Part shown: positions 1 to 64,000 of the stretch, piece by piece
Numbering within the stretch: position 1 is the first letter of the stretch
How the letters are laid out: the number at the start of each line of letters is the position of its first letter
Assembly: GCF_014652635.1 (NCBI RefSeq)
Contig: NZ_BMZE01000002.1
Coordinates: 787,562-851,561, forward strand
DNA length: 64,000 bases
Reading direction: 5' to 3'
Source: Devosia pacifica
GTDB taxonomy: Bacteria > Pseudomonadota > Alphaproteobacteria > Rhizobiales > Devosiaceae
Program-made: the position numbers and the translations under genes
The notes under the pieces: model-generated
Database searches by the model: none
Told to the model about the DNA's origin: nothing
Seen by the model: the letters and a program-made list of their open reading frames with translations, nothing else

Positions 1-1
1 C

Positions 2-43
2 TATCAGTCCCGCCAGGGCGTTAATGGGCAGGTGGCAGCATGA
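2..43 (+). CDS. 3' end of an upstream gene, possibly cheR (partial)
   Basis: An open frame enters from the left edge and ends in TGA at 41-43, overlapping the cheB start codon as ATGA. It would encode only the last 13 residues (YQSRQGVNGQVAA). A Tyr-containing tail directly before cheB would suit a CheR methyltransferase, because cheR and cheB are often adjacent, but the fragment is too short to identify. A second frame closing with TAA at 22-24 is an equally possible end of the upstream gene. Confidence 0.3.
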   Translation, partial: YQSRQGVNGQVAA

Positions 44-1086
44 GCATCAGGGTTCTTGTCGTCGACGATTCCGCGCTTATTCGTGACGTTCTCAAGAAAA
101 TGCTCGAACGCGAAGGCGACATCACCGTTGTCGGTACCGCGCGCGACCCGATGGAGGCACGCGAGAAGATCAAGGCCCTCGATCCTGACGTCGTGACACT
201 CGACATCGAGATGCCCAACATGAATGGCCTCGCCTTTCTCGAGCGGCTTATGCGCTTGCGGCCGACGCCGGTGGTGATGGTCTCGACGCTGACAACGAAG
301 GGGGCGAGCGAGACCTTGCTTGCGCTCGAACTGGGGGCCGTCGACTTCGTAGCCAAGCCGAATGCCGATCTCAGTGGCGGGCTCGAGACGTTCGGCATCG
401 GCTTGCGCGAGCGGATACGGGCGGCAGCCCGTGCCGACGTGCGCGCGCGCTCGCAGCGTGAAACTGGTACACAAGCGCCGTTGAAGTGGGCGGGATCCCC
501 GTCGGGGGCCCTGATCGCAATCGGCGCGTCAACCGGCGGGGTCGAGGCGATCCGTGCTGTGCTCACGAGGTTGCCGGCCGATGCGCCCCCGATCGCCATC
601 GCCCAGCACATGCCGGCCGGGTTCACCAGCCGCTTTGCCGCGCGCCTCAACGAATTGTGCCCGCATACCGTCGTTGAAGCAGAAGACCGAATGCAAATGC
701 GCGCCGGCCACGTTTATATCGCGCCTGGCGACTATCATCTGAGGATAGAGCGCAGCTCAGGCATCCTGAAGTGTCGCGTTGAGCACGATGAGCTGACGAG
801 CGGGCATCGCCCAAGCGTCGATGTGCTGTTTTCTTCGGTAGCCAAAGCCTTGGGCTCTCTGGCTGTTGGCGTGCTGCTGACCGGCATGGGCCGTGACGGA
901 GCAACCGGCCTTGGCGAGATGCGGAAAGCCGGAGCGCACACGATCGGCCAGAACCAGGCGAGCGCGCTGGTTTACGGAATGCCGCGTGTTGCCTTCGAGG
1001 AAGGCGCGGTCGTTGAGCAGGCGCCGATCGACGCCGTGGCAGAGCGGGTGGTCCATGCGCTCACACGACTGCGTAAGGCGGCGTGA
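40..1086 (+). CDS. cheB: CheB, protein-glutamate methylesterase/glutaminase
   Basis: A 348-residue two-domain chemotaxis response regulator that removes methyl groups from, and deamidates, chemoreceptor glutamates, giving adaptation. The receiver domain (about residues 3-120) has the acidic pair VVDD at 8-10, the phosphoacceptor Asp55 in LDIEMP and Lys106. A linker leads to the methylesterase domain (about 155-345) with the triad Ser164 in GASTGG, His190 in QHMPAG and Asp286 in TGMGRDGA. The length is normal for CheB. It is the first complete gene of a chemotaxis block and lies upstream of a CheY-like protein and three receptors, two of which carry a C-terminal xWxxF tail of the kind that can tether CheB/CheR. 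Confidence 0.96.
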   Translation: MSIRVLVVDDSALIRDVLKKMLEREGDITVVGTARDPMEAREKIKALDPDVVTLDIEMPNMNGLAFLERLMRLRPTPVVMVSTLTTKGASETLLALELGAVDFVAKPNADLSGGLETFGIGLRERIRAAARADVRARSQRETGTQAPLKWAGSPSGALIAIGASTGGVEAIRAVLTRLPADAPPIAIAQHMPAGFTSRFAARLNELCPHTVVEAEDRMQMRAGHVYIAPGDYHLRIERSSGILKCRVEHDELTSGHRPSVDVLFSSVAKALGSLAVGVLLTGMGRDGATGLGEMRKAGAHTIGQNQASALVYGMPRVAFEEGAVVEQAPIDAVAERVVHALTRLRKAA

Positions 1087-1187
1087 CGAATGCCGAGCCG
1101 TCGGTTGATAGATTTGTAACTCTTGTTTTCTAACGTGGAGTGGCCGGGCCTGGAGCGCGGCTATTCTGTTCAGGTGGATGCTAAGAC

Positions 1188-1577
1188 ATGCCCAAGGCTA
1201 GCGCGCTCAGCGTTATGATTGTCGACGACCAGCAGTCGATGCGCGGTATCTGTAAGTATATTCTCACGCAGCTTGGCTTCAAAGACATCGTGGAAGCCAA
1301 GAGCGGGCGCGACGCGTTGGGTAAGCTGGAGAAGGGGAATGTCGACCTGATCATTTCCGACTGGAACATGGACGATATTGACGGACTGACCTTGCTCAAG
1401 GTGATCCGTAAGCATCCGCGCACCCAGGCCATGCCATTCATCATGGCGACTGGCCGCTCCGATAAGGAACAGGTCAAGGAAGCGATTTCGTTCGGTGTCA
1501 ATAACTACATCATTAAACCGTTCGATGCCTCGACAATGAAAAAACGTATCGAGGCGGTGATCGGCGCGCTAACCTGA
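1188..1577 (+). CDS. CheY-like single-domain response regulator
   Basis: A 129-residue stand-alone receiver. The acidic pair is Asp13-Asp14 (IVDDQQS), the phosphoacceptor is Asp58 in ISDWNMD, the switch Thr is in the MATGRSD stretch near 88, and Lys110 sits in IIKPF, the usual chemotaxis CheY pattern. There is no output domain, so it probably acts by protein contact, at the flagellar motor or as a phosphate sink. It lies 101 bases after cheB. The Trp after the phosphoacceptor (DWNM) is typical of CheY and separates it from CpdR/DivK-type receivers. A GC hairpin with a T-rich tail follows. Confidence 0.9.
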   Translation: MPKASALSVMIVDDQQSMRGICKYILTQLGFKDIVEAKSGRDALGKLEKGNVDLIISDWNMDDIDGLTLLKVIRKHPRTQAMPFIMATGRSDKEQVKEAISFGVNNYIIKPFDASTMKKRIEAVIGALT

Positions 1578-1647
1578 TTGTCCAGCCATGCGGCACATAT
1601 AGTCGCGGCAGACTATACGATCACAGAATTCTCGAAACTACTCGATG

Positions 1648-1684
1648 GGCGGCAGTTCCACTGCCGCCTTATTCGTGTTTTTCT
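1648..1684 (+). terminator. Rho-independent terminator after the CheY-like gene
   Basis: A perfect 9-bp stem (GGCGGCAGT / ACTGCCGCC) with a 3-base loop at 1657-1659 is followed by a T-rich stretch ending in TTTTT around 1678-1682. It lies 70 bases after the CheY-like stop and just before the CtrA-type box of the next unit. Confidence 0.8.
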
Positions 1685-1691
1685 ACTCGAA

Positions 1692-1706
1692 TTAATCCGA
1701 CATTAA
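1692..1706 (+). promoter_or_regulatory. CtrA-type box TTAA-N7-TTAA
   Basis: TTAATCCGACATTAA matches the full CtrA consensus of two TTAA half-sites separated by exactly seven bases. A candidate -10 element, TATATT, follows at 1717-1722, which puts the box at about -37 to -23. That is where activating CtrA sites overlap the -35 region. The start codon of the Cache-like protein is 48 bases beyond the box. Only the sequence match and geometry are seen; binding is inferred. Confidence 0.65.
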
Positions 1707-1753
1707 GCGGGCTCCATATATTCTGTCGTGGACTTTATTCCATGGAGCAAGCG

Positions 1754-2356
1754 ATGGCAGGACTGTTCTATACATTCAGGCGATGTTCGACCCTTATTCT
1801 TGCCGGTGCTTCGTGCCTGATGGTTCCTGTATCTGCGGGGGCGCATGAGTTTACCGCAGCGCTGGAGCAGATGGCCCACGATCACATCGCTCACATTGCC
1901 AGCGACCCAGATATTGTTCGCGCCGTAAAAGAGCAGAACCTGCAAACGGCGCTGCTTGGCGATGCGGAAATCGAAGCTCTTGATCAGACCTGGCGCGCGG
2001 AAGTCGACGCTGTCGATCAACCTTTCATCTCTGAAGTCATGGGCAAACCCGGCTCAACCCTCCTGTTCAACTATCAGGAACAGGCAGAAGGCCTTTTTAC
2101 CGAGATGTTCGTCACCGACGCACGTGGTCTCAATGTTGTGCAGAGCACGATGACTTCGGACTATTGGCAAGGGGACGAAGACAAGTGGCAGCAAAGCTTC
2201 GGACAAGGTCCAGGCGCCATTCACATCAGCGACATCGAGTATGACGACTCGAGCCAGGTCTTCCAAAGCCAGGTCAGTATTCCTGTCGTTGATTCCATCA
2301 CCAATGAAGCGATCGGTGCCATCACAGTTGGCGTCGACTTGTGGTACCTCGAATAA
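1754..2356 (+). CDS. Periplasmic Cache/PDC-like sensor protein, stand-alone
   Basis: A 200-residue protein with a signal peptide: an Arg-containing start, a hydrophobic run, then SAGAHE as likely cleavage region. The mature part looks like a single Cache (PDC) sensor fold, with a helical lead-in followed by FVTDARGLNVV, a central QGPGAIHIS loop and a closing strand AIGAITVGVDL, which is the pattern of receptor sensing domains. There is no membrane anchor or output domain. The ATG at 1754 is preferred over 1742 because GGAG lies 6 bases before it. The stop is 15 bases before a transmembrane chemoreceptor, so the two are probably co-transcribed, and this may be a soluble ligand-binding partner. 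The family assignment is from pattern only. Confidence 0.6.
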   Translation: MAGLFYTFRRCSTLILAGASCLMVPVSAGAHEFTAALEQMAHDHIAHIASDPDIVRAVKEQNLQTALLGDAEIEALDQTWRAEVDAVDQPFISEVMGKPGSTLLFNYQEQAEGLFTEMFVTDARGLNVVQSTMTSDYWQGDEDKWQQSFGQGPGAIHISDIEYDDSSQVFQSQVSIPVVDSITNEAIGAITVGVDLWYLE

Positions 2357-2371
2357 TCTGGGGCTGAACAG

Positions 2372-4333
2372 ATGAAGCTTTCACTTGCACAAAAGATCAC
2401 CGGACTTGTCAGTCTCGTCACGATTGTCCTGGTCATCACAGTTACTTTGCTCGGCAACTGGTTGTCTCTGCAGTTCACCACCAAGGAACTCATTCAATCT
2501 GAAAATCAACTGATTGAACTTCTGGGACGGCAGTCGGCTGGCTTCATCCGGTTCGGCAAGAGCGAAAGCCTGAGCCAGCAATTCGAAGAGTTCCAGGCTG
2601 ACGCGGCGATCGATTTTGCCGCTGGTGCCGCGTTCGGGCTCGATGGCAGCGTGCTGAGCGAAAGCCGCGCACCTGACCAAGCCGGGCTGGACCTTGCGTC
2701 CCCTGCGGCAGAGGCGATGCAATCGGGCACGACCATCTCCTACGTTTATGGGCAAACCCATGTCACAGCCACGCCGGTCTATTTCGGCATCAGTCAGAAG
2801 CTGGCGGGCGCGCTCGTGATTGCCTGGGACATGACCGGCAGCACCAATGCGGCAATCGGCAATGCTGTCACGGTCACCCTGACAGCGCTGGGCATCCTCG
2901 CTGTGGGCCTCGTCGGATTGGCGTTGTTTCTCAACCGCTTCCTCTCCCGTCCGATCCGCGCGCTGACAAAGGTCTCGACCCGTATCGCCAATAACGAGTT
3001 CGACGTCGGGATCGACGGCACCGAGCGCAAGGACGAGCTTGGCGAGATGGCGCGCGCCATTGAAGTGTTCCGGCAGAATGGCCTCAAGGTCTATGAAATG
3101 ACGGAGGCGGAGGCTGCCCGCGTACTGTCGGCCGAAAAGGAGCGCCGGGCCATGATGAGCCAATTGCAGGGCGCGTTCGGCGAGGTGGTCGATGCTGCCG
3201 GTAGCGGCGACTTCACGCGGCGCGTCGAGGTAGAATTTCCTGACGCGGAACTGAATACACTCGCTGCGGGGGTCAATCGGCTGGTGGCCAGCGTCGATGA
3301 AGGCTTGACTGCCACCGGCCAGGTGCTGACCGCCTTGGCGCAGACCGACCTGACGGTGCGCATGGAAGGATCTTTTGAGGGCAGCTTCGCGCGGTTGCAA
3401 TCGGATACCAACTCCGTGGCTGAAACGCTCACCACGCTCGTCGAGCGGATCAAGACCACCTCGCGTGCACTCAAGACGGCTACGGGCGAAATCCTTGCGG
3501 GCGCCAATGATTTGTCGGAGCGGACCACGCGTCAGGCGGCGACCATTGAGGAAACGTCAGCCGCGATGGAGCAACTTGCCAATACGGTGCTGCAGAATGC
3601 GGAGCGCGCCAAGGAAGCGAACGGCAATGCTGCAGCGGTGGCAAAGACCGCAGAAGACGGTGGCGAAGTGATGAGCCGCGCAACCCTTGCGATGGACAAG
3701 ATCACGCAGTCCTCCGCCAAGATCTCCAACATCATCGGCATGATCGACGACATCGCTTTCCAGACGAACCTTCTGGCGCTCAACGCCTCGGTTGAGGCTG
3801 CCCGCGCCGGCGAGGCCGGCAAGGGCTTCGCTGTCGTGGCAGTCGAAGTGCGGCGCCTGGCGCAGTCTGCGGCGCAGGCCTCCTCCGAGGTTAAGGTGCT
3901 GATCGAGCAGTCGGCGGACGAGGTCGCAAGTGGCTCGAAGCTGGTGACGGAGGCCTCGACGAAGCTCGAGGCAATGCTGGAAGCTGCGCGCGCCAACAAC
4001 ACACTGATCGAAGGCATCGCACGCGAAAGCCGCAGCCAGGCCTCAGCCATCGACGAAGTGAACGTTGCGGTCCGCCAGATGGACGAGATGACTCAGCACA
4101 ATGCGGCGCTGGTCGAACAAACAAACGCGGCCATCGAGCAAACGGAATCGCGTGCAAGCGAGCTCGATACCATCGTCGAGGTCTTCCGTACCAACAGCAG
4201 CCCTGGCGGCAATGTTGTTGCAACGATCTCGCCTTCGGAACCGGCACCCGCGCGCGGCAAGCCACGGCAGGCGGCCAAGGCCTATCTCACCGACGGCAAC
4301 GCTGCTATTTCCGACGACTGGAACGAATTCTAG
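2372..4333 (+). CDS. Methyl-accepting chemotaxis protein, membrane-bound
   Basis: A 653-residue chemoreceptor. A first transmembrane helix (about 9-31) and a periplasmic part of about 140 residues are followed by a second helix (about 171-191), a HAMP domain starting [11 protein letters not shown], and a second HAMP-like segment (about 270-340, ending near [13 protein letters not shown]). A long cytoplasmic coiled coil has its conserved hairpin tip around residues 460-495 ([21 protein letters not shown]). The tip contacts CheA and CheW. The C-terminus is DWNEF, an xWxxF pentapeptide like those that recruit CheR/CheB. It directly follows the free Cache-like periplasmic protein, which could present ligand to its small external domain. 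The ligand cannot be read from sequence. Confidence 0.93.
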
Positions 4334-4341
4334 CGTAGATT

Positions 4342-4354
4342 TACGAGGTCTCGA
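4342..4354 (+). repeat. 13-base repeat TACGAGGTCTCGA, copy 1
   Basis: This 13-base word lies between the first and second receptor genes and occurs again at 6152-6164 between the second and third. It contains the inverted repeat CGAG-GT-CTCG. It may be a shared regulator site or a remnant of the duplication that produced the receptor array. Confidence 0.5.
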
Positions 4355-4422
4355 CCTCGCCCCAAATTAAGCGGAGCGACGGACACTATACTGTGTTCGT
4401 CGCTTTTGCATTTGAGGGGCAA

Positions 4423-6129
4423 ATGTTGTTTTCTCGTCGTCGCGCCTATGAAGACAAGTCCAAGATTGATGCAATTTCGCGCTCTCAGGCGGTGATAGAG
4501 TTCTCGCTGGACGGCAACGTCCTCTCGGCCAACGAGAACTTCCTGAAGACATTGGGCTATGAGAGCGCGGAGATCCTTGGCAAGCATCACAGGATGTTTG
4601 TAGCCGATGATCATGCGAAGTCTCCTGAATATACGGAGTTCTGGCGATCGCTTGCTGCTGGAGAGTTTGTCTCAGGCGCCTTCAAGCGGATTGCCAAGGG
4701 CGGGCGAGAAATCTGGATCCAGGCCTCGTACAATCCGATTTTCGACAAAGCCGGGCGGCCGGTAAAGGTGATCAAGTTCGCAACGGACATCACCGAGCAG
4801 ACCCGCCGCGCGCTGGATAGCGCCGGAAAGATGGCGGCAATCTCTCGTTCTCAGGCTGTGATCGAGTTCAATCTCGATGGCACGGTGATAACCGCCAACG
4901 ACAATTTTCTCGGCGCGGTCGGCTATTCCCTCGACGAGATCAGGGGGCGCCACCATCGCATGTTCTGTGATCCTGGCTATGCAAGTAGCGATGAGTACGA
5001 GGATTTCTGGCGCCGTTTGCGCGGCGGAGACTATATGTCGGCCGAGTACAAGCGGATCGGCAAAGGCGGTAAGGAAATCTGGATCCAGGCAAGCTACAAT
5101 CCCGTGCTGGATGCCGATGGAAAGCCGATCAAGGTGGTCAAGTTTGCTTGTGACATTACCGAGCGCAAGCGCGGTGAAGGCATTATGGACTTGCTGACCG
5201 AAAGCCTCGAGAAGATGTCGAAAGGCGATCTGACCGGGCGAGTGGATACCCAATTTACCGGACGCCACGAAGAGTTGCGGCAGGCCTACAACGCTACGCT
5301 CGACAAGCTGGTGTCGATCGTCTCCGGTCTTCGCGAGACTTCGGCACGCGTCCGCGACGCGACCGGTGAGATTCTCTCCGGCGCCAATGACCTCGCGCAA
5401 AGAACCACACGGCAGGCGGCGACGATCGAAGAAACCTCCGCCTCAATGGAAGAATTGTCCGAGGCGGTGGTCACCAATGCCCGGCATGCAGATGCAGCGA
5501 GTGGAAAGGCGCGTGCGCTGACCGAAAGCGCACGGACCGGTGGAAAGGTGATGAATGAAGCGACCGAGGCGATGCAACGGATATCGGCCTCATCGCACAA
5601 GATTTCGAGCATTATCGGGATGATCGACGACATCGCGTTTCAGACCAATCTCTTGGCGCTCAATGCCTCGGTGGAGGCCGCGCGAGCCGGCGAAGCCGGC
5701 AAGGGCTTTGCCGTGGTTGCCGTGGAAGTCAGGCGCCTGGCGCAATCAGCCGCGGAAGCCTCATCAGAGGTGAAGGCCCTGATCGAACAATCCTCAAGCG
5801 AAGTCGGTAGTGGCGCCAAGCTTGTCACGGAAGCCTCACGCAGCCTCGAGAGCATACTGAGCGGAGCGGATGAGAGCGCCGAACTGATCGAACGCATTGC
5901 GCGCGCTGGCCAGCATCAGTCGACAGCCATCGAGTCAGTGAATACGGCGATCCGGCAGCTCGACGAGATGACTCAGCACAACGCTGCTCTGGTGGAAGAA
6001 ACGAACGCCGCGATCGAACAGACCGAAGGCCAGGCCCGTGAACTCGATCGTCTGGTCGAAGCCTTCAGATTTGGCAGTGGTACTTCTGCCCAGAAGCGGC
6101 CACCCCCTCGCGCACGTGTCGCCGCCTAA
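4423..6129 (+). CDS. Soluble double-PAS chemoreceptor (BdlA-like layout)
   Basis: A 568-residue receptor without transmembrane helices. Two near-duplicate PAS domains (about residues 10-130 and 131-255) share [26 protein letters not shown] segments and closing DITE motifs. A signalling coiled coil follows, with the hairpin tip [21 protein letters not shown] near residue 403. PAS-PAS-MCP without membrane anchor is the layout of cytoplasmic redox/energy receptors such as Pseudomonas BdlA or Aer-2-like proteins. The ATG at 4423 is preferred because GAGGGG lies at 4414-4419; an upstream GTG at 4393 has no such site. Unlike its two neighbours it ends in PPRARVAA, with no xWxxF tail. Whether FAD or heme is bound cannot be told. 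Confidence 0.9.
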
Positions 6130-6151
6130 ACAAGCAAGACCACCGTATTAG

Positions 6152-6164
6152 TACGAGGTCTCGA
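6152..6164 (+). repeat. 13-base repeat TACGAGGTCTCGA, copy 2
   Basis: An exact second copy of the word at 4342-4354, again in front of a receptor gene and immediately before the 15-base inverted repeat at 6164-6178. Confidence 0.5.
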
Positions 6165-6178
6165 TAACAGGCTGTTAT
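6164..6178. promoter_or_regulatory. Inverted repeat ATAACAG-G-CTGTTAT upstream of the globin receptor
   Basis: A perfect 7-bp inverted repeat around one central base, 83 bases before the start of the globin-coupled receptor. It has no T-run and is short, so it looks more like an operator half-site pair than a terminator. TTCTGTCGT at 6183-6191 next to it repeats the word found at 1721-1729 before the Cache-like gene. Confidence 0.4.
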
Positions 6179-6260
6179 ATAGTTCTGTCGTAGCATTTAA
6201 GTGGAAGGCAGTGCCCAATTTTGAGACCTGTCGAAGTTCTGGCAATAAATGGTACGCTGA

Positions 6261-7862
6261 ATGACCAAGACCCCGGCTAGTGACAGCCTCTCAACACGTT
6301 TGTCTTTTATTGGCCTCGATGCAGAGGCCAGTCAACGCATGGCAACGATGAGTGGGTCCGTAGAAAAGCACCTGCCTGTTGCCCTGGAGCTTTTCTACGA
6401 CAAGATCTCGGAAGTCCCGGCAGTCTCCAAGTTCTTCTCCGGCCGCGACCAGATGAGCCGCGCCCAGGGCAAGCAAACCGGCCACTGGCAGGCCATCGCG
6501 GCAGGGCGCTTTGACGGTGCCTATTTCGAAGCCAGCCAGAAGGTTGGATTGCGCCACGCGCAGATTGGGCTCGAGCCGCGCTGGCATATCGGCGGCTATG
6601 GCGTGATTGTTCAGACCCTTATTCAGGGCGTTCTGCGGGATGCGATGGCAGAGGCATTGCGCCCTGAGCCCGGTCGGTTCGGCCGTAACAAGCCGCTCGA
6701 TCCCGATGCGGTGATGAAAAAGGTCGACAATCTCGGCATCGTTTTGTCGGATATCGTCAAGGCGATGTTGCTCGACATCGACATCGGCGTCAGCGCCTAC
6801 TTCGACAAGCTCACCAGCGAAGCCGCTGATGCCGAAGCTGCGAATGCGGCGAAGATCAAGAAGGCCGTGGATGTGACCGGCGCGGTTCTCCAGGATCTGG
6901 CGCTGGGGGACCTGACCGCTCGCGTGAGCGAGGATCTCGATCCGGCCTTCAGCCAGATCAAAAACGATACCAATGCCGTTGCCGATCGGCTGACGGGGAT
7001 AGTCAGGCAGTTGCGCGATACCTCGCGAGTCCTCAAGACGGCGACAGGGGAAATCCTATCCGGCGCCAACGATCTGGCCGATAGAACCACGCGCCAAGCG
7101 GCAACCATCGAAGAAACGTCTGCTGCCATGGAACAGCTGGCGCAGACCATTTCCGATAATGCCGGTCGCGCGTCAGAGGCGAGTACAAAGGCGAAATCAG
7201 TTTCCTCGAGCGCTGAGGACGGCGGGCAGGTTATGTCCCAGGCGACCGAGGCCATGGAGAAGATCTCCAGTTCATCGAGCAAGATTTCCAAGATCATCGG
7301 GATGATCGATGACATTGCCTTCCAAACCAATCTGTTGGCGCTCAATGCCTCGGTAGAGGCAGCACGCGCAGGCGACGCCGGCAAGGGCTTTGCTGTGGTA
7401 GCCGTCGAAGTGCGCCGGCTGGCGCAATCGGCGGCCTCGGCTTCATCCGAGATCAAGGCACTTATCGAGACGAGTTCGGAAGAAGTGCTCGCTGGCTCGA
7501 AGCTGGTCGATCTTGCCTCTGAAAAGCTGGTTCAGATCGTCTCGGGCGCGCAGGAGAGCGCCAGCCTGATCGATGCCATTGCCAGCGCGAACAAAGCTCA
7601 GTCCGATGCGGTCAACGAGGTCGGTACAGCGGTGCGGCAGATGGACGAAATGACACAGCACAATGCTGCGCTGGTCGAAGAGACGAATGCAGCGATCGAA
7701 CAGACCGAGGCCCAGGCCACCGAACTCGATGGTATCGTCGAGATATTCAAGCTCGAGGCGTGGTCGCCGCAGGTTGTCGACGCTCGCGGTTCTCACGCTG
7801 CTCCGTCTCGGGGCGCGCGCAAAAGCGGCGCAAGTGCTGCGCCCGAATGGGCCGCCTTCTGA
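6261..7862 (+). CDS. Globin-coupled chemoreceptor (HemAT-like)
   Basis: A 533-residue soluble receptor. Residues about 10-180 form a sensor-globin (protoglobin-type) domain, with proximal heme histidine His99 in [19 protein letters not shown], which matches the His-x3-Gly-Leu-x-Pro-x-Trp pattern of globin-coupled sensors. A short linker (about 205-255) leads to the signalling coiled coil, whose tip [21 protein letters not shown] is near residue 351. It ends in EWAAF, an xWxxF CheR/CheB-tether-like tail. The family binds oxygen on heme and drives aerotaxis through CheA. It follows the double-PAS receptor, so the locus pairs two different soluble sensors, both plausible for oxygen or redox. Confidence 0.93.
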
Positions 7863-7950
7863 CACGAGCCTTGGCTCTTCATTCCCGGTCCGCTTGCGGC
7901 GACGTTGCGCGCGTGATTGAACAGGCGCGACAGGGATGGCTGTGGGGGCT

Positions 7951-8331
7951 ATGATGGCGCGTATCGGCTTGGTGGCGCACGACGACAAGAAGGCGGAGAT
8001 GGTCGAGTGGGCAAAGCGCCACAGTGACCGGCTCTGCCGTCACGAACTCTTCGCAACTGGCACTACGGGCGGTCGCATTCGCGACGAGGCCAAGCTTGAG
8101 GTCTATCTGTTCAAGAGCGGGCCGCTCGGCGGCGATCAGCAACTTGGCGCCCGCATTGCCGATGGCGGGCTCGACGCTCTGGTGTTTTTCATCGATCCGC
8201 TGACGGCTCTGCCACACGACGTTGATGTGAAGGCGCTGACGCGTCTTGCAACGCTCTATGGCACGCTTTTCGCCTGTAATCGGGCGACCGCCGATGCTGT
8301 TCTCATGGCTCTCGAGGCGGAAAAGCGTTGA
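7951..8331 (+). CDS. mgsA: Methylglyoxal synthase
   Basis: A protein of about 126 residues converting dihydroxyacetone phosphate to methylglyoxal and phosphate, a bypass of lower glycolysis used when phosphate is short. Family landmarks are IGLVAHDDKK at the N-terminus, the phosphate-binding ATGTTGG, SGPLGGDQQLGA, and FIDPLTALPHDVDVKALTRLA with the catalytic Asp/His region, all as in E. coli MgsA. It is shorter at the C-terminus than the 152-residue E. coli enzyme, as is common in alphaproteobacteria. GGGGG at 7944-7948 favours ATG 7951 or 7954 over ATG 7936, which has no spacer. gloB, at 34 kb in this window, would help clear its product. Confidence 0.92.
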   Translation: MMARIGLVAHDDKKAEMVEWAKRHSDRLCRHELFATGTTGGRIRDEAKLEVYLFKSGPLGGDQQLGARIADGGLDALVFFIDPLTALPHDVDVKALTRLATLYGTLFACNRATADAVLMALEAEKR

Positions 8332-8474
8332 CAAAGCCGCCGCCGATGAACAGAGGAGCGGGCTGGACAGCCGGGTCAGGTTGACCGCATACCGCCATTA
8401 TGAGCAGATGCCCGGAAAACGGGCCCCGCGGAAACAGCGGGCTCAATTAGTCAGGAATACGGATCACGCCAATC

Positions 8475-9257
8475 GTGTCGCAAGACCTCGTCATTGACGT
8501 GCGCAACGTCACAAAACATTTCGGCGGCATCGCGGCTGTCGAAGACTGCTCGCTCAGCGTTCGCCGGGGCTCCATCACCGGTCTGATCGGGCCGAATGGT
8601 GCCGGCAAGTCGACGCTGTTCAACATGGTCGCTGGCAATATCGTGCCGGATAGCGGCCAGGTGATCTTCGATGGCGCGGATGTGACGGGCATGCCGCCGC
8701 ATGATCTGTTCCGGCGCGGGATGCTGCGCACATTCCAGATCGCCCACGAGTTCTCCCATATGACGGCACTTGAGAACCTGATGATGGTGCCGGGAGACCA
8801 GCCGGGCGAACATCTTGGAAACGTCTGGTTCCGACCATTTTCAGCTTCGCAGCGTGAGCGTGACGTTCGCGCCAAGGCGCTCGATGTCATTGACTTCCTG
8901 AAACTCGGGCATGTGCGCGATGAACTGGCGGGCAATCTGTCGGGCGGGCAAAAGAAGCTTCTGGAACTGGGGCGCACGATGATGGTCGACGCCAAGGTGG
9001 TTCTCCTCGACGAGGTTGCTGCAGGCGTCAACCGGACGCTTCTGAACGACCTCGCGGGCAACATCGAACGCATGAACCGCGAACTCGGCTACACCTTCTT
9101 TGTCATCGAGCATGACATGGACCTGATAGGCCGGCTCTGCGATCCGGTGATCGTCATGGCGCAGGGCAGCAAGATCGCCGAAGGGCCGATGGCCGAGATC
9201 CGCTCCAACCCAGAGATTATCGAGGCCTATTTCGGCTCGCCCGTGGAGGTCGCGTGA
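8475..9257 (+). CDS. livG: LivG-type ABC transporter ATP-binding protein
   Basis: A 260-residue ABC ATPase, one of two in a branched-chain-amino-acid/amide/urea (HAAT) importer. It has Walker A GPNGAGKS at 39-46, signature LSGGQ at about 155-159, Walker B VVLLDE and the switch His in VIEHDM. The LivG-specific stretch between Walker A and signature is long. The segment after Walker B reads DEVAAGV where most homologues have DEPAAGL. It starts at GTG and is followed 52 bases on by LivF, then the two permeases, all in one direction. The real substrate depends on the binding protein at 13476-14678, on the other strand. Confidence 0.9.
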   Translation: MSQDLVIDVRNVTKHFGGIAAVEDCSLSVRRGSITGLIGPNGAGKSTLFNMVAGNIVPDSGQVIFDGADVTGMPPHDLFRRGMLRTFQIAHEFSHMTALENLMMVPGDQPGEHLGNVWFRPFSASQRERDVRAKALDVIDFLKLGHVRDELAGNLSGGQKKLLELGRTMMVDAKVVLLDEVAAGVNRTLLNDLAGNIERMNRELGYTFFVIEHDMDLIGRLCDPVIVMAQGSKIAEGPMAEIRSNPEIIEAYFGSPVEVA

Positions 9258-9309
9258 TGACCATTCTAGCGCCTCGCGATACGTGCACCCCTCGGATCGG
9301 AGCGTGCGC

Positions 9310-10014
9310 ATGGCTGTGATCGAACTCAAACACGTGGTTGGCGGCTATGGCGGGGCGCCGATCCTCAACGGCGTCGACATGTCCATCGAGAAGTCCGATA
9401 TCGGCGTGATCGTCGGGCCGAACGGTGCCGGCAAGTCGACGACCCTCAAGGCCATCTTTGGACTCTTGCAGGTGACCGGCGGCAGCATCGTGTTCGACGG
9501 CGAGGACATCACCAATGCGCAGCCAGACCGGCTGGTGCCGCTCGGGCTGAGCTTCGTGCCTCAGGAAAAGAACGTTTTCACGACGATGAGCGTCGAGGAG
9601 AACCTCGAGATGGGCGCCTTCGTGCGCCGCGATGACTTCTCTCAGACCATGCAGTGGGTCTACCACATGTTCCCCGTGCTGGCCGAGAAGCGCCGGCAGC
9701 CGGCGGGCGAGCTTTCCGGTGGACAGCGTCAGATGGTGGCGATGGGTCGGGCGCTGATGTCGAACCCTAAGCTCTTGATGCTCGATGAGCCCTCAGCCGG
9801 GCTATCACCGCGCTATGTGATCGAGATCTTCGAGACCATCGTCAACGTCAACAAGGAAGGGGTCGGCATTCTGATGGTTGAACAGAACGCCCGTCAGGCC
9901 CTTGCCTTTGCATCGCGCGGTTTCGTGCTCGCCAACGGGCAGAACCGCTTCACCGGGACCGGAGCGGAATTGATCGCCGATCCGGAAGTCGCCCGCAGTT
10001 TCCTCGGGGGTTAG
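9310..10014 (+). CDS. livF: LivF-type ABC transporter ATP-binding protein
   Basis: A 234-residue second ATPase of the importer, with Walker A GPNGAGKST at 36-44, signature LSGGQRQM, Walker B LLMLDEPSAGLSP and MVEQNARQAL with Gln in place of His after Glu, all LivF-like. ATG 9310 is chosen because GGAG lies at 9299-9302, seven bases before it, and the protein then begins in family style (MAVIELKHV); the upstream GTG at 9283 has no site. It partners the LivG-like protein on the inner face of the membrane. Confidence 0.9.
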   Translation: MAVIELKHVVGGYGGAPILNGVDMSIEKSDIGVIVGPNGAGKSTTLKAIFGLLQVTGGSIVFDGEDITNAQPDRLVPLGLSFVPQEKNVFTTMSVEENLEMGAFVRRDDFSQTMQWVYHMFPVLAEKRRQPAGELSGGQRQMVAMGRALMSNPKLLMLDEPSAGLSPRYVIEIFETIVNVNKEGVGILMVEQNARQALAFASRGFVLANGQNRFTGTGAELIADPEVARSFLGG

Positions 10015-10019
10015 GCTAG

Positions 10020-11024
10020 GTGAGCGAACTCGTCTTCTTCTTCAATCAGGTGGTGATCGCCGGCGCTGTACTGGGCTCGGTCTACGCACTTGGTGCGATC
10101 GGCGTGACGCTGATCTTCGGCATTTTGCGTTTTGCCCATTTCGCACATGGCGACATGATGACCATGGGCGCCTTCGTGGCATTCATCCTGGCTGTCGGGG
10201 CAGGGGCCCTGGGCATCCAGACGCCGATTGCCACGGGTTTTATCGTGTTGCCGCTGGCAATGGTAATCGCAGCCGTTCTCGCGCTCGGGATCGACAAGGG
10301 GTTCTATGCACCCCTGCGGCGGCGTGGCGCGCGCCCGGTGACACTTCTGATTGCCTCGATCGGCGTTACGCTGATGATTCAGGGGCTGCTGCGCCTGTTC
10401 TTCGGAACCGGCACCTATTCGTTCTTCGACACGCAGCCGAAGACAATCTTCCGGATCGACACCAGCGCCATTGGCTCGACGCGGCCGCTGGTCGTTACCG
10501 AACCTCAGATCATGCTGATCCTGCTGACCATCGTTGTGGTCGTGGCGCTGCATTTCTTTCTCACCCGCTCGCGGCTGGGCAAGGCAATGCGCGCCATGGC
10601 CGATAACCCTGACCTGGCGCAGGTTTCCGGCATTAACACGCAACTGGTCGTTCGCGTCACCTGGATAATTGCGGGCTCTCTGGCCTGTGCAGCGGGCACC
10701 ATGCTGGCGCTCGATGTGACGCTGAAGCCGGACCTTGCCTTCAATATCCTGCTGCCGATTTTCGCTGCCGCGATCGTCGGGGGTTTAGGGCAGGCCTATG
10801 GCGCCATCGCCGGTGGTTTTCTCATCGGTTTTGCCGAAACGCTTGCCGTTTTCAACTGGACGCTGGTGCTGCGTCCGCTGCGGGATGTCCTGCCGGAATG
10901 GCTGGAGCTGCCGAACAATCTGGCGCTGGTGCCGACCGAATATAAACTCACTGTGGCGTTCGTCATTCTGGTGATCACGCTGCTTGTCAGGCCGACTGGT
11001 ATCTTCAAGGGAGCCTCGACATGA
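10020..11024 (+). CDS. livH: LivH-type ABC transporter permease
   Basis: A 334-residue integral membrane protein with about eight hydrophobic segments. LivH family motifs include GSVYALGAIGVTLIFGILRFAH near the N-terminus and the ATPase-contact loop ALDVTLKPDLAFNILLPIFAAAIVGG. It starts at GTG six bases after livF and its stop overlaps livM as ATGA, so the two permeases are translationally coupled. It forms half of the membrane channel. Confidence 0.9.
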   Translation: MSELVFFFNQVVIAGAVLGSVYALGAIGVTLIFGILRFAHFAHGDMMTMGAFVAFILAVGAGALGIQTPIATGFIVLPLAMVIAAVLALGIDKGFYAPLRRRGARPVTLLIASIGVTLMIQGLLRLFFGTGTYSFFDTQPKTIFRIDTSAIGSTRPLVVTEPQIMLILLTIVVVVALHFFLTRSRLGKAMRAMADNPDLAQVSGINTQLVVRVTWIIAGSLACAAGTMLALDVTLKPDLAFNILLPIFAAAIVGGLGQAYGAIAGGFLIGFAETLAVFNWTLVLRPLRDVLPEWLELPNNLALVPTEYKLTVAFVILVITLLVRPTGIFKGAST

Positions 11025-12310
11025 TCCGCCGCTCTCTGGGGCTGTTTATCGGCCTTTTCCTGCTGATCCTCGCTGTTGGCGCAGTGCTCGGCGTCCCGTT
11101 CACCACAGCGCGTCTGCTCGAGGCGGCTGCCTATGCATTGATCGCACTCGGGCTCAACATCCAGTGGGGTTATGGCGGGTTGTTCAACTTCGGCATCATG
11201 GGCTTCATGATGCTGGGAGGGTTCGCCGTCACCTTCATATCCTATCCGGTCAACCCCGAATTCTGGGGATCCGATGGTCCGTGGATGCTAGGGCGAGCAC
11301 TGCTCGCATTCGCCTTTGGCGCTCTGCTCGTGTTTGGCGCCCGCAAGAGCACACGTTTGGGGATACGAGGTGGCTGGCACGTGGCGTTGACCATTCTCGC
11401 CTGGTTCACGGCCTATGTCATCTATCGAAGCCAGATCGATCCGGCCGCCGCCTATATCGAATCCAGTGCCGGTTTCGTCGGTGGGCTCGGTGCGCATCCG
11501 GTACTGGGCTGGCTATTCGGCGGCGTGCTAGCTGCAGCCATCGCCTACATCGTCGGCAAGATCTGTCTCGGGCTGCGCACGGATTATCTCGCAATCGCGA
11601 CGATCGGCATTTCCGAGATCATCCGTGCGCTGATCAAGAACATGGACTGGCTGACGCGCGGGACCTTGACCGTTTCGCCAGTGCCGTGGCCATCGCCTCT
11701 CGCGCAGGACTACATGGCCGAAGGTTACGGCGATACGGCGTCCCTGCTTCTGTCACGCGGCGGGTTTCTGGCGCTGGTTCTGCTTGTCCTGGCGATCGTT
11801 TTCGTCCTGATCGAGCGGGCCTATGGCGGGCCGTGGGGACGCATGATGCGCGCCATTCGCGATAACCACATCGCGGCGGCATCGATGGGCAAGAACGTTA
11901 CCGCGCGCCAGCTCGAGATTTTCATCTTTGGCTCGGTTCTGATGGGTATCGGCGGCGCCATCCTCGTGAGCTTCGTGCAGATCCACGACCCCTCGAGCTA
12001 CCAGCCGATCAATCATACCTTCCTGATCTGGGTGATGGTGATTGTCGGCGGCGCCGGGAACAACTGGGGCGCCTTGCTCGGTGCGATCGGGATCTATTTC
12101 GTCTGGATGATCTCCGAGCCGCTGGCGCGCGCGATTTTCGAGCTCGTCAGCTATGTATCGACATGGGCCGGGATCGGGCCGATCCCCGAGATTGAATCGC
12201 GGTCGGCCCAGATGCGGGTTTTCGTCCTCGGCGTCGTGATCTCCGTCGCCCTGCGTTATGCGCCGCGCGGGCTGATCCCGGAATACGCGGGGCCGCGGGC
12301 CCGGAACTAG
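11021..12310 (+). CDS. livM: LivM-type ABC transporter permease
   Basis: A 429-residue second permease with about ten hydrophobic segments. LivM landmarks are ALGLNIQWGYGGLFNFGIMGFMMLGG, LRTDYLAIATIGISEIIRAL and MRAIRDNHIAAASMGKNV. It is longer than typical LivM, with an extra soluble/helical part near residues 90-160 (FGARKSTRLGIRGGW to AAYIESSAGF). The stop TAG at 12308-12310 shares the palindrome CTAG with the stop of the convergent dehydrogenase gene, leaving no intergenic space. Confidence 0.9.
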   Translation: MIRRSLGLFIGLFLLILAVGAVLGVPFTTARLLEAAAYALIALGLNIQWGYGGLFNFGIMGFMMLGGFAVTFISYPVNPEFWGSDGPWMLGRALLAFAFGALLVFGARKSTRLGIRGGWHVALTILAWFTAYVIYRSQIDPAAAYIESSAGFVGGLGAHPVLGWLFGGVLAAAIAYIVGKICLGLRTDYLAIATIGISEIIRALIKNMDWLTRGTLTVSPVPWPSPLAQDYMAEGYGDTASLLLSRGGFLALVLLVLAIVFVLIERAYGGPWGRMMRAIRDNHIAAASMGKNVTARQLEIFIFGSVLMGIGGAILVSFVQIHDPSSYQPINHTFLIWVMVIVGGAGNNWGALLGAIGIYFVWMISEPLARAIFELVSYVSTWAGIGPIPEIESRSAQMRVFVLGVVISVALRYAPRGLIPEYAGPRARN

Positions 12311-13344
12311 CGGGTAAAGTCCGCGATGACGGCGGTGCCGGGCTGCGTCGGGCCATTCATGGCGTGCAGTTCGGCGCTGGCCCCCGAGAGTGGCACCTGT
12401 TTGGTGACGAGCGGGGTCAGGTCGACGGCGCCGCGCGTTATCAGCCCGAGAAGCGAAGGATACTTCCACGCGGGCATGCCGCGCGTGCCGAAAAGCGCCA
12501 GGTTCTTCATATAGACGGCGTTCATGTTAATCGTCATGTGAGCGGTCTTGCCAACCGGCATGCCGACCTGCACGTGCCGCCCCAAAGGCGCGAGACATTC
12601 GATCGAGGCGTTTGTGGTCGCCTCGACGCCGAGAGCCTCTATCGAGACCTGCGCCCCTCCGCCGGTGATCTCGCGGATTTCTTCTGCAGCATTGCCGTTC
12701 CTGGCGTTGACGGCCGCATCCGCGCCGAGCTGCCTTGCGTAGTCGAGCTTTTCGTCAACGATATCGACGACTACCACTTGCGCGCCCAGGGCCTTCGCCA
12801 GCAATGCGGCCGACAGGCCGATGCCGCCGGTGCCGTGTATCGCCACCCATTCCCCGGCCCGTACCGCCGCACGATCTGTCAGCGCGTGCCATGAGGTCGT
12901 GACACGGCAGCCCAGGCCTGCCGCCAATTGCGGCGAGAGCGTCTCCGGCAGATGAACAAGATTATGATCGTACGGCACCGCAACGTATTGCGCGTAGGCG
13001 CCCTGCAGAGTGAAGCCCGGCGCGACCTGATTGGGGCACGTGTTGGACACGCCTGAGCGGCAGGCCTGGCATTCGCCGCATGCCAGAATAAACGGAGCGA
13101 TAAGCCTATCGCCCACCTTGTGGTGCGCTTTCGCTCCAGCCTCGACCACCGTGCCGCAATACTCATGCCCCAGTATGGCGCCAGGTTTGACGCGGGGGTG
13201 CTCGCCGCTCCAGCCGTGATGGTCGGACCGGCAGATGCCGCAGGCCGCTACTTCCAGAACCACGCCGTTCTCGGGGCAGATCGGATCGTCGACCTCTTCG
13301 ATCGACAGGTCGGCGTTGAACTGTCGAATGACGGCTGCGCGCAT
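12307..13344 (-). CDS. Zinc-dependent alcohol dehydrogenase
   Basis: A 345-residue medium-chain dehydrogenase/reductase, NAD(P)-linked oxidation of an alcohol. Catalytic zinc ligands are seen in CGICRSDHHGW and LGHEYCG, and the four-cysteine structural zinc site in CGECQACRSGVSNTC. The Rossmann fingerprint is HGTGGIGLSAALLA with an acidic residue after VVVVD, favouring NAD+. It is close to the AdhP/AdhA-like ethanol dehydrogenases, but the substrate cannot be fixed. A strong GGAGG lies ahead of the ATG. It is transcribed in the same direction as the upstream Liv binding-protein gene but separated from it by a terminator. Confidence 0.88.
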   Translation of the reverse strand: MRAAVIRQFNADLSIEEVDDPICPENGVVLEVAACGICRSDHHGWSGEHPRVKPGAILGHEYCGTVVEAGAKAHHKVGDRLIAPFILACGECQACRSGVSNTCPNQVAPGFTLQGAYAQYVAVPYDHNLVHLPETLSPQLAAGLGCRVTTSWHALTDRAAVRAGEWVAIHGTGGIGLSAALLAKALGAQVVVVDIVDEKLDYARQLGADAAVNARNGNAAEEIREITGGGAQVSIEALGVEATTNASIECLAPLGRHVQVGMPVGKTAHMTINMNAVYMKNLALFGTRGMPAWKYPSLLGLITRGAVDLTPLVTKQVPLSGASAELHAMNGPTQPGTAVIADFTR

Positions 13345-13422
13345 GGTTTCTTCCTCCTCAGACTTTACGCGTAGGGTGTCTGAGGCGGCGACTGAGTCAA
13401 GCAGATGTGGTGAGCCTGACGC

Positions 13423-13450
13423 AAAAAGGCCCGGGATTTCTCCCGGGCCT
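13423..13450 (-). terminator. Rho-independent terminator of the Liv binding-protein gene
   Basis: A perfect 10-bp stem, AGGCCCGGGA at 13427-13436 and TCCCGGGCCT at 13441-13450, with a four-base loop. Read on the minus strand it ends in TTTTT (A-run at 13423-13427). It lies 25 bases after the binding-protein stop, which suggests that transcript normally ends before the dehydrogenase gene. Confidence 0.88.
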
Positions 13451-13475
13451 CAAGGTTCAGCGGATTGATATGGGC

Positions 13476-14678
13476 TTAGTCGATCTGGCCGACTTCCGTG
13501 AACGAACCGCCCTCGATGGCCAGTTCGATGATGATGCCGTCGATATCGCCGGCATCGTCGAAGTCGAGGTCGCCACCGGCACCCTGATAGTCGATGTCTG
13601 TGCCCTCAGCGATCAGCTGCTTGGCCTTTTCCCACTCACCCGGAAGAATGGTCTCGCCGGGAGCGGAGGCAACTTCGCGCAGCGCCTCGGAAAGTCCTTC
13701 GCGGTCGGCCGAGCCGTTCTTTTCGATGGCAAGCGCCAGAAGGAACGCCGCGTCGTAAGCCTGCGGAGCATAGGTCGCGTTGGCGTCGAGCCCGGCTTCG
13801 TCTGCGAGATCGGTATAGAGCTGTGTGGCTTCACCCGACGGTGCACCGGCGCGCGTTGCGATCATGCCTTCGACCATGGAGGCCTCGATGCCGGTCAGCA
13901 GAGCATCGCCGACCATGCCGTCGCCACCAACATAGGTGGTGAAGTTGCCGCTCTCGACCGCCTGGCGCAGGATCGTCTGGCCGGACGAGTTCGCATAAGC
14001 GAGGATCACCAGGTTCTGTGACGCGATGAGATTGCCGAGTTCAGCGCGATAGTCGGCCTTGTTGTCCTCATGCGCAACATTGGCCGCGACGGTGCCGCCG
14101 CCTTCTTCGAACGCGGTCACCAGAGCGTCGGCGAAGCCTGCACCATAGTCATTGTTGACGTAGGTGACGGCGATGTCCTCGATGCCCTTGCCCAGCAGCA
14201 TTTCGGCCATCTTGACGCCCTGAAGCGCGTCGGACGGGGTGGTACGGAAGACCAGGTCATCGTCTTCAAGCGTCGTCAGAGACGGCGCGGTAGAAGCCGG
14301 GGAAACGAACACGACATTGCCAGGAAGTCCGGCGCTGTTGAATCCGCCAATGGTTTCACCGGTGCACAGGCCGCCAACCAGGGCGACAACACCGTCGGTG
14401 TTGATCAAGCGGTCGGCAGCAGCGGCCGAGGCGGTGGCGTCGCACGCGCCGTCTGCCGATGTAATGGCCAGTTCGCCGCCATCAAGAATGCCGCCCTGCG
14501 CGTTGACCTGCTCGACAGCCAGTTGCGCACCTTCGAAAATCGGCGGGGTCAGGCTTTCGATCGGGCCGGTGAAGCCGCCGAGAAAGCCGATCGTGGCCTC
14601 CTGGGCCATCGCCGGAGCGGCCATGGCGAGCGCCGAGCCTGCAACGGCGGTGAGAAGGGTTTTCTTCAAGATCTGCAT
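13476..14678 (-). CDS. Liv-type ABC transporter substrate-binding protein
   Basis: A 400-residue periplasmic binding protein of the Leu/Ile/Val-type (type I) fold. The signal peptide is MQILKKTLL followed by a hydrophobic run ending PAMA-QE. The mature part begins ATIGFLGGFTGPIESLTPP and has EGAQLAVEQVNAQGG, family hallmarks. A cysteine pair (DGACDATAS, GGLCTGE) probably forms the common disulfide. ATG 14678 is preferred since GAGGGA stands before it; an upstream start at 14774 would give a polar extension ahead of the signal peptide. It presumably feeds the LivGFHM genes at 8475-12310, although it lies on the opposite strand with a dehydrogenase between. The amino acid ligand is not provable. 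Confidence 0.88.
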   Translation of the reverse strand: MQILKKTLLTAVAGSALAMAAPAMAQEATIGFLGGFTGPIESLTPPIFEGAQLAVEQVNAQGGILDGGELAITSADGACDATASAAAADRLINTDGVVALVGGLCTGETIGGFNSAGLPGNVVFVSPASTAPSLTTLEDDDLVFRTTPSDALQGVKMAEMLLGKGIEDIAVTYVNNDYGAGFADALVTAFEEGGGTVAANVAHEDNKADYRAELGNLIASQNLVILAYANSSGQTILRQAVESGNFTTYVGGDGMVGDALLTGIEASMVEGMIATRAGAPSGEATQLYTDLADEAGLDANATYAPQAYDAAFLLALAIEKNGSADREGLSEALREVASAPGETILPGEWEKAKQLIAEGTDIDYQGAGGDLDFDDAGDIDGIIIELAIEGGSFTEVGQID

Positions 14679-14895
14679 GGGTTTCCCTCTATTGGATCTG
14701 CCTCGACGGTGACCTTCGCGGTCCTCTGTGTGGAGCCGGGGCAAATAACTGTCGGAGGCACGCCTGTGCCCCACTGCGGGGACATTGCCATACTTTTCGG
14801 CGTCGAGTCACGGGTGAATAAATGGGTCAACGAGAACGGTTGCTGCACCCTGGCGGCAACGTGCATAACGAGAAAACTTCAAGACGGAGAGTGTC

Positions 14896-15954
14896 ATGCG
14901 CGCTGGTTGGCTGCTTGTTCTGTTTTTGGCGTTGGCGCTGCCAGCGCATGCGCAAACTGCAGGCGCGGCGCCCCAGGTTGAAGAGACTGAGCCCGCTGCG
15001 CCCTGCGGCACCCGCCCGGTCAGTATCGCGCGCTTCCAGTGGCCCTCGGCAGCGCTGCTCGCGGAAATCCACGCATTGCTGCTCGCCGATGCCTATGGAT
15101 GTCAGACCCAGGTGCTGGGGGGCGAGATGGCAAGCGCCATTTCCGCCATGGCAGGATCCGGCCAGCCGGCCATTTCGCCAGAGCTTTGGGCAATGCGTAT
15201 CGCCGAAACCTGGAACACCGGCATCAACAATCAGGCGCTCCGTTCAGCGGCCGATACCTATGCCGAAGCGTCGCTCGAGGGCTGGTATGTGCCAGCCTAT
15301 GTCGCCGAGCTGGATGCTGAACTTTCAAGCGCAGCCGATCTTGCGGGCTCGCCGGTATTTGGGGAGCAGGGCGAAAGTGACGCAACCGAATCCAATGTGG
15401 AGGAGACTGAAACCGCTTTGACACCCGGAGATTTGCCGGCCTTCATCTCCTGTCCTGCGGACTGGGCCTGCTCGATCATCAACCGGAACCTGCTTGCAGC
15501 GCATGGCCTGGCGGCGCGGTTCAGGCTCTTAGAGCCTGCCAATCGATTCGAGATGGACGAGATGATCGCCGGTGCAGTCAGCCGTCAGGAGCCGTTTGTT
15601 ACCTACTACTGGGCTCCCAACGCCATCCTCGATCAGTTTGATTTCGTGCCGCTCGACATGGGCTCGTATGACGAGGAGGCGATGGATTGCCTTGCCGATG
15701 CTGATTGCATTGCTCCACAACCCTCTTCATTTGCGCCAGAGATCGTGGTCGTTGCAGCAGCGGAGTGGGTGTTCGCCGAGCTTCCGGAAATCGCCGGTTA
15801 CCTGCGGCGCGCCAGCATGCCGGTATCAGTGATGAATGGCCTGCTTGGAGAACTGAACCTGCCGGGCGCTACTGTCACACAGGTCGCCGAACGGTTCGTC
15901 GAAGAACAGCCGGAGGTCTGGCAGCCTTGGGTCGGAGAGCCGGATTCACAATAA
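14896..15954 (+). CDS. ProX/OpuAC-like glycine-betaine-type binding protein, orphan
   Basis: A 352-residue exported protein (signal MRAGWLLVLFLALALPAHAQ). It resembles ABC binding proteins for quaternary amines: SIARFQWPSAALLAEIHALLL at the start, TWNTGINNQALR, GWYVPAYVAE, a Cys-bounded ADWACSIINRNLL, PFVTYYWAPNAIL and a final EEQPEVWQPWV. An acidic, probably disordered insert occupies about residues 153-176 between the lobes. No ProV or ProW gene is nearby, so it either serves a distant transporter or is a sensor-type binding protein. It stands divergent from the Liv binding protein across a 217-base gap. Confidence 0.72.
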   Translation: MRAGWLLVLFLALALPAHAQTAGAAPQVEETEPAAPCGTRPVSIARFQWPSAALLAEIHALLLADAYGCQTQVLGGEMASAISAMAGSGQPAISPELWAMRIAETWNTGINNQALRSAADTYAEASLEGWYVPAYVAELDAELSSAADLAGSPVFGEQGESDATESNVEETETALTPGDLPAFISCPADWACSIINRNLLAAHGLAARFRLLEPANRFEMDEMIAGAVSRQEPFVTYYWAPNAILDQFDFVPLDMGSYDEEAMDCLADADCIAPQPSSFAPEIVVVAAAEWVFAELPEIAGYLRRASMPVSVMNGLLGELNLPGATVTQVAERFVEEQPEVWQPWVGEPDSQ

Positions 15955-15991
15955 CCATGCGTTTACCAACACTCCCGTTGCACAGATACCA

Positions 15992-16010
15992 GTCATGAAA
16001 TCGTCATGAC
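15992..16010. promoter_or_regulatory. Inverted repeat GTCATGA-N5-TCATGAC
   Basis: A perfect 7-bp inverted repeat spaced by five bases, in the 188-base gap ahead of the GGDEF-EAL gene and 134 bases before its start. It could be an operator or a weak terminator of the gene before it. Nothing else stands out in this gap. Confidence 0.35.
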
Positions 16011-16143
16011 AGTGGTGGTTGCCGGGATGTTGAAGTGCTTGTTCCTGTTCAGAAAAATCGTGCGCATTTAGTTTGAGTTCACATCTCTGTCAGATAGTCG
16101 CAGTCGCGCCGAACGCATTGCGGCGCGGCAGAGCAGGTTTGAA

Positions 16144-17673
16144 ATGCGCGGCGCAAGCAGTCTTTCGAGTATCGTCCAGTCTCACCGCAAGTCTACGGTG
16201 GCAGCGAGCCTGCTGCTCATCGGCGGAATGGCGTGTGGCCTTATCGACATGGCGTTTGGTGAGTGGCTCAGTCCTCCCCGAGGCGTGCTGGCAGGCCTCG
16301 GCGTCGTCTTGACGGGTGGTGCGCTGGCGATGCTGCGCGGTGGGTATGCCGGCCTCAAGGCCCGGGCTGCGGAGGTCGATGCAGCACAGAACAAGCTGTT
16401 CTCCGCAATCAATCGCGACGCCCTGACCGGCGCGTTCACGCGCGCCTTCTTCATCGAGAAAATGCTCGAGCATGTCTATCACGGCGCGCCGGAGCCGGCC
16501 GGTTACCTGCAGGTCGACATGGACAATCTCAAGATCGTCAACGACACCAATGGTCATGCCTCAGGCGATGCGGCCCTGGTCCATCTGATCGCAACGTTGC
16601 GAAATACCGCTCCGGAAGCGATCATAGGGCGCCTGGGTGGCGATGAGTTCGGCGCCCTGCTGCCAGGTGTCGGCGACAAGCAGGCACTGATGCAGCTCGG
16701 CAAGGAATTGTTGCGCAGCCTCGACGAGCCCTTTTATCATGAGGGGCGAAGGGTCAGGCTTTCAGCGACGATCGGACTTGCATGTGCCCCTCAGGATTCT
16801 TCCGACACCAGCGAGTTGATCTCGCAGGCCGACCTTGCGCTCTACGCGGGAAAACGCGAAGGGCGGCACGCCGTGGTGGCGTTCGATCCGGAGATGCTCG
16901 GCGAGGAGCGGCATCGCCGGTTCGTCGAGCGCGAACTGCGCGCCGCGATCTTGATGAACGATCTGGAGCTCGCCTACCAGCCCGTCATGCGTTCGAGCGA
17001 TAGGACGGTGTTGTCGTACGAGGCGCTGGTTCGCTGGCGCCATCCGGTCCGGGGCATGATCGCGCCACTCGACTTCGTGCCTGTCGCAGAAAAGAGCGAT
17101 CTGATTCACTTGCTCGGCGACTGGGTGTTGCGACGTGCCTGCAGCGATTTTCAGCGGCTCAACACCGGCGCCGTTGCCATCAATGTCTCGCCTGCGCAAT
17201 TGCGGCGGCCAGATTTTGCAGAAGCGTTCGAGGCCATCATCAAGGAATCGGCGATTGATCCGCGTGCAGTGATCATCGAAATTACCGAGAGCGTGCCGTT
17301 GCTGGCCAAAGGTGCCGAGCTCGAAAATCTCGCGAGGCTGCGCGCGCTCGGTGCGCGCGTTGCGATCGACGACTTCGGTGCCGGGCACGCGAGCCTTTAC
17401 TATCTGCGCGGCTTTGCCTTCGACATCATCAAGATCGATCGCGCCTATGTCTCGAACATCGCCGAGAAAAGCGTCGACAGGATGATCGTCACGGCTATCT
17501 GTACAATTGCCAGAGGGCTGGGAGTCATGGTGATTGCAGAAGGCGTGGAGACGCATGAACAGGCACAAGTCTTGTCGGAGTGCGGTTGCGATGTCATGCA
17601 GGGCTATCTGTTCGCCCGGCCGCAGCGCCTGTCGGACATCCTGCGTGCTGGCCGAGATATCGCTGCCGCATGA
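16144..17673 (+). CDS. Membrane GGDEF-EAL c-di-GMP protein
   Basis: A 509-residue protein with two N-terminal hydrophobic segments (about 18-40 and 46-64), a diguanylate-cyclase domain with intact RLGGDEF at about 163-169, and an EAL phosphodiesterase domain starting at YEALVRWRHP near 292. It continues with NVSPAQL, IEITESV, IDDFGAGHASLYYLR, IKIDRAYV and IAEGVETHEQ, so the catalytic residues for both making and breaking c-di-GMP appear present. Such hybrids tune motility versus attachment. AGG spaced six bases before ATG supports the start. Which activity dominates cannot be judged from sequence. Confidence 0.92.
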   Translation: MRGASSLSSIVQSHRKSTVAASLLLIGGMACGLIDMAFGEWLSPPRGVLAGLGVVLTGGALAMLRGGYAGLKARAAEVDAAQNKLFSAINRDALTGAFTRAFFIEKMLEHVYHGAPEPAGYLQVDMDNLKIVNDTNGHASGDAALVHLIATLRNTAPEAIIGRLGGDEFGALLPGVGDKQALMQLGKELLRSLDEPFYHEGRRVRLSATIGLACAPQDSSDTSELISQADLALYAGKREGRHAVVAFDPEMLGEERHRRFVERELRAAILMNDLELAYQPVMRSSDRTVLSYEALVRWRHPVRGMIAPLDFVPVAEKSDLIHLLGDWVLRRACSDFQRLNTGAVAINVSPAQLRRPDFAEAFEAIIKESAIDPRAVIIEITESVPLLAKGAELENLARLRALGARVAIDDFGAGHASLYYLRGFAFDIIKIDRAYVSNIAEKSVDRMIVTAICTIARGLGVMVIAEGVETHEQAQVLSECGCDVMQGYLFARPQRLSDILRAGRDIAAA

Positions 17674-17754
17674 CCTGCAACGTCATAGTTGCGTCGCGGT
17701 CCCTCGGCTGGATATAAAGTGGGCAGTCTCAAACCGGCGAATGGAGTGCCCGAC

Positions 17755-18171
17755 TTGGAATTGAAGCGGATCAACGATCGCATAAGCGTGTCGGGACAGA
17801 TTTCTCCGGCAGATGTCGCAACGCTCAAGGCTGAGGGCTTCACCACGATCATAAACAACCGCCCGGATGGCGAAGCGCCGGATCAGCCGATGGCGAGCGA
17901 AATCGAGGCGGCAGCCAACGCTGAGGGTCTTGCTTATCACCACATCCCCCTGGGCCGTGATGGTGTCAGCCCCGATATGGTTGAAAGCACGCGCACCGTT
18001 CTTGAAGAAAGCGATGGGCCGGTGTTTGCCTTCTGTCGCTCGGGAACGCGCTCTACGACGCTTTGGGCGCTGTCCCAGGCGGGCAACGCCGATGCTCAGG
18101 ACATCATCGATCAGGCTGCGCATGCCGGCTATGACATGTCGCATCTGGCCGGGCATCTCAGCCGCTCCTAG
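17755..18171 (+). CDS. Tyrosine-phosphatase-like protein (BLH / TIGR01244 type)
   Basis: A protein of about 138 residues with the fold signature of dual-specificity-phosphatase-like proteins of the beta-lactamase-hydrolase-like N-domain family. It begins LELKRINDRISVSGQISPADV, has TIINNRPDGEAPDQP and the phosphate-binding loop FCRSGTRSTTLW (Cys-x5-Arg), and ends AGYDMSHLAGHL. The general acid Asp may be in RPDG. In many bacteria this domain is fused to a metallo-hydrolase, but here it is free-standing. TTG 17755 has GGAG eight bases upstream; GTG 17746 is another possible start. It sits between c-di-GMP genes and pyruvate carboxylase without obvious partner. Confidence 0.75.
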   Translation: MELKRINDRISVSGQISPADVATLKAEGFTTIINNRPDGEAPDQPMASEIEAAANAEGLAYHHIPLGRDGVSPDMVESTRTVLEESDGPVFAFCRSGTRSTTLWALSQAGNADAQDIIDQAAHAGYDMSHLAGHLSRS

Positions 18172-18248
18172 GCTTAGGCTGAAACATCTTCCTGCCGTCC
18201 GCCGTTAAAGGTGGCCGAACCTTGCATCTTGTCAGAACCGGATGATCT

Positions 18249-21200
18249 ATGCCGATCAAGAAAATACTCGTCGCCAACAGAAGCGAAATCGCCATCCGCG
18301 TCTTCCGGGCCGCGAATGAACTTGGTCTCAGGACGGTGGCGGTGTTCGCCGAAGAGGACAAGCTGGCCCTGCACAGGTTCAAGGCCGACGAAGCCTACCT
18401 GATCGGTAAGGGCAAGGGGCCCGTCGAGGCCTATCTGCAGATCGATGAGTATATTCGTATCGCAAAGCTTTCCGGCGCCGATGCGATCCACCCCGGCTAT
18501 GGCCTGCTTTCGGAAAGTCCTGAGTTTGCTGATGCCTGCGAAGAGGCGGGGATCATCTTCATTGGTCCGCGGACGCAAACGATGCGCGATCTCGGCAATA
18601 AGGTCGCGGCCCGCAACATGGCTGTTGCAGCCGGCGTGCCGGTGGTCCCTGCGACCGAGCCGCTGCCGGACGACCTTGAGGAAGTCGCCCGCATGGCGGC
18701 GGAGATCGGTTATCCGTTGATGCTCAAGGCGAGCTGGGGCGGCGGTGGCCGCGGCATGCGCCGGATCATGGACGAGAAGTCGCTGCGCAATGAAGTGGCC
18801 GAAGGCAAACGCGAGGCAAAGGCCGCGTTCGGCAAGGATGAGATGTATCTCGAAAAGCTGGTGGAGCGTGCCCGCCACGTCGAGGTTCAGCTCCTGGGCG
18901 ATGATCACGGCAATCTGGTTCATCTGTTTGAGCGCGATTGCTCGGTTCAGCGCCGCAATCAGAAAGTGGTTGAGCGTGCGCCGGCGCCTTACATGTCAGA
19001 GCAGACCCGCAAGCAGCTGACGGAAGCTGCTGTCCGGCTTGGCAAGGAAGCGAATTACCGCGGCGCCGGCACCGTCGAGTTCCTGATGGATGCGGACTCG
19101 GAGGATTTCTACTTCATCGAAGTCAATCCGCGTATTCAGGTTGAGCACACGGTCACCGAAGAGGTGACAGGCATCGACATCGTCAAGGCCCAGATCCATG
19201 CGCTCGACGGCGCGGTGATCGGCACGCCCGAATCCGGTGTGCCAAAGCAGGAGGATATCGTTCTTCACGGTCACGCCATCCAGTGCCGCGTGACGACCGA
19301 AGATCCCGAGCAGAACTTCATTCCCGACTACGGCCGGATCACCGCCTATCGCGGGGCGACGGGCTTTGGCGTGCGGCTCGATGGCGGTACGGCCTATGCC
19401 GGCGCGGTGATCACGCGCTACTACGATCCGCTGCTGGAAAAGGTCACGTGCTGGGCTCCAACCCCGGAAGAAGCCATCGCGCGCATGCACCGCGCCTTGC
19501 GTGAGTTCCGAATTCGCGGCGTTTCGACAAATCTGCCGTTCCTCGAAAATGTCATTACCCACCCTGATTTCGTCGAGAACCGCTACACCACGCGCTTCAT
19601 CGACACGACGCCTGAACTGTTCGATCTCGAACTGCGCCGGGACCGCGCGACCAAGCTCCTGACCTATCTGGCGGATGTTACGGTCAACGGTCATCCCGAA
19701 GTTCGCGACAGACCACGTCCGCCGGAAGATGCGGCAAAGCCCGTTGTGCCGGAGTTCAAGCCGCTGAGCGTCAACGAAGGTTCGCGCCAGATCCTTGAAC
19801 GCGAAGGGCCGAAAGGTCTCGCCAAGTGGATGCTCGAGCAGAAGCGCGTGTTGCTCACCGACACGACGATGCGCGACGCGCACCAGTCGCTGCTGGCGAC
19901 CCGCATGCGCAGCTTCGACATCACGCGTATCGCTCAAAGCTACAGCCGCGGACTGCCAAACCTGTTCTCGCTCGAATGCTGGGGCGGCGCGACGTTCGAC
20001 GTGTCGATGCGCTTCCTCAATGAAGATCCGTGGGAGCGTCTTGCGCGCGTCCGTGAGGGCGCACCGAACATCCTGACGCAAATGCTGCTGCGCGGCAGCA
20101 ACGGCGTTGGGTACACCAACTATCCGGACAACGTCGTCACGTATTTCGTCGAGCAGGCGGCCAAGGGCGGTGTCGATATCTTCCGCGTCTTCGACTGCCT
20201 GAACTGGGTCGAGAACATGCGCGTCTCGATGGACGCGGTCATCGCCGCCGGTAAGGTGTGCGAAGCCGTGGTTTGCTACACCGGCGACATGCTCGATCCT
20301 GACCGCGCGAAGTACGATCTCAAGTACTACGTAAACCTCGCAAAGGAACTCGAAGCCGCTGGCGCGCACGTCCTTGGCATCAAGGACATGGCCGGCCTTT
20401 TGAAGCCGGCTGCCGCACGCAAGCTCGTTTCGACGCTGAAGCAGGAGATCGGCCTGCCGATCCACCTGCATACGCACGACACGTCCGGCGCGGCCGCCGC
20501 CAGCATCCTTGCAGCCGTTGATGCCGGCGTTGATGCGGTGGATGCGGCAATGGATGCGTTGTCCGGCACCACCAGCCAGCCGACACTCGGTTCGGTCGTG
20601 GCGGCTCTTGCCGATGGCGAACGCGATCCGGATATGTCTGCGGAGGCAATCCGGCAGATCTCGTTCTATTGGGAAGCGGTCCGCAACCAGTACCGGGCAT
20701 TCGAGAGTGATCTCAAGGGCGGCGCTTCAGAGGTCTATCTGCACGAAATGCCTGGGGGGCAGTTCACCAATCTCAAGGAGCAGGCCCGCTCCATGGGGCT
20801 TGAGAGCCGCTGGCACGAAGTCGCCAAGACTTATGCCGACGTCAACCAGATGTTCGGCGATATCGTCAAGGTGACGCCGAGCTCGAAGGTCGTGGGGGAC
20901 ATGGCGCTGTCGATGGTTTCCGCGGGCCTGACGCGCGCCGAGGTCGAGGACCCCAAGCGCGATGTTTCCTTCCCGGACTCGGTCGTTGGGTTCTTTGCGG
21001 GCGATCTCGGCCAGCCTCCGGGGGGCTTTCCACAGCAGCTGCGGAAAAAGGTGCTGAAGGATCGCAAGCCAATGACCGAGCGCCCGGGTTCTTATCTCGA
21101 CCCGGCTGATCTTGAGGCGGAGCGCACCAAGGCCGCCGAGGAGGCCGGTGTCGAAATCGATGATCTGCGTTTGGCTTCCTATTTGATGTATCCGAAGGTC

Positions 21201-21689
21201 TATGTGGATTTTGCGCGGACGCAGGAAATGTACGGACCAACCGAAGTTCTGCCGACGCCCGCCTATTTCTACGGCATGAGCGAAGGCGACGAGCTCATGG
21301 TCGACATCGAAAAGGGCAAGACGCTCGTCATCAACTATCTCGGGCGGGCTGAACCCAACGAGAAGGGCGAAGTGCGCGTTTTCTTCGACCTCAATGGTCA
21401 GCCGCGCACGATTTCCGTGCCGGACAGGCAGCGTGCCGGCGACATAGTGGCGCGCCCCAAGGTTGCCCCCGGGGATGCCAAGCAGGTTGGCGCGCCAATG
21501 CCGGGCGTTGTCTCGGGCGTATCGGTCAAGGAAGGCCAGACCGTGTCAACGGGCGATGTACTGGTCTCGATCGAGGCCATGAAGATGGAAACAGCTATTC
21601 ACGCCGAAGCGGATGGCACGGTCGCGGAAGTGCTGGTGAAGCCGGGCGACCAGATCGACGCAAAGGATCTGCTCGTTCGGCTGGAGTAA
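18249..21689 (+). CDS. pyc: Pyruvate carboxylase
   Basis: A 1146-residue single-chain biotin enzyme making oxaloacetate from pyruvate, bicarbonate and ATP. The biotin carboxylase domain (about 1-455) starts KKILVANRSEIAIRVFRAA and has the ATP-loop GGGGRGM and the EVNPRIQVEHTVTEE motif. The carboxyltransferase domain (about 530-800) starts LLTDTTMRDAHQSLLATRMR, with HLHTHDTSGAA and KDMAGLLKP metal-site motifs. The C-terminal biotinyl domain carries EAMKMET near residue 1112, Lys being the biotin site. Length is standard. It is a monocistronic-looking unit closed by a remarkable series of hairpins. It feeds the TCA cycle, in which fumC of this window also acts. Confidence 0.97.
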   Translation: MPIKKILVANRSEIAIRVFRAANELGLRTVAVFAEEDKLALHRFKADEAYLIGKGKGPVEAYLQIDEYIRIAKLSGADAIHPGYGLLSESPEFADACEEAGIIFIGPRTQTMRDLGNKVAARNMAVAAGVPVVPATEPLPDDLEEVARMAAEIGYPLMLKASWGGGGRGMRRIMDEKSLRNEVAEGKREAKAAFGKDEMYLEKLVERARHVEVQLLGDDHGNLVHLFERDCSVQRRNQKVVERAPAPYMSEQTRKQLTEAAVRLGKEANYRGAGTVEFLMDADSEDFYFIEVNPRIQVEHTVTEEVTGIDIVKAQIHALDGAVIGTPESGVPKQEDIVLHGHAIQCRVTTEDPEQNFIPDYGRITAYRGATGFGVRLDGGTAYAGAVITRYYDPLLEKVTCWAPTPEEAIARMHRALREFRIRGVSTNLPFLENVITHPDFVENRYTTRFIDTTPELFDLELRRDRATKLLTYLADVTVNGHPEVRDRPRPPEDAAKPVVPEFKPLSVNEGSRQILEREGPKGLAKWMLEQKRVLLTDTTMRDAHQSLLATRMRSFDITRIAQSYSRGLPNLFSLECWGGATFDVSMRFLNEDPWERLARVREGAPNILTQMLLRGSNGVGYTNYPDNVVTYFVEQAAKGGVDIFRVFDCLNWVENMRVSMDAVIAAGKVCEAVVCYTGDMLDPDRAKYDLKYYVNLAKELEAAGAHVLGIKDMAGLLKPAAARKLVSTLKQEIGLPIHLHTHDTSGAAAASILAAVDAGVDAVDAAMDALSGTTSQPTLGSVVAALADGERDPDMSAEAIRQISFYWEAVRNQYRAFESDLKGGASEVYLHEMPGGQFTNLKEQARSMGLESRWHEVAKTYADVNQMFGDIVKVTPSSKVVGDMALSMVSAGLTRAEVEDPKRDVSFPDSVVGFFAGDLGQPPGGFPQQLRKKVLKDRKPMTERPGSYLDPADLEAERTKAAEEAGVEIDDLRLASYLMYPKVYVDFARTQEMYGPTEVLPTPAYFYGMSEGDELMVDIEKGKTLVINYLGRAEPNEKGEVRVFFDLNGQPRTISVPDRQRAGDIVARPKVAPGDAKQVGAPMPGVVSGVSVKEGQTVSTGDVLVSIEAMKMETAIHAEADGTVAEVLVKPGDQIDAKDLLVRLE

Positions 21690-21726
21690 CCGGCTAGAGC
21701 AGATCTGCCAAGATTGACGGAAACAG

Positions 21727-21754
21727 CATATGGCGCCGGTAACGGCGCCATATG
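21727..21754 (+). terminator. First of three hairpins after pyc
   Basis: A perfect 12-bp stem, CATATGGCGCCG at 21727-21738 and its complement at 21743-21754, with loop GTAA. It has no T-run behind it. It is followed at 21762-21777 by GAGCGC-GAAA-GCGCTC and at 21782-21803 by a 22-base palindrome, so this may be part of a compound terminator. Confidence 0.55.
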
Positions 21755-21761
21755 TGTATCT

Positions 21762-21777
21762 GAGCGCGAAAGCGCTC
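21762..21777 (+). other. Second hairpin after pyc, GNRA tetraloop
   Basis: GAGCGC-GAAA-GCGCTC forms a 6-bp stem capped by a GAAA loop, a particularly stable RNA loop type. It lies 7 bases after the first hairpin and 4 bases before the third. Confidence 0.5.
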
Positions 21778-21781
21778 GTTA

Positions 21782-21823
21782 AGTGGCCCGGCGCCGGGCC
21801 ACTGTCTCAACTGTCTGTTTTTC
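21782..21823 (+). terminator. Third hairpin after pyc with T-tract
   Basis: A perfect 22-base GC-rich palindrome (21782-21803) is followed by TTTTT around 21818-21822. It is the best candidate for actual transcript end of pyc, though the T-run starts about 14 bases after the stem rather than directly. Confidence 0.55.
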
Positions 21824-21929
21824 TTAAGTTCTGGCTTACCAGTTTTTCGTTCCAGTTCGGAGCTTTACCTTTGGTACATCGCTCCCCGGCAATTGTCGGG
21901 TGAAGCCACCCGCAAAACAGGGGACCAAC

Positions 21930-23645
21930 GTGACCAATCTGACCCTTTATGCCGCAATCTCGCGGTTCGGGGCCCTGAACTACCGAGCCAAGATCATGCT
22001 GATGGCGTTCATCGGCACGCACATTCCGTTGCTCGGCATCATTGCCTATAGCGTTTTCAACCTGACCCGTGATCCAGGTCTCATCTGGAGCACGCTCGGG
22101 ATAGCGCTGGCTGCAACGCTGGTTGGGACGGGCATCACGCTGTTCGTCCTCAATCAACTGCTTGCGCCAGTCATCCTGACGTCGAAAGCACTGCGCACTT
22201 ATCGTGAAACACGCGAGCTGCCCGCTTTGCCTGTCAGTTTCCGAGACGAGGTCGGAACGCTGATGGCAGATGCCTCGCACACATTGCAGCGTCTTGACGC
22301 AGCAATGGTGCAACTTGAAACCGTCGATCCGGCGACGGGACTGATGAACCGCGACGCCTTTACAGACACGCTCAACGAAATGCTCGCTCAGGACAAGGCG
22401 CCGGCAGTGTGCGTCGTGCGTGTGGCAAATTACGCTCGCCTGCTCGCAACGTATGATCAGAGCCACGCTGATGGCTTCATGCGTCAGCTCGCTGATCGTC
22501 TCGAGGCTGGTCTGGAGCGGAACGTTCCCCTCGCCCGCGTGGAGGCGGCAGCCTTTGCATTCATCAAGCGCGTTGACGCCGGACGACCCGAAAGCGTCGA
22601 AGCGGTGTTGCGTGAAAACCTGTCTTCGCTATCGCACCCGGTGCCCGTTGCCGGGGTCGAGGCAATGCCTGAACTTACCGGCGGCGTCGCGCTTGCGGGC
22701 GTTGATGGAGCATATGGTGCTGATTTGCTCGATGCTGCGCTGGCCGCCGCAGCAAATACCACGATACCAAAAACGGTGTCGCGACATGCTCCGCGTGTCC
22801 GCCAGGAAATTCGCGAACAGTTCGAGCTTGAACAGGATCTGCGCAAGGCTCTTGATTCCAATGAGTTCCTGCTGCACTTCCAGCCAGTCGTCTGCCACGC
22901 CGAAGGCCGGGCGCGGAGCGCGGAGGCCCTTATCCGTTGGGACCATCCGCAGCGCGGCTTGGTCCAGCCAAGCCAGTTCATCCCAATCGCGGAGCGCAGC
23001 GGCCTGATCGACAAGATCGGTCTATGGGTCATGCGAGAGGCCTGCGCCCAGGTGGGCCGGTGGAACGCGCATGGGGGAGATCGGCTCAAGGTCGCTATCA
23101 ACCTATCGGCGAGTCAGTTTCTCGATCCTCGGTTGCGCGACATGTTGGCGGAAGCGATAGAGGCGGAGAAAATAGCGCCTGACCAGCTCGAGATCGAGTT
23201 GACCGAAAGTGCGGCGATGGTCGACCACGACTATACCCGTCGCACCTTCGGGCGACTGAAGGATTTGGGGCTGAGCATTGCGATCGATGATTTCGGCACG
23301 GGCTATGCGTCGATGAGCTATCTGCGCAAACTGCCCTTCGATAAACTGAAGATCGACCGTGAATTCGTGTCCAATGTGGACACTCAGCCCGATGCCCAAG
23401 CGATTTGCTCGGCAATGATTGCGCTGGGCAATGGCCTCGGACTGCACCTGCTGGCCGAGGGAGCAGAACGGATTGAGGAAGTAGACTACCTCGCAAGTCG
23501 AGGCTGTAATCTATTCCAAGGGTACTATTACTCACGGCCCGTTCCTGCGGGCGAGCTTATCGAGACGCTTTCCGATATCGAGCTGCTGAGTGCCCGTCGC
23601 AAGGCAGAAATGCCGGCGCCTGCAAAGCTGCGTCAGGTTGTCTGA
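21930..23645 (+). CDS. EAL phosphodiesterase with degenerate GGDEF, membrane-bound
   Basis: A protein of about 571 residues. Two transmembrane helices (about 22-44 and 50-72) precede a HAMP-like helix pair and a GGDEF-fold domain in which the active loop reads RVEAAAFAFI instead of RLGGDEF, so it cannot make c-di-GMP. The EAL domain follows: AEALIRWDHP near 330, INLSASQFLD, IELTESAAM, AIDDFGTGYASMSYLRKL, KLKIDREFV and LLAEGAERIEE. These retain the acidic metal ligands and catalytic Lys, so it is probably an active c-di-GMP phosphodiesterase. GTG 21930 has AGGGGA five bases before it; GTG 21900 is the longer option. Confidence 0.88.
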   Translation: MTNLTLYAAISRFGALNYRAKIMLMAFIGTHIPLLGIIAYSVFNLTRDPGLIWSTLGIALAATLVGTGITLFVLNQLLAPVILTSKALRTYRETRELPALPVSFRDEVGTLMADASHTLQRLDAAMVQLETVDPATGLMNRDAFTDTLNEMLAQDKAPAVCVVRVANYARLLATYDQSHADGFMRQLADRLEAGLERNVPLARVEAAAFAFIKRVDAGRPESVEAVLRENLSSLSHPVPVAGVEAMPELTGGVALAGVDGAYGADLLDAALAAAANTTIPKTVSRHAPRVRQEIREQFELEQDLRKALDSNEFLLHFQPVVCHAEGRARSAEALIRWDHPQRGLVQPSQFIPIAERSGLIDKIGLWVMREACAQVGRWNAHGGDRLKVAINLSASQFLDPRLRDMLAEAIEAEKIAPDQLEIELTESAAMVDHDYTRRTFGRLKDLGLSIAIDDFGTGYASMSYLRKLPFDKLKIDREFVSNVDTQPDAQAICSAMIALGNGLGLHLLAEGAERIEEVDYLASRGCNLFQGYYYSRPVPAGELIETLSDIELLSARRKAEMPAPAKLRQVV

Positions 23646-23646
23646 A

Positions 23647-23685
23647 CTGAAGTGGGCCGCCCAGGGACTGTGCGGCCCACTTCAG
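23647..23685. terminator. Hairpin shared by convergent genes
   Basis: A perfect 13-bp stem, 23647-23659 with 23673-23685, lies in the 41-base gap between the EAL gene and the convergent DUF1232 gene. With no T-run on either side it could act as a bidirectional hairpin barrier. Confidence 0.6.
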
Positions 23686-23686
23686 C

Positions 23687-23980
23687 CTATCTGCGCCGTA
23701 CGCGCGCCGGCACCGGCTTTGCGGTAAACTCCGGCGGCAGCCGCGAGACGATCCAGCTGACCATCAGCGGTACAAGGATCAGATCGTCGACAAAACCAAT
23801 CAGTGGCAAGACCTCTGGGATGAGGTCGAACGGGTTCACGAGATAGAACGCGACGAAGGCCGTCGCGAGCTTGAGATAAAGCGGCGTTTCCGGAGCGCGA
23901 AACGCGTGCCACAAGAGCACCACTTCCTTACGGAAGCGCAAGATGCGAGGCATGAGGGCGGAAGCGAAAGACTTGATCAT
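23687..23980 (-). CDS. YkvA-family (DUF1232) small membrane protein
   Basis: A 97-residue protein with the DUF1232 core FYLVNPFDLIPEVLPLIGFVDDLILVPLMVSWI, in which the NPFDLIPE and GFVDD motifs link two hydrophobic helices. Basic residues flank both ends. The function of the family is not established. It lies head-on to the EAL gene and is followed upstream by the convergent-free GH43 gene on the same strand. Confidence 0.8.
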   Translation of the reverse strand: MIKSFASALMPRILRFRKEVVLLWHAFRAPETPLYLKLATAFVAFYLVNPFDLIPEVLPLIGFVDDLILVPLMVSWIVSRLPPEFTAKPVPARVRRR

Positions 23981-24010
23981 GCGCTATAAATGGTGGTCGG
24001 GTTTACCCAT

Positions 24011-25024
24011 TCAAGTGCCGTTCGATACCGGCAGCGGATCAAGTTTCGGCCAGCCATCTTCCGTCCACCTGAGCGGAGCGATTTGCAGCTTCGGCGTGCC
24101 GGCATCTTCTGCGTCGTAGTAGTGGTAGGTGAGCCAGGGCTCGCCGTCGTTCATAAAGATCTCTTGTCCACCTGGCCCGCGATAGCGGCCCGTCGACGCC
24201 AGCACTTCAGTGCCGCCGCCTTCGAGCATCGGCGTGTCGTCGGCGTCCAGATAGGGCCCGCTGATCTCATCGGCTCGTCCAACCATTATACGGTAGGTGC
24301 TCTCGGCGCCGCGGCAGCAAGCGTCAAACGACACGAAGAGATAGTAGCGGCCATCGTGCTCAAGCAGAGAAGGCGCCTCAATCGCATCGTCGTCACGTGA
24401 TGCAAGACGGATCGGATCGGCTGCTCCGTCTTTCAGCATTCCGCTTTCAGGATCGAGTTCGACCATGCGGATGCCGTCCCAGTAGGAGCCATAGGCGAGA
24501 TAGGACCGCCCGTCGGTATCGATGCGGAACGGATCGATCGCGTTGAAGTCGTCGCCATCGTGCGATCGCAGGACCATCCCCTGATCCTGCCAGCCTTCGG
24601 CCGGCTCGGTGATATCGAACTGCTTATTGGTCATCACGCCAATTGCGCTGTCGTTCTCGCCAAAGCTCGAAGCGGAATAGTAAAGATAATGCGTACCGCC
24701 ATGGTGTGAGATCGAAGGCGCCCAGAGGTTCTTCGGGGTATAACCAAGTTCCGTTTCAACCCAGCCTGGAAGACCACCGGGCAAGGCGCCGGTTTCGCGC
24801 CAGGCAGTGCCGTCGGGTGACGTCTTGGTCCGCGGGGTGCCGGAATCTGCGGCATTCTCGACGCCCGTTGCGAACGAGGCAAAGCGGCCGCCATACTCGA
24901 TGACGCTCGGATCGTGGATGGCGATGACCCCGGAAAGCTCTGGTTGCGTTGTCGCCTCCTGCGCAATTGCCGGCCCTATGGATCCGGCGAGACAAGCAAG
25001 CAGCAAAGCTCTTTGAACACGCAT
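24011..25024 (-). CDS. Secreted GH43 family glycosidase, probable arabinan endo-1,5-alpha-L-arabinanase
   Basis: A 337-residue exported enzyme (signal peptide MRVQRALLLACLAG then PAIAQE). The five-bladed-propeller GH43 triad is visible: general base Asp38 in IHDPSVI, pKa-modulating Asp164 in NAIDPF and general acid Glu217 in IEAPSLL. The motif order and WAPSISHHGGTHYLYYSAS match the arabinanase branch, which cuts alpha-1,5-arabinan of plant pectin in the periplasm or outside. GGAGGAG precedes the ATG. Together with the GH3 enzyme at 61-64 kb it suggests use of plant polysaccharide. An exo-arabinofuranosidase activity cannot be excluded. Confidence 0.85.
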   Translation of the reverse strand: MRVQRALLLACLAGSIGPAIAQEATTQPELSGVIAIHDPSVIEYGGRFASFATGVENAADSGTPRTKTSPDGTAWRETGALPGGLPGWVETELGYTPKNLWAPSISHHGGTHYLYYSASSFGENDSAIGVMTNKQFDITEPAEGWQDQGMVLRSHDGDDFNAIDPFRIDTDGRSYLAYGSYWDGIRMVELDPESGMLKDGAADPIRLASRDDDAIEAPSLLEHDGRYYLFVSFDACCRGAESTYRIMVGRADEISGPYLDADDTPMLEGGGTEVLASTGRYRGPGGQEIFMNDGEPWLTYHYYDAEDAGTPKLQIAPLRWTEDGWPKLDPLPVSNGT

Positions 25025-25105
25025 GATTGCTCCTCCTTCATCAGCATGTAACGTTGCGCTGTCGATGTGTAGGGCCTATCTCTCGCGCATCGAAGAGGTG
25101 ATGTT

Positions 25106-26347
25106 ATGGCAGGTCCGGCACAGCGCAGGCGTTCGGTTGGGGTCAATGTCGGCGGCGTGATGGTCGGCGGCGATGCGCCGGTCGTCGTGCAGTCGATGAC
25201 CAACACTGATACCGCGGATATCGAGGCGACGGTGCGGCAAGTCGCGCAACTGGCTCGAGCGGGATCTGAGATCGTTCGGATCACGGTCGACCGCGATGAG
25301 TCCGCGGCCGCGGTCCCTCATATCCGTGAGCGCTTGCTGCAGATGGGCGTGGATGTGCCGCTGGTCGGCGACTTCCACTATATCGGACACAAGCTGCTGA
25401 CCGATCATCCGGCTTGCGCGGAAGCGCTTGCGAAGTATCGGATCAACCCCGGCAATGTCGGCTTCAAGGCGAAGCGTGACACGCAGTTCACGACGCTGAT
25501 CGAACTGGCACTGAAATACGACAAGCCGGTGCGCATCGGCGTCAACTGGGGCTCTCTCGATGAAGAGCTGCTCACCCGGCTGATGGACGAGAATGCAGTC
25601 TCGCGAACGCCGCTGTCTGCCGCAGCCGTCCAGCGCGAGGCAATTATCCAATCGGCCCTGCTGTCGGCGCAGCGTGCCGAGGAGATCGGACTGGGGCGCG
25701 ACAAGATCCTTCTATCCACCAAGGTCTCAGACGTGCAGCATCTCATTGCTGTCTATCAGGATCTCGCGGCGCGATGCGACTACGCGCTGCATCTCGGGCT
25801 GACTGAGGCGGGCATGGGCTCCAAGGGCATTGTGGCGTCCTCGGCAGCGCTCGGCATCCTGTTGCAGCAGGGTATTGGCGATACTATCCGGATTTCGCTG
25901 ACTCCGGAGCCGGGCGGCGATCGCACCACCGAGGTGAAGGTGGCGCAGGAATTGCTGCAGACCATGGGTTTCCGCCAGTTCCTGCCGGTGGTCGCGGCAT
26001 GTCCGGGCTGTGGCCGTACGACCTCGACGACATTCCAGACGTTGGCCAAGGATATTCAGGACCATCTCAACACATCGATGCCTGAATGGCGCGAACGCTA
26101 TCCGGGCGTTGAAGCGCTCTCGGTGGCGGTAATGGGATGCATCGTCAATGGTCCGGGCGAATCCAAGCACGCCAATATCGGCATTTCGTTGCCGGGCACC
26201 GGCGAAAGCCCCGCCGCGCCTGTGTTCGTCGACGGCCAGAAGGTTGCAACGCTGCGCGGGCCGGATGTGGCCGATCAGTTCAAGCAAATGGTCGCTGACT
26301 ACATCGAGAAAAAGTTCGGCAGTGGCCGCCGGGACGCGGCGGAGTGA
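25106..26347 (+). CDS. ispG: 4-hydroxy-3-methylbut-2-enyl diphosphate synthase
   Basis: A 413-residue GcpE/IspG enzyme, the penultimate step of the MEP isoprenoid pathway. The N-terminal barrel starts [29 protein letters not shown] with the usual [10 protein letters not shown] and NPGNVGFK motifs. The C-terminal part has the [4Fe-4S] ligands in CPGCGRTT (about 299-302) and [10 protein letters not shown] (about 345). Flavodoxin or ferredoxin would supply electrons. Its stop overlaps the next gene as GTGA. Another isoprenoid gene, the prenyl synthase, is 3 kb downstream. Confidence 0.95.
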
Positions 26348-26775
26348 GCAACGGGGCGGAGCATCTGACAGGCCAGTGCACGTGTGGGACGGTGCGCTTC
26401 AGCGTTGAAGATGGCTTCGAATATTCCGCCTATTGCCATTGCAAGGATTGCCAGCGAACCACCGGGTCCGCCTTCAAGCCGTTCGCGGGAATTGCGCGTG
26501 AGGCTTTCGCGGTGGTGGCTGGCGGCGATGGTCTCACGTTTCGCGGCGACAATGAGGCGCATGATGCCAGATGTTCGGCGTGCGGCTCACTGATCTATTC
26601 GCTCGTGCGCGACGGGGCCTATGTGCATATCCCGCTCGGCACTCTCGATCGGGCACCGAAAATTCGTCCGAGTGAGCATATTTTCGTCGCCTCCAAGGCA
26701 GCTTGGTACGAGATCAACGACGATCTTCCGCAGTATGCCGGCCATGTCGCTGACGGCCCGCCCCTGAACCGTTAG
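26344..26775 (+). CDS. GFA-domain (CENP-V/GFA) zinc protein
   Basis: A 143-residue protein of the glutathione-dependent formaldehyde-activating-enzyme-like family. Zinc ligands are in [27 protein letters not shown] and CSACGSLIY. The family fold is clear, but most members have unknown substrates, so formaldehyde activity should not be assumed. It starts at GTG overlapping the ispG stop, which points to translational coupling. Confidence 0.85.
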
Positions 26776-26830
26776 AGCGCTTGCCTTGCTGCCTCTTGTC
26801 CTGCACAGCTTGCAGGGGCGGGAGGGGAAG

Positions 26831-27526
26831 ATGCCGAACGACTATGATGTTTTTGCCGAGGCCTATGATCGGGACCTCGCAGGCAATGCCTGGAATGCGC
26901 ACTATGAGCGTCCGGCGCTTATCGCGATGGCAGGCGACGTTGCGGAGCTCGAGGTGCTCGATGCGGGATGTGGCGGCGGTTGGCATTCGCTGGCATTGCA
27001 GCAGGCTGGAGCGCGGATCACCGGGTTCGACAGCAGCCGCGGCATGCTGGAGGTTGCGCGCCAGCGCCTCGGAGCCGACGCAACGCTGCTCAAGGCGGAC
27101 CTCGCTTCGGACCTGCCATTCGCCAGCGAAGCATTTGATAGCGTCGTCAGCGCGCTGGCGCTGCACTATGTCGAGGATTGGTCACAGCCGCTTGGTGAGT
27201 TCTTTCGGGTGTTGCGGCCCGGTGGCCGGCTGGTGTTCTCGACGCATCATCCGTTCATGGATCACCCGGCATCCGGCCATCCGAACTATTTCGAGACCTA
27301 TAGCTTTTCAGAGGTTTGGGAGAAGGGCGGGCATAGCGCCCAAATGCAGTTCTGGCATCGCCCTCTCGGCGCCATGGTTGCCGCCATTACGGAGGCTGGT
27401 TTCGCTATTGAGCGCATTGAGGAGCCGCAGCCGCTGCCAGAGGCGGAACGACTGTTTCCGGCAGCCTTCAGGACGCTCTCGACAGCACCGCGCTTCCTGT
27501 TCTTTGCGGCGCGCAAGCCGCGCTAG
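26831..27526 (+). CDS. Class I SAM-dependent methyltransferase
   Basis: A 231-residue methyltransferase. The SAM-binding motif I is VLDAGCGGGWHSLAL, followed by an acidic strand end (TGFDSSRGML) and FDSVVSALALHYVEDW, then LRPGGRLVFSTHHPF, all of the UbiE/COQ5-like Methyltransf_11 group. ATG 26831 is preceded by a strong GGAGGGGAAG; the longer frame from 26786 lacks a site. Substrate is unknown. Its stop TAG shares a CTAG with the stop of the convergent PACE gene. Confidence 0.85.
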   Translation: MPNDYDVFAEAYDRDLAGNAWNAHYERPALIAMAGDVAELEVLDAGCGGGWHSLALQQAGARITGFDSSRGMLEVARQRLGADATLLKADLASDLPFASEAFDSVVSALALHYVEDWSQPLGEFFRVLRPGGRLVFSTHHPFMDHPASGHPNYFETYSFSEVWEKGGHSAQMQFWHRPLGAMVAAITEAGFAIERIEEPQPLPEAERLFPAAFRTLSTAPRFLFFAARKPR

Positions 27527-27954
27527 TGCGGTGCGGCCTGCCACTCCGGCAGCGGAAACAGCCTGTCATATGCCCAATTGAAGATGAAGGCATAGACCAC
27601 ATAGTAGAGCGCAAAGGCGATATCCATCGTCAGCGCCTGCCACAGGCTGACATCAAGATACCACGCGACAAACGGCAGAAGTAGGGCCAAAAGGCCCGCT
27701 TCGAAGCCGATAGCATGCAGCACCCGCAGCCCTATTGTTTTCTGCGTTGACCCGGTTCGCCGCGCGAGCGCGTGGTCGAAGCCGAGATTGAACAGGTAGT
27801 TCCATACTGTTGCAACGCTCGCGCCGACCAACGCGACGACGCCGATATCCAATATGGGCTTATCGAACACGAGTGCCCCGAGCGGCGTCGAGGTGATGAG
27901 CCCGATAATTTCGAAACTGATGGCGTGACGGATGCGGTCCGGCGTAGTGCGCAT
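27523..27954 (-). CDS. PACE-family small membrane efflux protein (BTP domains)
   Basis: A 143-residue protein with four transmembrane helices made of two similar halves (bacterial transmembrane pair). The first half has RIRHAISFEIIGLI and ATVWNYLFNLGFDHAL, the second RVLHAIGFEAGLL and YYVVYAFIFNWAYDRLFPLP. This duplicated R-x-x-H-x-x-x-FE ... N-x-x-FD pattern defines the PACE (AceI-like) family, some of which export chlorhexidine or short diamines. Overlaps the methyltransferase stop by CTAG. Confidence 0.88.
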   Translation of the reverse strand: MRTTPDRIRHAISFEIIGLITSTPLGALVFDKPILDIGVVALVGASVATVWNYLFNLGFDHALARRTGSTQKTIGLRVLHAIGFEAGLLALLLPFVAWYLDVSLWQALTMDIAFALYYVVYAFIFNWAYDRLFPLPEWQAAPH

Positions 27955-28047
27955 GGTGAACTCCGTGCGTGGTCGGGCCGTCCCGATGCTTGTATCAAAA
28001 GGCTAGGTCGTCCTCGCCTGTGATCGGCAATATAGGTTTCCGCTGGC

Positions 28048-28530
28048 TCAAGGCAAGGTTGATGCGGCTGGTGGCTCGCAGGCGTCGACCCACTCGCCGC
28101 CGACGAGTTCGGCAAGTCGGCTGACCGACAGGCGCACCGAGGAATGCGTGGAGCCAGCCGCCGGGATGACTTCATCATAGGTGCTGAGAGAGGAGTCGAC
28201 ATAGATCGGTATGGGCTGCGGAAGACCGAACGGGCAGACACCACCAACCCTGTGGCCAGTAAGCGCTTCCACATCGTCGCCGCCGAGCATACGCGGGCGC
28301 CCGCCGAACGCGGCCTTGGCCTTCTTGTTGTCGAGCCGTGCATCGCCCCGCGTGACCAAAAGCAGCACCTCGTCCTTGACCCGGATAGCGAGCGTCTTTG
28401 CAATCTGGCCCGGCTCGACGCCATGGACCGCCGCCGCAAGCTCGACTGTCGCGGTCGAGGCGTCGGTTTCGATTACCGTGAGCTCTGGTGCGCGACGAGC
28501 GAGATCGGCTTTGACGGATTGGAGACTCAT
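28048..28530 (-). CDS. YbaK/EbsC-family deacylase, prolyl-tRNA editing type
   Basis: A 160-residue single-domain editing protein. Family signs are the IAKTLAIRV strand with the conserved Lys, the LVTRGDARLDNKKAK segment, GGRPRMLGGDDVEALTGHRVGGVCPFGLP and a closing HSSVRLSVSRLAELVGGEWVD. Members hydrolyse mischarged Cys- or Ala-tRNA(Pro), or related misacylated tRNAs. AAGGAGAT precedes the ATG. It is the last gene of a minus-strand run with the MOSC and prenyl-synthase genes. Confidence 0.88.
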   Translation of the reverse strand: MSLQSVKADLARRAPELTVIETDASTATVELAAAVHGVEPGQIAKTLAIRVKDEVLLLVTRGDARLDNKKAKAAFGGRPRMLGGDDVEALTGHRVGGVCPFGLPQPIPIYVDSSLSTYDEVIPAAGSTHSSVRLSVSRLAELVGGEWVDACEPPAASTLP

Positions 28531-28539
28531 CGGATCTCC

Positions 28540-29175
28540 TTAGAAAAGCCGCGACAGGCGCTGTTCGAAATCGTCGCGCATCTTGTGGTGGACTGGCGCT
28601 GCAAGCACTCGGCGCAACACGTCCCTCTCGATATCGCGTTTCCCCTCGAGCGCCATCATCTCTGCCACCGTCACCGGCTCGCCATCGAATGGCTGATGGA
28701 CGACGTCCTGCCCGACCTGCAACTGGCCTGGCGTCAGGACACGGCAATAGGCGCCCGGGCGCCCGGCGCGGTGGTAGGCCTTGAGAAACGTCGGGTCTTC
28801 CATGCGGGCAGCGAGGGTGGAGCAGGGCGTCCTGTGCGCCGTGACTTCGATGGTCACTTCGCCGATGGTAAATCGATCGCCCGCGCCAACGCTGCGGCCT
28901 TCAACGCCGTCAATCGTCAGGTTCTCGCCAAATGTGCCGGCGGTGACGGGTTTGCCCAAGGCTTCGGACCAATGGGCATAATCGTCGGTGAAGTAGACAT
29001 AGACAGCCTGATCGACGCCGCCATGGTGCCGTCGATCGATGATTGCATCGCCTTCGAGACCATCGCGCGTGACGGTCACCGGCTCCGCAGAAGGCTTCTT
29101 GAAAATCCCGGTCATGCCTGACTTCGAAGAAATCGGTTGGGGCTGGCCGATATTGACGCTGACAAGTCTGGGCAT
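28540..29175 (-). CDS. MOSC-domain protein (YiiM-like)
   Basis: A 211-residue MOSC (molybdenum-cofactor sulfurase C-terminal) domain protein. It contains TVTRDGLEGDAIIDRRHHGGVDQAVYVY, ENLTIDG, RFTIGEVTIEVTAHRTPCSTLA with the conserved Cys, and RAGRPGAYCRVL. YiiM-type proteins bind molybdenum cofactor and reduce N-hydroxylated bases. Its ATG overlaps the stop of the prenyl synthase as TGATG, so the two are coupled. The ybaK-like gene follows after nine bases. Confidence 0.87.
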   Translation of the reverse strand: MPRLVSVNIGQPQPISSKSGMTGIFKKPSAEPVTVTRDGLEGDAIIDRRHHGGVDQAVYVYFTDDYAHWSEALGKPVTAGTFGENLTIDGVEGRSVGAGDRFTIGEVTIEVTAHRTPCSTLAARMEDPTFLKAYHRAGRPGAYCRVLTPGQLQVGQDVVHQPFDGEPVTVAEMMALEGKRDIERDVLRRVLAAPVHHKMRDDFEQRLSRLF

Positions 29176-30077
29176 CAGTGGCTCCGGTTTGCAAAATAGC
29201 GGGCGGTGGCGCGTAAGCCATCGGCGCGCGGGCCAAAAGTACGCAGCGCCATCACTGCGCTGTTGACGATCTGGTCGAGTTCAGCCCGGGCACCCTCGAG
29301 CCCGAGCTCGCCGACAAGCGTCTGCTTGCCGCTTTCGGCATCCTTGCCGGCCGTCTTGCCGAGCGTTTCTGACGTCGCAGTGACATCGAGAATGTCATCG
29401 GCAAGCTGAAAGGCCCGGCCTGCCGCCTCCGCGTAAGCGGTAAGGGCGGAAAGGGCCCGGGCATCGGCGTTGCCGAGCAATGCGCCGATGCGCACGCTGG
29501 CCCGGATCAGCGCGCCCGTCTTCATGGCTTGCATGACCTCGATCTCGGCGCGGCTGAAGCCGCCCGCCTCGCCCTCGATGTCGCGCATCTGCCCGCCGAC
29601 CATGCCACCGACCCCGCTGCCGGCTGCCAGTTCGGTCACTAGTGCGATGCGGACGGTCGGATCGGGATGACACTGTTCGCCTGCCAGAAGCGCGAAGGCG
29701 TGCGTCAAAAGGCCATCGCCTGCGAGAATGGCAGTCGCTTCGTCATAGGCACGATGCACCGTTGGCCGACCCCGGCGGGTGTCGTCGTCGTCCATCGCCG
29801 GCAGGTCGTCATGGATCAGCGAGTAGCAATGGACGGCTTCCACTGCCAGCCCGGCGATGAGGGCACGGCTCGACGGCACGCCGAACACGTTGGCGGCCTG
29901 GCGTACGAGCAGCGGGCGCAGGCGCTTGCCGCCATTAAGGCTGCCATGGCGCATGGCCGCAACGACGCGCTCGGCAGCCGGTCCGGGACCGGACAGCCGT
30001 TCGGGATCGAGATGGCGGTCTAGCGCCGTCTCGACGGCCAGGGCGCAATCTGCGAGCTCGGCGGCGAAATCGTACAT
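29175..30077 (-). CDS. Polyprenyl synthase, farnesyl/geranylgeranyl diphosphate synthase type
   Basis: A 300-residue trans-prenyltransferase. The first Asp-rich motif is DDLPAMDDDD and the second ADDILD, with GGKRLRPLLV and GKTAGKDAESGKQTLV typical of IspA-like enzymes. It condenses IPP with DMAPP or GPP to C15 (possibly C20) diphosphate for quinones, undecaprenyl carrier and hopanoids. ATG 30077 gives the family length; a longer frame to 30164 would overlap the mtgA leader. It stands divergent from mtgA by 53 bases, so their promoters must be very close. Confidence 0.9.
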   Translation of the reverse strand: MYDFAAELADCALAVETALDRHLDPERLSGPGPAAERVVAAMRHGSLNGGKRLRPLLVRQAANVFGVPSSRALIAGLAVEAVHCYSLIHDDLPAMDDDDTRRGRPTVHRAYDEATAILAGDGLLTHAFALLAGEQCHPDPTVRIALVTELAAGSGVGGMVGGQMRDIEGEAGGFSRAEIEVMQAMKTGALIRASVRIGALLGNADARALSALTAYAEAAGRAFQLADDILDVTATSETLGKTAGKDAESGKQTLVGELGLEGARAELDQIVNSAVMALRTFGPRADGLRATARYFANRSH

Positions 30078-30130
30078 CACTGAACAGCTAACCAATTGCC
30101 GGCAAAGGGGCAAGACAAGCCGCAGCGGCT

Positions 30131-30868
30131 GTGGCAAAAGCCCCGGCAATGCCAAGACGAACACGAAACCGCCACTGGCTGGTCCGCATGCTTGGATGGC
30201 TGGCAGCGCTGCTCGCGTTGCTGGTGGCCATACCGTTGGTCCTGGTCCCGGTTTACCTCGTGGTCGACCCGATCTCGGTGCCGATGCTTGAGCGCCATGT
30301 CACCGGCCGGCCGGTGGTGCGCGAGTGGCGTGATATCGACGCGCTCTCTGACCGGCTGAAGGCCAGCGTCGTGATGAGCGAGGACGGTCAGTTCTGCCGC
30401 CACTGGGGCATCGATGTCAGCGCGCTACAGGGGGAGGTCGAGGATCTCTTTGCCGGCCGCCCGGTGCGTGGCGCCTCGACCATCACCATGCAGCTGGCGC
30501 GCAATTTGTTTCTTTGGAATGATCGCTCCTATGTGCGAAAGGCGCTGGAGATACCGCTCGCCGTTTACATCGATCTGGTGATGCCAAAACGCCGGATTCT
30601 CGAGATCTACCTCAACATCGCGGAGTGGGGTCCGAACGGGCAGTTCGGCGTGGCTGCCGGCGCCGAAGCGGCTTTCGGGATTGAACCGCAGAACCTGAGC
30701 TGGGAGCGCGCAGCACTACTCACCACCGCCTTGCCCAACCCCCGCGTGCGCTTGCCAGGCGACCCGACGAGTGGGCTGCGCGAGGTTGCGGGTGTGATCG
30801 AGCAACGGGCCCGCCGCTACGGGCAGCGGGCGAGCTGCGTTGCGCCGGATGGTGTGTTGGCGCTTTAG
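30131..30868 (+). CDS. mtgA: Monofunctional peptidoglycan glycosyltransferase
   Basis: A 245-residue GT51 enzyme polymerising lipid II. A basic N-terminus precedes one transmembrane helix (about 17-45). The catalytic Glu is in VVMSEDGQFCRHWG, followed by RGASTITMQLARNLFL, RKALEIPLAVYIDLVMPKRRILEIYLNIAEWGPN and the closing LPNPR motif. GTG 30131 or ATG 30149 may be the start. An mtgA gene next to rpmF is a familiar alphaproteobacterial arrangement. Confidence 0.93.
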   Translation: MAKAPAMPRRTRNRHWLVRMLGWLAALLALLVAIPLVLVPVYLVVDPISVPMLERHVTGRPVVREWRDIDALSDRLKASVVMSEDGQFCRHWGIDVSALQGEVEDLFAGRPVRGASTITMQLARNLFLWNDRSYVRKALEIPLAVYIDLVMPKRRILEIYLNIAEWGPNGQFGVAAGAEAAFGIEPQNLSWERAALLTTALPNPRVRLPGDPTSGLREVAGVIEQRARRYGQRASCVAPDGVLAL

Positions 30869-30996
30869 CCAACGCGCGGTGCCATTTCCTCTAGCCAAGC
30901 GGCAAGCTGTTCTGTATAGAGGCGCACAAATCCATACAGACAGCGTCTGTTGGCCGCTCCGGCGGGCAAGCGCTTTGTGAATTCGGAGTAACGAAA

Positions 30997-31179
30997 ATGG
31001 CAGTGCCAAAACGCAAGACCTCGCCGATGAAGCGTGGTTTCCGTCGCTCGGCAGACGCGCTCGCCACCCCGACCTATGTCGAAGACAAGGATTCGGGTGA
31101 GCTGCGCCGTCCGCACCACATCGACCTGAAGTCCGGCATGTATCGTGGCCGGCAGGTGATGGAGCCGCGCAAGGGCTGA
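30997..31179 (+). CDS. rpmF: Ribosomal protein L32
   Basis: A 60-residue basic protein beginning [18 protein letters not shown], the invariant bL32 N-terminus, and continuing [19 protein letters not shown]. The four zinc-binding cysteines of some L32 forms are absent, so this is the zinc-free form usual in alphaproteobacteria. It is closed 30 bases later by a strong terminator. Confidence 0.97.
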
Positions 31180-31207
31180 GTGTTTCACTCGGTCATGAAT
31201 TTTGAAG

Positions 31208-31234
31208 GGCCGGTCTCGTTGAGACCGGCCTTTT
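31208..31234 (+). terminator. Rho-independent terminator of rpmF
   Basis: A perfect 10-bp stem GGCCGGTCTC / GAGACCGGCC (31208-31217 and 31221-31230) with loop GTT, followed directly by TTTTC. Confidence 0.93.
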
Positions 31235-31319
31235 CATTTTCGCCGATGTGGCTTGCCGCTTGTGTTTCGCCCGAAGCCGCATTAGGCAAACGCGCAAACG
31301 CACCAGCGGGAGTAAGCCA

Positions 31320-32714
31320 ATGAGCATGCGCGTCGAATCGGACTCCATGGGCACCATCAATGTGCCTGCCGACAAGTATTACGGCGCCCAGACGGCCCGC
31401 AGCCTCGCAAATTTCGACATTGGCGGCGAACGCATGCCGCAAGAGGTGATCACCGCGTTCGGCATTCTCAAGAAGGCCGCCGCCATTGCCAACCACAAGT
31501 TGGGGCTAATGGACGAGCAGACCCGCGACCTGATCGTTGCGGCAGCGGACGAAGTGATCGCCGGGCGTCTTGTCGACCATTTCCCGCTGGTTGTCTGGCA
31601 GACGGGCTCCGGCACCCAGTCCAACATGAACGTCAACGAGGTGATCTCGAACCGCGCCATCGAAATGGCAGGCGGCGAGATGGGCTCCAAAAAGCCAGTT
31701 CACCCCAACGACCACGTCAATATGAGCCAGTCCTCGAACGACACCTATCCAACGGCAATGCACATTGCGGCGGTCGAGGCGATCGAGAACTATCTAGCGC
31801 CGCGGATCGAGACCCTGCGCGCAACGCTTGCGGCGAAGTCGGACGAGTTCTCCGATATCGTCAAGATCGGGCGTACACACCTTCAGGATGCAACGCCGCT
31901 GACGCTGGGGCAGGAAATGAGCGGCTGGGTGGCGCAGCTCGAACTTGCCATGCAGGCAATCCGCGCGAGCCTGCCGCAACTCAAGGAACTGGCGCTCGGT
32001 GGCACCGCTGTCGGCACCGGCCTCAACGCGCATCCGGATTATGGCCGTACGGTCGCCGCGGAGATCGCGACCCTGACCGGACAGGACTTCATCACTGCGC
32101 CGAACAAGTTCGCGGTGATGGCAGGCCATGATGCCTTTGTCGGCTCGTCCGGTGCCCTCAAGCAACTTGCGGCGGCGCTTATGAAGATTGCCAACGACGT
32201 GCGCTGGCTGGCGTCCGGGCCGCGTTCCGGCCTCGGTGAACTGATCATCCCCGAGAACGAGCCCGGCTCGTCGATCATGCCGGGCAAGGTCAATCCCACC
32301 CAATCAGAAGCGATGACGATGGTGGCGGTGCAGGTCATGGGCAATGATGCCGCGATCGGTTTCGCGGCGAGCCAGGGCAATTTCGAGCTCAACGTTTTCA
32401 AGCCGGTCATCGCCTACAATTTCCTGCAGTCGGTACGCCTGCTTGCCGATGCCGCAAAGAGCTTTAACGATCATTGTGCCGCCGGTATCGTGCCGAACCG
32501 CGAGCGGATCAACGAGCATCTCAACAATTCGCTGATGCTGGTCACCGCGCTTAATCGCCGGATCGGCTACGACAACGCTGCAAAGATTGCCAAGAATGCG
32601 CACAAGAAGGGCACGACCCTGCGCGAGTCGGCGATCGAACTCGGCCTGTTGACGGGCGAAGAATTTGACGCAGAAGTGCGGCCCGAAGAGATGACCGGTC
32701 CGAAAGCGCGCTAA
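31320..32714 (+). CDS. fumC: Class II fumarate hydratase
   Basis: A 464-residue iron-independent fumarase interconverting fumarate and malate in the TCA cycle. The superfamily signature [15 protein letters not shown] contains the catalytic serine loop, and [30 protein letters not shown] and [14 protein letters not shown] form the active site from other subunits of the tetramer. ATG 31320 has GGGAG seven bases upstream; the longer frame from 31248 runs into the rpmF terminator region. A terminator hairpin follows. Confidence 0.96.
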
Positions 32715-32740
32715 TCGCGGCAGCGACGAGTTTTGCTATG

Positions 32741-32769
32741 GAGGCCGGAACCACTTCCGGCCTCTCGTT
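32741..32769 (+). terminator. Rho-independent terminator of fumC
   Basis: A perfect 10-bp stem GAGGCCGGAA / TTCCGGCCTC (32741-32750, 32755-32764) with loop CCAC, followed by a short T-containing tail TCGTTC. Confidence 0.65.
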
Positions 32770-32813
32770 CATTCTGGCACTGTTGCTCAACGGAGCGAGC
32801 AAGGAGCAGGCAC

Positions 32814-33269
32814 TTGTCCGAACACGTCTATGTCCCCACGCATACCGGCGCCTCACGCCGCAGGGGGCCATTCATTCCGCCCCTGCTGATCATTCCGTTC
32901 CTGGCTTACAATGTCATCGTGTTCCTGTTTCTCGGTGGCAATCCCGAGGGCTGGAACGCAAGCGTCTTCAACATTGCGATGGTTTCAGGCACGCCCTGGC
33001 GTGTCTCGATCGGCGACCTGATGATCCTGTTGTCGCTTTGTCTGCTGTTCTTCGAACTGCTGAAATCCACCAGGATCGGCACGGTTTCCATCCCCGAGCA
33101 CATCCTGTCGATGGCGCTGTTCGTGCTGCTGCTGATCGAGTTCCTGCTGATCGGCGCAGCGGCCAGCTCAGTCTTTTTCATTCTTTTGGTGATGAGCCTT
33201 ATCGACGTTGTCGCCGGCTTCACCATGTCGATCACCAGTGCCACCCGCGACATGAGCATGACGCATTGA
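32814..33269 (+). CDS. Four-helix membrane protein of unknown function
   Basis: About 151 residues with a short basic N-terminus (ASRRRGPF) and about four hydrophobic helices: IPPLLIIPFLAYNVIVFLF, an amphipathic stretch, GDLMILLSLCLLFFELL, ILSMALFVLLLIEFLLIG and SSVFFILLVMSLIDVVAGF. I do not recognise a named family. TTG 32814 has GGAG seven bases before it and gives a sensible N-terminus; the longer frame from 32733 would cover the fumC terminator and read an unlikely Cys/Arg-rich start. It may be transcribed by read-through from fumC or from its own promoter. Confidence 0.7.
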   Translation: MSEHVYVPTHTGASRRRGPFIPPLLIIPFLAYNVIVFLFLGGNPEGWNASVFNIAMVSGTPWRVSIGDLMILLSLCLLFFELLKSTRIGTVSIPEHILSMALFVLLLIEFLLIGAAASSVFFILLVMSLIDVVAGFTMSITSATRDMSMTH

Positions 33270-33288
33270 TAGCCTAGCTGTGGCAGCC

Positions 33289-33552
33289 TCAGACTGTGCG
33301 CGAGGTGCGGTACCCTTGGGGCATACGGCGGACGGCGATACGGGCGCCGGCAGCGTAGGCACCAACGGCGCTGGCGTTGCGCGAGGTGTGCGATGAACCG
33401 GCTGTCGCCTGTAGCTGTTCGCGTGCGGCAAGAAGCTGGCTGACAAAGGACGCCGCTGTTCTGGTGCGCGCGAGCGAGGGTGGGCCGGCGCGCGGCTCAA
33501 GCGCGATCAGCGAAGATCCCGTCTGGCCATTGCTGTGGTTTTCCTGCGCCAT
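33289..33552 (-). CDS. Small protein with a conserved-looking C-terminus, unknown function
   Basis: An 87-residue basic protein without signal or membrane segment. The centre (ASFVSQLLAAREQLQ) looks helical, and the C-terminus reads VGAYAAGARIAVRRMPQGYRTSRTV, which resembles a recurring tail of short rhizobial proteins as I remember them; no named domain applies. It lies convergent to the preceding membrane protein gene. A full CtrA-type box stands about 100 bases upstream, which argues for a real, regulated gene. Base composition resembles its neighbours. Confidence 0.6.
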   Translation of the reverse strand: MAQENHSNGQTGSSLIALEPRAGPPSLARTRTAASFVSQLLAAREQLQATAGSSHTSRNASAVGAYAAGARIAVRRMPQGYRTSRTV

Positions 33553-33646
33553 CGCGCCGCCATCCTGTCAGTGCCGGCTGCCCGTAAGGGGCAGCAAAAC
33601 GGCATTGCTCCAGTCTGACGATCAACAAGGCGAAAGCAAGTCGATC

Positions 33647-33661
33647 TTAACGTCTTCTTAA
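33647..33661 (-). promoter_or_regulatory. CtrA-type box TTAA-N7-TTAA
   Basis: TTAACGTCTTCTTAA has two TTAA half-sites with exactly seven bases between, plus a further TTAAC half-site at 33679-33683. It sits in the 220-base gap between the small gene (start 33552) and the gloB stop (33773), so the only gene it can drive is the small minus-strand one. The match is seen; regulation is inferred. Confidence 0.6.
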
Positions 33662-33772
33662 GACATCTTATCAAGTGGTTAACGCCGCTTTCCTGCAACG
33701 CATGCAGCGCTGCAGGGTTGCGATGCGTTTCGAGGGCGGGCCAGTGGTCCGCTCTCTTGCGCTTTAGAATGG

Positions 33773-34540
33773 CTAGAAGTTGTCCTTGCCCTTGCGGATG
33801 GCGGCGAACACCTCGGCAGGGTCGGCTCCCTCCAGCCCGTAGTGCTTGGCGAAGTAAGGATCATCCGCACGCAGGAATGGATTAATGGCCTTTTCCTCGC
33901 CGAGTTTTGTCGGGATCGTCGGCTTGCCTGCACTGCGCTGCGCCTCGATATCGGCCGCACGCGCCTGAAGAGCTGTGTTCTCGGGATCGATGGACAGCGC
34001 GAACTTGGCGTTGGCCTGGGTGTATTCGTGCCCGCAATAGATCAGCGTTTCGTCAGGGAGATCACGCAGCACCTTGAGCCCGTCCCACATCGGGCCCGGC
34101 GTACCCTCGAACATCCGGCCGCAGCCGAGCGAAAACAGCGCATCAGCAGAGAACAAAACGTTATCCGCGCGGTCGAAGTAGCAGATATGTCCGAGCGTAT
34201 GACCAGGGGTGAACAGCACTACGAAGCTCGTGTCCCCCAATTCCACGGTGTCGCCCGCCTCGACAAGAACATCGAGGCCCTCGATCTTGTCGGCCTCGTA
34301 TTTCGGGCCGGTGACCTTGACGTCGTATTCAGCCTTCAGCGCCGGAATCGCCTCGACATGGTCCTGGTGGTGGTGGGTGATGAAAATATCAGTCAGGGTC
34401 CAGCCGCGGCGCTTGAGCGCATCGAGGATCGGGCCGGCTTCCGGCGCATCGATCGCGGCGGTCCTGCCGGTCGCTTCATCATGGGCAAGATAGCCGAAAT
34501 TATCGCTGCGGGCGCCGAAGACGTCGACGATCAAACTCAT
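33773..34540 (-). CDS. gloB: Hydroxyacylglutathione hydrolase (glyoxalase II)
   Basis: A 255-residue metallo-beta-lactamase-fold enzyme hydrolysing S-lactoylglutathione to D-lactate and glutathione, the second step of methylglyoxal detoxification. The metal motif THHHQDH, FTPGHTLGHICY, DALFSLGCGRMFEG and CGHEYTQANAKFAL are all in place. ATG 34540 gives the family N-terminus (SLIVDVFGARSDNFGYL); the longer TTG start at 34576 adds an atypical leader. It links to mgsA in this window, which makes methylglyoxal. Confidence 0.93.
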   Translation of the reverse strand: MSLIVDVFGARSDNFGYLAHDEATGRTAAIDAPEAGPILDALKRRGWTLTDIFITHHHQDHVEAIPALKAEYDVKVTGPKYEADKIEGLDVLVEAGDTVELGDTSFVVLFTPGHTLGHICYFDRADNVLFSADALFSLGCGRMFEGTPGPMWDGLKVLRDLPDETLIYCGHEYTQANAKFALSIDPENTALQARAADIEAQRSAGKPTIPTKLGEEKAINPFLRADDPYFAKHYGLEGADPAEVFAAIRKGKDNF

Positions 34541-34641
34541 TGGAAGCGGCCTTTCAAAACCATTGAACTGCGCCAAAGCTAGGCATTGGCATCAACGGTG
34601 ACAACCGTGACAATCAATGCCGGTTGCGGCAATGTCGGATC

Positions 34642-35430
34642 ATGACGCCCGATGTAACCCACCTGATCCGGTATTATCGATCGCCGCTTGGGCGGATTTC
34701 GCGCGCATTGGTGCGGGAGCAGGTACTCGAACTCGCCGGCAACGTCGCCGGGCAGCGGGTCCTGGGGCTGGGGTTCGCAACGCCATATCTGCGCAATACC
34801 TTGGGCGTGGCCGAGCGCGTTCTGGCTTTCATGCCTGCCAGGCAGGGTGCGTCATCCTGGCCGCGCGAGGGCCCGTCTCACACAGTGCTGTGTGACCCGC
34901 TGGAAATGCCGTTGACAGATGCGGCGGTCGATATGGTGATTGCCGTTCATGCATTCGAACATATCGCCGACGAAGAAGAACTGATGCGCGAGTTGTGGCG
35001 CGTCGTCGCGCCAAATGGCACGCTGATCATCGTCGTGCCACGCCGCCGCGGAATTTGGGCGCAGCTCGATACAACGCCGTTCGGGCAGGGGCATCCCTTC
35101 TCGGCGAACCAACTCGAAAAGCTCTTGCGGGCGCACTCGTTTGAACCCGAAATCTGGCGCGATGCGCTCTATGTGCCGCCGTTCCAGTCATCACTGGTGC
35201 TGCGCTCAACGCGATTCTTCGAGCGCGTCGGACGGCTGTTCGGGCCGGCGATGTCTGGTGTTATTTGTGTGCGGGCCCGCAAGCAGGCCTTTCCCGCCGT
35301 TCCGAGGCGCAAACGTGCCGCTCGTTTCGTGCGGATGCCGGGATTAAGCCCGCAAACGGCACGGAACTATCCAAGGCTCGGCGTATTCAGCGCCGAAACA
35401 GGAGAGTTCAGCGATGGCAAACAAGGATAA
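34642..35430 (+). CDS. SAM-dependent methyltransferase-like protein
   Basis: About 262 residues with a Methyltransf_11-like fold. The usual glycine-rich motif I is modified to VLGLGFATPYL, and the later motifs MVIAVHAFEHIADEEELMRELWRVVAPNGTLIIVVP are clear. The C-terminal 50 residues are basic. It is divergent from gloB, an arrangement common in this order. No substrate can be named. The stop overlaps the start of the DUF3175 gene. Confidence 0.78.
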   Translation: MTPDVTHLIRYYRSPLGRISRALVREQVLELAGNVAGQRVLGLGFATPYLRNTLGVAERVLAFMPARQGASSWPREGPSHTVLCDPLEMPLTDAAVDMVIAVHAFEHIADEEELMRELWRVVAPNGTLIIVVPRRRGIWAQLDTTPFGQGHPFSANQLEKLLRAHSFEPEIWRDALYVPPFQSSLVLRSTRFFERVGRLFGPAMSGVICVRARKQAFPAVPRRKRAARFVRMPGLSPQTARNYPRLGVFSAETGEFSDGKQG

Positions 35431-35701
35431 GTGGTCTCAGGACGTGACCGAGCACAGCGATGCGCTCGATCTGGAGGATCATGTCTTCGAATCCGATGAC
35501 CCGAAGCATATCGCCAGATCGCTCAAGGCATCGGCCGAGAACAGTGAGCGCCGCAAGTCCGATCCCTACCGCTCCGCAATGTCGATGCTGACCTTCTATA
35601 TCAACCGTGCCGGCAAGAATCTGCCGAAAGAGCAGAAGGCAGTTCTCGAAGATGCCAAGGACGAGTTGCGCATCGCATTTGGCCGCGAACCGAAAGACTG
35701 A
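35414..35701 (+). CDS. DUF3175 protein
   Basis: A 95-residue charged protein with the DUF3175 pattern: KWSQDVTEHSDALDLEDHVFE, DPKHIARSLKASAE, RRKSDPYRSAMSMLTFYINRAGKNL. Function is unknown. A good GGAG lies within the end of the overlapping upstream methyltransferase gene, so it is probably translated from the same message. Confidence 0.85.
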   Translation: MANKDKWSQDVTEHSDALDLEDHVFESDDPKHIARSLKASAENSERRKSDPYRSAMSMLTFYINRAGKNLPKEQKAVLEDAKDELRIAFGREPKD

Positions 35702-35783
35702 CGTGTCTCGCGCCGCGCGCGTTGGGCTTTGCCAAGCCGTCATGGTTTGACTATGGTCCGCCCGGTTTCTCGCCGGTGGTCCA

Positions 35784-36881
35784 ATGACGTCCAGTCCTTC
35801 TCTTCGCCCTGTGCCGCAACGCGGCGTTCTCGAAATTGAGCCCTACGTCCCTGGACGCTCAGGCGCGAAGGGCAGTAGCGCGATCAAGCTTTCCGCCAAT
35901 GAGAGCCCGCTTGGGGCCTCACCAAAGGCAATCGCGGCGTTCGCCGAAATCGCCCAACAACTCGAATTCTATCCAGAAGGCTCATCGCGCGACTTGCGCG
36001 AAGCGCTGGGGGAGGTACACGGGCTCAATCCTCAACGCATCGTCTGCGGCAATGGGTCGGACGATCTCCTTCACCTTCTGGCGCAGATCTATCTCGGCGA
36101 GGGCGACGAGGCGGTCATGAGCCAGTATGGCTTCAACGTCTACCCGATCATCGTCAAAGGCGCAGGGGCGAGTCTCGTGGTGGCGCCGGAGGCGGATTAC
36201 CGCTCGGACGTTGATGCGCTGCTCGCGGCCGTGAGTGAGCGCACCAAAGTGCTCTTCCTCGCCAATCCCAACAATCCGACCGGCACCTACATCGATGCCG
36301 GCGAACTCCGTCGGCTGCATCGCGGGCTGCGTCCGGATATCCTTCTGGTCGTCGATTCCGCCTATGCGGAATACGTGACCGCAACGGACTATGAGACGGG
36401 CGTCGAACTGGTGAATGCGTCCAGCAATGTCGTGATGGTGCGCACCTTCTCGAAAATGGGGCTGGCTGCCGCGCGCGTCGGATGGATGTACGCGCCCGAG
36501 CATGTCGTCGATGCGGTCAACCGCCTGCGTGGGCCGTTTAACGTCAATCTTGCTGGTCAAAAAGCTGCTGCGGCCGCGACGAGAGATGTCGATTTTACCC
36601 AGACACTGAAGCAGCACAACGCGCAGTGGCGGGGGTGGCTTGCCGAGCAAATCGGCTCCAACAGGCTGCGTGTGCTGCCGAGCGAGGCCAATTTCGTGCT
36701 TGTACTGTTCCCCAGTGCCGAAGAGAGCCAGGAGGCTTTCGATGCGCTTAACGAGGCTGGCCTGATCGTACGGCAGCTGCATGTTTACGGCATCGACAAC
36801 GGGCTGCGCATTTCGATCGGCAGCGAACAGGCAATGCGTGGTGTCGCCGCTGTCCTCAAGACCTTTGGAGATCGTTCATGA
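35784..36881 (+). CDS. hisC: Histidinol-phosphate aminotransferase family protein
   Basis: A 365-residue class I/II PLP aminotransferase. The internal Lys aldimine site is RTFSKMGLAAARVGW; other ligands are in ANPNNPTGTY and VDSAYAEY, with the RLRGPFNV active-site segment. It acts in histidine biosynthesis, and enzymes of this group also transaminate aromatic keto acids. It overlaps the prephenate dehydrogenase gene as ATGA, so a role in tyrosine/phenylalanine transamination is at least as likely as one in histidine synthesis. Confidence 0.9.
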   Translation: MTSSPSLRPVPQRGVLEIEPYVPGRSGAKGSSAIKLSANESPLGASPKAIAAFAEIAQQLEFYPEGSSRDLREALGEVHGLNPQRIVCGNGSDDLLHLLAQIYLGEGDEAVMSQYGFNVYPIIVKGAGASLVVAPEADYRSDVDALLAAVSERTKVLFLANPNNPTGTYIDAGELRRLHRGLRPDILLVVDSAYAEYVTATDYETGVELVNASSNVVMVRTFSKMGLAAARVGWMYAPEHVVDAVNRLRGPFNVNLAGQKAAAAATRDVDFTQTLKQHNAQWRGWLAEQIGSNRLRVLPSEANFVLVLFPSAEESQEAFDALNEAGLIVRQLHVYGIDNGLRISIGSEQAMRGVAAVLKTFGDRS

Positions 36882-37849
36882 GCACACGCTTTCGCCGTCT
36901 GGCGTTGATCGGTATCGGCCTCATCGGATCCTCGATCGCGCTCGCTGCGCGCCGGCAGGGACTGGTGGAATCAATCGCGATCTCGACGCGTCGGCCGGAA
37001 ACGCTTGAAGAAGCGCGAGAGCTTGGCCTTGGCGATGTTTACACCACTGATCCGGCGGAAGCCGTGCGCGGCGCCGATCTGGTTATTCTGTGTACACCCG
37101 TTGGTGCTTACGAAGCCGTGATGGAGGCTATCGCGCCAGCGCTGGAGCCGGGGGCTATCCTGTCCGATGTAGGATCTGTGAAGCGGCACGTGGTGCGTAC
37201 GGTTACGCCCCATGTGCCCGAAGGCGTACACTTTGTTCCCGGCCATCCGCTTGCAGGAACCGAGCATTCTGGGCCGTCGGCAGGCTTTCCCGAGCTGTTC
37301 GTCAAGCGTTGGTGCGTCCTGACTCCGGAGCCGGAGGTCGACCGGAAGGCTGTTCAGCGCCTGGTGGCTTTCTGGTCCGCGATGGGCTCACAGGTCGAAA
37401 CAATGGATGCTGATCACCACGACATGGTGCTGGCAATCACCAGCCACGTACCGCACCTGATCGCCTACAATATCGTCGGCACTGTCGCGGATCTCGAAGA
37501 GGACACACAGTCAGAGGTCATCAAGTTTTCCGCCTCCGGTTTTCGGGATTTTACCCGCATCGCGGCATCGGATCCGGTGATGTGGCGTGACGTGTTTCTG
37601 ACCAATCGCGACGCCGTGCTCGAAATGCTCGGGCGCTGCCTCGAAGATCTGTCGGTTTTGCAGCGGGCCGTCCGTGTTGGCGACGGGCCGGGGCTTGAGG
37701 CCCTGTTTACCCGGACCCGTGCCGTGCGCCGCTCAATTATCGATGCCGGCCAGGATTCGGCGGCACCCGATTTCGGTCGTCCGCACGAGCAGGCGCCGGC
37801 CCCGCAGGAGCACTATGTGCGCGAACATGGCGGCGGGGATGACGCCTGA
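36878..37849 (+). CDS. tyrA: Prephenate/arogenate dehydrogenase
   Basis: A 323-residue TyrA-type enzyme oxidising and decarboxylating prephenate (or arogenate) to the tyrosine precursor. The NAD(P) fingerprint is LIGIGLIGSSIALAARR, followed by DVGSVK, HFVPGHPLAGTEHSG, and the dimer/active-site segment DADHHDMVLAITSHVPHLIAYNI. It lacks an ACT or chorismate mutase domain. ATGA overlap with the aminotransferase indicates a two-gene aromatic operon. Confidence 0.93.
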   Translation: MSTRFRRLALIGIGLIGSSIALAARRQGLVESIAISTRRPETLEEARELGLGDVYTTDPAEAVRGADLVILCTPVGAYEAVMEAIAPALEPGAILSDVGSVKRHVVRTVTPHVPEGVHFVPGHPLAGTEHSGPSAGFPELFVKRWCVLTPEPEVDRKAVQRLVAFWSAMGSQVETMDADHHDMVLAITSHVPHLIAYNIVGTVADLEEDTQSEVIKFSASGFRDFTRIAASDPVMWRDVFLTNRDAVLEMLGRCLEDLSVLQRAVRVGDGPGLEALFTRTRAVRRSIIDAGQDSAAPDFGRPHEQAPAPQEHYVREHGGGDDA

Positions 37850-37856
37850 GGTTCGC

Positions 37857-38837
37857 TCACGGTGATGCCGCGAACAGCGACGGGATCATTGCTGCCGGGA
37901 GAAGCCCGATCATCACGACGCCACCGCGGATGTTGATGGTCTGAGTGAAGCCGCCTTCATCGGTTGCTTCACCCATCACCATGCCGCGCAGCGGCTCGGG
38001 AATTGCAGTCGCAAAGCGTTCGATCAGACCGTTCGATTGCACCGTAATCTGCCCTTCGGCAAGGCCACTGTCGGTAAGTCGAACCGTGCCATCGGCAGCC
38101 ATCGTGTCTTCGCCATCGCTTGCCGCGAGGCTGATGAGGTTGAGTTCACCTTCGGACTGCTGCCAGCGCCTCAAGAGATCGGGCGCGTCCAGGGCGCGCA
38201 AGTCATCCGGCAGGTTTCTCAATTCGGCCTCAAGCGTCACCTCGCCAGATCCGATCCCGGCGAGCGGTACGGCCAGATCATTTGCGACGGCATAGCCGGC
38301 AAGCGACGCCAGTCCAGCATCCGGCTGGTGATGATCGGCCATATCGATGAGGTGCACCTCGACGTGCGGAGACGAAGCGATCAGATCGCTTCCAATCAGC
38401 GTATCGTTCCATTCCACCTCTTCGCCGACCAGTGAGAATCGGCCGATCCGCCAGTCCGTCAGTTGCAGGCTGGCCTCGAGCGACTGCCAGGCTATCGCGT
38501 TCTCATTGCCTGTGAAGGCGTCGCTGATCTGGGCTGGGCCTTGCGCCGCGGCCAATAGGTGCGTGGGGCGGTAAACCAGCGCCTGCATGTCAATCGCCGG
38601 CAGGCTGGCGGTAAGATCGCCGCTGGTGATCTCGGCCGTGTTGCAGGTCACAGAGAAGCGAAATGGAAAGCCACCGATCTCAAGATCCCCGCATGTCAGG
38701 CGCGGCGTGGTTTCTCCGTCAGCCATGGCGAGCATCTCCACTTGCTGGCGGATTTGTCCGGACACGAAGAACCAGATACCTGCCCAGGCGGCGACCACCA
38801 GAACAACGATAAGACCGAGAATGGCGAACTTGTTCAT
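37857..38837 (-). CDS. DUF2125 membrane-anchored protein
   Basis: About 326 residues with one N-terminal transmembrane anchor (NKFAILGLIVVLVVAAWAGIWFFV) and a periplasmic domain. The Cys pair in RLTCGDLEIGGFPFRFSVTC and the following beta-rich segments are typical of DUF2125, a family found chiefly in alphaproteobacteria and of unknown role. ATG 38837 has AAGGGG ahead of it. Convergent with tyrA across seven bases. Confidence 0.88.
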   Translation of the reverse strand: MNKFAILGLIVVLVVAAWAGIWFFVSGQIRQQVEMLAMADGETTPRLTCGDLEIGGFPFRFSVTCNTAEITSGDLTASLPAIDMQALVYRPTHLLAAAQGPAQISDAFTGNENAIAWQSLEASLQLTDWRIGRFSLVGEEVEWNDTLIGSDLIASSPHVEVHLIDMADHHQPDAGLASLAGYAVANDLAVPLAGIGSGEVTLEAELRNLPDDLRALDAPDLLRRWQQSEGELNLISLAASDGEDTMAADGTVRLTDSGLAEGQITVQSNGLIERFATAIPEPLRGMVMGEATDEGGFTQTINIRGGVVMIGLLPAAMIPSLFAASP

Positions 38838-38910
38838 GTAGGCCCCTTCATGTGCGTTGGCCGGTCGCGTTGCCCGGCTTGGCCTCATCCGTTATGATCT
38901 GGGAGTGGAT

Positions 38911-39483
38911 ATGACAACCGGTACGACATCGAGAACACAAGTTCGCTGGGTCTTCGGCTATGGCTCGCTGATCTGGAATCCCGGCTTTCAGTTTGTCGAA
39001 CAACAGCAAGCTTTGCTGAACGGGGCGCATCGCAGCCTGTGCATTCATTCGCACCGCCATCGTGGCACCGTCGAGCAGCCCGGCCTGGTGTTCGGTCTGG
39101 CGCGCGGCGGTTCCTGCCGAGGCATGGCGTTCGCCGTCGCCGATGATGATTGGGCCGAGGTGCGCGAGTATCTGCGCGAGCGGGAACAAGTCACCGGTGT
39201 CTACCGCGAAGCCTGGCGCCCGCTGCGGCTCGCCGATGGCAATACGGTCGAGGGCCTGGCGTTTCTCGTTGATGTCAAACACGAGCAATATGCGGGCCGG
39301 TTGCCGCTCGAAAGCCAGTTGAAGATTGTCAGTGGCGCTATCGGTGCGTCCGGGCCGAACGTCGATTATGTCCTTAATACCGCCGAGCATTTGCGTGCTC
39401 TGGGAATTGCCGACAAGCGGGTGCAGGATCTGGCGCGTATGCTCGAGGGGCAGCCCGGAAACCGACTGACGGCCGCGCTCTAG
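38911..39483 (+). CDS. ChaC-type gamma-glutamylcyclotransferase, copy 1
   Basis: A 190-residue ChaC-family protein, expected to release 5-oxoproline from glutathione. It shows the substrate loop FGYGSLIWNPGF, RSLCIHSHRHRGT, the charged helix YLREREQVTGVYREAWRPL carrying the likely catalytic Glu, and a C-terminal VDYVLNTAEHLRALGI. GGGAG lies five bases before ATG 38911. A second, longer member is at 43908-44627; the two differ clearly in sequence. Confidence 0.88.
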   Translation: MTTGTTSRTQVRWVFGYGSLIWNPGFQFVEQQQALLNGAHRSLCIHSHRHRGTVEQPGLVFGLARGGSCRGMAFAVADDDWAEVREYLREREQVTGVYREAWRPLRLADGNTVEGLAFLVDVKHEQYAGRLPLESQLKIVSGAIGASGPNVDYVLNTAEHLRALGIADKRVQDLARMLEGQPGNRLTAAL

Positions 39484-39486
39484 ACG

Positions 39487-39834
39487 CTATGCCGCATGCC
39501 GGGCATTTTCGGGTTCGGCCCCTTCAAGATCCCAGATAGTCGACAGACGCGCCGATTCACTTCCGCAATCGCACACCCGGTAGGCGCGGTCAGCGCAGTC
39601 TAGGGCAAGCCTAAACCGGGCCCGGCTTTGCGGATCAACCACCAGTTCCTCTGATGAGCCTACCCACAGAACATGTGCGCCCTTGGCGATCACATAGAGA
39701 TCATCGCTGTTGAGGGAAAACTGCATGAGATCGAGCTGATCGAGGCAGTAGCTGCGTCCGGAACGGCCGCGCCAGCACTGCCCCCGTGACGCCGCGGCGG
39801 AACGTGGGGAGGCTGATTCGATTCGATGTGCCAT
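39487..39834 (-). CDS. Unknown protein
   Basis: About 115 residues with no recognised family. The first 30 residues are basic and serine-rich; the core QFSLNSDDLYVIAKGAHVLWVG reads as beta strands, followed by an acidic segment with a Cys-x-Cys (YRVCDCGSESARL). ATG 39834 is nine bases after GGGAAGGG. The upstream 39862-39948 region is AT-rich and likely holds the promoter. It is convergent with the first ChaC gene. Reading-frame quality, ribosome site and promoter position support a real gene. Confidence 0.6.
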   Translation of the reverse strand: MAHRIESASPRSAAASRGQCWRGRSGRSYCLDQLDLMQFSLNSDDLYVIAKGAHVLWVGSSEELVVDPQSRARFRLALDCADRAYRVCDCGSESARLSTIWDLEGAEPENARHAA

Positions 39835-39948
39835 TCCAATCATCCCTTCCCTCACCGCCAAGACCAGAACAAAAATAGAACAACTTGAGTAGAAGTCAAT
39901 TCTCTTTTTATCCTCGCCACACCATGTAGTGCCACGCGCGAAAAAATG

Positions 39949-40761
39949 TCAATATATAGTGTCTTGGTCCTTAAGGCGGTCAAGGCGCTCGCGGAGGTCA
40001 GGTGAAAGAGGGCGTTTCAGCCCCGCCGCATCAGCTTCTGCGATGAGACGATTCGATTCGGTTTCGATGGCTTTTTTGAGTCGCTCCAGCATCTCTTTAG
40101 GGGGCAGACCGGGGGCGATGGGTTCGAGAAAACGGGCCTGTGCTGTTCCCGGCCACAGGATCAGGCTGTTCCGGCCCCAGAACAGGCCTGAATTGAGCGC
40201 TACCGGGACCACCGGCACGCCGAGTTCGGCATACATGCGTGCGACCCCAAACCGGTAGTCGGGCGGGGCGAGCGGTGCCTTTCGCGTTCCCTCCGGGAAG
40301 ATCACGATCTTGCAGCCGCGCTCGATGGCCCCCTTGGCCTGCAGCATCATCAGGGGGATCGCCTCGGCCCCTTTCTTCCGATCGACCTCGATACAGTCGA
40401 GCGATTTTGCCGCCCAGCCGAAGAACGGGATGCGCATCAGCTCTTTCTTTGCGACATAGGCGGGCCTGCCGGTGTGCGGAAAGATCGCGAAGACGTCCCA
40501 ATCGCTCTGGTGCTTGGCCGCGATGATGCAGCCGCCTTCGGGGATATTCTCCATGCCGCTGACATTGGTGCCAACCCCGGCAATCGCGTGCATCAACCAC
40601 GAATTCGAGCGGCACCAATAGCGCGCAAGTGCCCAGCCGACCGGCGTGCGCCGGCGATAGATCAGCCCGATTGTGCCGATGACCAGGGCCAGCAACACGG
40701 TCTGGCCGATAAACAGGATATAGAACAGCGCCGAGCGCGTGGCCTGAATGAGGGTTTGCAA
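39949..40761 (-). CDS. plsC: 1-acyl-sn-glycerol-3-phosphate acyltransferase
   Basis: A 270-residue PlsC-type acyltransferase making phosphatidate. The catalytic HX4D is KHQSDWD; the FPEGTRKAPL phosphate-binding motif and the VPVVPVALNSGLFW segment follow. An N-terminal hydrophobic helix (about 8-32) anchors it at the inner membrane. The start is TTG with GGAGG six bases upstream. It follows ftsEX on the same strand after 61 bases. Confidence 0.92.
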   Translation of the reverse strand: MQTLIQATRSALFYILFIGQTVLLALVIGTIGLIYRRRTPVGWALARYWCRSNSWLMHAIAGVGTNVSGMENIPEGGCIIAAKHQSDWDVFAIFPHTGRPAYVAKKELMRIPFFGWAAKSLDCIEVDRKKGAEAIPLMMLQAKGAIERGCKIVIFPEGTRKAPLAPPDYRFGVARMYAELGVPVVPVALNSGLFWGRNSLILWPGTAQARFLEPIAPGLPPKEMLERLKKAIETESNRLIAEADAAGLKRPLSPDLRERLDRLKDQDTIY

Positions 40762-40822
40762 TGGCGCCTCCTAGCGAGAAACCTCGTCTTAGACGCCGGA
40801 TCTGCCTATGGCCAGTACGCCC

Positions 40823-41761
40823 TTAGGAGGTTTCCGCCAGATAGCGCCGCACCGTCATGCGTGAAGTGACTGCAGTCAGCGCCGCAATCACCAGAACCAC
40901 TGCACAAATGCCGATCAGCCCATCGACGCCGATAACGAATTGTCCGAAGAAAACGCCGACCTGAGCACTCGCTTCGCTCGGCAGGACCACGCCCGCTGTC
41001 AGCCCGATCAGCACGAAAAAGGCGATCGCCGCCACGCCGCCAATGATGCCGCCGCGCAGCCCGATAGCAAGAAAGCGCCCTTGGAACTCTCCCGCAATGA
41101 AGCGATTGGAGGCGCCGATAAAATGCAGAACGTCAACGATCTCCCGGTTCGACGCCATGGTGCCGCGCGTGGCGAATATGATCGCCAGCACCGTCGCGAC
41201 AGCGATCAATGCCAGAACCAGAAGGCCCGACACGACAATGGTCCCGGCCATGCTGTTCAATTGCTGCTGCCAGGCCGCGTGTGTGTCGAGGGTCGCGCCG
41301 TTAATGGCCTGAAGGTTCTGTGCCAGCCCCTCTATGTCTGCGGCGGCCGGATCGGCAAGCCGCACGACGACCAGGCGGGGAATATCGATGGCTGTGAGAT
41401 CGATACCGGCACCAAGCCAGGGCTCCAGCAATTGCTCGCTTTCGGCAATGGTGAGCGCCCTTGCGGAGGCAACGCCGGGAGTCGATTCCGCCAAAGAGAT
41501 CGCGGTGCGAAGATTGCTCTCCATCACCTCGCCTTCCATTGGGCGGATCTGGATGGTGACTTCGCGCCCGACATCGGCGGACCAGGCCAGCGCCGATTTC
41601 TGGACGAGTACAACACCGCCAAGCGTCACCGCCGACAAGAAGGTCATGATGGCGATGAGCAGTAGCAGTGTGTGGCCCGCAACGGACCGCTCGGGAACGA
41701 TCGGCGCCTTGCCGGGTCGCATGGGCAGGCGATCGAGAACACGCGCGATTGGGTTACTCAT
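40823..41761 (-). CDS. ftsX: Cell-division protein FtsX
   Basis: A 312-residue membrane partner of FtsE. One transmembrane helix near residues 27-55 is followed by a periplasmic domain (about 56-170) and three helices, the layout of a type VII ABC (MacB/FtsX) permease. The complex couples the division ring to peptidoglycan hydrolases rather than transporting. ATG 41761 lies inside the end of ftsE (8-base overlap), so the two are coupled. Confidence 0.92.
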   Translation of the reverse strand: MSNPIARVLDRLPMRPGKAPIVPERSVAGHTLLLLIAIMTFLSAVTLGGVVLVQKSALAWSADVGREVTIQIRPMEGEVMESNLRTAISLAESTPGVASARALTIAESEQLLEPWLGAGIDLTAIDIPRLVVVRLADPAAADIEGLAQNLQAINGATLDTHAAWQQQLNSMAGTIVVSGLLVLALIAVATVLAIIFATRGTMASNREIVDVLHFIGASNRFIAGEFQGRFLAIGLRGGIIGGVAAIAFFVLIGLTAGVVLPSEASAQVGVFFGQFVIGVDGLIGICAVVLVIAALTAVTSRMTVRRYLAETS

Positions 41762-42416
41762 GAATCTGCAACTCGCCCTTGTTCAGAACCATGCGTGGAT
41801 AGGAAAACCGATCCAGCAAAGGCAATTCATGGGTGGCCAGGATGATGGTCATGCCCAGCGTGCGGTTGAGTTCGGCGAACAGGTGCACGAGGCGGGAGGA
41901 CAGCTCCGGGTCGACATTGCCGGTCGGTTCGTCCGCCAAGAGAACCTTCGGCCGCCCGATGACCGCGCGTGCTATGGCGGCGCGCTGCTTTTCTCCGCCG
42001 GAGAGAACTGACGGTAGCGCGTTCATGCGCTCGCCAAGTCCCACCCATTCCAGGAGCTCGGTGACATTGGAGCGATAGTCGCCTTCCGCCTGGCCAAGAA
42101 CGCGCAGCGGCAAAGCGACATTCTCGTATGTCGTCATGTGATCGAGCAGCCGGAACTCCTGGAAGACGATGCCGATGTGCCGGCGCATCTGCAGCAGCCG
42201 GTCCTGATCGAGATTTGCCACGTCCTCGTTGAACATGGTGACCCGGCCGCGCGTCGGCTTCAGCGACAGCAGAAGCAGCCGAAGTAGCGACGTCTTGCCG
42301 GCACCAGACGGGCCCGTCAAAAAATGAAAGCTGCCCGGCTGAATTTCAAAACTGATGTCGCGCAGGATTTCGGGACCGTTGCCGTAGCGTAATCCGACAT
42401 CGGAGAATTCTATCAC
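41754..42416 (-). CDS. ftsE: Cell-division ATP-binding protein FtsE
   Basis: A 220-residue ABC ATPase when started at GTG 42416 (GGAG nine bases upstream), which is the family length. It has Walker A GPSGAGKTSLL, Q-loop VFQEFRLL, signature LSGGEKQR, Walker B VLLADEPTGNVD and switch His in ATHELP. Partner of FtsX. A longer frame reaches 42599 but would carry a Cys/His-rich leader unlike FtsE. It is divergent from the zinc-ribbon gene, which lies about 200 bases away. Confidence 0.94.
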   Translation of the reverse strand: MIEFSDVGLRYGNGPEILRDISFEIQPGSFHFLTGPSGAGKTSLLRLLLLSLKPTRGRVTMFNEDVANLDQDRLLQMRRHIGIVFQEFRLLDHMTTYENVALPLRVLGQAEGDYRSNVTELLEWVGLGERMNALPSVLSGGEKQRAAIARAVIGRPKVLLADEPTGNVDPELSSRLVHLFAELNRTLGMTIILATHELPLLDRFSYPRMVLNKGELQIHE

Positions 42417-42613
42417 GCGCGGCGCTCCAGGGTTCGTCGGCGAATCAGTCGAGTGTACATCATAGCAGCAGGTAAGCCCGCTTGCGGCGCGATGACGCGT
42501 TTGGGTGTGGATTGCGACACAATTGTGGTGTCTGCCAACATCATTCTCGCGTGAGGAGATTTTAACCCCGCAGCGGATAGGGTTCGTCAACTTGCCCACC
42601 TGAATCGGCAGCG

Positions 42614-43477
42614 ATGATCATAACCTGTCCGCATTGCGGCACCCGCTACAATGTCAGCTACGAGGCGATCGGGGAGACCGGGCGCAAGGTGCTGTGCGCC
42701 AACTGTCAGCGCGACTGGCGTCAACTCGGCGTGGCGGAAGACGTCGAGCCCGCATCAGACGAGAGCGACGAGATCGTTGATGCCGAAACCGAGGCAGCGC
42801 TTGATGACGCGCTCACGGCGAACGATCCCAAGTCACTGACAGAAAAGGTTTCCGTCGGTTCGGCAGTGGAGCCGAAGACACCTTCGGGAAAGCCATCGAG
42901 CACAAGCGGCTTGGGCGTAGAACATGCCGCTGTCGCCGCCAAGCAACTGCGCGATTACACGCGGCGGCGGCGGCGGTTGGGACGCACCCTGCCCCTCGCG
43001 CGTTTCAGTCGCGTCGCACGATGGAGCATCGCGGGTCTTTTGGCCCTCATAGTCGTTGGCGGCTATATTGCCCGCCAGCCTGTCGTCGAGCGGTATCCGA
43101 GCCTTGATGGACTTTACGGTTTCTTCGGCCTCGACGTGAACATTCTCGGCCTCGATTTTGCCGATGTCACCACCATTCGGGGCTTGCGCGATGGGCGCGA
43201 AATGCTCACCGTCAAGGCGAGAATCGTCGGGTTGCGGGAAACGCCGGTGATTGTGCCCACCGTCGTGATTGCCCTTCTCGATAGCGATGGCGCGGCGATC
43301 TACCAGTGGAGCGTGACACCGTCGACGCGCAGCCTGATGGTAGGCGAGGGGGCGCAGATCGAAAGTCAGCTCGCCTTGCCACCGGAAGAGGCGAGTAGCG
43401 TACGCTTGAGTTTTGCCAATGCCCGGCCGGTCTCGCAGCCGGATGCCGCGGCGGGTGAAAATGGAGGACCCAACTGA
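42614..43477 (+). CDS. MJ0042-type zinc-ribbon membrane protein (DUF3426-like)
   Basis: A 287-residue protein. The N-terminal zinc ribbon is ITCPHCGTRYNV with a second pair in VLCANCQRDW. An acidic linker (about 45-110) and a basic cluster RRRRRLG lead to one transmembrane helix (about 138-157). The C-terminal domain (about 170-270, LTVKARIVGLRETPVIVPTVVIAL onwards) is of the DUF3426/FxLYD-like type, outside the membrane. Such proteins sit next to ftsE in Hyphomicrobiales. It overlaps cpdR by one base. Its role is unknown. Confidence 0.87.
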   Translation: MIITCPHCGTRYNVSYEAIGETGRKVLCANCQRDWRQLGVAEDVEPASDESDEIVDAETEAALDDALTANDPKSLTEKVSVGSAVEPKTPSGKPSSTSGLGVEHAAVAAKQLRDYTRRRRRLGRTLPLARFSRVARWSIAGLLALIVVGGYIARQPVVERYPSLDGLYGFFGLDVNILGLDFADVTTIRGLRDGREMLTVKARIVGLRETPVIVPTVVIALLDSDGAAIYQWSVTPSTRSLMVGEGAQIESQLALPPEEASSVRLSFANARPVSQPDAAAGENGGPN

Positions 43478-43890
43478 TGGCGAAGATATTGGTCGCTGAA
43501 GATGACGATTCGGTGCGCGCATTCGTCAACAGTGCGTTGCTGATGAAGGGGCACGAGGTGGTGCTCGCGGAAGATGGTGGCCTTGCGGTCGAACTGATTG
43601 ACGAACACGAGGGCCAGTTCGATCTGCTGCTGTCGGACATCAAGATGCCGATCATGGACGGGATAGCGCTCGCGCTCGAGGTGGGTGCGCGCTATCCCGA
43701 GGTTACTATTGTGCTGATGACGGGGTTTGCGGATCAGCGTGAACGTGCGCACGGGCTCGACGCGTTGATCTACGATGTCATCACCAAGCCGTTTTCCCTG
43801 GCCGATCTTGTCGCCAAGGTCGATGATGCCCTGGCAGGCAATCCGGTCGAGGTTCTCAGTCTCTCGCAACGCGCGGGCAGCGGGCTCTGA
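43477..43890 (+). CDS. cpdR: CpdR-type response regulator
   Basis: A 137-residue single receiver domain: acidic patch VAEDDDSVR, phosphoacceptor Asp in LLLSDIKMPIMDG, MTGFADQ and the TKPFSLADLV Lys motif. The wording LSDIxMPxMDGI-A and MTGFA fits CpdR, which in its unphosphorylated form delivers CtrA and other substrates to the ClpXP protease. Position beside ftsEX and the zinc-ribbon gene matches cpdR1 loci in the order. This ties to the CtrA-type boxes found in the window. Confidence 0.85.
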   Translation: MAKILVAEDDDSVRAFVNSALLMKGHEVVLAEDGGLAVELIDEHEGQFDLLLSDIKMPIMDGIALALEVGARYPEVTIVLMTGFADQRERAHGLDALIYDVITKPFSLADLVAKVDDALAGNPVEVLSLSQRAGSGL

Positions 43891-43907
43891 GCAGCGCCTG
43901 CGCCGCC

Positions 43908-44627
43908 TCAGCGCATCGGGCCATGCATGGTCTCGATGTGGTCTGCAACCAGATCCTGCAGTTCCCACAAATGCGTGTCGTGCAGTCCCATCTGCTCGAG
44001 GTGTGAGACGGTCTCGTAAAGATACTCCGCCATCGAGCCGCGCGTGCCGCTGGCCGTTGCGAGAACTTCTGCCACTCGATGCGGTGTCAGGCCGCTGACA
44101 TATCGGCCCGAGTTGCGGTCGATGCAGAAGGTCAGGGCGGTCTTGTTGCCTTCCTCTGTCGCAACGTTCACCCAGCGTGGTGGGAATGCCGATGGCTTGA
44201 AGGCCATCTCCCGCTCGAAAAGACTGAAAATATTGCTTTCGATGTCGTTCGGCGGCAGGCGATACAGCACGCCCTTGCAGGCTCCACCGCGGTCGAGAGC
44301 CAGCATTAGGCCGGGGTTGTCTTCGCTGCCGCGCCACCTGGTGTTCCACCCGAGGCAGAACGCCCGGTGCCAGCCGCGCAGCAGCCCGGTGCGCATTTCC
44401 ACAAAGTCGCACGCGGGCTTCCAGATCAGCGAGCCGTAGGCGAAGAACCATATTTCGTCGGGGGCCGGCGCGGTCTGCTTGAGCCGCGACCATGTTTCGG
44501 CATGGTCCTTCTCAGTCGATCGCTCCATGCCCTCCATGCTTTCCGGCATCTCTTCCGAGACGGATTCCGGCTGTACCAGCGCAACGTGCCGGTCGGTGAG
44601 GCGCAGGGGACGTGAGGTTCGGGCCAT
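43908..44627 (-). CDS. ChaC-type gamma-glutamylcyclotransferase, copy 2
   Basis: A protein of about 239 residues. After an N-terminal extension of some 55 residues it has FAYGSLIWKPACDF, RAFCLGWNTRWRGSEDNPGLML, a charged helix FEREMAFKPSAFPPRWV and the C-terminal MAEYLYETVSHLEQMGLHDTHLWELQDLV. ATG 44627 is preferred over 44669, which lies inside argH. It follows argH on the same strand after 13 bases, so it is probably co-transcribed. The extension is absent from copy 1. Confidence 0.87.
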   Translation of the reverse strand: MARTSRPLRLTDRHVALVQPESVSEEMPESMEGMERSTEKDHAETWSRLKQTAPAPDEIWFFAYGSLIWKPACDFVEMRTGLLRGWHRAFCLGWNTRWRGSEDNPGLMLALDRGGACKGVLYRLPPNDIESNIFSLFEREMAFKPSAFPPRWVNVATEEGNKTALTFCIDRNSGRYVSGLTPHRVAEVLATASGTRGSMAEYLYETVSHLEQMGLHDTHLWELQDLVADHIETMHGPMR

Positions 44628-44640
44628 TCGTCGTTTTCTC

Positions 44641-46089
44641 TTACACCCCTCCCGCACCAGAGTGACCACCGTGGCGCCTGCCGGTCAAGCGCACCGGCTC
44701 GACGGGTTTGCCGGTAAGGGCACTCTTCCAGCGCGCAGCCTGAACGATGACATTCTCGGGCGCAGTGCCGCCATAGGAAGTACGCGCTGCAACGGAGTGC
44801 TCGACAGTGACCACCTTGTGGATGCGGCTGTCGAGGCGGTCATCGACGGCCTTCAGATCCTCGATTGTCAGTCCCTCGAGACCGCAGCCCTTGGCCTCTG
44901 CAGCGGCGACGATACGGCCGGTGATATGGTGCGCGTCCCGGAACGGGATGTCTGCCTCGCGAACGAGCCAATCAGCGATGTCCGTCGCGGTCGAGAAGCC
45001 GGCGCCGGCGGCGGCGCGCATACGCTCGCGGTCGACGCTGAGATCGCTCACCATGCCGGTCATCGCGGCCAGCGACAGCGAGAAGGCATCGAGGGCGTCG
45101 AACGCGACTTCCTTGTCTTCCTGCATGTCCTTGGAATAGGCGAGCGGTAGACCCTTCATCACCACCAGCAAAGAGTTCAGCGCACCCATGATCCGGCCGA
45201 TCTTGGCGCGGATCAGTTCGGCAGCATCCGGGTTGCGCTTTTGCGGCATGATCGAGGAGCCGGTGGTGAACTTGTCGGACAGTTTGATGAAGCCGAATTG
45301 CGCCGAACTCCAGATCACCAACTCTTCCGAGAACCGCGACAAATGCATCGCGCAGATCGATGCCGCTGCAAGCGTTTCAAGAATGAAGTCCCGGTCGGAT
45401 ACGGCGTCGAGAGAGTTCGCCGTCGGGCGCTCGAAGCCTAGTGCCTTGGCGGTCATGTCGCGATCGATAGGGTAGGGGGTGCCGGCAAGTGCCGCGGAGC
45501 CCAGGGGCGATTCATTTAGCCGCTTGCGCGCATCGGTCAGGCGCCCGGCGTCGCGCCCGAGCATTTCGACATAGGCGAGCAGGTGGTGACCGAACGTTAC
45601 CGGCTGGGCGCTTTGCAGGTGCGTGAATCCGGGCATCACCGTCTGCGCCTCGGATTCGGCGCGCTCGACGAGGGCGAGCTGCAGCGTTGCAATCTGCGCC
45701 ACGAGCGTGTCGATGCAATCCCGCACGTAAAGCTTGAAATCCGTCGCGACCTGATCGTTACGCGAGCGGGCGGTATGAAGCCGTCCGGCAGCATCGCCGA
45801 TCTTCTCGCGCAGCCGCGATTCGACGTTCATGTGAATGTCCTCGAGCGCGCGCGAGAACGTGAACGTGCCGCCCTCGATTTCAGCCAACACCTCGTTTAG
45901 ACCGCCTAGGATCGCATCGCGATCGGCCTGCGTCAGAATGCCGACTTCGGCAAGCATGGTGGCATGCGCTATCGACCCGGAAATGTCCTGGCGGTACAGA
46001 CGTTGGTCGAAACCGATGGAGGCGTTGATCTCCTCCATGATGGCGTCGGGACCGGAAGAAAACCGGCCGCCCCACATGCGATTGCTCAT
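44641..46089 (-). CDS. argH: Argininosuccinate lyase
   Basis: A 482-residue enzyme splitting argininosuccinate to arginine and fumarate. The superfamily signature [15 protein letters not shown] carries the catalytic Ser loop; [16 protein letters not shown] and [17 protein letters not shown] complete the active site. The N-terminus [15 protein letters not shown] is canonical. The C-terminal tail after about residue 462 is basic and low-complexity ([15 protein letters not shown]). Divergent from the TlpA gene by 21 bases; fumarate produced feeds the fumC step. Confidence 0.96.
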
Positions 46090-46110
46090 ACTGGGTTCCT
46101 GGAGTTGACT

Positions 46111-46770
46111 GTGTCTGAATCCAAAGCGCCGCCCCCGGAGAGGTCACCGATGCTTCGACTGGCGTTGACGCTAGGCGTCGCGATTGTTGCGGTTGGTATA
46201 ACCAGCTGGATTTTCCTTAGCAATGCCGACCCGGTGGCGCGTGAGTGTCCGTTGCAGATCGAGCGGGCCGAGGCCATCGACAGCGCCGCGACGGGCGAGC
46301 TTGCCGCCCTCAATGGCACGGGCGAGGGGCGCGGCTATCGCAGCATGACGTTCAAGAAGCCGGACGGTAGCGATACCAGCATTTCAGCCTTTTCCGGCAA
46401 GAGGCTACTCGTCAATTTCTGGGCCAGCTGGTGCGTGCCGTGTCGCGAGGAAATGCCCGAACTCGACGAGATTGCCGAAAAGTACAATTCCGAGAGTTTC
46501 ATGGTCCTGCCGATCAACCTCGATATTGGCGAGAGTGGCCGCGAAAAGGGTCAGGCGTTCATCGCCGAGGGTGGCTGGAGCAACTTGCCGTTTTACGCTG
46601 ACAACACCTATGAGGCGTTCGAGCGCCTCAAGACCGAGGCGGTCGCGGTGGGGCTCCCGGCAACGCTTGTCCTGGATGAAGGCGGTTGCGAGCTGGCGGT
46701 GCTGCAAGGCCCGGCGAAGTGGGCCCATGCCGATGGCGAGGCAGTCATCGAGGCTGTGCTGGCGCAGTAA
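46111..46770 (+). CDS. TlpA-type thioredoxin, membrane-anchored
   Basis: About 219 residues: a short cytoplasmic start, one transmembrane helix (about 15-38), a linker, and a periplasmic thioredoxin domain with active site [14 protein letters not shown] and the cis-Pro region [10 protein letters not shown]. It resembles TlpA-like proteins that reduce cytochrome c or copper-centre cysteines for cytochrome oxidase assembly. GTG 46111 has GGAG six bases upstream and ATG 46150 has GGAGAGG six bases upstream; both are credible, and the former gives the longer cytoplasmic tail usual for TlpA. Confidence 0.88.
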
Positions 46771-46795
46771 GCCCCGCGTCCGCTCAAGCAAAGGT

Positions 46796-46984
46796 TCAGG
46801 CGGTACGGTCGACCTTGAGGCCCTGGCCGGCTGGCGCGGGAGCCTGCGCAGCAGTGCTTTGCGTAAGCATGTTGACCAGTTCCATTTCCATCTCGTGCGA
46901 CTTTTTCAGGATTGCCACCTGCGCGCTGTTTTGTGTTGCGGCCATGTTGGCCGCGAGCACTGTCGAGACGAGTCGGGTATCCAT
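46796..46984 (-). CDS. YjfB-like putative motility protein
   Basis: A 62-residue soluble protein. DTRLVSTVLAANMAATQNSAQVAILKKSHEMEMELVNML fits the YjfB-type motility domain, in which a helix with Q-x-x-V-x-I-L-K-K precedes a run of Met/Leu, then a disordered tail. Such proteins are encoded among flagellar and chemotaxis genes, though none is next to this one. Function unproven. Its stop faces the TlpA gene end at 25 bases. Confidence 0.75.
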   Translation of the reverse strand: MDTRLVSTVLAANMAATQNSAQVAILKKSHEMEMELVNMLTQSTAAQAPAPAGQGLKVDRTA

Positions 46985-47068
46985 CGCGCCATTCCTTTCG
47001 AATGTCGCTACGCTAAGCGCTTGAAGTGACCAAAGAGTTTAGCCGGCGGTGAGGATTTCAAGCGAAGG

Positions 47069-47755
47069 CTAGCGGCCGCCCAGCAGCTTCACCTCGCGGC
47101 GCTTCAGAACGGGGGCCAGTGCGAGGCCCGCAGCAAATCCGCCGAGATGCGCCCACCAGGCAACAGCTTCATCTGCTGCTACAATCAGATAGAAGAGCTG
47201 CGTTGCAAGCCAGAACCCGAGCATCCAGAACGCCGGTACGCTCGGCAGAGGGATCGGAATGACGATGCGCGCCAGAACGAACACGCGCGCGTGCGGGTAG
47301 AGCAGCGCATAGGCGCCCATGACTCCGGCCACGGCGCCGGAGGCGCCAATAAGCGGGCCGTTTCCCTCGAAATTGAACGCAAGGTGAGCAAGGGCGGCAA
47401 TGACAGTGGTCAGCGCGTAGAAGACGAGGAAGCGCACATGGCCCAAGGCGTCCTCTGCGTTGTCTGCGAAAATCCACAAGAACAGCATGTTCGAGGCCAA
47501 ATGCCAGATATCGGCGTGGAGGAACGCATAGGTGAACAGCGTCGCTTCGCTCGGCAGCCATTCCAGCGGCTCCGGGTAGAGATCGCGCACCACAATCGGG
47601 ATCATGCCGAATTCGATGGTCGCCCGGTCGAACTGTGCCGTTGTCATCTGCGTGTGAAACACGAAGATCAGGACATTGATCGCGATCAACCCATAAGTAA
47701 CGTACGGCAATCCGACATGCCGGATCGGGTTGGTGTCGTGCAGCGGTATGAACAT
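47069..47755 (-). CDS. Rhomboid-family intramembrane serine protease
   Basis: A 228-residue polytopic protein (about six helices). The catalytic Ser is in LIGASGAVAGVMGAY and the catalytic His in WWAHLGGFAAGL; the HLASNMLFLWIFADNAED loop motif is also present. Cleaves transmembrane substrates near the membrane surface. ATG 47755 gives the family start (FIPLHDTNPI); a longer frame to 47887 overlaps the adenosyltransferase end and is unlikely. Confidence 0.92.
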   Translation of the reverse strand: MFIPLHDTNPIRHVGLPYVTYGLIAINVLIFVFHTQMTTAQFDRATIEFGMIPIVVRDLYPEPLEWLPSEATLFTYAFLHADIWHLASNMLFLWIFADNAEDALGHVRFLVFYALTTVIAALAHLAFNFEGNGPLIGASGAVAGVMGAYALLYPHARVFVLARIVIPIPLPSVPAFWMLGFWLATQLFYLIVAADEAVAWWAHLGGFAAGLALAPVLKRREVKLLGGR

Positions 47756-47807
47756 CGGCACTTCCCTTATCGCGGCAGTCCTGCCGACGCCGCCACAGGC
47801 AGTGGCG

Positions 47808-48398
47808 CTATGACTTCTTGGCGTTCCCGAAGCGTCCGGGCTGCCACAACACGTCCGACTCACCGTTGGCGTTGGCAACCCGGCCAAGTACGAACATCAG
47901 ATCAGAAAGGCGATTGAGATAGGTCAGTGCAGCAGCATTGATGTCCTGCTCGACCGACGCCAGTTCAGCAGCCAGCCGTTCCGCGCGCCGCACTACGACG
48001 CGCGCCAGATGGATGCGCGTGGCCAGTTCAGTGCCGCCTGGCAGCACGAAGCTGTTGAGCGGTTCAAGATCGGCGTTGAGGTGGTCGATCTGTTCCTCGA
48101 GCCAGTCTGTCTGGGGAGGCGTCATCCTTAAAGAGGGATACTCCTCGCCCTCATCCGGGCCCGGCGTTGCAAGATCGGAGCCGAGGTCGAACAAATCGTT
48201 CTGAATGCGCTCTAGCAATCTGTCGATGCGCGGCATGCCGAGACATGAAAGGCGCGCCTGACCGATGAAGGCATTGGCTTCTTCCACTGTGCCATATGCC
48301 TCTACGCGCAGGTCGAATTTCGGCCGGCGCGGGCCGCGGACGAGACCCGTAGTGCCACTATCGCCGGTGCGGGTATAGATCTTGTTGAGCTTGATCAC
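47808..48398 (-). CDS. Cob(I)alamin adenosyltransferase, PduO type
   Basis: A 196-residue enzyme attaching the adenosyl group to corrinoid. The N-terminus KLNKIYTRTGDSGTTGLV is the ATP-binding motif, followed by VEAYGTVEEANAFIG, and the C-terminal RVVVRRAERLA and YLNRLSDLMFVLGR are diagnostic. The GTG start overlaps the HIG1 stop as GTGA, so the two are coupled. The frame extends farther upstream but reads through the HIG1 gene in another frame. Confidence 0.93.
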   Translation of the reverse strand: MIKLNKIYTRTGDSGTTGLVRGPRRPKFDLRVEAYGTVEEANAFIGQARLSCLGMPRIDRLLERIQNDLFDLGSDLATPGPDEGEEYPSLRMTPPQTDWLEEQIDHLNADLEPLNSFVLPGGTELATRIHLARVVVRRAERLAAELASVEQDINAAALTYLNRLSDLMFVLGRVANANGESDVLWQPGRFGNAKKS

Positions 48399-48595
48399 TG
48401 CCCGCCGCCCCCGAACAGGAAAAGCGCGCCGAGCAATAGAACGATCGCCACTGCCTGTCCGATGACCCGCAGCCGCATGAGCTTCTGGCTGGTATTGCCG
48501 GGGCCGCCCTTGAGCATGTTCCACAGGCCGAGCAGCAGCACGCCGACGACGAACGCCATCACCAGCGCGATGAGTATGTTGAATGCGGTTTCCAT
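48395..48595 (-). CDS. HIG1-domain twin-transmembrane protein
   Basis: A 66-residue protein with two helices, TAFNILIALVMAFVVGVLLLGLWNML and AIVLLLGALFLF, joined by the HIG1 motif KGGPGNTSQKLMRLRVIGQ. Bacterial relatives of hypoxia-induced protein 1 help assemble or regulate respiratory oxidases. A short but well-supported gene: it overlaps the adenosyltransferase start, and this pair recurs across alphaproteobacteria. A promoter presumably lies in the 140-base gap up to 48735, where no RNA structure was noticed. Confidence 0.9.
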   Translation of the reverse strand: METAFNILIALVMAFVVGVLLLGLWNMLKGGPGNTSQKLMRLRVIGQAVAIVLLLGALFLFGGGGQ

Positions 48596-48735
48596 GAATG
48601 TCCTGTTCCGGCATTGTTGCCGCGTTGGCGAACCAATGCACGTATTACGCACGGCGGTGCCCGATAGCTCACTCGTCGGCCGGGCGCCAACATAAATGGC
48701 ACGATTTGCGCCGTCGGTGAACCTGCACGATACGT

Positions 48736-49584
48736 TCAGGCAAAGCCCAACATTGCACGAATCTCTGCGGCACTGACGCCCTCGGACCGTAGCTGCCGCA
48801 GGCTCTTTGCACCCTCCGATTTCGAAAGTTTGCGCTCGTCCTGCCCGTTTATAAGCGCGTGATGGCAGTATACGGGGGAAGGCAGCCCGAGGAGGGCCTG
48901 TAAGAGTCGATGCAGGTCCGTCGCAGCATAAAGATCCATGCCGCGGGTGACATGAGAGATCTGCTGGTAGGCATCGTCGACCACGACCGAGAGGTGATAG
49001 CTTGTCGGCGTATCCTTGCGCACGATCACTGCATCGCCCCAGGCCGCCGGCTTTGCTTGACGCGAGCTTTCCGCAAGCGTTTCTGGGGCCAACTCCTTGA
49101 CCGCAAGGGCTCCGGCGTCCGCCTCGGCCTGGCCCATATCGAGGCGCCACTGGACCGGCTGGCCCTGGTCAAGCCGCCGCTCGCGCTCTTCACCAGACAG
49201 TGTGCGGCATGTGCCTGGATAACGTGGTGCGCCATCCGGGTCCGTTGCGGTTGCGCGTTGCGCGATCTCTTTTCGCGTGCAAAAGCATGGATAGATGAGC
49301 TCGCGCGCAAGCAGGCGCGCAAATGCTGCATGATAAGCAGGAAAGTGGTCGGACTGGCGCAGTAAAGGTTCTCGCCAGCTAAGTCCCAGCCAGTTCAAGT
49401 CCTCGCTGAGCGCAGCGTAGAAATCGGGTTTACAGCGGGCAAGGTCGATGTCTTCGATCCGCAACAGCGCCTCTCCGCCAAGCCGGTGTGCCATGCTCCA
49501 TGTGAACAGAGCCGAATAGGCATGGCCAAGGTGCAGATAACCATTGGGGCTGGGCGCAAAGCGCAAGCGAATAGGAGGAGGCAT
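48736..49584 (-). CDS. gluQ: Glutamyl-Q tRNA(Asp) synthetase
   Basis: A 282-residue protein with the glutamyl-tRNA synthetase catalytic core but no anticodon-binding domain. It has RFAPSPNGYLHLGHAYSAL (HIGH-type), the zinc-site YPCFCTRKE with later RYPGTCR, and a KLSKSEG loop in ERKLSKSEGAKSL. It charges glutamate onto queuosine at position 34 of tRNA(Asp). GGAGGAGG precedes the ATG. Divergent from the glycosylase gene with a 28-base spacer. Confidence 0.94.
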   Translation of the reverse strand: MPPPIRLRFAPSPNGYLHLGHAYSALFTWSMAHRLGGEALLRIEDIDLARCKPDFYAALSEDLNWLGLSWREPLLRQSDHFPAYHAAFARLLARELIYPCFCTRKEIAQRATATDPDGAPRYPGTCRTLSGEERERRLDQGQPVQWRLDMGQAEADAGALAVKELAPETLAESSRQAKPAAWGDAVIVRKDTPTSYHLSVVVDDAYQQISHVTRGMDLYAATDLHRLLQALLGLPSPVYCHHALINGQDERKLSKSEGAKSLRQLRSEGVSAAEIRAMLGFA

Positions 49585-49612
49585 TGGCTAAAATCCGTTG
49601 CCGTGGCCTAGC

Positions 49613-50272
49613 ATGAGCCGGCCCGGTCCGACAACGCGGCTCGATAGCGTCGAGGCCATCCGCGAGCATCTTGACGCGCTGGCGCAACGCGATCCACGCC
49701 TTGAACGCGTCATCGCCATGGCGGGGGAGGTCGCGCCACGCATGACACCGCCGGGCTTTGCCGGCATGGCCAAGGTCATCTGCGGCCAGCAGCTTTCGGT
49801 CGCAAGTGCACGGGCGATCTGGGCCAGATTCGAAGCGGTCGAAGGGGCTCTCGACCCGCATAGCTTTCTCGAACTCGATGATGCGGTCTTGCGCGCTACC
49901 GGCTTTTCGGCGGGCAAGATCCGCACTGTTCGCGCGATCGCCGAGGCCGTACGCGCAAGGAAGCTGGATTTTGACGAGATCGAGCGCCTGTCGGCCGACG
50001 AGGCCGTGGCGCGCCTGACCGAGCACAAGGGTATCGGCCCGTGGACGGCGGAAATCTACCTGATGTTTTGCGCAGGGCACCCGGATGTCTTTCCGGCCGG
50101 GGACCTCGCGTTGCAGAAGGCGGTTGCGCATGGGCTCGGGCTTGACGCACGTCCCGGCATTTCGCATCTGATCGAGATCGCAAAGCCTTGGTCGCCGCAT
50201 CGTGCGGCGGCGGCGCTGCTGTTCTGGCGCTATTTCGCGGTGCTGCGAGACCGGGAAGGACTTGTATTGTGA
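49613..50272 (+). CDS. DNA-3-methyladenine glycosylase, AlkA type
   Basis: A 219-residue HhH-GPD base-excision glycosylase. The helix-hairpin-helix is LTEHKGIGPWTAEIYLMF and the catalytic Asp follows in FPAGDLALQKAV. MAKVICGQQLSVASARAIWARF is the usual N-half motif. It lacks the N-terminal domain of E. coli AlkA, as in the shorter family members. Removes alkylated purines. Stop overlaps the esterase GTG as GTGA. Confidence 0.9.
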   Translation: MSRPGPTTRLDSVEAIREHLDALAQRDPRLERVIAMAGEVAPRMTPPGFAGMAKVICGQQLSVASARAIWARFEAVEGALDPHSFLELDDAVLRATGFSAGKIRTVRAIAEAVRARKLDFDEIERLSADEAVARLTEHKGIGPWTAEIYLMFCAGHPDVFPAGDLALQKAVAHGLGLDARPGISHLIEIAKPWSPHRAAAALLFWRYFAVLRDREGLVL

Positions 50273-50928
50273 CAACGACGCTCTCAGGGCCGATGGTGCC
50301 GCCAAAGTCTGGAACCGCCCGGCAGGCCGTGGTGCTGTTGCATGGCTATGGGGCAGATGGCCAGGATCTGCTGGGATTGGCTCCGGCCCTGCAGCCGGCG
50401 ATGCCGGATGCGCTGTTCGTTGCGCCGAATGCGCCGCAGCAATGCGATCAGTTGTCGGCAGGCTATCAGTGGTTCCCGATCAGCTTTGAGGGTGACCGTC
50501 TGTCGCGGCGCCAGAAGGGTGTGCTTGAAGCGCGGCCGGTTCTTGAAGGTTTTCTCGAGGCGCTTTGGGCGCAGACCGGGCTGAATGCTTCGCAGACCGT
50601 GTTGATCGGGTTCAGCCAGGGCGCGATGATGGCGCTTCATGTCGGCATGGCGCTGGACAAGCCGCCGCGCGCGATTATCGGATTTTCCGGAGCTTTCCTG
50701 CCGCCAGCGGGATTTGGCGAGGCAAGGACAGACTATCCGCCCGTCTGCCTTGTTCATGGCGACAGCGACAGCGTTGTTGACCCGGCTCTCAGTGCCGAGG
50801 CCAAGGACGCGCTGGAGGCCGCGGGCGTGGCCGTGCACTACCACGTGAGCCCCGGCGCGGGGCACGGAATAGCCCCGGATGGCCTGGAATCCGCGCTCGA
50901 TTTCCTCTCCGGTCTGCAGCCTGCTTAA
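50269..50928 (+). CDS. Alpha/beta hydrolase, phospholipase/carboxylesterase type
   Basis: A 219-residue Abhydrolase_2 protein. It has VVLLHGYGADGQDLLGLA (oxyanion region), the nucleophile elbow GFSQGAMMAL, catalytic Asp in VHGDSDSVVD and His in GAGHGIAPDG. Family members cleave short-chain esters or lysophospholipids. Start GTG 50269 is coupled to the glycosylase stop; the upstream frame from 50188 lies within that gene. Confidence 0.9.
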   Translation: MTTTLSGPMVPPKSGTARQAVVLLHGYGADGQDLLGLAPALQPAMPDALFVAPNAPQQCDQLSAGYQWFPISFEGDRLSRRQKGVLEARPVLEGFLEALWAQTGLNASQTVLIGFSQGAMMALHVGMALDKPPRAIIGFSGAFLPPAGFGEARTDYPPVCLVHGDSDSVVDPALSAEAKDALEAAGVAVHYHVSPGAGHGIAPDGLESALDFLSGLQPA

Positions 50929-51030
50929 ACATTTCTTTATACTTGCGTTTAGCCGCTTCACAGGCGTGTCACAAACGGCTTAGTATAAAGGGGCTATGGA
51001 CTTCACCGATTCCCAGTTCGGGAGACTCTT

Positions 51031-51588
51031 GTGACAATCCATGTGTCGCCAGAGGCCTGTCCCGCCCTCGTGCTGAACGCGGATTTTCGCCCGCTCAGCT
51101 ATTACCCTCTCTCGTTGTGGTCGTGGCAGGATGCGATCAAGGCTGTGTGCCTCGATCGGGTCAACATCGTCTCGCAGTACGACACGTCCATCCACAGCCC
51201 CAGCTTCGAGATGCGGCTGCCGAGCGTCGTGTCGCTCAAGGAATATGTGCGGCCCGCTAAGCATCCAGCTTTCACGCGCTTCAACGTTTTCCTGCGTGAT
51301 CGTTTCCAGTGCCAATATTGCGGATCACGCGATGATCTGACGTTCGACCACGTTATTCCGCGCTCAAAGGGTGGCCGCACCACGTGGGAAAACGTCGTCG
51401 CGGCGTGCGCGCCATGCAATCTGCGCAAGGCCAACCGCCTGCCTGCGGAAATTGACATGCATCCGCGCCAGACTCCGTATCATCCGACAGTGTTCGACCT
51501 GCACAATAATGGCCGAGCGTTCCCGCCCAACCATCTGCACCAGAGCTGGCTCGACTTTCTCTATTGGGATATCGAACTCGAACCCTGA
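51031..51588 (+). CDS. HNH endonuclease-domain protein, stand-alone
   Basis: A 185-residue protein with HNH motif FQCQYCGSRDDLTFDHVIPRSKGGRTTWENVVAACAPCN (two CxxC pairs around the His-Asn-His core). The N-terminus ALVLNADFRPLSYYPLSLWSWQDAIKAV and the tail HQSWLDFLYWDIELEP are conserved in a chromosomal family widespread in alphaproteobacteria and cyanobacteria, not linked to a restriction system. The target is unknown. The leader holds TTAAACATTTCTTTA (50925-50939), one base short of a CtrA-type box. Confidence 0.9.
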   Translation: MTIHVSPEACPALVLNADFRPLSYYPLSLWSWQDAIKAVCLDRVNIVSQYDTSIHSPSFEMRLPSVVSLKEYVRPAKHPAFTRFNVFLRDRFQCQYCGSRDDLTFDHVIPRSKGGRTTWENVVAACAPCNLRKANRLPAEIDMHPRQTPYHPTVFDLHNNGRAFPPNHLHQSWLDFLYWDIELEP

Positions 51589-51596
51589 GGTCGTTC

Positions 51597-52088
51597 TCAG
51601 CGCCGCCAATCGATGATCGCCGCTGCGGCCACCAGAATCGTCACTGCAGCCGACGCCAGCACGTTGTAGCCGGCAAGCGAGAGGCCGAGGAAACGAAACT
51701 GCACCTGATCGCAGGGGACGACGCGTGCCGAGTTGAGGTCACCCAAGGCGTCGAAGGAAATCGCTTCGCCAACGCCTGTGCAACTCGTCGGGCCAGGCCA
51801 CCAGCCCCACTCGACGCCGGCATGGTAGCCGCCAAGCCAGGTTCCATAGGCGAAGATCGCGGCCACGAGGGCAAGGGCGAGCGTTCTGACCGGCTGCGGC
51901 GCCCGAGGCCAAAGCAGCAGCGCGACGCCGAGGAGCGGCAAACCCCAATAGTACGGCAGGCGCTGCTCATAGCACAGTTCGCATGGCTCGAGCCCGCCGA
52001 TATATTGCGAGGCGAGGGCGCCGAGAATGGCCGCGAGCCCGATAAGAAATGCAATGGCAGCAAGCTGCCGCGCACGAAGAGTGGTCAT
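51597..52088 (-). CDS. dsbB: Disulfide bond formation protein B
   Basis: A 163-residue membrane quinone reductase that re-oxidises DsbA. Four helices; the first periplasmic loop carries EPCELCYEQR and the second the pair PTSCTGVGE and RVVPCDQVQF, the four redox cysteines. The ATG overlaps the DUF72 stop as ATGA. Convergent with the HNH gene across eight bases. Confidence 0.92.
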   Translation of the reverse strand: MTTLRARQLAAIAFLIGLAAILGALASQYIGGLEPCELCYEQRLPYYWGLPLLGVALLLWPRAPQPVRTLALALVAAIFAYGTWLGGYHAGVEWGWWPGPTSCTGVGEAISFDALGDLNSARVVPCDQVQFRFLGLSLAGYNVLASAAVTILVAAAAIIDWRR

Positions 52089-52993
52089 GTCGCCTGCCCA
52101 TCGTTATAGACGCGCGAAGGCATAGCCTTACAGAGACGGCTTTGCCAGACAGTCCCGCGCTTTTGATGTTGAACAAGCCGTTCGATCAAAGCCTTGGCGT
52201 TGTCTGGCGCGTGCAGCTTGTCCTCATGCACGAAAAACGCGAAGACATCCTTGCCCGCGCTCGTCCACTCTTCGATCTGGCTCGCCCAATTGTCGAGATC
52301 GGCCGGCTCGTAGCCTTTGGCGACATCGCGCGCCGGGCCCTGAAGTCGGCAGTAGACGAAGTCTGCGGTGACGTCACGCCGTGGCATCTGGATTGTGTCG
52401 GGAATGACCTGCGCCACATTATGTTGCGCCAACAGCTCACGGAAGGCGCCGCAGTCAAAGCTTTCGTGGCGGGCTTCCATGGCATGCCGGATTGGCCCGA
52501 TAGAACTGGTGTCGATCTGCGGGGCATCTTCGTCGCCAGACGCCATCCCGGCCAGTTCGAGATACTCTTCGATCGACGTCGGCAGGAGCGCCAGAAAGTC
52601 TTCGAGGCGCGCAGGGTCGAATTTCATGTTTGGCGGTAATTGCCAGATGAACGGACCGAGTTTTTCTCCGAGGACAAGCGGGCCGGATGCAAAGAACCTG
52701 GCAAGGGGCTCTTTGCAGTCCTTGAGGCGTTTGATGTGGGTTACGGCCTGCGGCCCCTTGATCGAGAACACAAAACCATCACGGGCCTGTCGCCCCCAGT
52801 TCGCAAAGCTTGTCCGCTTCTGCGTGGCGCGAAAGGTTGCGTTGATCTCGATGATGCCGAGTTGCTCGCTGGCGTAGGAAAGCTCGTTCTTCTGAACAAG
52901 CCCTTCAGGATAAAAATGCCCACGCCAAGGCGCATAAACCCATCCTGCGATGCCGATCCTTGCAGTGCCTCTGGCCACCTTCGCCTCTTCCAT
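52085..52993 (-). CDS. DUF72 protein (YecE-like)
   Basis: A 302-residue TIM-barrel-like protein of the DUF72 family, with RIGIAGWVYAPWRGHFYPEGL at the start, YASEQLGIIEINATFRATQ, FVFSIKGPQAVTHIKRL, LGPFIWQLPPNMKFD, and the last strand DVFAFFVHEDKLHAPDNAKALIERL. No function is established. Coupled to dsbB by ATGA. Confidence 0.9.
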   Translation of the reverse strand: MEEAKVARGTARIGIAGWVYAPWRGHFYPEGLVQKNELSYASEQLGIIEINATFRATQKRTSFANWGRQARDGFVFSIKGPQAVTHIKRLKDCKEPLARFFASGPLVLGEKLGPFIWQLPPNMKFDPARLEDFLALLPTSIEEYLELAGMASGDEDAPQIDTSSIGPIRHAMEARHESFDCGAFRELLAQHNVAQVIPDTIQMPRRDVTADFVYCRLQGPARDVAKGYEPADLDNWASQIEEWTSAGKDVFAFFVHEDKLHAPDNAKALIERLVQHQKRGTVWQSRLCKAMPSRVYNDGQAT

Positions 52994-53107
52994 AGCCCGT
53001 TTCTGACTTTATCATTGCCGGCGCATGCGATGGCTGGCAAGCCGCCGATGCGTTGATGATTGACCTTGTTGTCGTTTCAGGCTAGTGCGGCACATCTACC
53101 GACGGCT

Positions 53108-53192
53108 GCGGGCGTGGCGGAACTGGTAGACGCGCCGGACTCAAAATCCGGTTCCGCAAGGAGTGTCGGTTCGATTCCGACCGCCCGCACCA
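53108..53192 (+). tRNA. tRNA-Leu(CAA)
   Basis: The 7-bp acceptor stem GCGGGCG (53108-53114) pairs with CGCCCGC (53182-53188), followed by discriminator A and an encoded CCA ending at 53192. The D arm GGCGGAACTGGTAGACGC, anticodon stem CCGGA / TCCGG with loop CTCAAAA giving anticodon CAA, a long variable arm typical of class II Leu tRNA and the T arm GTCGGTTCGATTCCGAC are all present. It reads UUG codons. No integrated element was found next to it. Confidence 0.96.
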
Positions 53193-53213
53193 CTTTCCCA
53201 CAACTCTGCTTTT

Positions 53214-53236
53214 GCCTCCCCCGGAGGCACCGTTTT
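53214..53236 (+). terminator. Probable terminator of the tRNA-Leu gene
   Basis: Stem GCCTCC / GGAGGC (53214-53219, 53223-53228) with a CCC loop, followed by ACCGTTTTC. It stands 21 bases after the tRNA. The remaining sequence to 53448 (about 210 bases) holds no gene I can support; the next gene's leader is there. The 114 bases before the tRNA likewise show nothing beyond its promoter region. Confidence 0.5.
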
Positions 53237-53448
53237 CAGCGCGCGCTCCCGGCTGCCATGTGTCATGAGGGAACGCACGTCGCTGCGACATGTTGTTGTG
53301 AATGACTGTCGACCGGGTCTGAGCTTCTGCCGCACGTTTTAGGCAGTTCGCCTTCCTCTTTCATTGGCACCAATCGGTGAGCGCGAACTTGACAGCCGTA
53401 TAGGCGGTTGCGGCTTCGGGGATCGCCGTCTCTCCAAGGCAAGAATAC

Positions 53449-54309
53449 ATGCAGAACGAGACCGAGAACCGGCTGACGCCAGCTTCGGAAATGCAGGATC
53501 TGAACGAGGGCGAAAAGCGGGCGGTCGACCATCAGAGCCGGCCAAGCGCGGCCCTTATCCACGAAACCATTCGCTCGGAGGGCGAGAAGGAGCTGAAGCG
53601 CGGCCTCTATGCGCTTCTGGTCTCGGGATTCGCCGCCGGTTTGTCGATCGGCTTCTCCGTGGTGGTTCCGGCAATTTTGATGGTCGCGCTGCCCGATACG
53701 TCCTGGGAGCACCTGCTGACGTCCCTCGGCTACACAATCGGATTTCTCATCGTCGTTCAGGGGCGTCAGCAGTTATTCACGGAGAATACGCTGACGCCAA
53801 TTCTGCCGCTGCTGCGGGCTTGGGATCGGGAGCATCTGTTCGGTGTGCTGCGGCTTTGGGGGGCCGTGCTGCTATCGAACATCGCTGCAACATGGATCTT
53901 TTCGGCAGTGCTTGCCTATACCCCGATCTTTGACGCCGACATCACGGCTGCCATCGCGCAGTTCTCACAATCGACAATGGCGTCGGACTTCTGGCCGATG
54001 TTTCTCAAGGCCGTGTTTGCAGGCTGGCTCATTGCGCTCATGGTTTGGCTCATGCCGGCCTCGGGCGATGCCAAGCCCTTAATTATCATCATCGTCACTT
54101 ATGTCGTTGCGCTGGCTCACCTGTCGCACATCATTGCCGGTTCAGTGGAGGCGTCGTTTCTGGTGCACACAGGTGATGCCACGCTCTCCGACTATGTGCT
54201 GAGGTTTTTCGTGCCGACCCTTCTTGGCAACACCGTGGGCGGGGTGGCGCTGGTTGCCTGTCTCAATGCCGGGCAGGTGGCGCGTGAACTCAATGAGGCG
54301 CCGCGATAG
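53449..54309 (+). CDS. Formate/nitrite transporter (FNT) family protein, YfdC-like
   Basis: A 286-residue membrane protein with a soluble N-terminus (about 50 residues) and six helices. FNT-type half-helix motifs are seen in IGFLIVVQGRQQLFTENTLTPILPL, FAGWLIALMVWLMPASGDA and FFVPTLLGNTVGGVALVACLN. It belongs to the YfdC branch, whose substrate is not established, rather than to the proven FocA or NirC channels. AAGG lies nine bases before ATG. Confidence 0.87.
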   Translation: MQNETENRLTPASEMQDLNEGEKRAVDHQSRPSAALIHETIRSEGEKELKRGLYALLVSGFAAGLSIGFSVVVPAILMVALPDTSWEHLLTSLGYTIGFLIVVQGRQQLFTENTLTPILPLLRAWDREHLFGVLRLWGAVLLSNIAATWIFSAVLAYTPIFDADITAAIAQFSQSTMASDFWPMFLKAVFAGWLIALMVWLMPASGDAKPLIIIIVTYVVALAHLSHIIAGSVEASFLVHTGDATLSDYVLRFFVPTLLGNTVGGVALVACLNAGQVARELNEAPR

Positions 54310-54325
54310 CCGTTTGCGTCGCTGG

Positions 54326-56407
54326 CTAGCCCGCCGACCTGCTCTGACGCGATCCGACGATACGCTCGACGACGTTGGCAAGTGGTTCCGGCCGGTGCAT
54401 GAGGAATCCCTGGCCAAGGGACACGCCAAGGCCTCTTAAAGTTGCAAGTGTGTCTTCGTCCTCGATGCGTTCCGCGATCAGATCGTAGCCGAAGACCGAC
54501 GCGATCTGGCACATCGAGCGTACGACTTCCTGATCAAGACGACTGGATGTGACCTGGCCGGTAAACGACCCATCTATCTTGATTGCATCCACCGGAAACT
54601 GGCGGAGGTAGGAAAAGGAGCTCAGTCCCGCTCCGAAATCATCGAGTGCAACCTTGTAGCCTTGGCGTCTTGCCCGGTTCAGGAAACTCTGCGCGGTGTC
54701 TATCGTGGTGACCGCCGCGGTCTCGGTGATCTCGAAGACAATGTTGTTGGGCGAAACGTCGGCCCCGTCGCGTACCTGCTCGACAAAGTCCCACAGGCCC
54801 GGGTCGCTTAACGTCTGGCCGGACAGGTTGAAGGCAAGGGTAACGCGGCCAAGCCGAGCGCCGAACTGTTGCAGCGCCGATTGGAAGACCCAGCGATCAA
54901 GCGCGGCTGCGACACCGAAGCGCTCCGCCGCCGGGATGAATTCGCCTGGCGGGATGAATCTCCCATCGCGCGAGACCAGGCGCGCCAGTACCTCGATCCG
55001 GTCTGCCGGCGCGAATGGGGCGTCGAGAGACCGTATCTCCTGGCCATAGAGTTTCAGCCGGTCCTCCGAGCGCGCATCGGCGATATCGGCGGCAAGGTGC
55101 GCGGCTGTCATGCCCGACCACAGGTGATGCTCGTTCTGGAAGATCGCCCACTGGTTGCGGCCAGCGCGCTTGGCCCGATAACAGGCATCATCCGCCTGAG
55201 CCAACGCCTCTGAAACACTTATCTTGCTGGAGCGGATCTCGGAAATGCCGATACTGGCGCCGAGTTCGGTCTTGTAGCTGGCGTTGCGCCCGACCCCGCG
55301 AATCAGGGCGATGATCTGTTCTGCGATCTGCGCGGGTGAGTCTTCGCGCAAACACAGGATGATGGTGAATTCGTCGCCACCAAGCCGCGCGATCGTCGCA
55401 TCCGCCAGAAGCTGCCGGAGTTCGCTGGCAATCTGCTTCAGCGTCCAGTCGCCCATCGCGTGGCCGGCGGAATCATTGATCGCTTTGAAATAGTCGAGAT
55501 CGAGATAGAGCAGCGCAATCGGTTGCTGTTCCGCATTGGCGATGCGGTGCTCCAGCGAGGCTTGGAATGCTGTGCGATTGTAAAGTCCTGTCAGCGCGTC
55601 GTGCTGCGCCGCCCAGGCCAGTTGCTTCTCGCGTTCCCTCTCCTCGGTGATATCGCGAATGGTCCCGGTCAGGCGGCCGGATGTGCCGGGAACCGGCACC
55701 AGCCGTGCCAGGGTTTCCACGTGCCGCACGGCTCCATCCGCCCTGATGATCCGGTACTGGATCTGGCGTGGCTCGTTTCCCGTCTCCTCATGCGCACGTT
55801 CGGCCTCAAGCTTGTCGTCCGGATGCAGGAAATCGTGCCAGTCTTTGATGTTGAGGTCAGGATCATTGGGCTGAAGCCCGAAGATCCCTTTCGTTCGGTC
55901 ATCCCAGTAACTTTGCTTACTGTCGCGATCGAACTGCCAGATGCCGATATCGCTTGCATCGAGCGCGAGGCTGAACCGTTCGTTGACTTCGGTAAGGTCC
56001 GCTTCAGCCCGCTTCTGAGCGCTGATATCGGTCTGCACGCCAACAACGCGCAGCGGCTTTCCCGCGCGGTCCCATTCGATGATACCGCCGCGATCGAGCA
56101 CCCAGATCCAATGACCGTCTTTGTGCCGAAGACGCAATTCGGTTTCGATATCTCGGGCGCCGCCCACGATGTGACGGTCTCCACTGGCGATGGCGCGATC
56201 GCGGTCATCCGGATGTGTGAGATTTATCCATAGATCGCTATCCTCGGTGAGTTCTCCGGGTTTGTAGCCGAGCATTTCGAACCAGCTGTCCGAGTAGCGG
56301 CAATCGCCGGTTTGCACGTTCCAATCCCAGACACCAAGCCGTGCGCGTCTGATAGCGTGCACCCACAGGTTTTCTCGATTCTCGTGTGCAGTATTTTGGC
56401 TGGCCAT
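54326..56407 (-). CDS. PAS-PAS-GGDEF-EAL c-di-GMP protein, soluble
   Basis: A 693-residue cytoplasmic protein with two PAS domains (about 20-130 and 143-255, each closing with a PAC segment such as TDISAQKRAEADL and RDITEEREREKQL), a GGDEF domain with intact RLGGDEF near residue 340, and an EAL domain beginning near 470. The signature there is EVLARL rather than EAL, but the Glu is kept, as are FNLSGQTL, EITETAA, DDFGAGLSSFSYL, IKIDGSF and IAERIEDED, so both activities may remain. No transmembrane segment. The PAS ligands are unknown. Confidence 0.92.
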   Translation of the reverse strand: MASQNTAHENRENLWVHAIRRARLGVWDWNVQTGDCRYSDSWFEMLGYKPGELTEDSDLWINLTHPDDRDRAIASGDRHIVGGARDIETELRLRHKDGHWIWVLDRGGIIEWDRAGKPLRVVGVQTDISAQKRAEADLTEVNERFSLALDASDIGIWQFDRDSKQSYWDDRTKGIFGLQPNDPDLNIKDWHDFLHPDDKLEAERAHEETGNEPRQIQYRIIRADGAVRHVETLARLVPVPGTSGRLTGTIRDITEEREREKQLAWAAQHDALTGLYNRTAFQASLEHRIANAEQQPIALLYLDLDYFKAINDSAGHAMGDWTLKQIASELRQLLADATIARLGGDEFTIILCLREDSPAQIAEQIIALIRGVGRNASYKTELGASIGISEIRSSKISVSEALAQADDACYRAKRAGRNQWAIFQNEHHLWSGMTAAHLAADIADARSEDRLKLYGQEIRSLDAPFAPADRIEVLARLVSRDGRFIPPGEFIPAAERFGVAAALDRWVFQSALQQFGARLGRVTLAFNLSGQTLSDPGLWDFVEQVRDGADVSPNNIVFEITETAAVTTIDTAQSFLNRARRQGYKVALDDFGAGLSSFSYLRQFPVDAIKIDGSFTGQVTSSRLDQEVVRSMCQIASVFGYDLIAERIEDEDTLATLRGLGVSLGQGFLMHRPEPLANVVERIVGSRQSRSAG

Positions 56408-56509
56408 GCTGCTATCCGATGGGAGAATTCACCCATACGATACCCGTGAGGAGAGAACACGCGGTTAAGTTCCCTTGCGGAACGTGGCCAGACGCAAGTA
56501 AAAAAGTCC

Positions 56510-56998
56510 CTAGGAGCGGCCCAGCGCCTTCTGTTCAGCACGAATGCGCACAAACAGGATGATGGCGTTGAGAACTGAAAAGGCCAGGGCAAACCAGACT
56601 AGTCCCAATGCCAGCGGAAGCACTGCAATCTCGCCGATGACCACCACATAATTTGGGTGTGGCAGGAAACGATAGGGCCCTTTGCTTACCAAAGTCTCGT
56701 CAGGCACAACTATGATCCGGGTCGTCCAGCGCGGGCCGAGGGTCAAGAGAACCCAGACGCGCATCACCTGCAGGACCGCGAAGATGGCGAGCCATCCCAA
56801 CTGCACGTCATGATCCCAGGCCAGCAGCCAAAGTCCCGCAAGCCACGCACCATGGAGCAGCACGATAAACGGGTAGTGGCTGCTGCCGTGTTCCACGGCA
56901 CCGCGTTCGAGAAGACGCTTGGTGTTTCGTCTGGCCAGGAAGAGTTCCGCCAGCCGCTCCAGCGTCACGAACAGCAGCAGGAGGACCGCGCCGGTCAC
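56510..56998 (-). CDS. Isoprenylcysteine carboxyl methyltransferase-like membrane protein
   Basis: About 163 residues, four to five helices, of the ICMT-like family. The start reads LLLLFVTLERLAELFLARRNTKRLLERGAVE; the core is GPRWTTRIIVVPDETLVSKGPYRFLPHPNYVVVIGE, the conserved methyl-donor and substrate site. In several bacteria a member stands directly after a type III polyketide synthase (as SrsB after SrsA) and methylates the alkylresorcinol-type product. GTG 56998 overlaps the polyketide synthase stop as GTGA and gives family length; TTG 57022 is an alternative. Confidence 0.85.
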   Translation of the reverse strand: MTGAVLLLLFVTLERLAELFLARRNTKRLLERGAVEHGSSHYPFIVLLHGAWLAGLWLLAWDHDVQLGWLAIFAVLQVMRVWVLLTLGPRWTTRIIVVPDETLVSKGPYRFLPHPNYVVVIGEIAVLPLALGLVWFALAFSVLNAIILFVRIRAEQKALGRS

Positions 56999-58056
56999 GC
57001 GGAGGCCCTGAGCGTGAGGCAACTGGCAGTAAAGCCCGGGCCCATGGCGGTCAGCACGGATCGGGGCGGTAACCGGAGACGGCGAAGTCGGTCGAGAACG
57101 AAGAGCACTGTCGGCGCCGACATGTTTCCGTAATCGCGCAGGACGTCGCGTTCGGCGCCGAGTGCGCCCTGCTCGAGATCGAGAGCATGTTCTATCGCCT
57201 GCATCACCTTGGTGCCGCCTGGATGGCAGATAAATCTGTCGACGTCGGCGCGAGAAAGATCATTCTTAGCCAGGATGGCATCAACCGCCGGGCGCAGCTC
57301 CGCTTCTGCAAACGGGGGAATCGATCGGTCGAAAATGACGCCGAAGCCTTGAGGGTCGACGCTCCAGCCCATGATATCGAGGGTGTCAGGCCAAGTGTGC
57401 TGTCCGCTGGCTTCAACCTCGGCAAACCCCTCTTCGCCGCATGTCAGCACACAGGCGGCCGCCCCATCACCGAACAGCGCCGTCGCGACAATGTTCGCCT
57501 TGGTCAACTCGTCGAGCCGGAATGCCAGCGTGCACAATTCGACCGCAACCACCAGCACCTTAGTGCCGGGTCGCGCCTCAGCAAGTTGCGATGCGATCGC
57601 CAACCCGGAAACTCCGCCTGCGCACCCAAGTCCGAAGACCGGGACGCGCAGAATATCACTGCGAAAGCCAAGCTGGCTTGCGGCTCGCGCCTCGAGCGAA
57701 GGCGTTGCAATGCCCGTGGAGGAGATCGTGACCACCGTATCAATCTCCTGGGCTGACAGCCCAATTTCGTCCAACGCCTTTCTTGCCACCTTGACGAACA
57801 GTTCAGTCGCCGCCTCCAGATAGGCCGCGGTGCGATCCGGCCAGCTGCGCGGCTCAACAAACCATTCGATAGGGCGCACGGCATGGCGCTGATGGATGCC
57901 GGCGCTTTCGAAGACACGGCTCATCCGCTCAAAATCGCGAAATCTCGGTCCGAATATTTCGCCTGCCGTTTGCGCCACCTCGCTTTGTTGCAGCACATAA
58001 GGGGGCACGGCGGTGGCCGTGGACAGTAGCGAAGAACGTGCTGGCAACTGGAACAC
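56995..58056 (-). CDS. Type III polyketide synthase
   Basis: About 353 residues of the chalcone/stilbene-synthase fold. The catalytic triad is Cys in VFGLGCAGGVSGL, His in FICHPGGTKVM and Asn in DYGNMSAPTVLFVLDRL. It extends an acyl-CoA with malonyl-CoA, usually giving alkylresorcinols or alkylpyrones in bacteria. GTG 58056 is the best family-length start but has a weak ribosome site; the frame continues to 58176. It is coupled to the methyltransferase-like gene, and a PLD-like gene lies directly upstream on the same strand. Confidence 0.92.
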   Translation of the reverse strand: MFQLPARSSLLSTATAVPPYVLQQSEVAQTAGEIFGPRFRDFERMSRVFESAGIHQRHAVRPIEWFVEPRSWPDRTAAYLEAATELFVKVARKALDEIGLSAQEIDTVVTISSTGIATPSLEARAASQLGFRSDILRVPVFGLGCAGGVSGLAIASQLAEARPGTKVLVVAVELCTLAFRLDELTKANIVATALFGDGAAACVLTCGEEGFAEVEASGQHTWPDTLDIMGWSVDPQGFGVIFDRSIPPFAEAELRPAVDAILAKNDLSRADVDRFICHPGGTKVMQAIEHALDLEQGALGAERDVLRDYGNMSAPTVLFVLDRLRRLRLPPRSVLTAMGPGFTASCLTLRASA

Positions 58057-58123
58057 TTTCGGGCTGTGTGAGGCAGAAATCTGGTTACGGCCGAACTGCC
58101 CGAGATAGATCAGTTGGCAAGTA

Positions 58124-59608
58124 TCACGACTGTGGGGCGCGGCGCAGCATCTGCGCTGCCCGGCTCCAGACATCACTCAATCTGTCGGTAGGCGTACCAG
58201 GGCGCTCGGGATCGACGAGGCTGGTCTCTTCAATCAGTTCTTCTTCAGGCGACAGGTCGCGCAACGGGATAGGCACCAGCCGCCTGTCATTTGAGTTGAA
58301 CCGCTCGATGGCTCGGACCATGGACGCTTCTTCAGCGATGGCAGAATCAATTTCGCTCGGCGAGATGGCAAGATGTTCTGCTATCAGATCGTGCCGCCGG
58401 CGCCGGATTCCGTCGCGCACTTTGCTGGGCTCCTTCTGCGCTGCCGCCTCGAGCATCAGGTCACATTCGGTGTCGTAGCCCTGCGAGCGGTTGTTGAGGT
58501 TGGCGGAGCCAATCTTCATCATTTCGTCGTCGGCGATCATGATCTTGGCATGCACGTAAATCGGCTCGCCTGCCGCATTGATCGGGTAATAGGCCCGGAA
58601 TCTGTCGTAGATGTCGGCCTCGCGCAGCATGTGGAGCAATAGGATGCGCGCAGAGTCCATGGCTTTTGCCTCAAGCCAGCCATCTGCTGTGTCGGGATTG
58701 ATGAGAACAACTTCCGGGCCGTCTGGATCCCGAAGGCGCTTCGCGATCGCTTCGGCGATATGGCGGGACGCCAGATACTGGCTCTCGATGTAAAGAGTCT
58801 TTTTCGCTCGCTCGATAATCCTCAGGGTGAGCTTTTCGATCTCCGTGACCTGCGGGTAGTCTTCGTAGGCGGCCATCGTGCGAGCGATTGCGAGATCGAC
58901 ATCTGTAAAGTCGACCGACAACTCGTCGTCCCATAACTCTGGAGCCTGAGGCGGGGGCGTACGTTCCTCACCCGTGGCGCGGCGCCAGCGCTCTCGCGCA
59001 AGATCACCGAAGACACGCGCCGCCGGTCCGGAAATGCAGGTCGTGGCGTCGTGCCAAGGGCCTAGTTTGCTGCCCCATGCCGAACGGCGACGCTTGTCGC
59101 CGGGCCGATGCTCCCGCGTATCCCAGCGTCCTTGCGTCATGTCGATACCGCCGCAAAAAGCCAGAACGTCATCTATGACCAGCAGCTTCATATGGTGCGC
59201 GGCCATGCGCGGATGCGCGCCGTCTAGGCGCAGATGCACATTCTTGTTGGCGAGCCAATCGAGCACAACCAGAGGTGTCTGGCCGCGTCCTAGTGCCCGC
59301 AACATTCCGAGATCCCATTTGAGCAACCGGATATCGAGATCGTCGCGAGAGTCCGCGAGCCAGTTGAGAAAGCGCCCGATCTGGTCGGGGCCGTCTACCG
59401 TTTTGTCTCCAGGCTGGAGATGCACCCTTGCATCAAAATCCCATCCGACAAGGATGACCGAGTGCTTGGCATTAAGCATCGCGCGTTTGGCGATGGTGAA
59501 GTATTCCGCTGCATCGACGATAACCGAGAAGCGCTCCGCGCGGGCAACTTTCCAGGAAAGCTCGTCCTGATGGGTAAGGGGCGTATCGGTAGAGGCGGCG
59601 CTGTTCAT
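58124..59608 (-). CDS. Phospholipase D-like protein (two HKD motifs)
   Basis: A 494-residue protein with HKD motifs HHMKLLVIDDVLAFCGGIDM and VHAKIMIADDEMMKIGSANLNNRS, the two halves of a PLD active site. It lacks the N-terminal transmembrane helices of cardiolipin synthase and has an extended linker between the halves, which points to the phospholipase D / VTC-like group rather than ClsA. It may transfer phosphatidyl groups or cleave phosphodiesters. ATG 59608 is preferred since a frame to 59716 begins inside the next gene's terminator hairpin. It precedes the polyketide synthase by 67 bases. Confidence 0.87.
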   Translation of the reverse strand: MNSAASTDTPLTHQDELSWKVARAERFSVIVDAAEYFTIAKRAMLNAKHSVILVGWDFDARVHLQPGDKTVDGPDQIGRFLNWLADSRDDLDIRLLKWDLGMLRALGRGQTPLVVLDWLANKNVHLRLDGAHPRMAAHHMKLLVIDDVLAFCGGIDMTQGRWDTREHRPGDKRRRSAWGSKLGPWHDATTCISGPAARVFGDLARERWRRATGEERTPPPQAPELWDDELSVDFTDVDLAIARTMAAYEDYPQVTEIEKLTLRIIERAKKTLYIESQYLASRHIAEAIAKRLRDPDGPEVVLINPDTADGWLEAKAMDSARILLLHMLREADIYDRFRAYYPINAAGEPIYVHAKIMIADDEMMKIGSANLNNRSQGYDTECDLMLEAAAQKEPSKVRDGIRRRRHDLIAEHLAISPSEIDSAIAEEASMVRAIERFNSNDRRLVPIPLRDLSPEEELIEETSLVDPERPGTPTDRLSDVWSRAAQMLRRAPQS

Positions 59609-59683
59609 GCGTGGCACTGTCCGGCTCGACTTGGGGTCAGGCGAGGCACCAAATATGGCGCCAGCAAAACCTAACGCGTGAGG

Positions 59684-59707
59684 GGGACACCGGTTGCCCG
59701 GTGTCCC
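59684..59707. terminator. Hairpin after the glycine-rich protein gene
   Basis: A perfect 10-bp stem (59684-59693 with 59698-59707) and loop TTGC, in the space between the stop at 59716 and the PLD start at 59608. No T-run is seen on the minus strand, so it is a weak or factor-assisted terminator at most. Confidence 0.5.
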
Positions 59708-59715
59708 TATAGTCA

Positions 59716-60567
59716 TCAGTAGACATAAACGCGCAGCCGCGCACCGCTCCGTTCCACCGCGAGGACATTCTCGGTGCGGTAGCGTGTTCTGTTGAGGGCG
59801 GCTGACACCAGCGGGTCGCTTAACACCGCGTTGCGCAGAACCGAAAGATCAGTGCTGGTTGCGAGGTGATTGGAGACCAGGCTCCTCTCTCTCGGACACA
59901 ATCTGAGCGGGACGACTTCGATGCCGGATGCTCGCTCCCAGCCACGCAGATCGGAATATTCGAACAGACGGATAGCCTGTTGCGGATCGACGCCGGCGCA
60001 GCCGACCGCGCCGAGCGAAGCGGATCCGCCGCCGCCTCCGCCGCCACTGCTACCGCCGGGAGGCAGCCCGCCACTCGGTCCGCCGCCACCGTCACCGCCG
60101 CCGCCAGATCCACCTCCGGCCCCGCCGCCCGGAGGCAGAGGACCGGAGGGCGTGATGCCGCCGCCGTCACTACCGCCACTGCCGCCGCCCGACCCGCCGC
60201 CGATACCGACGCCGACATCAACGGTGCCGGAGCTGCCGCCGACACCGACATTGGCGTCGACCGAACCGTTGCCGATCCCAATATTTGCATCGACTAGGCC
60301 ATTGTCGCCGCCACTACTGACATTGGCATTGACGGCGCCGCTTCCACCGCTGCTGCCTGGCAGAATATTGGCATCGACGACGTTGCCGCTGCTGCCGCCG
60401 CCACTGCCAAGACCGACATTTACTGCTCCGCCATCTCCGGCTTTGCCAGAGCCAATCGTCACAAGTGCATCGCTATCGCTGTCGCCGAGCAATTGTGCAT
60501 GGGCCGGTGCCAACATGGTTGCGGTCAGCAGCCCGGCTACGAGTAGACCTTTAAAGTGCTTTTGCAT
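59716..60567 (-). CDS. Secreted glycine-rich repeat protein, unknown function
   Basis: A 283-residue exported protein (signal peptide MQKHFKGLLVAGLLTATMLAPAHAQ). Residues about 30-110 repeat a V-D/N-A-N-x-x-x-G-x-G-x-G unit (VNVGLGS, VDANILPG, VNANVSS, VDANIGIG, VDANVGVG, VDVGVGIG). A poly-Gly/Ser/Pro linker (about 110-175) follows, then a globular C-terminal domain of about 105 residues (GCAGVDPQQAIRLFEYS to ENVLAVERSGARLRVYVY) with two cysteines. The repeats suggest a beta-solenoid or disordered surface stalk. The C-terminal part looks conserved but has no name. GGAG precedes ATG 60567. Confidence 0.75.
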   Translation of the reverse strand: MQKHFKGLLVAGLLTATMLAPAHAQLLGDSDSDALVTIGSGKAGDGGAVNVGLGSGGGSSGNVVDANILPGSSGGSGAVNANVSSGGDNGLVDANIGIGNGSVDANVGVGGSSGTVDVGVGIGGGSGGGSGGSDGGGITPSGPLPPGGGAGGGSGGGGDGGGGPSGGLPPGGSSGGGGGGGSASLGAVGCAGVDPQQAIRLFEYSDLRGWERASGIEVVPLRLCPRERSLVSNHLATSTDLSVLRNAVLSDPLVSAALNRTRYRTENVLAVERSGARLRVYVY

Positions 60568-60644
60568 TTTTCTCCGCTCCCTATTGCGTAGAGGCCGACT
60601 AAATGCAAGAAGCTGAAACCCGTTCAAAGTCCTTCTTGTACTGG

Positions 60645-60716
60645 TAATCTATATACTCAATGACAGTGCAGTACTTTCACTATAAAAAATTATTATAATA
60701 CTATAATTTTATCCAC
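60645..60716. promoter_or_regulatory. AT-rich island between the glycine-rich gene and hxlR-type gene
   Basis: About 70 bases (60645-60716) are dominated by A and T, including ATAAAAAATTATTATAATAC, in a genome that is otherwise GC-rich. It lies 80-150 bases upstream of the glycine-rich gene start and probably holds its promoter, or a binding site for a nucleoid protein. It also follows the stop of the HxlR-type gene. Base composition is seen; the role is inferred. Confidence 0.45.
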
Positions 60717-60773
60717 TCTCGATCTGGAGAGAGGGCGCCTTACCGCCCGGTTTCCAACTTGCGCCGCGACCGA

Positions 60774-61193
60774 CTACTGTCGCTGAACATGTTCAGGGCT
60801 GCCAGTGGTGGGGTGATGGTGCCCGGTTTCGCGCGCGTCGTAGATTGAGCGGGCTTCCACGATCGCCTGGTGATTGGCCGCCGACCAGTCCCACAACCCG
60901 GCGATCGGTTCCCGGAGCGTTTCGCCCAGGCGGGTCAGCCGGTACTCAACGCGGGGCGGCACTTCTGGGTAGATGGTGCGCGTGACGAGGCCATCGCGCT
61001 CCAGATTGCGCAGCGTCAAGGTCAGCATCCTTTGCGAAATGCCGTTGATCATCCTCTTCAACTCGTTGAAGCGCAGAGTGCCGTTGCGGCCGAGCATGCC
61101 AACCACCATCACGCTCCACTTATCGCCGATGCGGTTGAGCACATCCGACATTGCCGAGCAGTTCGACGCTTCACTGGTGTCTTCGAGGGCCAT
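60774..61193 (-). CDS. HxlR-family winged-helix regulator
   Basis: A 139-residue MarR-like winged-helix repressor or activator. Typical HxlR signs are NCSAMSDVLNRIGDKWSVMVVGMLG, RFNELKRMINGISQRMLTLTLRNLERDGLVTRTIYPEVPPRVEYRLTRLGETL. The Cys12 near the N-terminus corresponds to the redox- or aldehyde-sensing Cys of YodB/HypR relatives. ATG 61193 has GGAG seven bases upstream; the frame extends to a more upstream ATG at 61223. It is divergent from the GH3 gene by 127 bases that contain repeat elements. Confidence 0.9.
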   Translation of the reverse strand: MALEDTSEASNCSAMSDVLNRIGDKWSVMVVGMLGRNGTLRFNELKRMINGISQRMLTLTLRNLERDGLVTRTIYPEVPPRVEYRLTRLGETLREPIAGLWDWSAANHQAIVEARSIYDARETGHHHPTTGSPEHVQRQ

Positions 61194-61202
61194 CTTCACA
61201 CT

Positions 61203-61215
61203 CCGAATTATTCGG
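61203..61215. promoter_or_regulatory. Inverted repeat CCGAAT-T-ATTCGG before the HxlR-type gene
   Basis: A perfect 6-bp inverted repeat with one central base, 10 bases before the HxlR-type start codon and inside its leader. It is a candidate autoregulatory operator for the winged-helix protein. Confidence 0.5.
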
Positions 61216-61231
61216 TCACTCATATAGCCAA

Positions 61232-61247
61232 GGTTACTGATGGTTAC
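61232..61247. promoter_or_regulatory. Direct repeat GGTTAC-N4-GGTTAC in the hxlR/GH3 divergent region
   Basis: Two GGTTAC copies with a period of exactly 10 bases, i.e. on one face of the helix, 40-55 bases upstream of the HxlR-type gene and about 75 bases upstream of the GH3 start. HxlR-type regulators are known to bind GTAAC-like repeats; this one lies in the shared promoter space. Binding is inferred. Confidence 0.5.
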
Positions 61248-61320
61248 CACCCCATCTCGATATGATTGACAAGTGGCTGCCCATGCAGTCTCACGGGCGA
61301 ACGACACGATGGAGGACGCC

Positions 61321-63774
61321 GTGGCTTTGACCGATCTCGATGCATTGCTGAACCAGATGACGCTCGAAGAGCAGGTCAGCCTCCTGTCTGGCGAGGATTT
61401 CTGGTCGCTTCCGGAGATCAAAAGGCTCGGTATCGGCAAGCTGCGGGTCACCGATGGACCAAACGGTGCGCGTGGCGGCGGGTCTTTGATCGGCGGTGTG
61501 AAGTCGGCGAGCTTTCCTGTCGGCATCGCACTCGGCGCCACCTGGAACCGGGATCTCGTCAGCGAGATCGGCGGGGCGCTCGCGGCAGAAGTGAAGTCAA
61601 AAGGCGCGCACATGCTGTTGGCGCCCACGGTCAATATTCACCGTTCCGTCACCAATGGCCGCAACTTCGAGTGCTATTCGGAGGATCCGATCCTGACAGC
61701 GGAGTTGGCAACGGCCTATATTACTGGCCTGCAGGCCGAGGGTGTCGGCGCGACCATCAAGCATTTTGCCGGCAATGAATCCGAAATCGAACGCACGACG
61801 ATCTCGAGCGATGTCGATGAACGGGCCTTGCGCGAAGTTTATCTCATTCCATTCGAGTGGGCGGTCAAGAAGGGCGAGACCTGGGGCGTGATGACCGCCT
61901 ACAACAAGCTTAACGGCACATTCGCTTCCGAGAACGAGTGGCTGCTGACAACTGTCCTGCGTGAGCAGTGGGGCCATGAGGGCCTCGTCATGTCGGATTG
62001 GTTCGGCTCGCATTCCACCGCCGAAACCGTCAACGCCGGGCTCGACCTCGAAATGCCGGGCCCGCCGCGCGATCGCGGCGAAGCACTGGTCGAGGCGGTG
62101 AAGACAGGTGCCGTCCCTGAACAAACCCTGCGAGAGCGTGTAGGCACCGTGCTCGCGGTGATGCAGCGTACCGGGGCACTCGATGACCATCGAGAGTTCA
62201 TCGAACACGCCGACGACCGAGAGGAGCATCGTGCGCTGATCCGCCGCGCCGGTGCCGAGGCCACGGTTCTTCTGAAAAATGACGGTATCCTGCCGCTCAC
62301 GGCTACCGGTAAAATCGCTGTCATCGGGCCAAATGCCAAGACGGCTCAGATCATGGGCGGGGGCAGCGCGCAGCTCAATCCGCACTACCGCATTTCGCCG
62401 TTCGAAGGGCTCGCCACAGCGCTTGGTGAAGGGCGGCTGAGTTACGCTCATGGGGCGACCAATTATCGCTATGAGCCGCTGCTCACCGGCGCGTTCGAGG
62501 TCGACTATTTCGCCAACACCGATCTTTCGGGCGAGCCGGTGCACACCGAAACGCAGGAGGACGGTCAGGCCTTTTGGGCGGGCTATGTCGGTGCAGGCAA
62601 GGTCGACCCAAAGCATTTCTCCGCCCGGATGCGGCATCGTTACGAGGCGCAGCAAACCGGCGCGCATCGCGTTGGCCTCTTCAGCGCCGGATTGTCGCGG
62701 CTTTATGTCGATGGCGTGTTGGTTGCCGATGCATGGAGCCACTGGACTGCGGGGCACACGTTTTTCGAGCAGGGGTGTGATGAGGTCATCGGTATGGTCG
62801 ATCTCGAAAAAGGGAAGAGCTACGAGATCGTCATCGAGTTTGCGACGGGGCAGGAAGGCACGCTCGGGATCGCCGCCATGCGGTCCGGGATCGGCGTGCC
62901 GCTCGGGCGCGAAGCGATCGATGCTGCGGCAGAGATCGCCGGCGAGGCCGACACTGCAATCGTATTCGTTGGCCGAAACGGTGAGTGGGATTCAGAAGGC
63001 AGCGATCTGCCGGATATCACGCTGCCCGGTCGGCAGGATGAACTGATAGAAGCGGTGGCGTCAGCCAATCCGCGCACCATAGTCGTTCTGCAGACGGGCG
63101 GGCCGGTCGAAATGCCTTGGCTCGAGCGCGTGTCGGCGGTTCTTGAGGCCTGGTATCCGGGCCAGGAAGCCGGAAATGCCATCGCCGATGTCTTGACCGG
63201 CGCTGCAGAACCCGGCGGGCGCCTACCACAGACCTTTCCGGTCAAATGGCTCGACAATCCGGCTCATAGCCAGAACCGGGAGGTCTATCCCGGCCAGGAC
63301 GGGCATGTTCGGTACGCGGAAGGCGTCTTCATCGGCTATCGGCATTACGACAAGCACGGCATAGCGCCGCTGTTCCCGTTCGGGTTCGGGTTGAGCTACA
63401 CGCAGTTCGCGCTATCGGATCCGGCAGTTGACGAGACCCGGTTCGAAGCCGATGGCTCAGCGACAGTGTCGGTCACCGTCGAAAACACCGGTTCGCGCCC
63501 CGGCTCGACTGTGGTGCAGCTTTATGTCGGTGAAGATACCCCGGTGCTCGAGCGGCCCGAAAAAGAACTAAAGGCGTTCGCCAAGGTGCGGCTCGACGCG
63601 GGTGCGCGCACCGTCGTCCAGCTGCCGCTCGATGCCCGCGCCTTCGCCAGCTTTGATAAAGGTGGCTGGCGAGTCCATGCCGGTGGTTACACTGTCCGCG
63701 TCGGCACATCGGCTGCTGATCTTCCGCTGAGCGCCGCATTGCACCGGGATTCAAACCTCGATCTGCCGCTCTGA
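61321..63774 (+). CDS. GH3 beta-glucosidase with PA14 insert
   Basis: A protein of about 817 residues. The (beta/alpha)8 domain (about 1-290) includes RVTDGPNGARGG, HIKHFAGNE-like TIKHFAGNESE and the nucleophile Asp226 in LVMSDWFGSHST. The alpha/beta sandwich domain follows, split by a PA14 carbohydrate-binding insert (about 385-530, starting FEVDYFANTDLSGEPVHTE), and the C-terminal fibronectin III-like part ends near 815. It hydrolyses beta-glucosides or xylosides of plant polymers. No signal peptide, so substrates are expected to enter the cytoplasm. GTG 61321 has GGAGG five bases before it; ATG 61309 is an alternative. Confidence 0.93.
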   Translation: MALTDLDALLNQMTLEEQVSLLSGEDFWSLPEIKRLGIGKLRVTDGPNGARGGGSLIGGVKSASFPVGIALGATWNRDLVSEIGGALAAEVKSKGAHMLLAPTVNIHRSVTNGRNFECYSEDPILTAELATAYITGLQAEGVGATIKHFAGNESEIERTTISSDVDERALREVYLIPFEWAVKKGETWGVMTAYNKLNGTFASENEWLLTTVLREQWGHEGLVMSDWFGSHSTAETVNAGLDLEMPGPPRDRGEALVEAVKTGAVPEQTLRERVGTVLAVMQRTGALDDHREFIEHADDREEHRALIRRAGAEATVLLKNDGILPLTATGKIAVIGPNAKTAQIMGGGSAQLNPHYRISPFEGLATALGEGRLSYAHGATNYRYEPLLTGAFEVDYFANTDLSGEPVHTETQEDGQAFWAGYVGAGKVDPKHFSARMRHRYEAQQTGAHRVGLFSAGLSRLYVDGVLVADAWSHWTAGHTFFEQGCDEVIGMVDLEKGKSYEIVIEFATGQEGTLGIAAMRSGIGVPLGREAIDAAAEIAGEADTAIVFVGRNGEWDSEGSDLPDITLPGRQDELIEAVASANPRTIVVLQTGGPVEMPWLERVSAVLEAWYPGQEAGNAIADVLTGAAEPGGRLPQTFPVKWLDNPAHSQNREVYPGQDGHVRYAEGVFIGYRHYDKHGIAPLFPFGFGLSYTQFALSDPAVDETRFEADGSATVSVTVENTGSRPGSTVVQLYVGEDTPVLERPEKELKAFAKVRLDAGARTVVQLPLDARAFASFDKGGWRVHAGGYTVRVGTSAADLPLSAALHRDSNLDLPL

Positions 63775-63788
63775 GTCTGATGCGTCTT

Positions 63789-63810
63789 GCCGGAGCCAAT
63801 TGGCTCCGGC
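63789..63810 (+). terminator. 22-base palindrome after the GH3 gene
   Basis: A perfect 22-base palindrome, 15 bases after the GH3 stop, GC-rich with a central CCAATTGG. No T-run follows directly, so it is a possible but not certain transcript end. Confidence 0.5.
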
Positions 63811-63851
63811 TATACATTCCAGCATGTTGAGCAAATCTGAATCCGCCTGAA

Positions 63852-63874
63852 GCCTCGCCCAAATGCGGCGAGGC
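63852..63874. other. Second hairpin after the GH3 gene
   Basis: An 8-bp stem GCCTCGCC / GGCGAGGC (63852-63859, 63867-63874) with a 7-base loop, in the 196-base gap before the last gene start. It is followed by ATAAAA, not T. No gene is supported between 63775 and 63970. Confidence 0.45.
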
Positions 63875-63970
63875 ATAAAATGAACACATCGGACGCTGAG
63901 CGGAATGCCAGCCTCCGATCTTGTTTGTTTGCGGGTCCGCCGACCCGCCCAGGCGACAGATTTCACTACA

Positions 63971-64000
63971 ATGGATATTTCGAAAGACGAACAGCGTGTG
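63971..64000 (+). CDS. Start of a probable YjhX-family toxin-like protein (partial)
   Basis: Ten codons run off the right edge: MDISKDEQRV. This matches the invariant start of YjhX-type proteins (M-N/D-I/L-S-x-x-E-Q-R-x-L-H), small basic proteins annotated as toxins. The ribosome site is weak (AGGCGACAG about 17 bases upstream). The remainder lies outside the window, so the call depends on ten residues. Confidence 0.5.
   Translation, partial: MDISKDEQRV

Follow-up and report, generated by a model that had tools for sequence, protein, structure and literature searches.

The maltose-binding protein and Tar provide an example of a solute-binding protein that stimulates a chemoreceptor. Solute-binding proteins are known free periplasmic partners of chemoreceptors (PMC9602780), and adjacent genes have been reported where a binding protein activates a sensor kinase (PMC11113362). 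Tasneem et al. 2004 (PMC549065) noted a stand-alone Cache gene of Rhodopseudomonas that shares a predicted operon with a ligand-gated channel, and a 2026 preprint describes heme-binding stand-alone Cache proteins, sCache_heme (DUF3365/Tll0287; PMC12889525). A sequence-only reading of the DNA analysed here had held that free Cache sensors are rarely described. For chemoreceptors this agrees with our literature search, which found no Cache family acting as a free chemoreceptor partner with its own receptor ectodomain class; as a general statement it needs narrowing, given the stand-alone Cache proteins noted in the last two sources. The portion of Upadhyay 2016 (PMC4822843) covered by text search holds no passage on stand-alone, soluble or secreted Cache proteins. 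Here we analyse a stretch of 64,000 nucleotides from Devosia pacifica (the window), in which a free protein of predicted Cache fold, hereafter the sensor, is encoded just ahead of a chemoreceptor (MCP; Table 1).

Table 1. Coordinates of the sensor, its partner receptor and neighbouring genes in the window
Feature	Position	Strand	Basis or remark
CheB	40..1086	+	upstream of sensor in same gene cluster
Stand-alone receiver (CheY-like)	1188..1577	+	just upstream of sensor
Stand-alone, putatively periplasmic Cache/PDC sensor, 200 aa	1754..2356	+	ORF list; AlphaFold2 fold
Predicted signal peptide, sensor residues 1-30	1754..1843	+	by eye and hydropathy
TSDYWQGDE, sensor residues 134-142	2153..2179	+	core TxDxxQGDE in 154/163 sensors
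Partner chemoreceptor (MCP), 653 aa: TM1 - GG-LBD - TM2 - HAMP - HAMP_2 - MCPsignal	2372..4333	+	
Periplasmic ligand-binding domain of partner MCP, residues 28-167, GG-LBD family	2453..2872	+	predicted single Cache fold
GFIRFGK	2540..2560	+	window's form of GGIRFGK consensus
MCPsignal (PF00015), partner MCP residues 420-574	3629..4093	+	
MCP with two PAS domains	4393..6129	+	downstream neighbour of partner MCP
MCP with protoglobin domain	6261..7862	+	downstream neighbour

Results

A free protein of predicted Cache fold encoded ahead of a chemoreceptor

The sequence-only reading had described a 200-residue, exported-looking protein with the look of a sensing domain, without output or anchor, 15 bases ahead of a chemoreceptor, and this description stands. 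The open frame, for which an in-frame alternative ATG at 1742 would give 204 aa, contains both FVTDARGLNVV and AIGAITVGVDL, and it has no output domain and no anchor beyond its signal-peptide-like start. Positions 2357-2371 separate its end from the ATG of an MCP with HAMP and MCPsignal domains. The periplasmic part of this receptor, previously placed at residues 32-170, falls close by between transmembrane helices at residues 9-27 and 168-186 (hydropathy). In the DNA upstream of the window, CheA, CheW, CheD and CheR lie in that order ahead of CheB, with an unassigned gap between CheW and CheD, so that sensor and MCP occupy the downstream side of a chemotaxis cluster. Seven MCPsignal matches and one sensor copy are present in the genome, and the window annotation shows no transporter gene immediately next to the pair or between its two members.

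A fold other than Cache had been set beforehand as grounds for abandoning the reading; AlphaFold2 predicts a Cache/PDC fold, with N-terminal helices and a PAS-like central sheet that match solved Cache/PDC domains at Foldseek TM-scores of only about 0.3-0.45. Membership of the Cache superfamily is assigned from this fold and not from a curated Pfam match: Pfam and NCBIfam give no match for the protein, including none to a curated Pfam Cache model, and among 21 sensor-family members Pfam gives weak matches to dCache_1 in five (best E 4e-4) and to MCP-like_PDC_1 in two (best E 2e-4). Two other identities were rejected, that of a periplasmic solute-binding protein (no Pfam match up to E 0.1, predicted fold Cache) and that of sCache_heme (DUF3365), whose CXXCH motif occurs in none of the 120 sensor-family proteins listed.

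A search for homologues recovers 981 proteins at E<=1e-3, so the sensor represents a real family and not a chance match. The 120 proteins listed, the window's included, are 183-276 aa long. By eye, the N-terminus of the window's protein (MAGLFYTFRRCSTLILAGASCLMVPVSAGA followed by HEF) resembles a signal peptide, and block-mean pLDDT in the AlphaFold2 model is 46-52 across residues 1-30. Among the 119 listed proteins with usable start and length, a hydrophobic stretch lies within the first 30 residues in 118 (hydropathy) and an A-x-A-like site is found in all, while a lipobox-like pattern and a later hydrophobic segment occur in three each, a pattern suggestive of export. No output-domain fusion was seen among the 99 listed matches, the longest open frame being 476 aa, so fusions lend no support to sensor-MCP contact. 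Two PilJ-domain proteins without output domain also match the sensor's Cache family (L100:5113-6534 and L116:4972-6504); downstream of the former lie genes that by eye are TRAP-transporter-like.

The sensor gene adjoins chemoreceptor genes across genomes

Whether the two genes remain neighbours elsewhere was the second point raised by the earlier reading, and they do so well beyond chance. MCP counts reach at least 49 per genome among 58 genomes scanned, from which we estimate that a random gene would precede an MCP in about 1-2% of cases at most. Among 151 related genomes, 34 carry the sensor (the window's genome counted), and a same-strand MCP ORF lies within 600 bp of 33 of the 38 non-self copies; the others are at L052, L063, L065, L066 and L067, and those at L052 and L067 adjoin enzyme genes. 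The same applies to 68 loci in the best 80 of 581, a set biased towards close relatives and sharing several genomes with the 151 relatives, in which two Vibrio genomes and one Chromatiales genome are included. Three of its 12 misses (L132, L139, L142) have a GG-LBD MCP (see below) according to a later profile scan, and at a fourth, L080, the contig stops 175 bp past the sensor.

A less biased test comes from 385 evenly drawn genomes of the window's class, Alphaproteobacteria, 44 of which have the sensor. With the window excluded, 45/59 sensors in this class sample have an adjacent same-strand MCP, 43 of them preceding an MCP in the same direction (27 according to the retrieved loci and 16 according to match coordinates) and two lying downstream of one. 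Four more are divergent from an MCP, another heads a tandem of two sensors ahead of an MCP, and nine have no MCP neighbour; four of these nine score lower and are ORFs of 404-452 aa. In the 58 genomes scanned for MCPs, all eight sensor-bearing genomes possess MCPs, and none of the 25 MCP-free genomes has the sensor.

Several loci depart from the simple pair. At L168, L171, L172 and L174 the sensors are divergent from MCPs with large ectodomains (about 390-410 aa), for which Pfam gives no match at L168 and L171. Two tandem sensors precede one GG-LBD MCP at L207:3941-7047, and at L031:7961-11286 a Cache sensor, a GG-LBD MCP and a second, diverged Cache sensor follow in order. A homologue in a 1.7 Mb genome (L194:3950-4546) has nuo-like genes beside it, by eye, and no MCP neighbour.

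Core GG-LBD receptors go with the sensor

Most sensor-adjacent MCPs have in common an ectodomain of ~140 aa, which we name GG-LBD; it is predicted to have a Cache fold, and its closest match by structure is WalK, a sensor kinase with a single Cache domain. In the reciprocal direction, a GG-LBD profile gives 24 matches in the 151 relatives. All 22 strong ones (E<=1.5e-22) adjoin a sensor, and the 117 sensor-free relatives contain no strong GG-LBD, only two weak partial matches (E about 3e-6). In the class sample, 18 of 35 non-self matches at E<=1e-10 lie beside a sensor, and they divide by score: 14/15 GG-LBDs of at least 120 bits do so, the exception being in genome G420, compared with only 4/20 divergent ones below 120 bits. 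Across pooled loci, most of which were fetched via the sensor, 86 of the 106 distinct GG-LBD MCPs of at least 40 bits have a sensor within 600 bp. These counts tie the core GG-LBD group to the sensor, whereas the diverged group mostly stands without it; the GG-LBD alone thus does not require the sensor.

Within the diverged group, one GG-LBD chemoreceptor lies 49 bp after an ABC_sub_bind (PF04392) protein, whose N-terminus resembles a signal peptide and which takes the place of a Cache sensor (L154:3064-5662), and another lies 13 bp after a small, exported-looking DUF4399 protein (L166:2934-4944). Since these receptors follow other exported-looking proteins, the few cases hint that the GG-LBD may be built for listening to periplasmic partners.

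Partner type is sorted by sensor clade while the core motif is kept

In a mirror-tree comparison of 82 GG-LBD sensor-MCP pairs, the correlation of tree distances is 0.57 (Spearman) or 0.36 (Pearson) between sensor and ectodomain and 0.36 (Spearman) or 0.25 (Pearson) between sensor and the signalling domain of that MCP, and the observed value was reached in 0/999 permutations. Only the difference between the two is informative because shared species history inflates both correlations. This difference is 0.21 (bootstrap 95% interval 0.09 to 0.34), with partial rank values of 0.49 for the ectodomain and 0.14 for the signalling domain; the sensor tree tracks the receptor ectodomain more than the signalling domain.

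Partner types, which for all but GG we labelled by ectodomain length, were mapped on a tree of 163 sensors, a quick tree with SH-aLRT support only, 63 of 160 inner branches weak and some branches long. Partner type changes 25 times on it, compared with 70 when shuffled. One clade (support 100) holds 31/34 CHASE3-size partners, and another (support 96) holds 9/10 dCache-size partners together with one unclassified MCP. Pfam supports CHASE3 ectodomains at L057, L184 and L201; at L068, L033 and L041 it supports dCache_1, though below the curated cut-off. At L201:3962-7705, a 431-aa protein comes after the sensor and the CHASE3 MCP, and its C-terminal part matches Cache (dCache_1, below cut-off).

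Across these partner types the core TxDxxQGDE motif is retained (Table 1), and the fuller TSDYWQGDE-like pattern is found in only 24/34 CHASE3-size members. Each of the four partner classes conserves W80, D122, G125-V128, T134, D136, Q139-E142 and K144 to 80% or more, and these residues probably line the pocket, as in other Cache domains. Conversely, G193, S175 and Q171 of the GG class correspond to E (91%), N (76%) and R (71%) in the CHASE3-size class, which makes them candidate partner-contact sites.

Discussion

Gene order, co-occurrence and co-evolution are consistent with the suggestion of the sequence-only reading that the free sensor reports to the receptor. We consider it probable that the sensor is a dedicated periplasmic co-receptor: it would recognise a conserved signal and dock on the neighbouring MCP, in the role that sugar- or peptide-binding proteins play with certain chemoreceptors. 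We infer the following course. The sensor would be exported and fold as a single Cache domain, hold a small molecule in the pocket typical of such domains, and dock on the MCP of the neighbouring gene, at that receptor's periplasmic Cache-type domain; docking, or a ligand-induced change in docking, would then alter MCP control of CheA, the signal passing from sensor to receptor and on to a chemotactic output. D136, D141 and E142 are the proposed ligand site and G193 the proposed partner site. Because the core motif hardly changes as the partner changes, one ligand class may be expected for the whole family. Several observations weigh against the co-receptor reading: the ectodomains vary widely (Cache-like, CHASE3, dCache_1), so that one docking surface must serve them all; nine of the 59 class-sample sensors have no MCP neighbour, and among relatives those at L052 and L067 adjoin enzyme genes; and divergent GG-LBDs are mostly found without a sensor. 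The lack of output-domain fusions among the listed matches, the low Foldseek TM-scores, the lower Pearson values and the patchy retention of the fuller motif in CHASE3-size members count in the same direction.

A more far-reaching version, which we hold only tentatively, is that the free Cache family is a portable module, with one conserved pocket plugged into unrelated ectodomains (Cache-like GG-LBD, CHASE3, dCache). Paired with the GG-LBD it would make up a trans double Cache, in which the free protein is the membrane-distal half and the receptor domain the membrane-proximal one. This geometry is attractive for the GG-LBD pairs but would fail for CHASE3 partners.

Next in standing, though unlikely, is a ligand-free accessory modulator, in which the Cache protein would act as a constitutive subunit or brake that determines how stable the MCP is or how strongly it signals, much as WalH/WalI (YycH/YycI) act on WalK. 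Conserved adjacency and co-evolution fit such a role equally well, and WalK, whose activity WalH/WalI set (PMC8534201), is the best structural match of the GG-LBD. However, a residue set conserved to at least 80% across four partner classes of differing ectodomains is more in keeping with a binding site than with a partner surface. Less likely again is an independent periplasmic job, such as scavenging, buffering or handing over a compound, or a redox role, in a protein merely co-transcribed with chemotaxis genes. Members such as those at L170, L175, L192 and L194 have no MCP neighbour, and redox-related roles have been assigned to stand-alone heme Cache proteins (PMC12889525), but the sensor family lacks CXXCH in the proteins listed, and the MCP adjacency in the class sample, the strict GG-LBD dependence in relatives and the stronger ectodomain covariation exceed what co-transcription would give. 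Gene-cluster hitchhiking, adjacency without functional link, is very improbable: the closest relatives of the window have several MCP genes grouped together, which would give other nearby genes MCP neighbours too, but the pair is kept across different families, in the Vibrio and Chromatiales genomes and in both gene orders, and sensor clades largely keep to their own type of partner ectodomain.

If the co-receptor reading is true, chemotaxis would gain a new co-receptor class, in which a free, conserved Cache protein goes with a receptor ectodomain matched to it. Such a class could account for receptors whose own domain has no known ligand, and it would offer a test bed for rewiring one sensing module to different receptors. 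Ligand screens on the receptor domain alone would overlook such systems.

To our knowledge, WalH and WalI have no Cache fold. The sensor-MCP proposal resembles the WalK system in that WalK activity is set by separate proteins, but WalH/WalI are membrane proteins and WalK is a kinase, not an MCP (PMC8534201). Like the sensor, sCache_heme is a single Cache domain without output module, with the difference that it carries covalent heme via CXXCH (PMC12889525). The Rhodopseudomonas stand-alone Cache protein has likewise been proposed to cooperate with an adjacent receptor, although that case concerns one bacterium and a channel instead of an MCP, and the part of the account at hand describes no family or partner domain (PMC549065). 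Solute-binding proteins with chemoreceptors offer the same layout, a free periplasmic protein and a receptor with its own ectodomain, with relay by docking as proposed here (PMC9602780). Unlike in those systems, the free protein in the window has a predicted Cache fold, and the pair stands with no transporter gene directly beside it.
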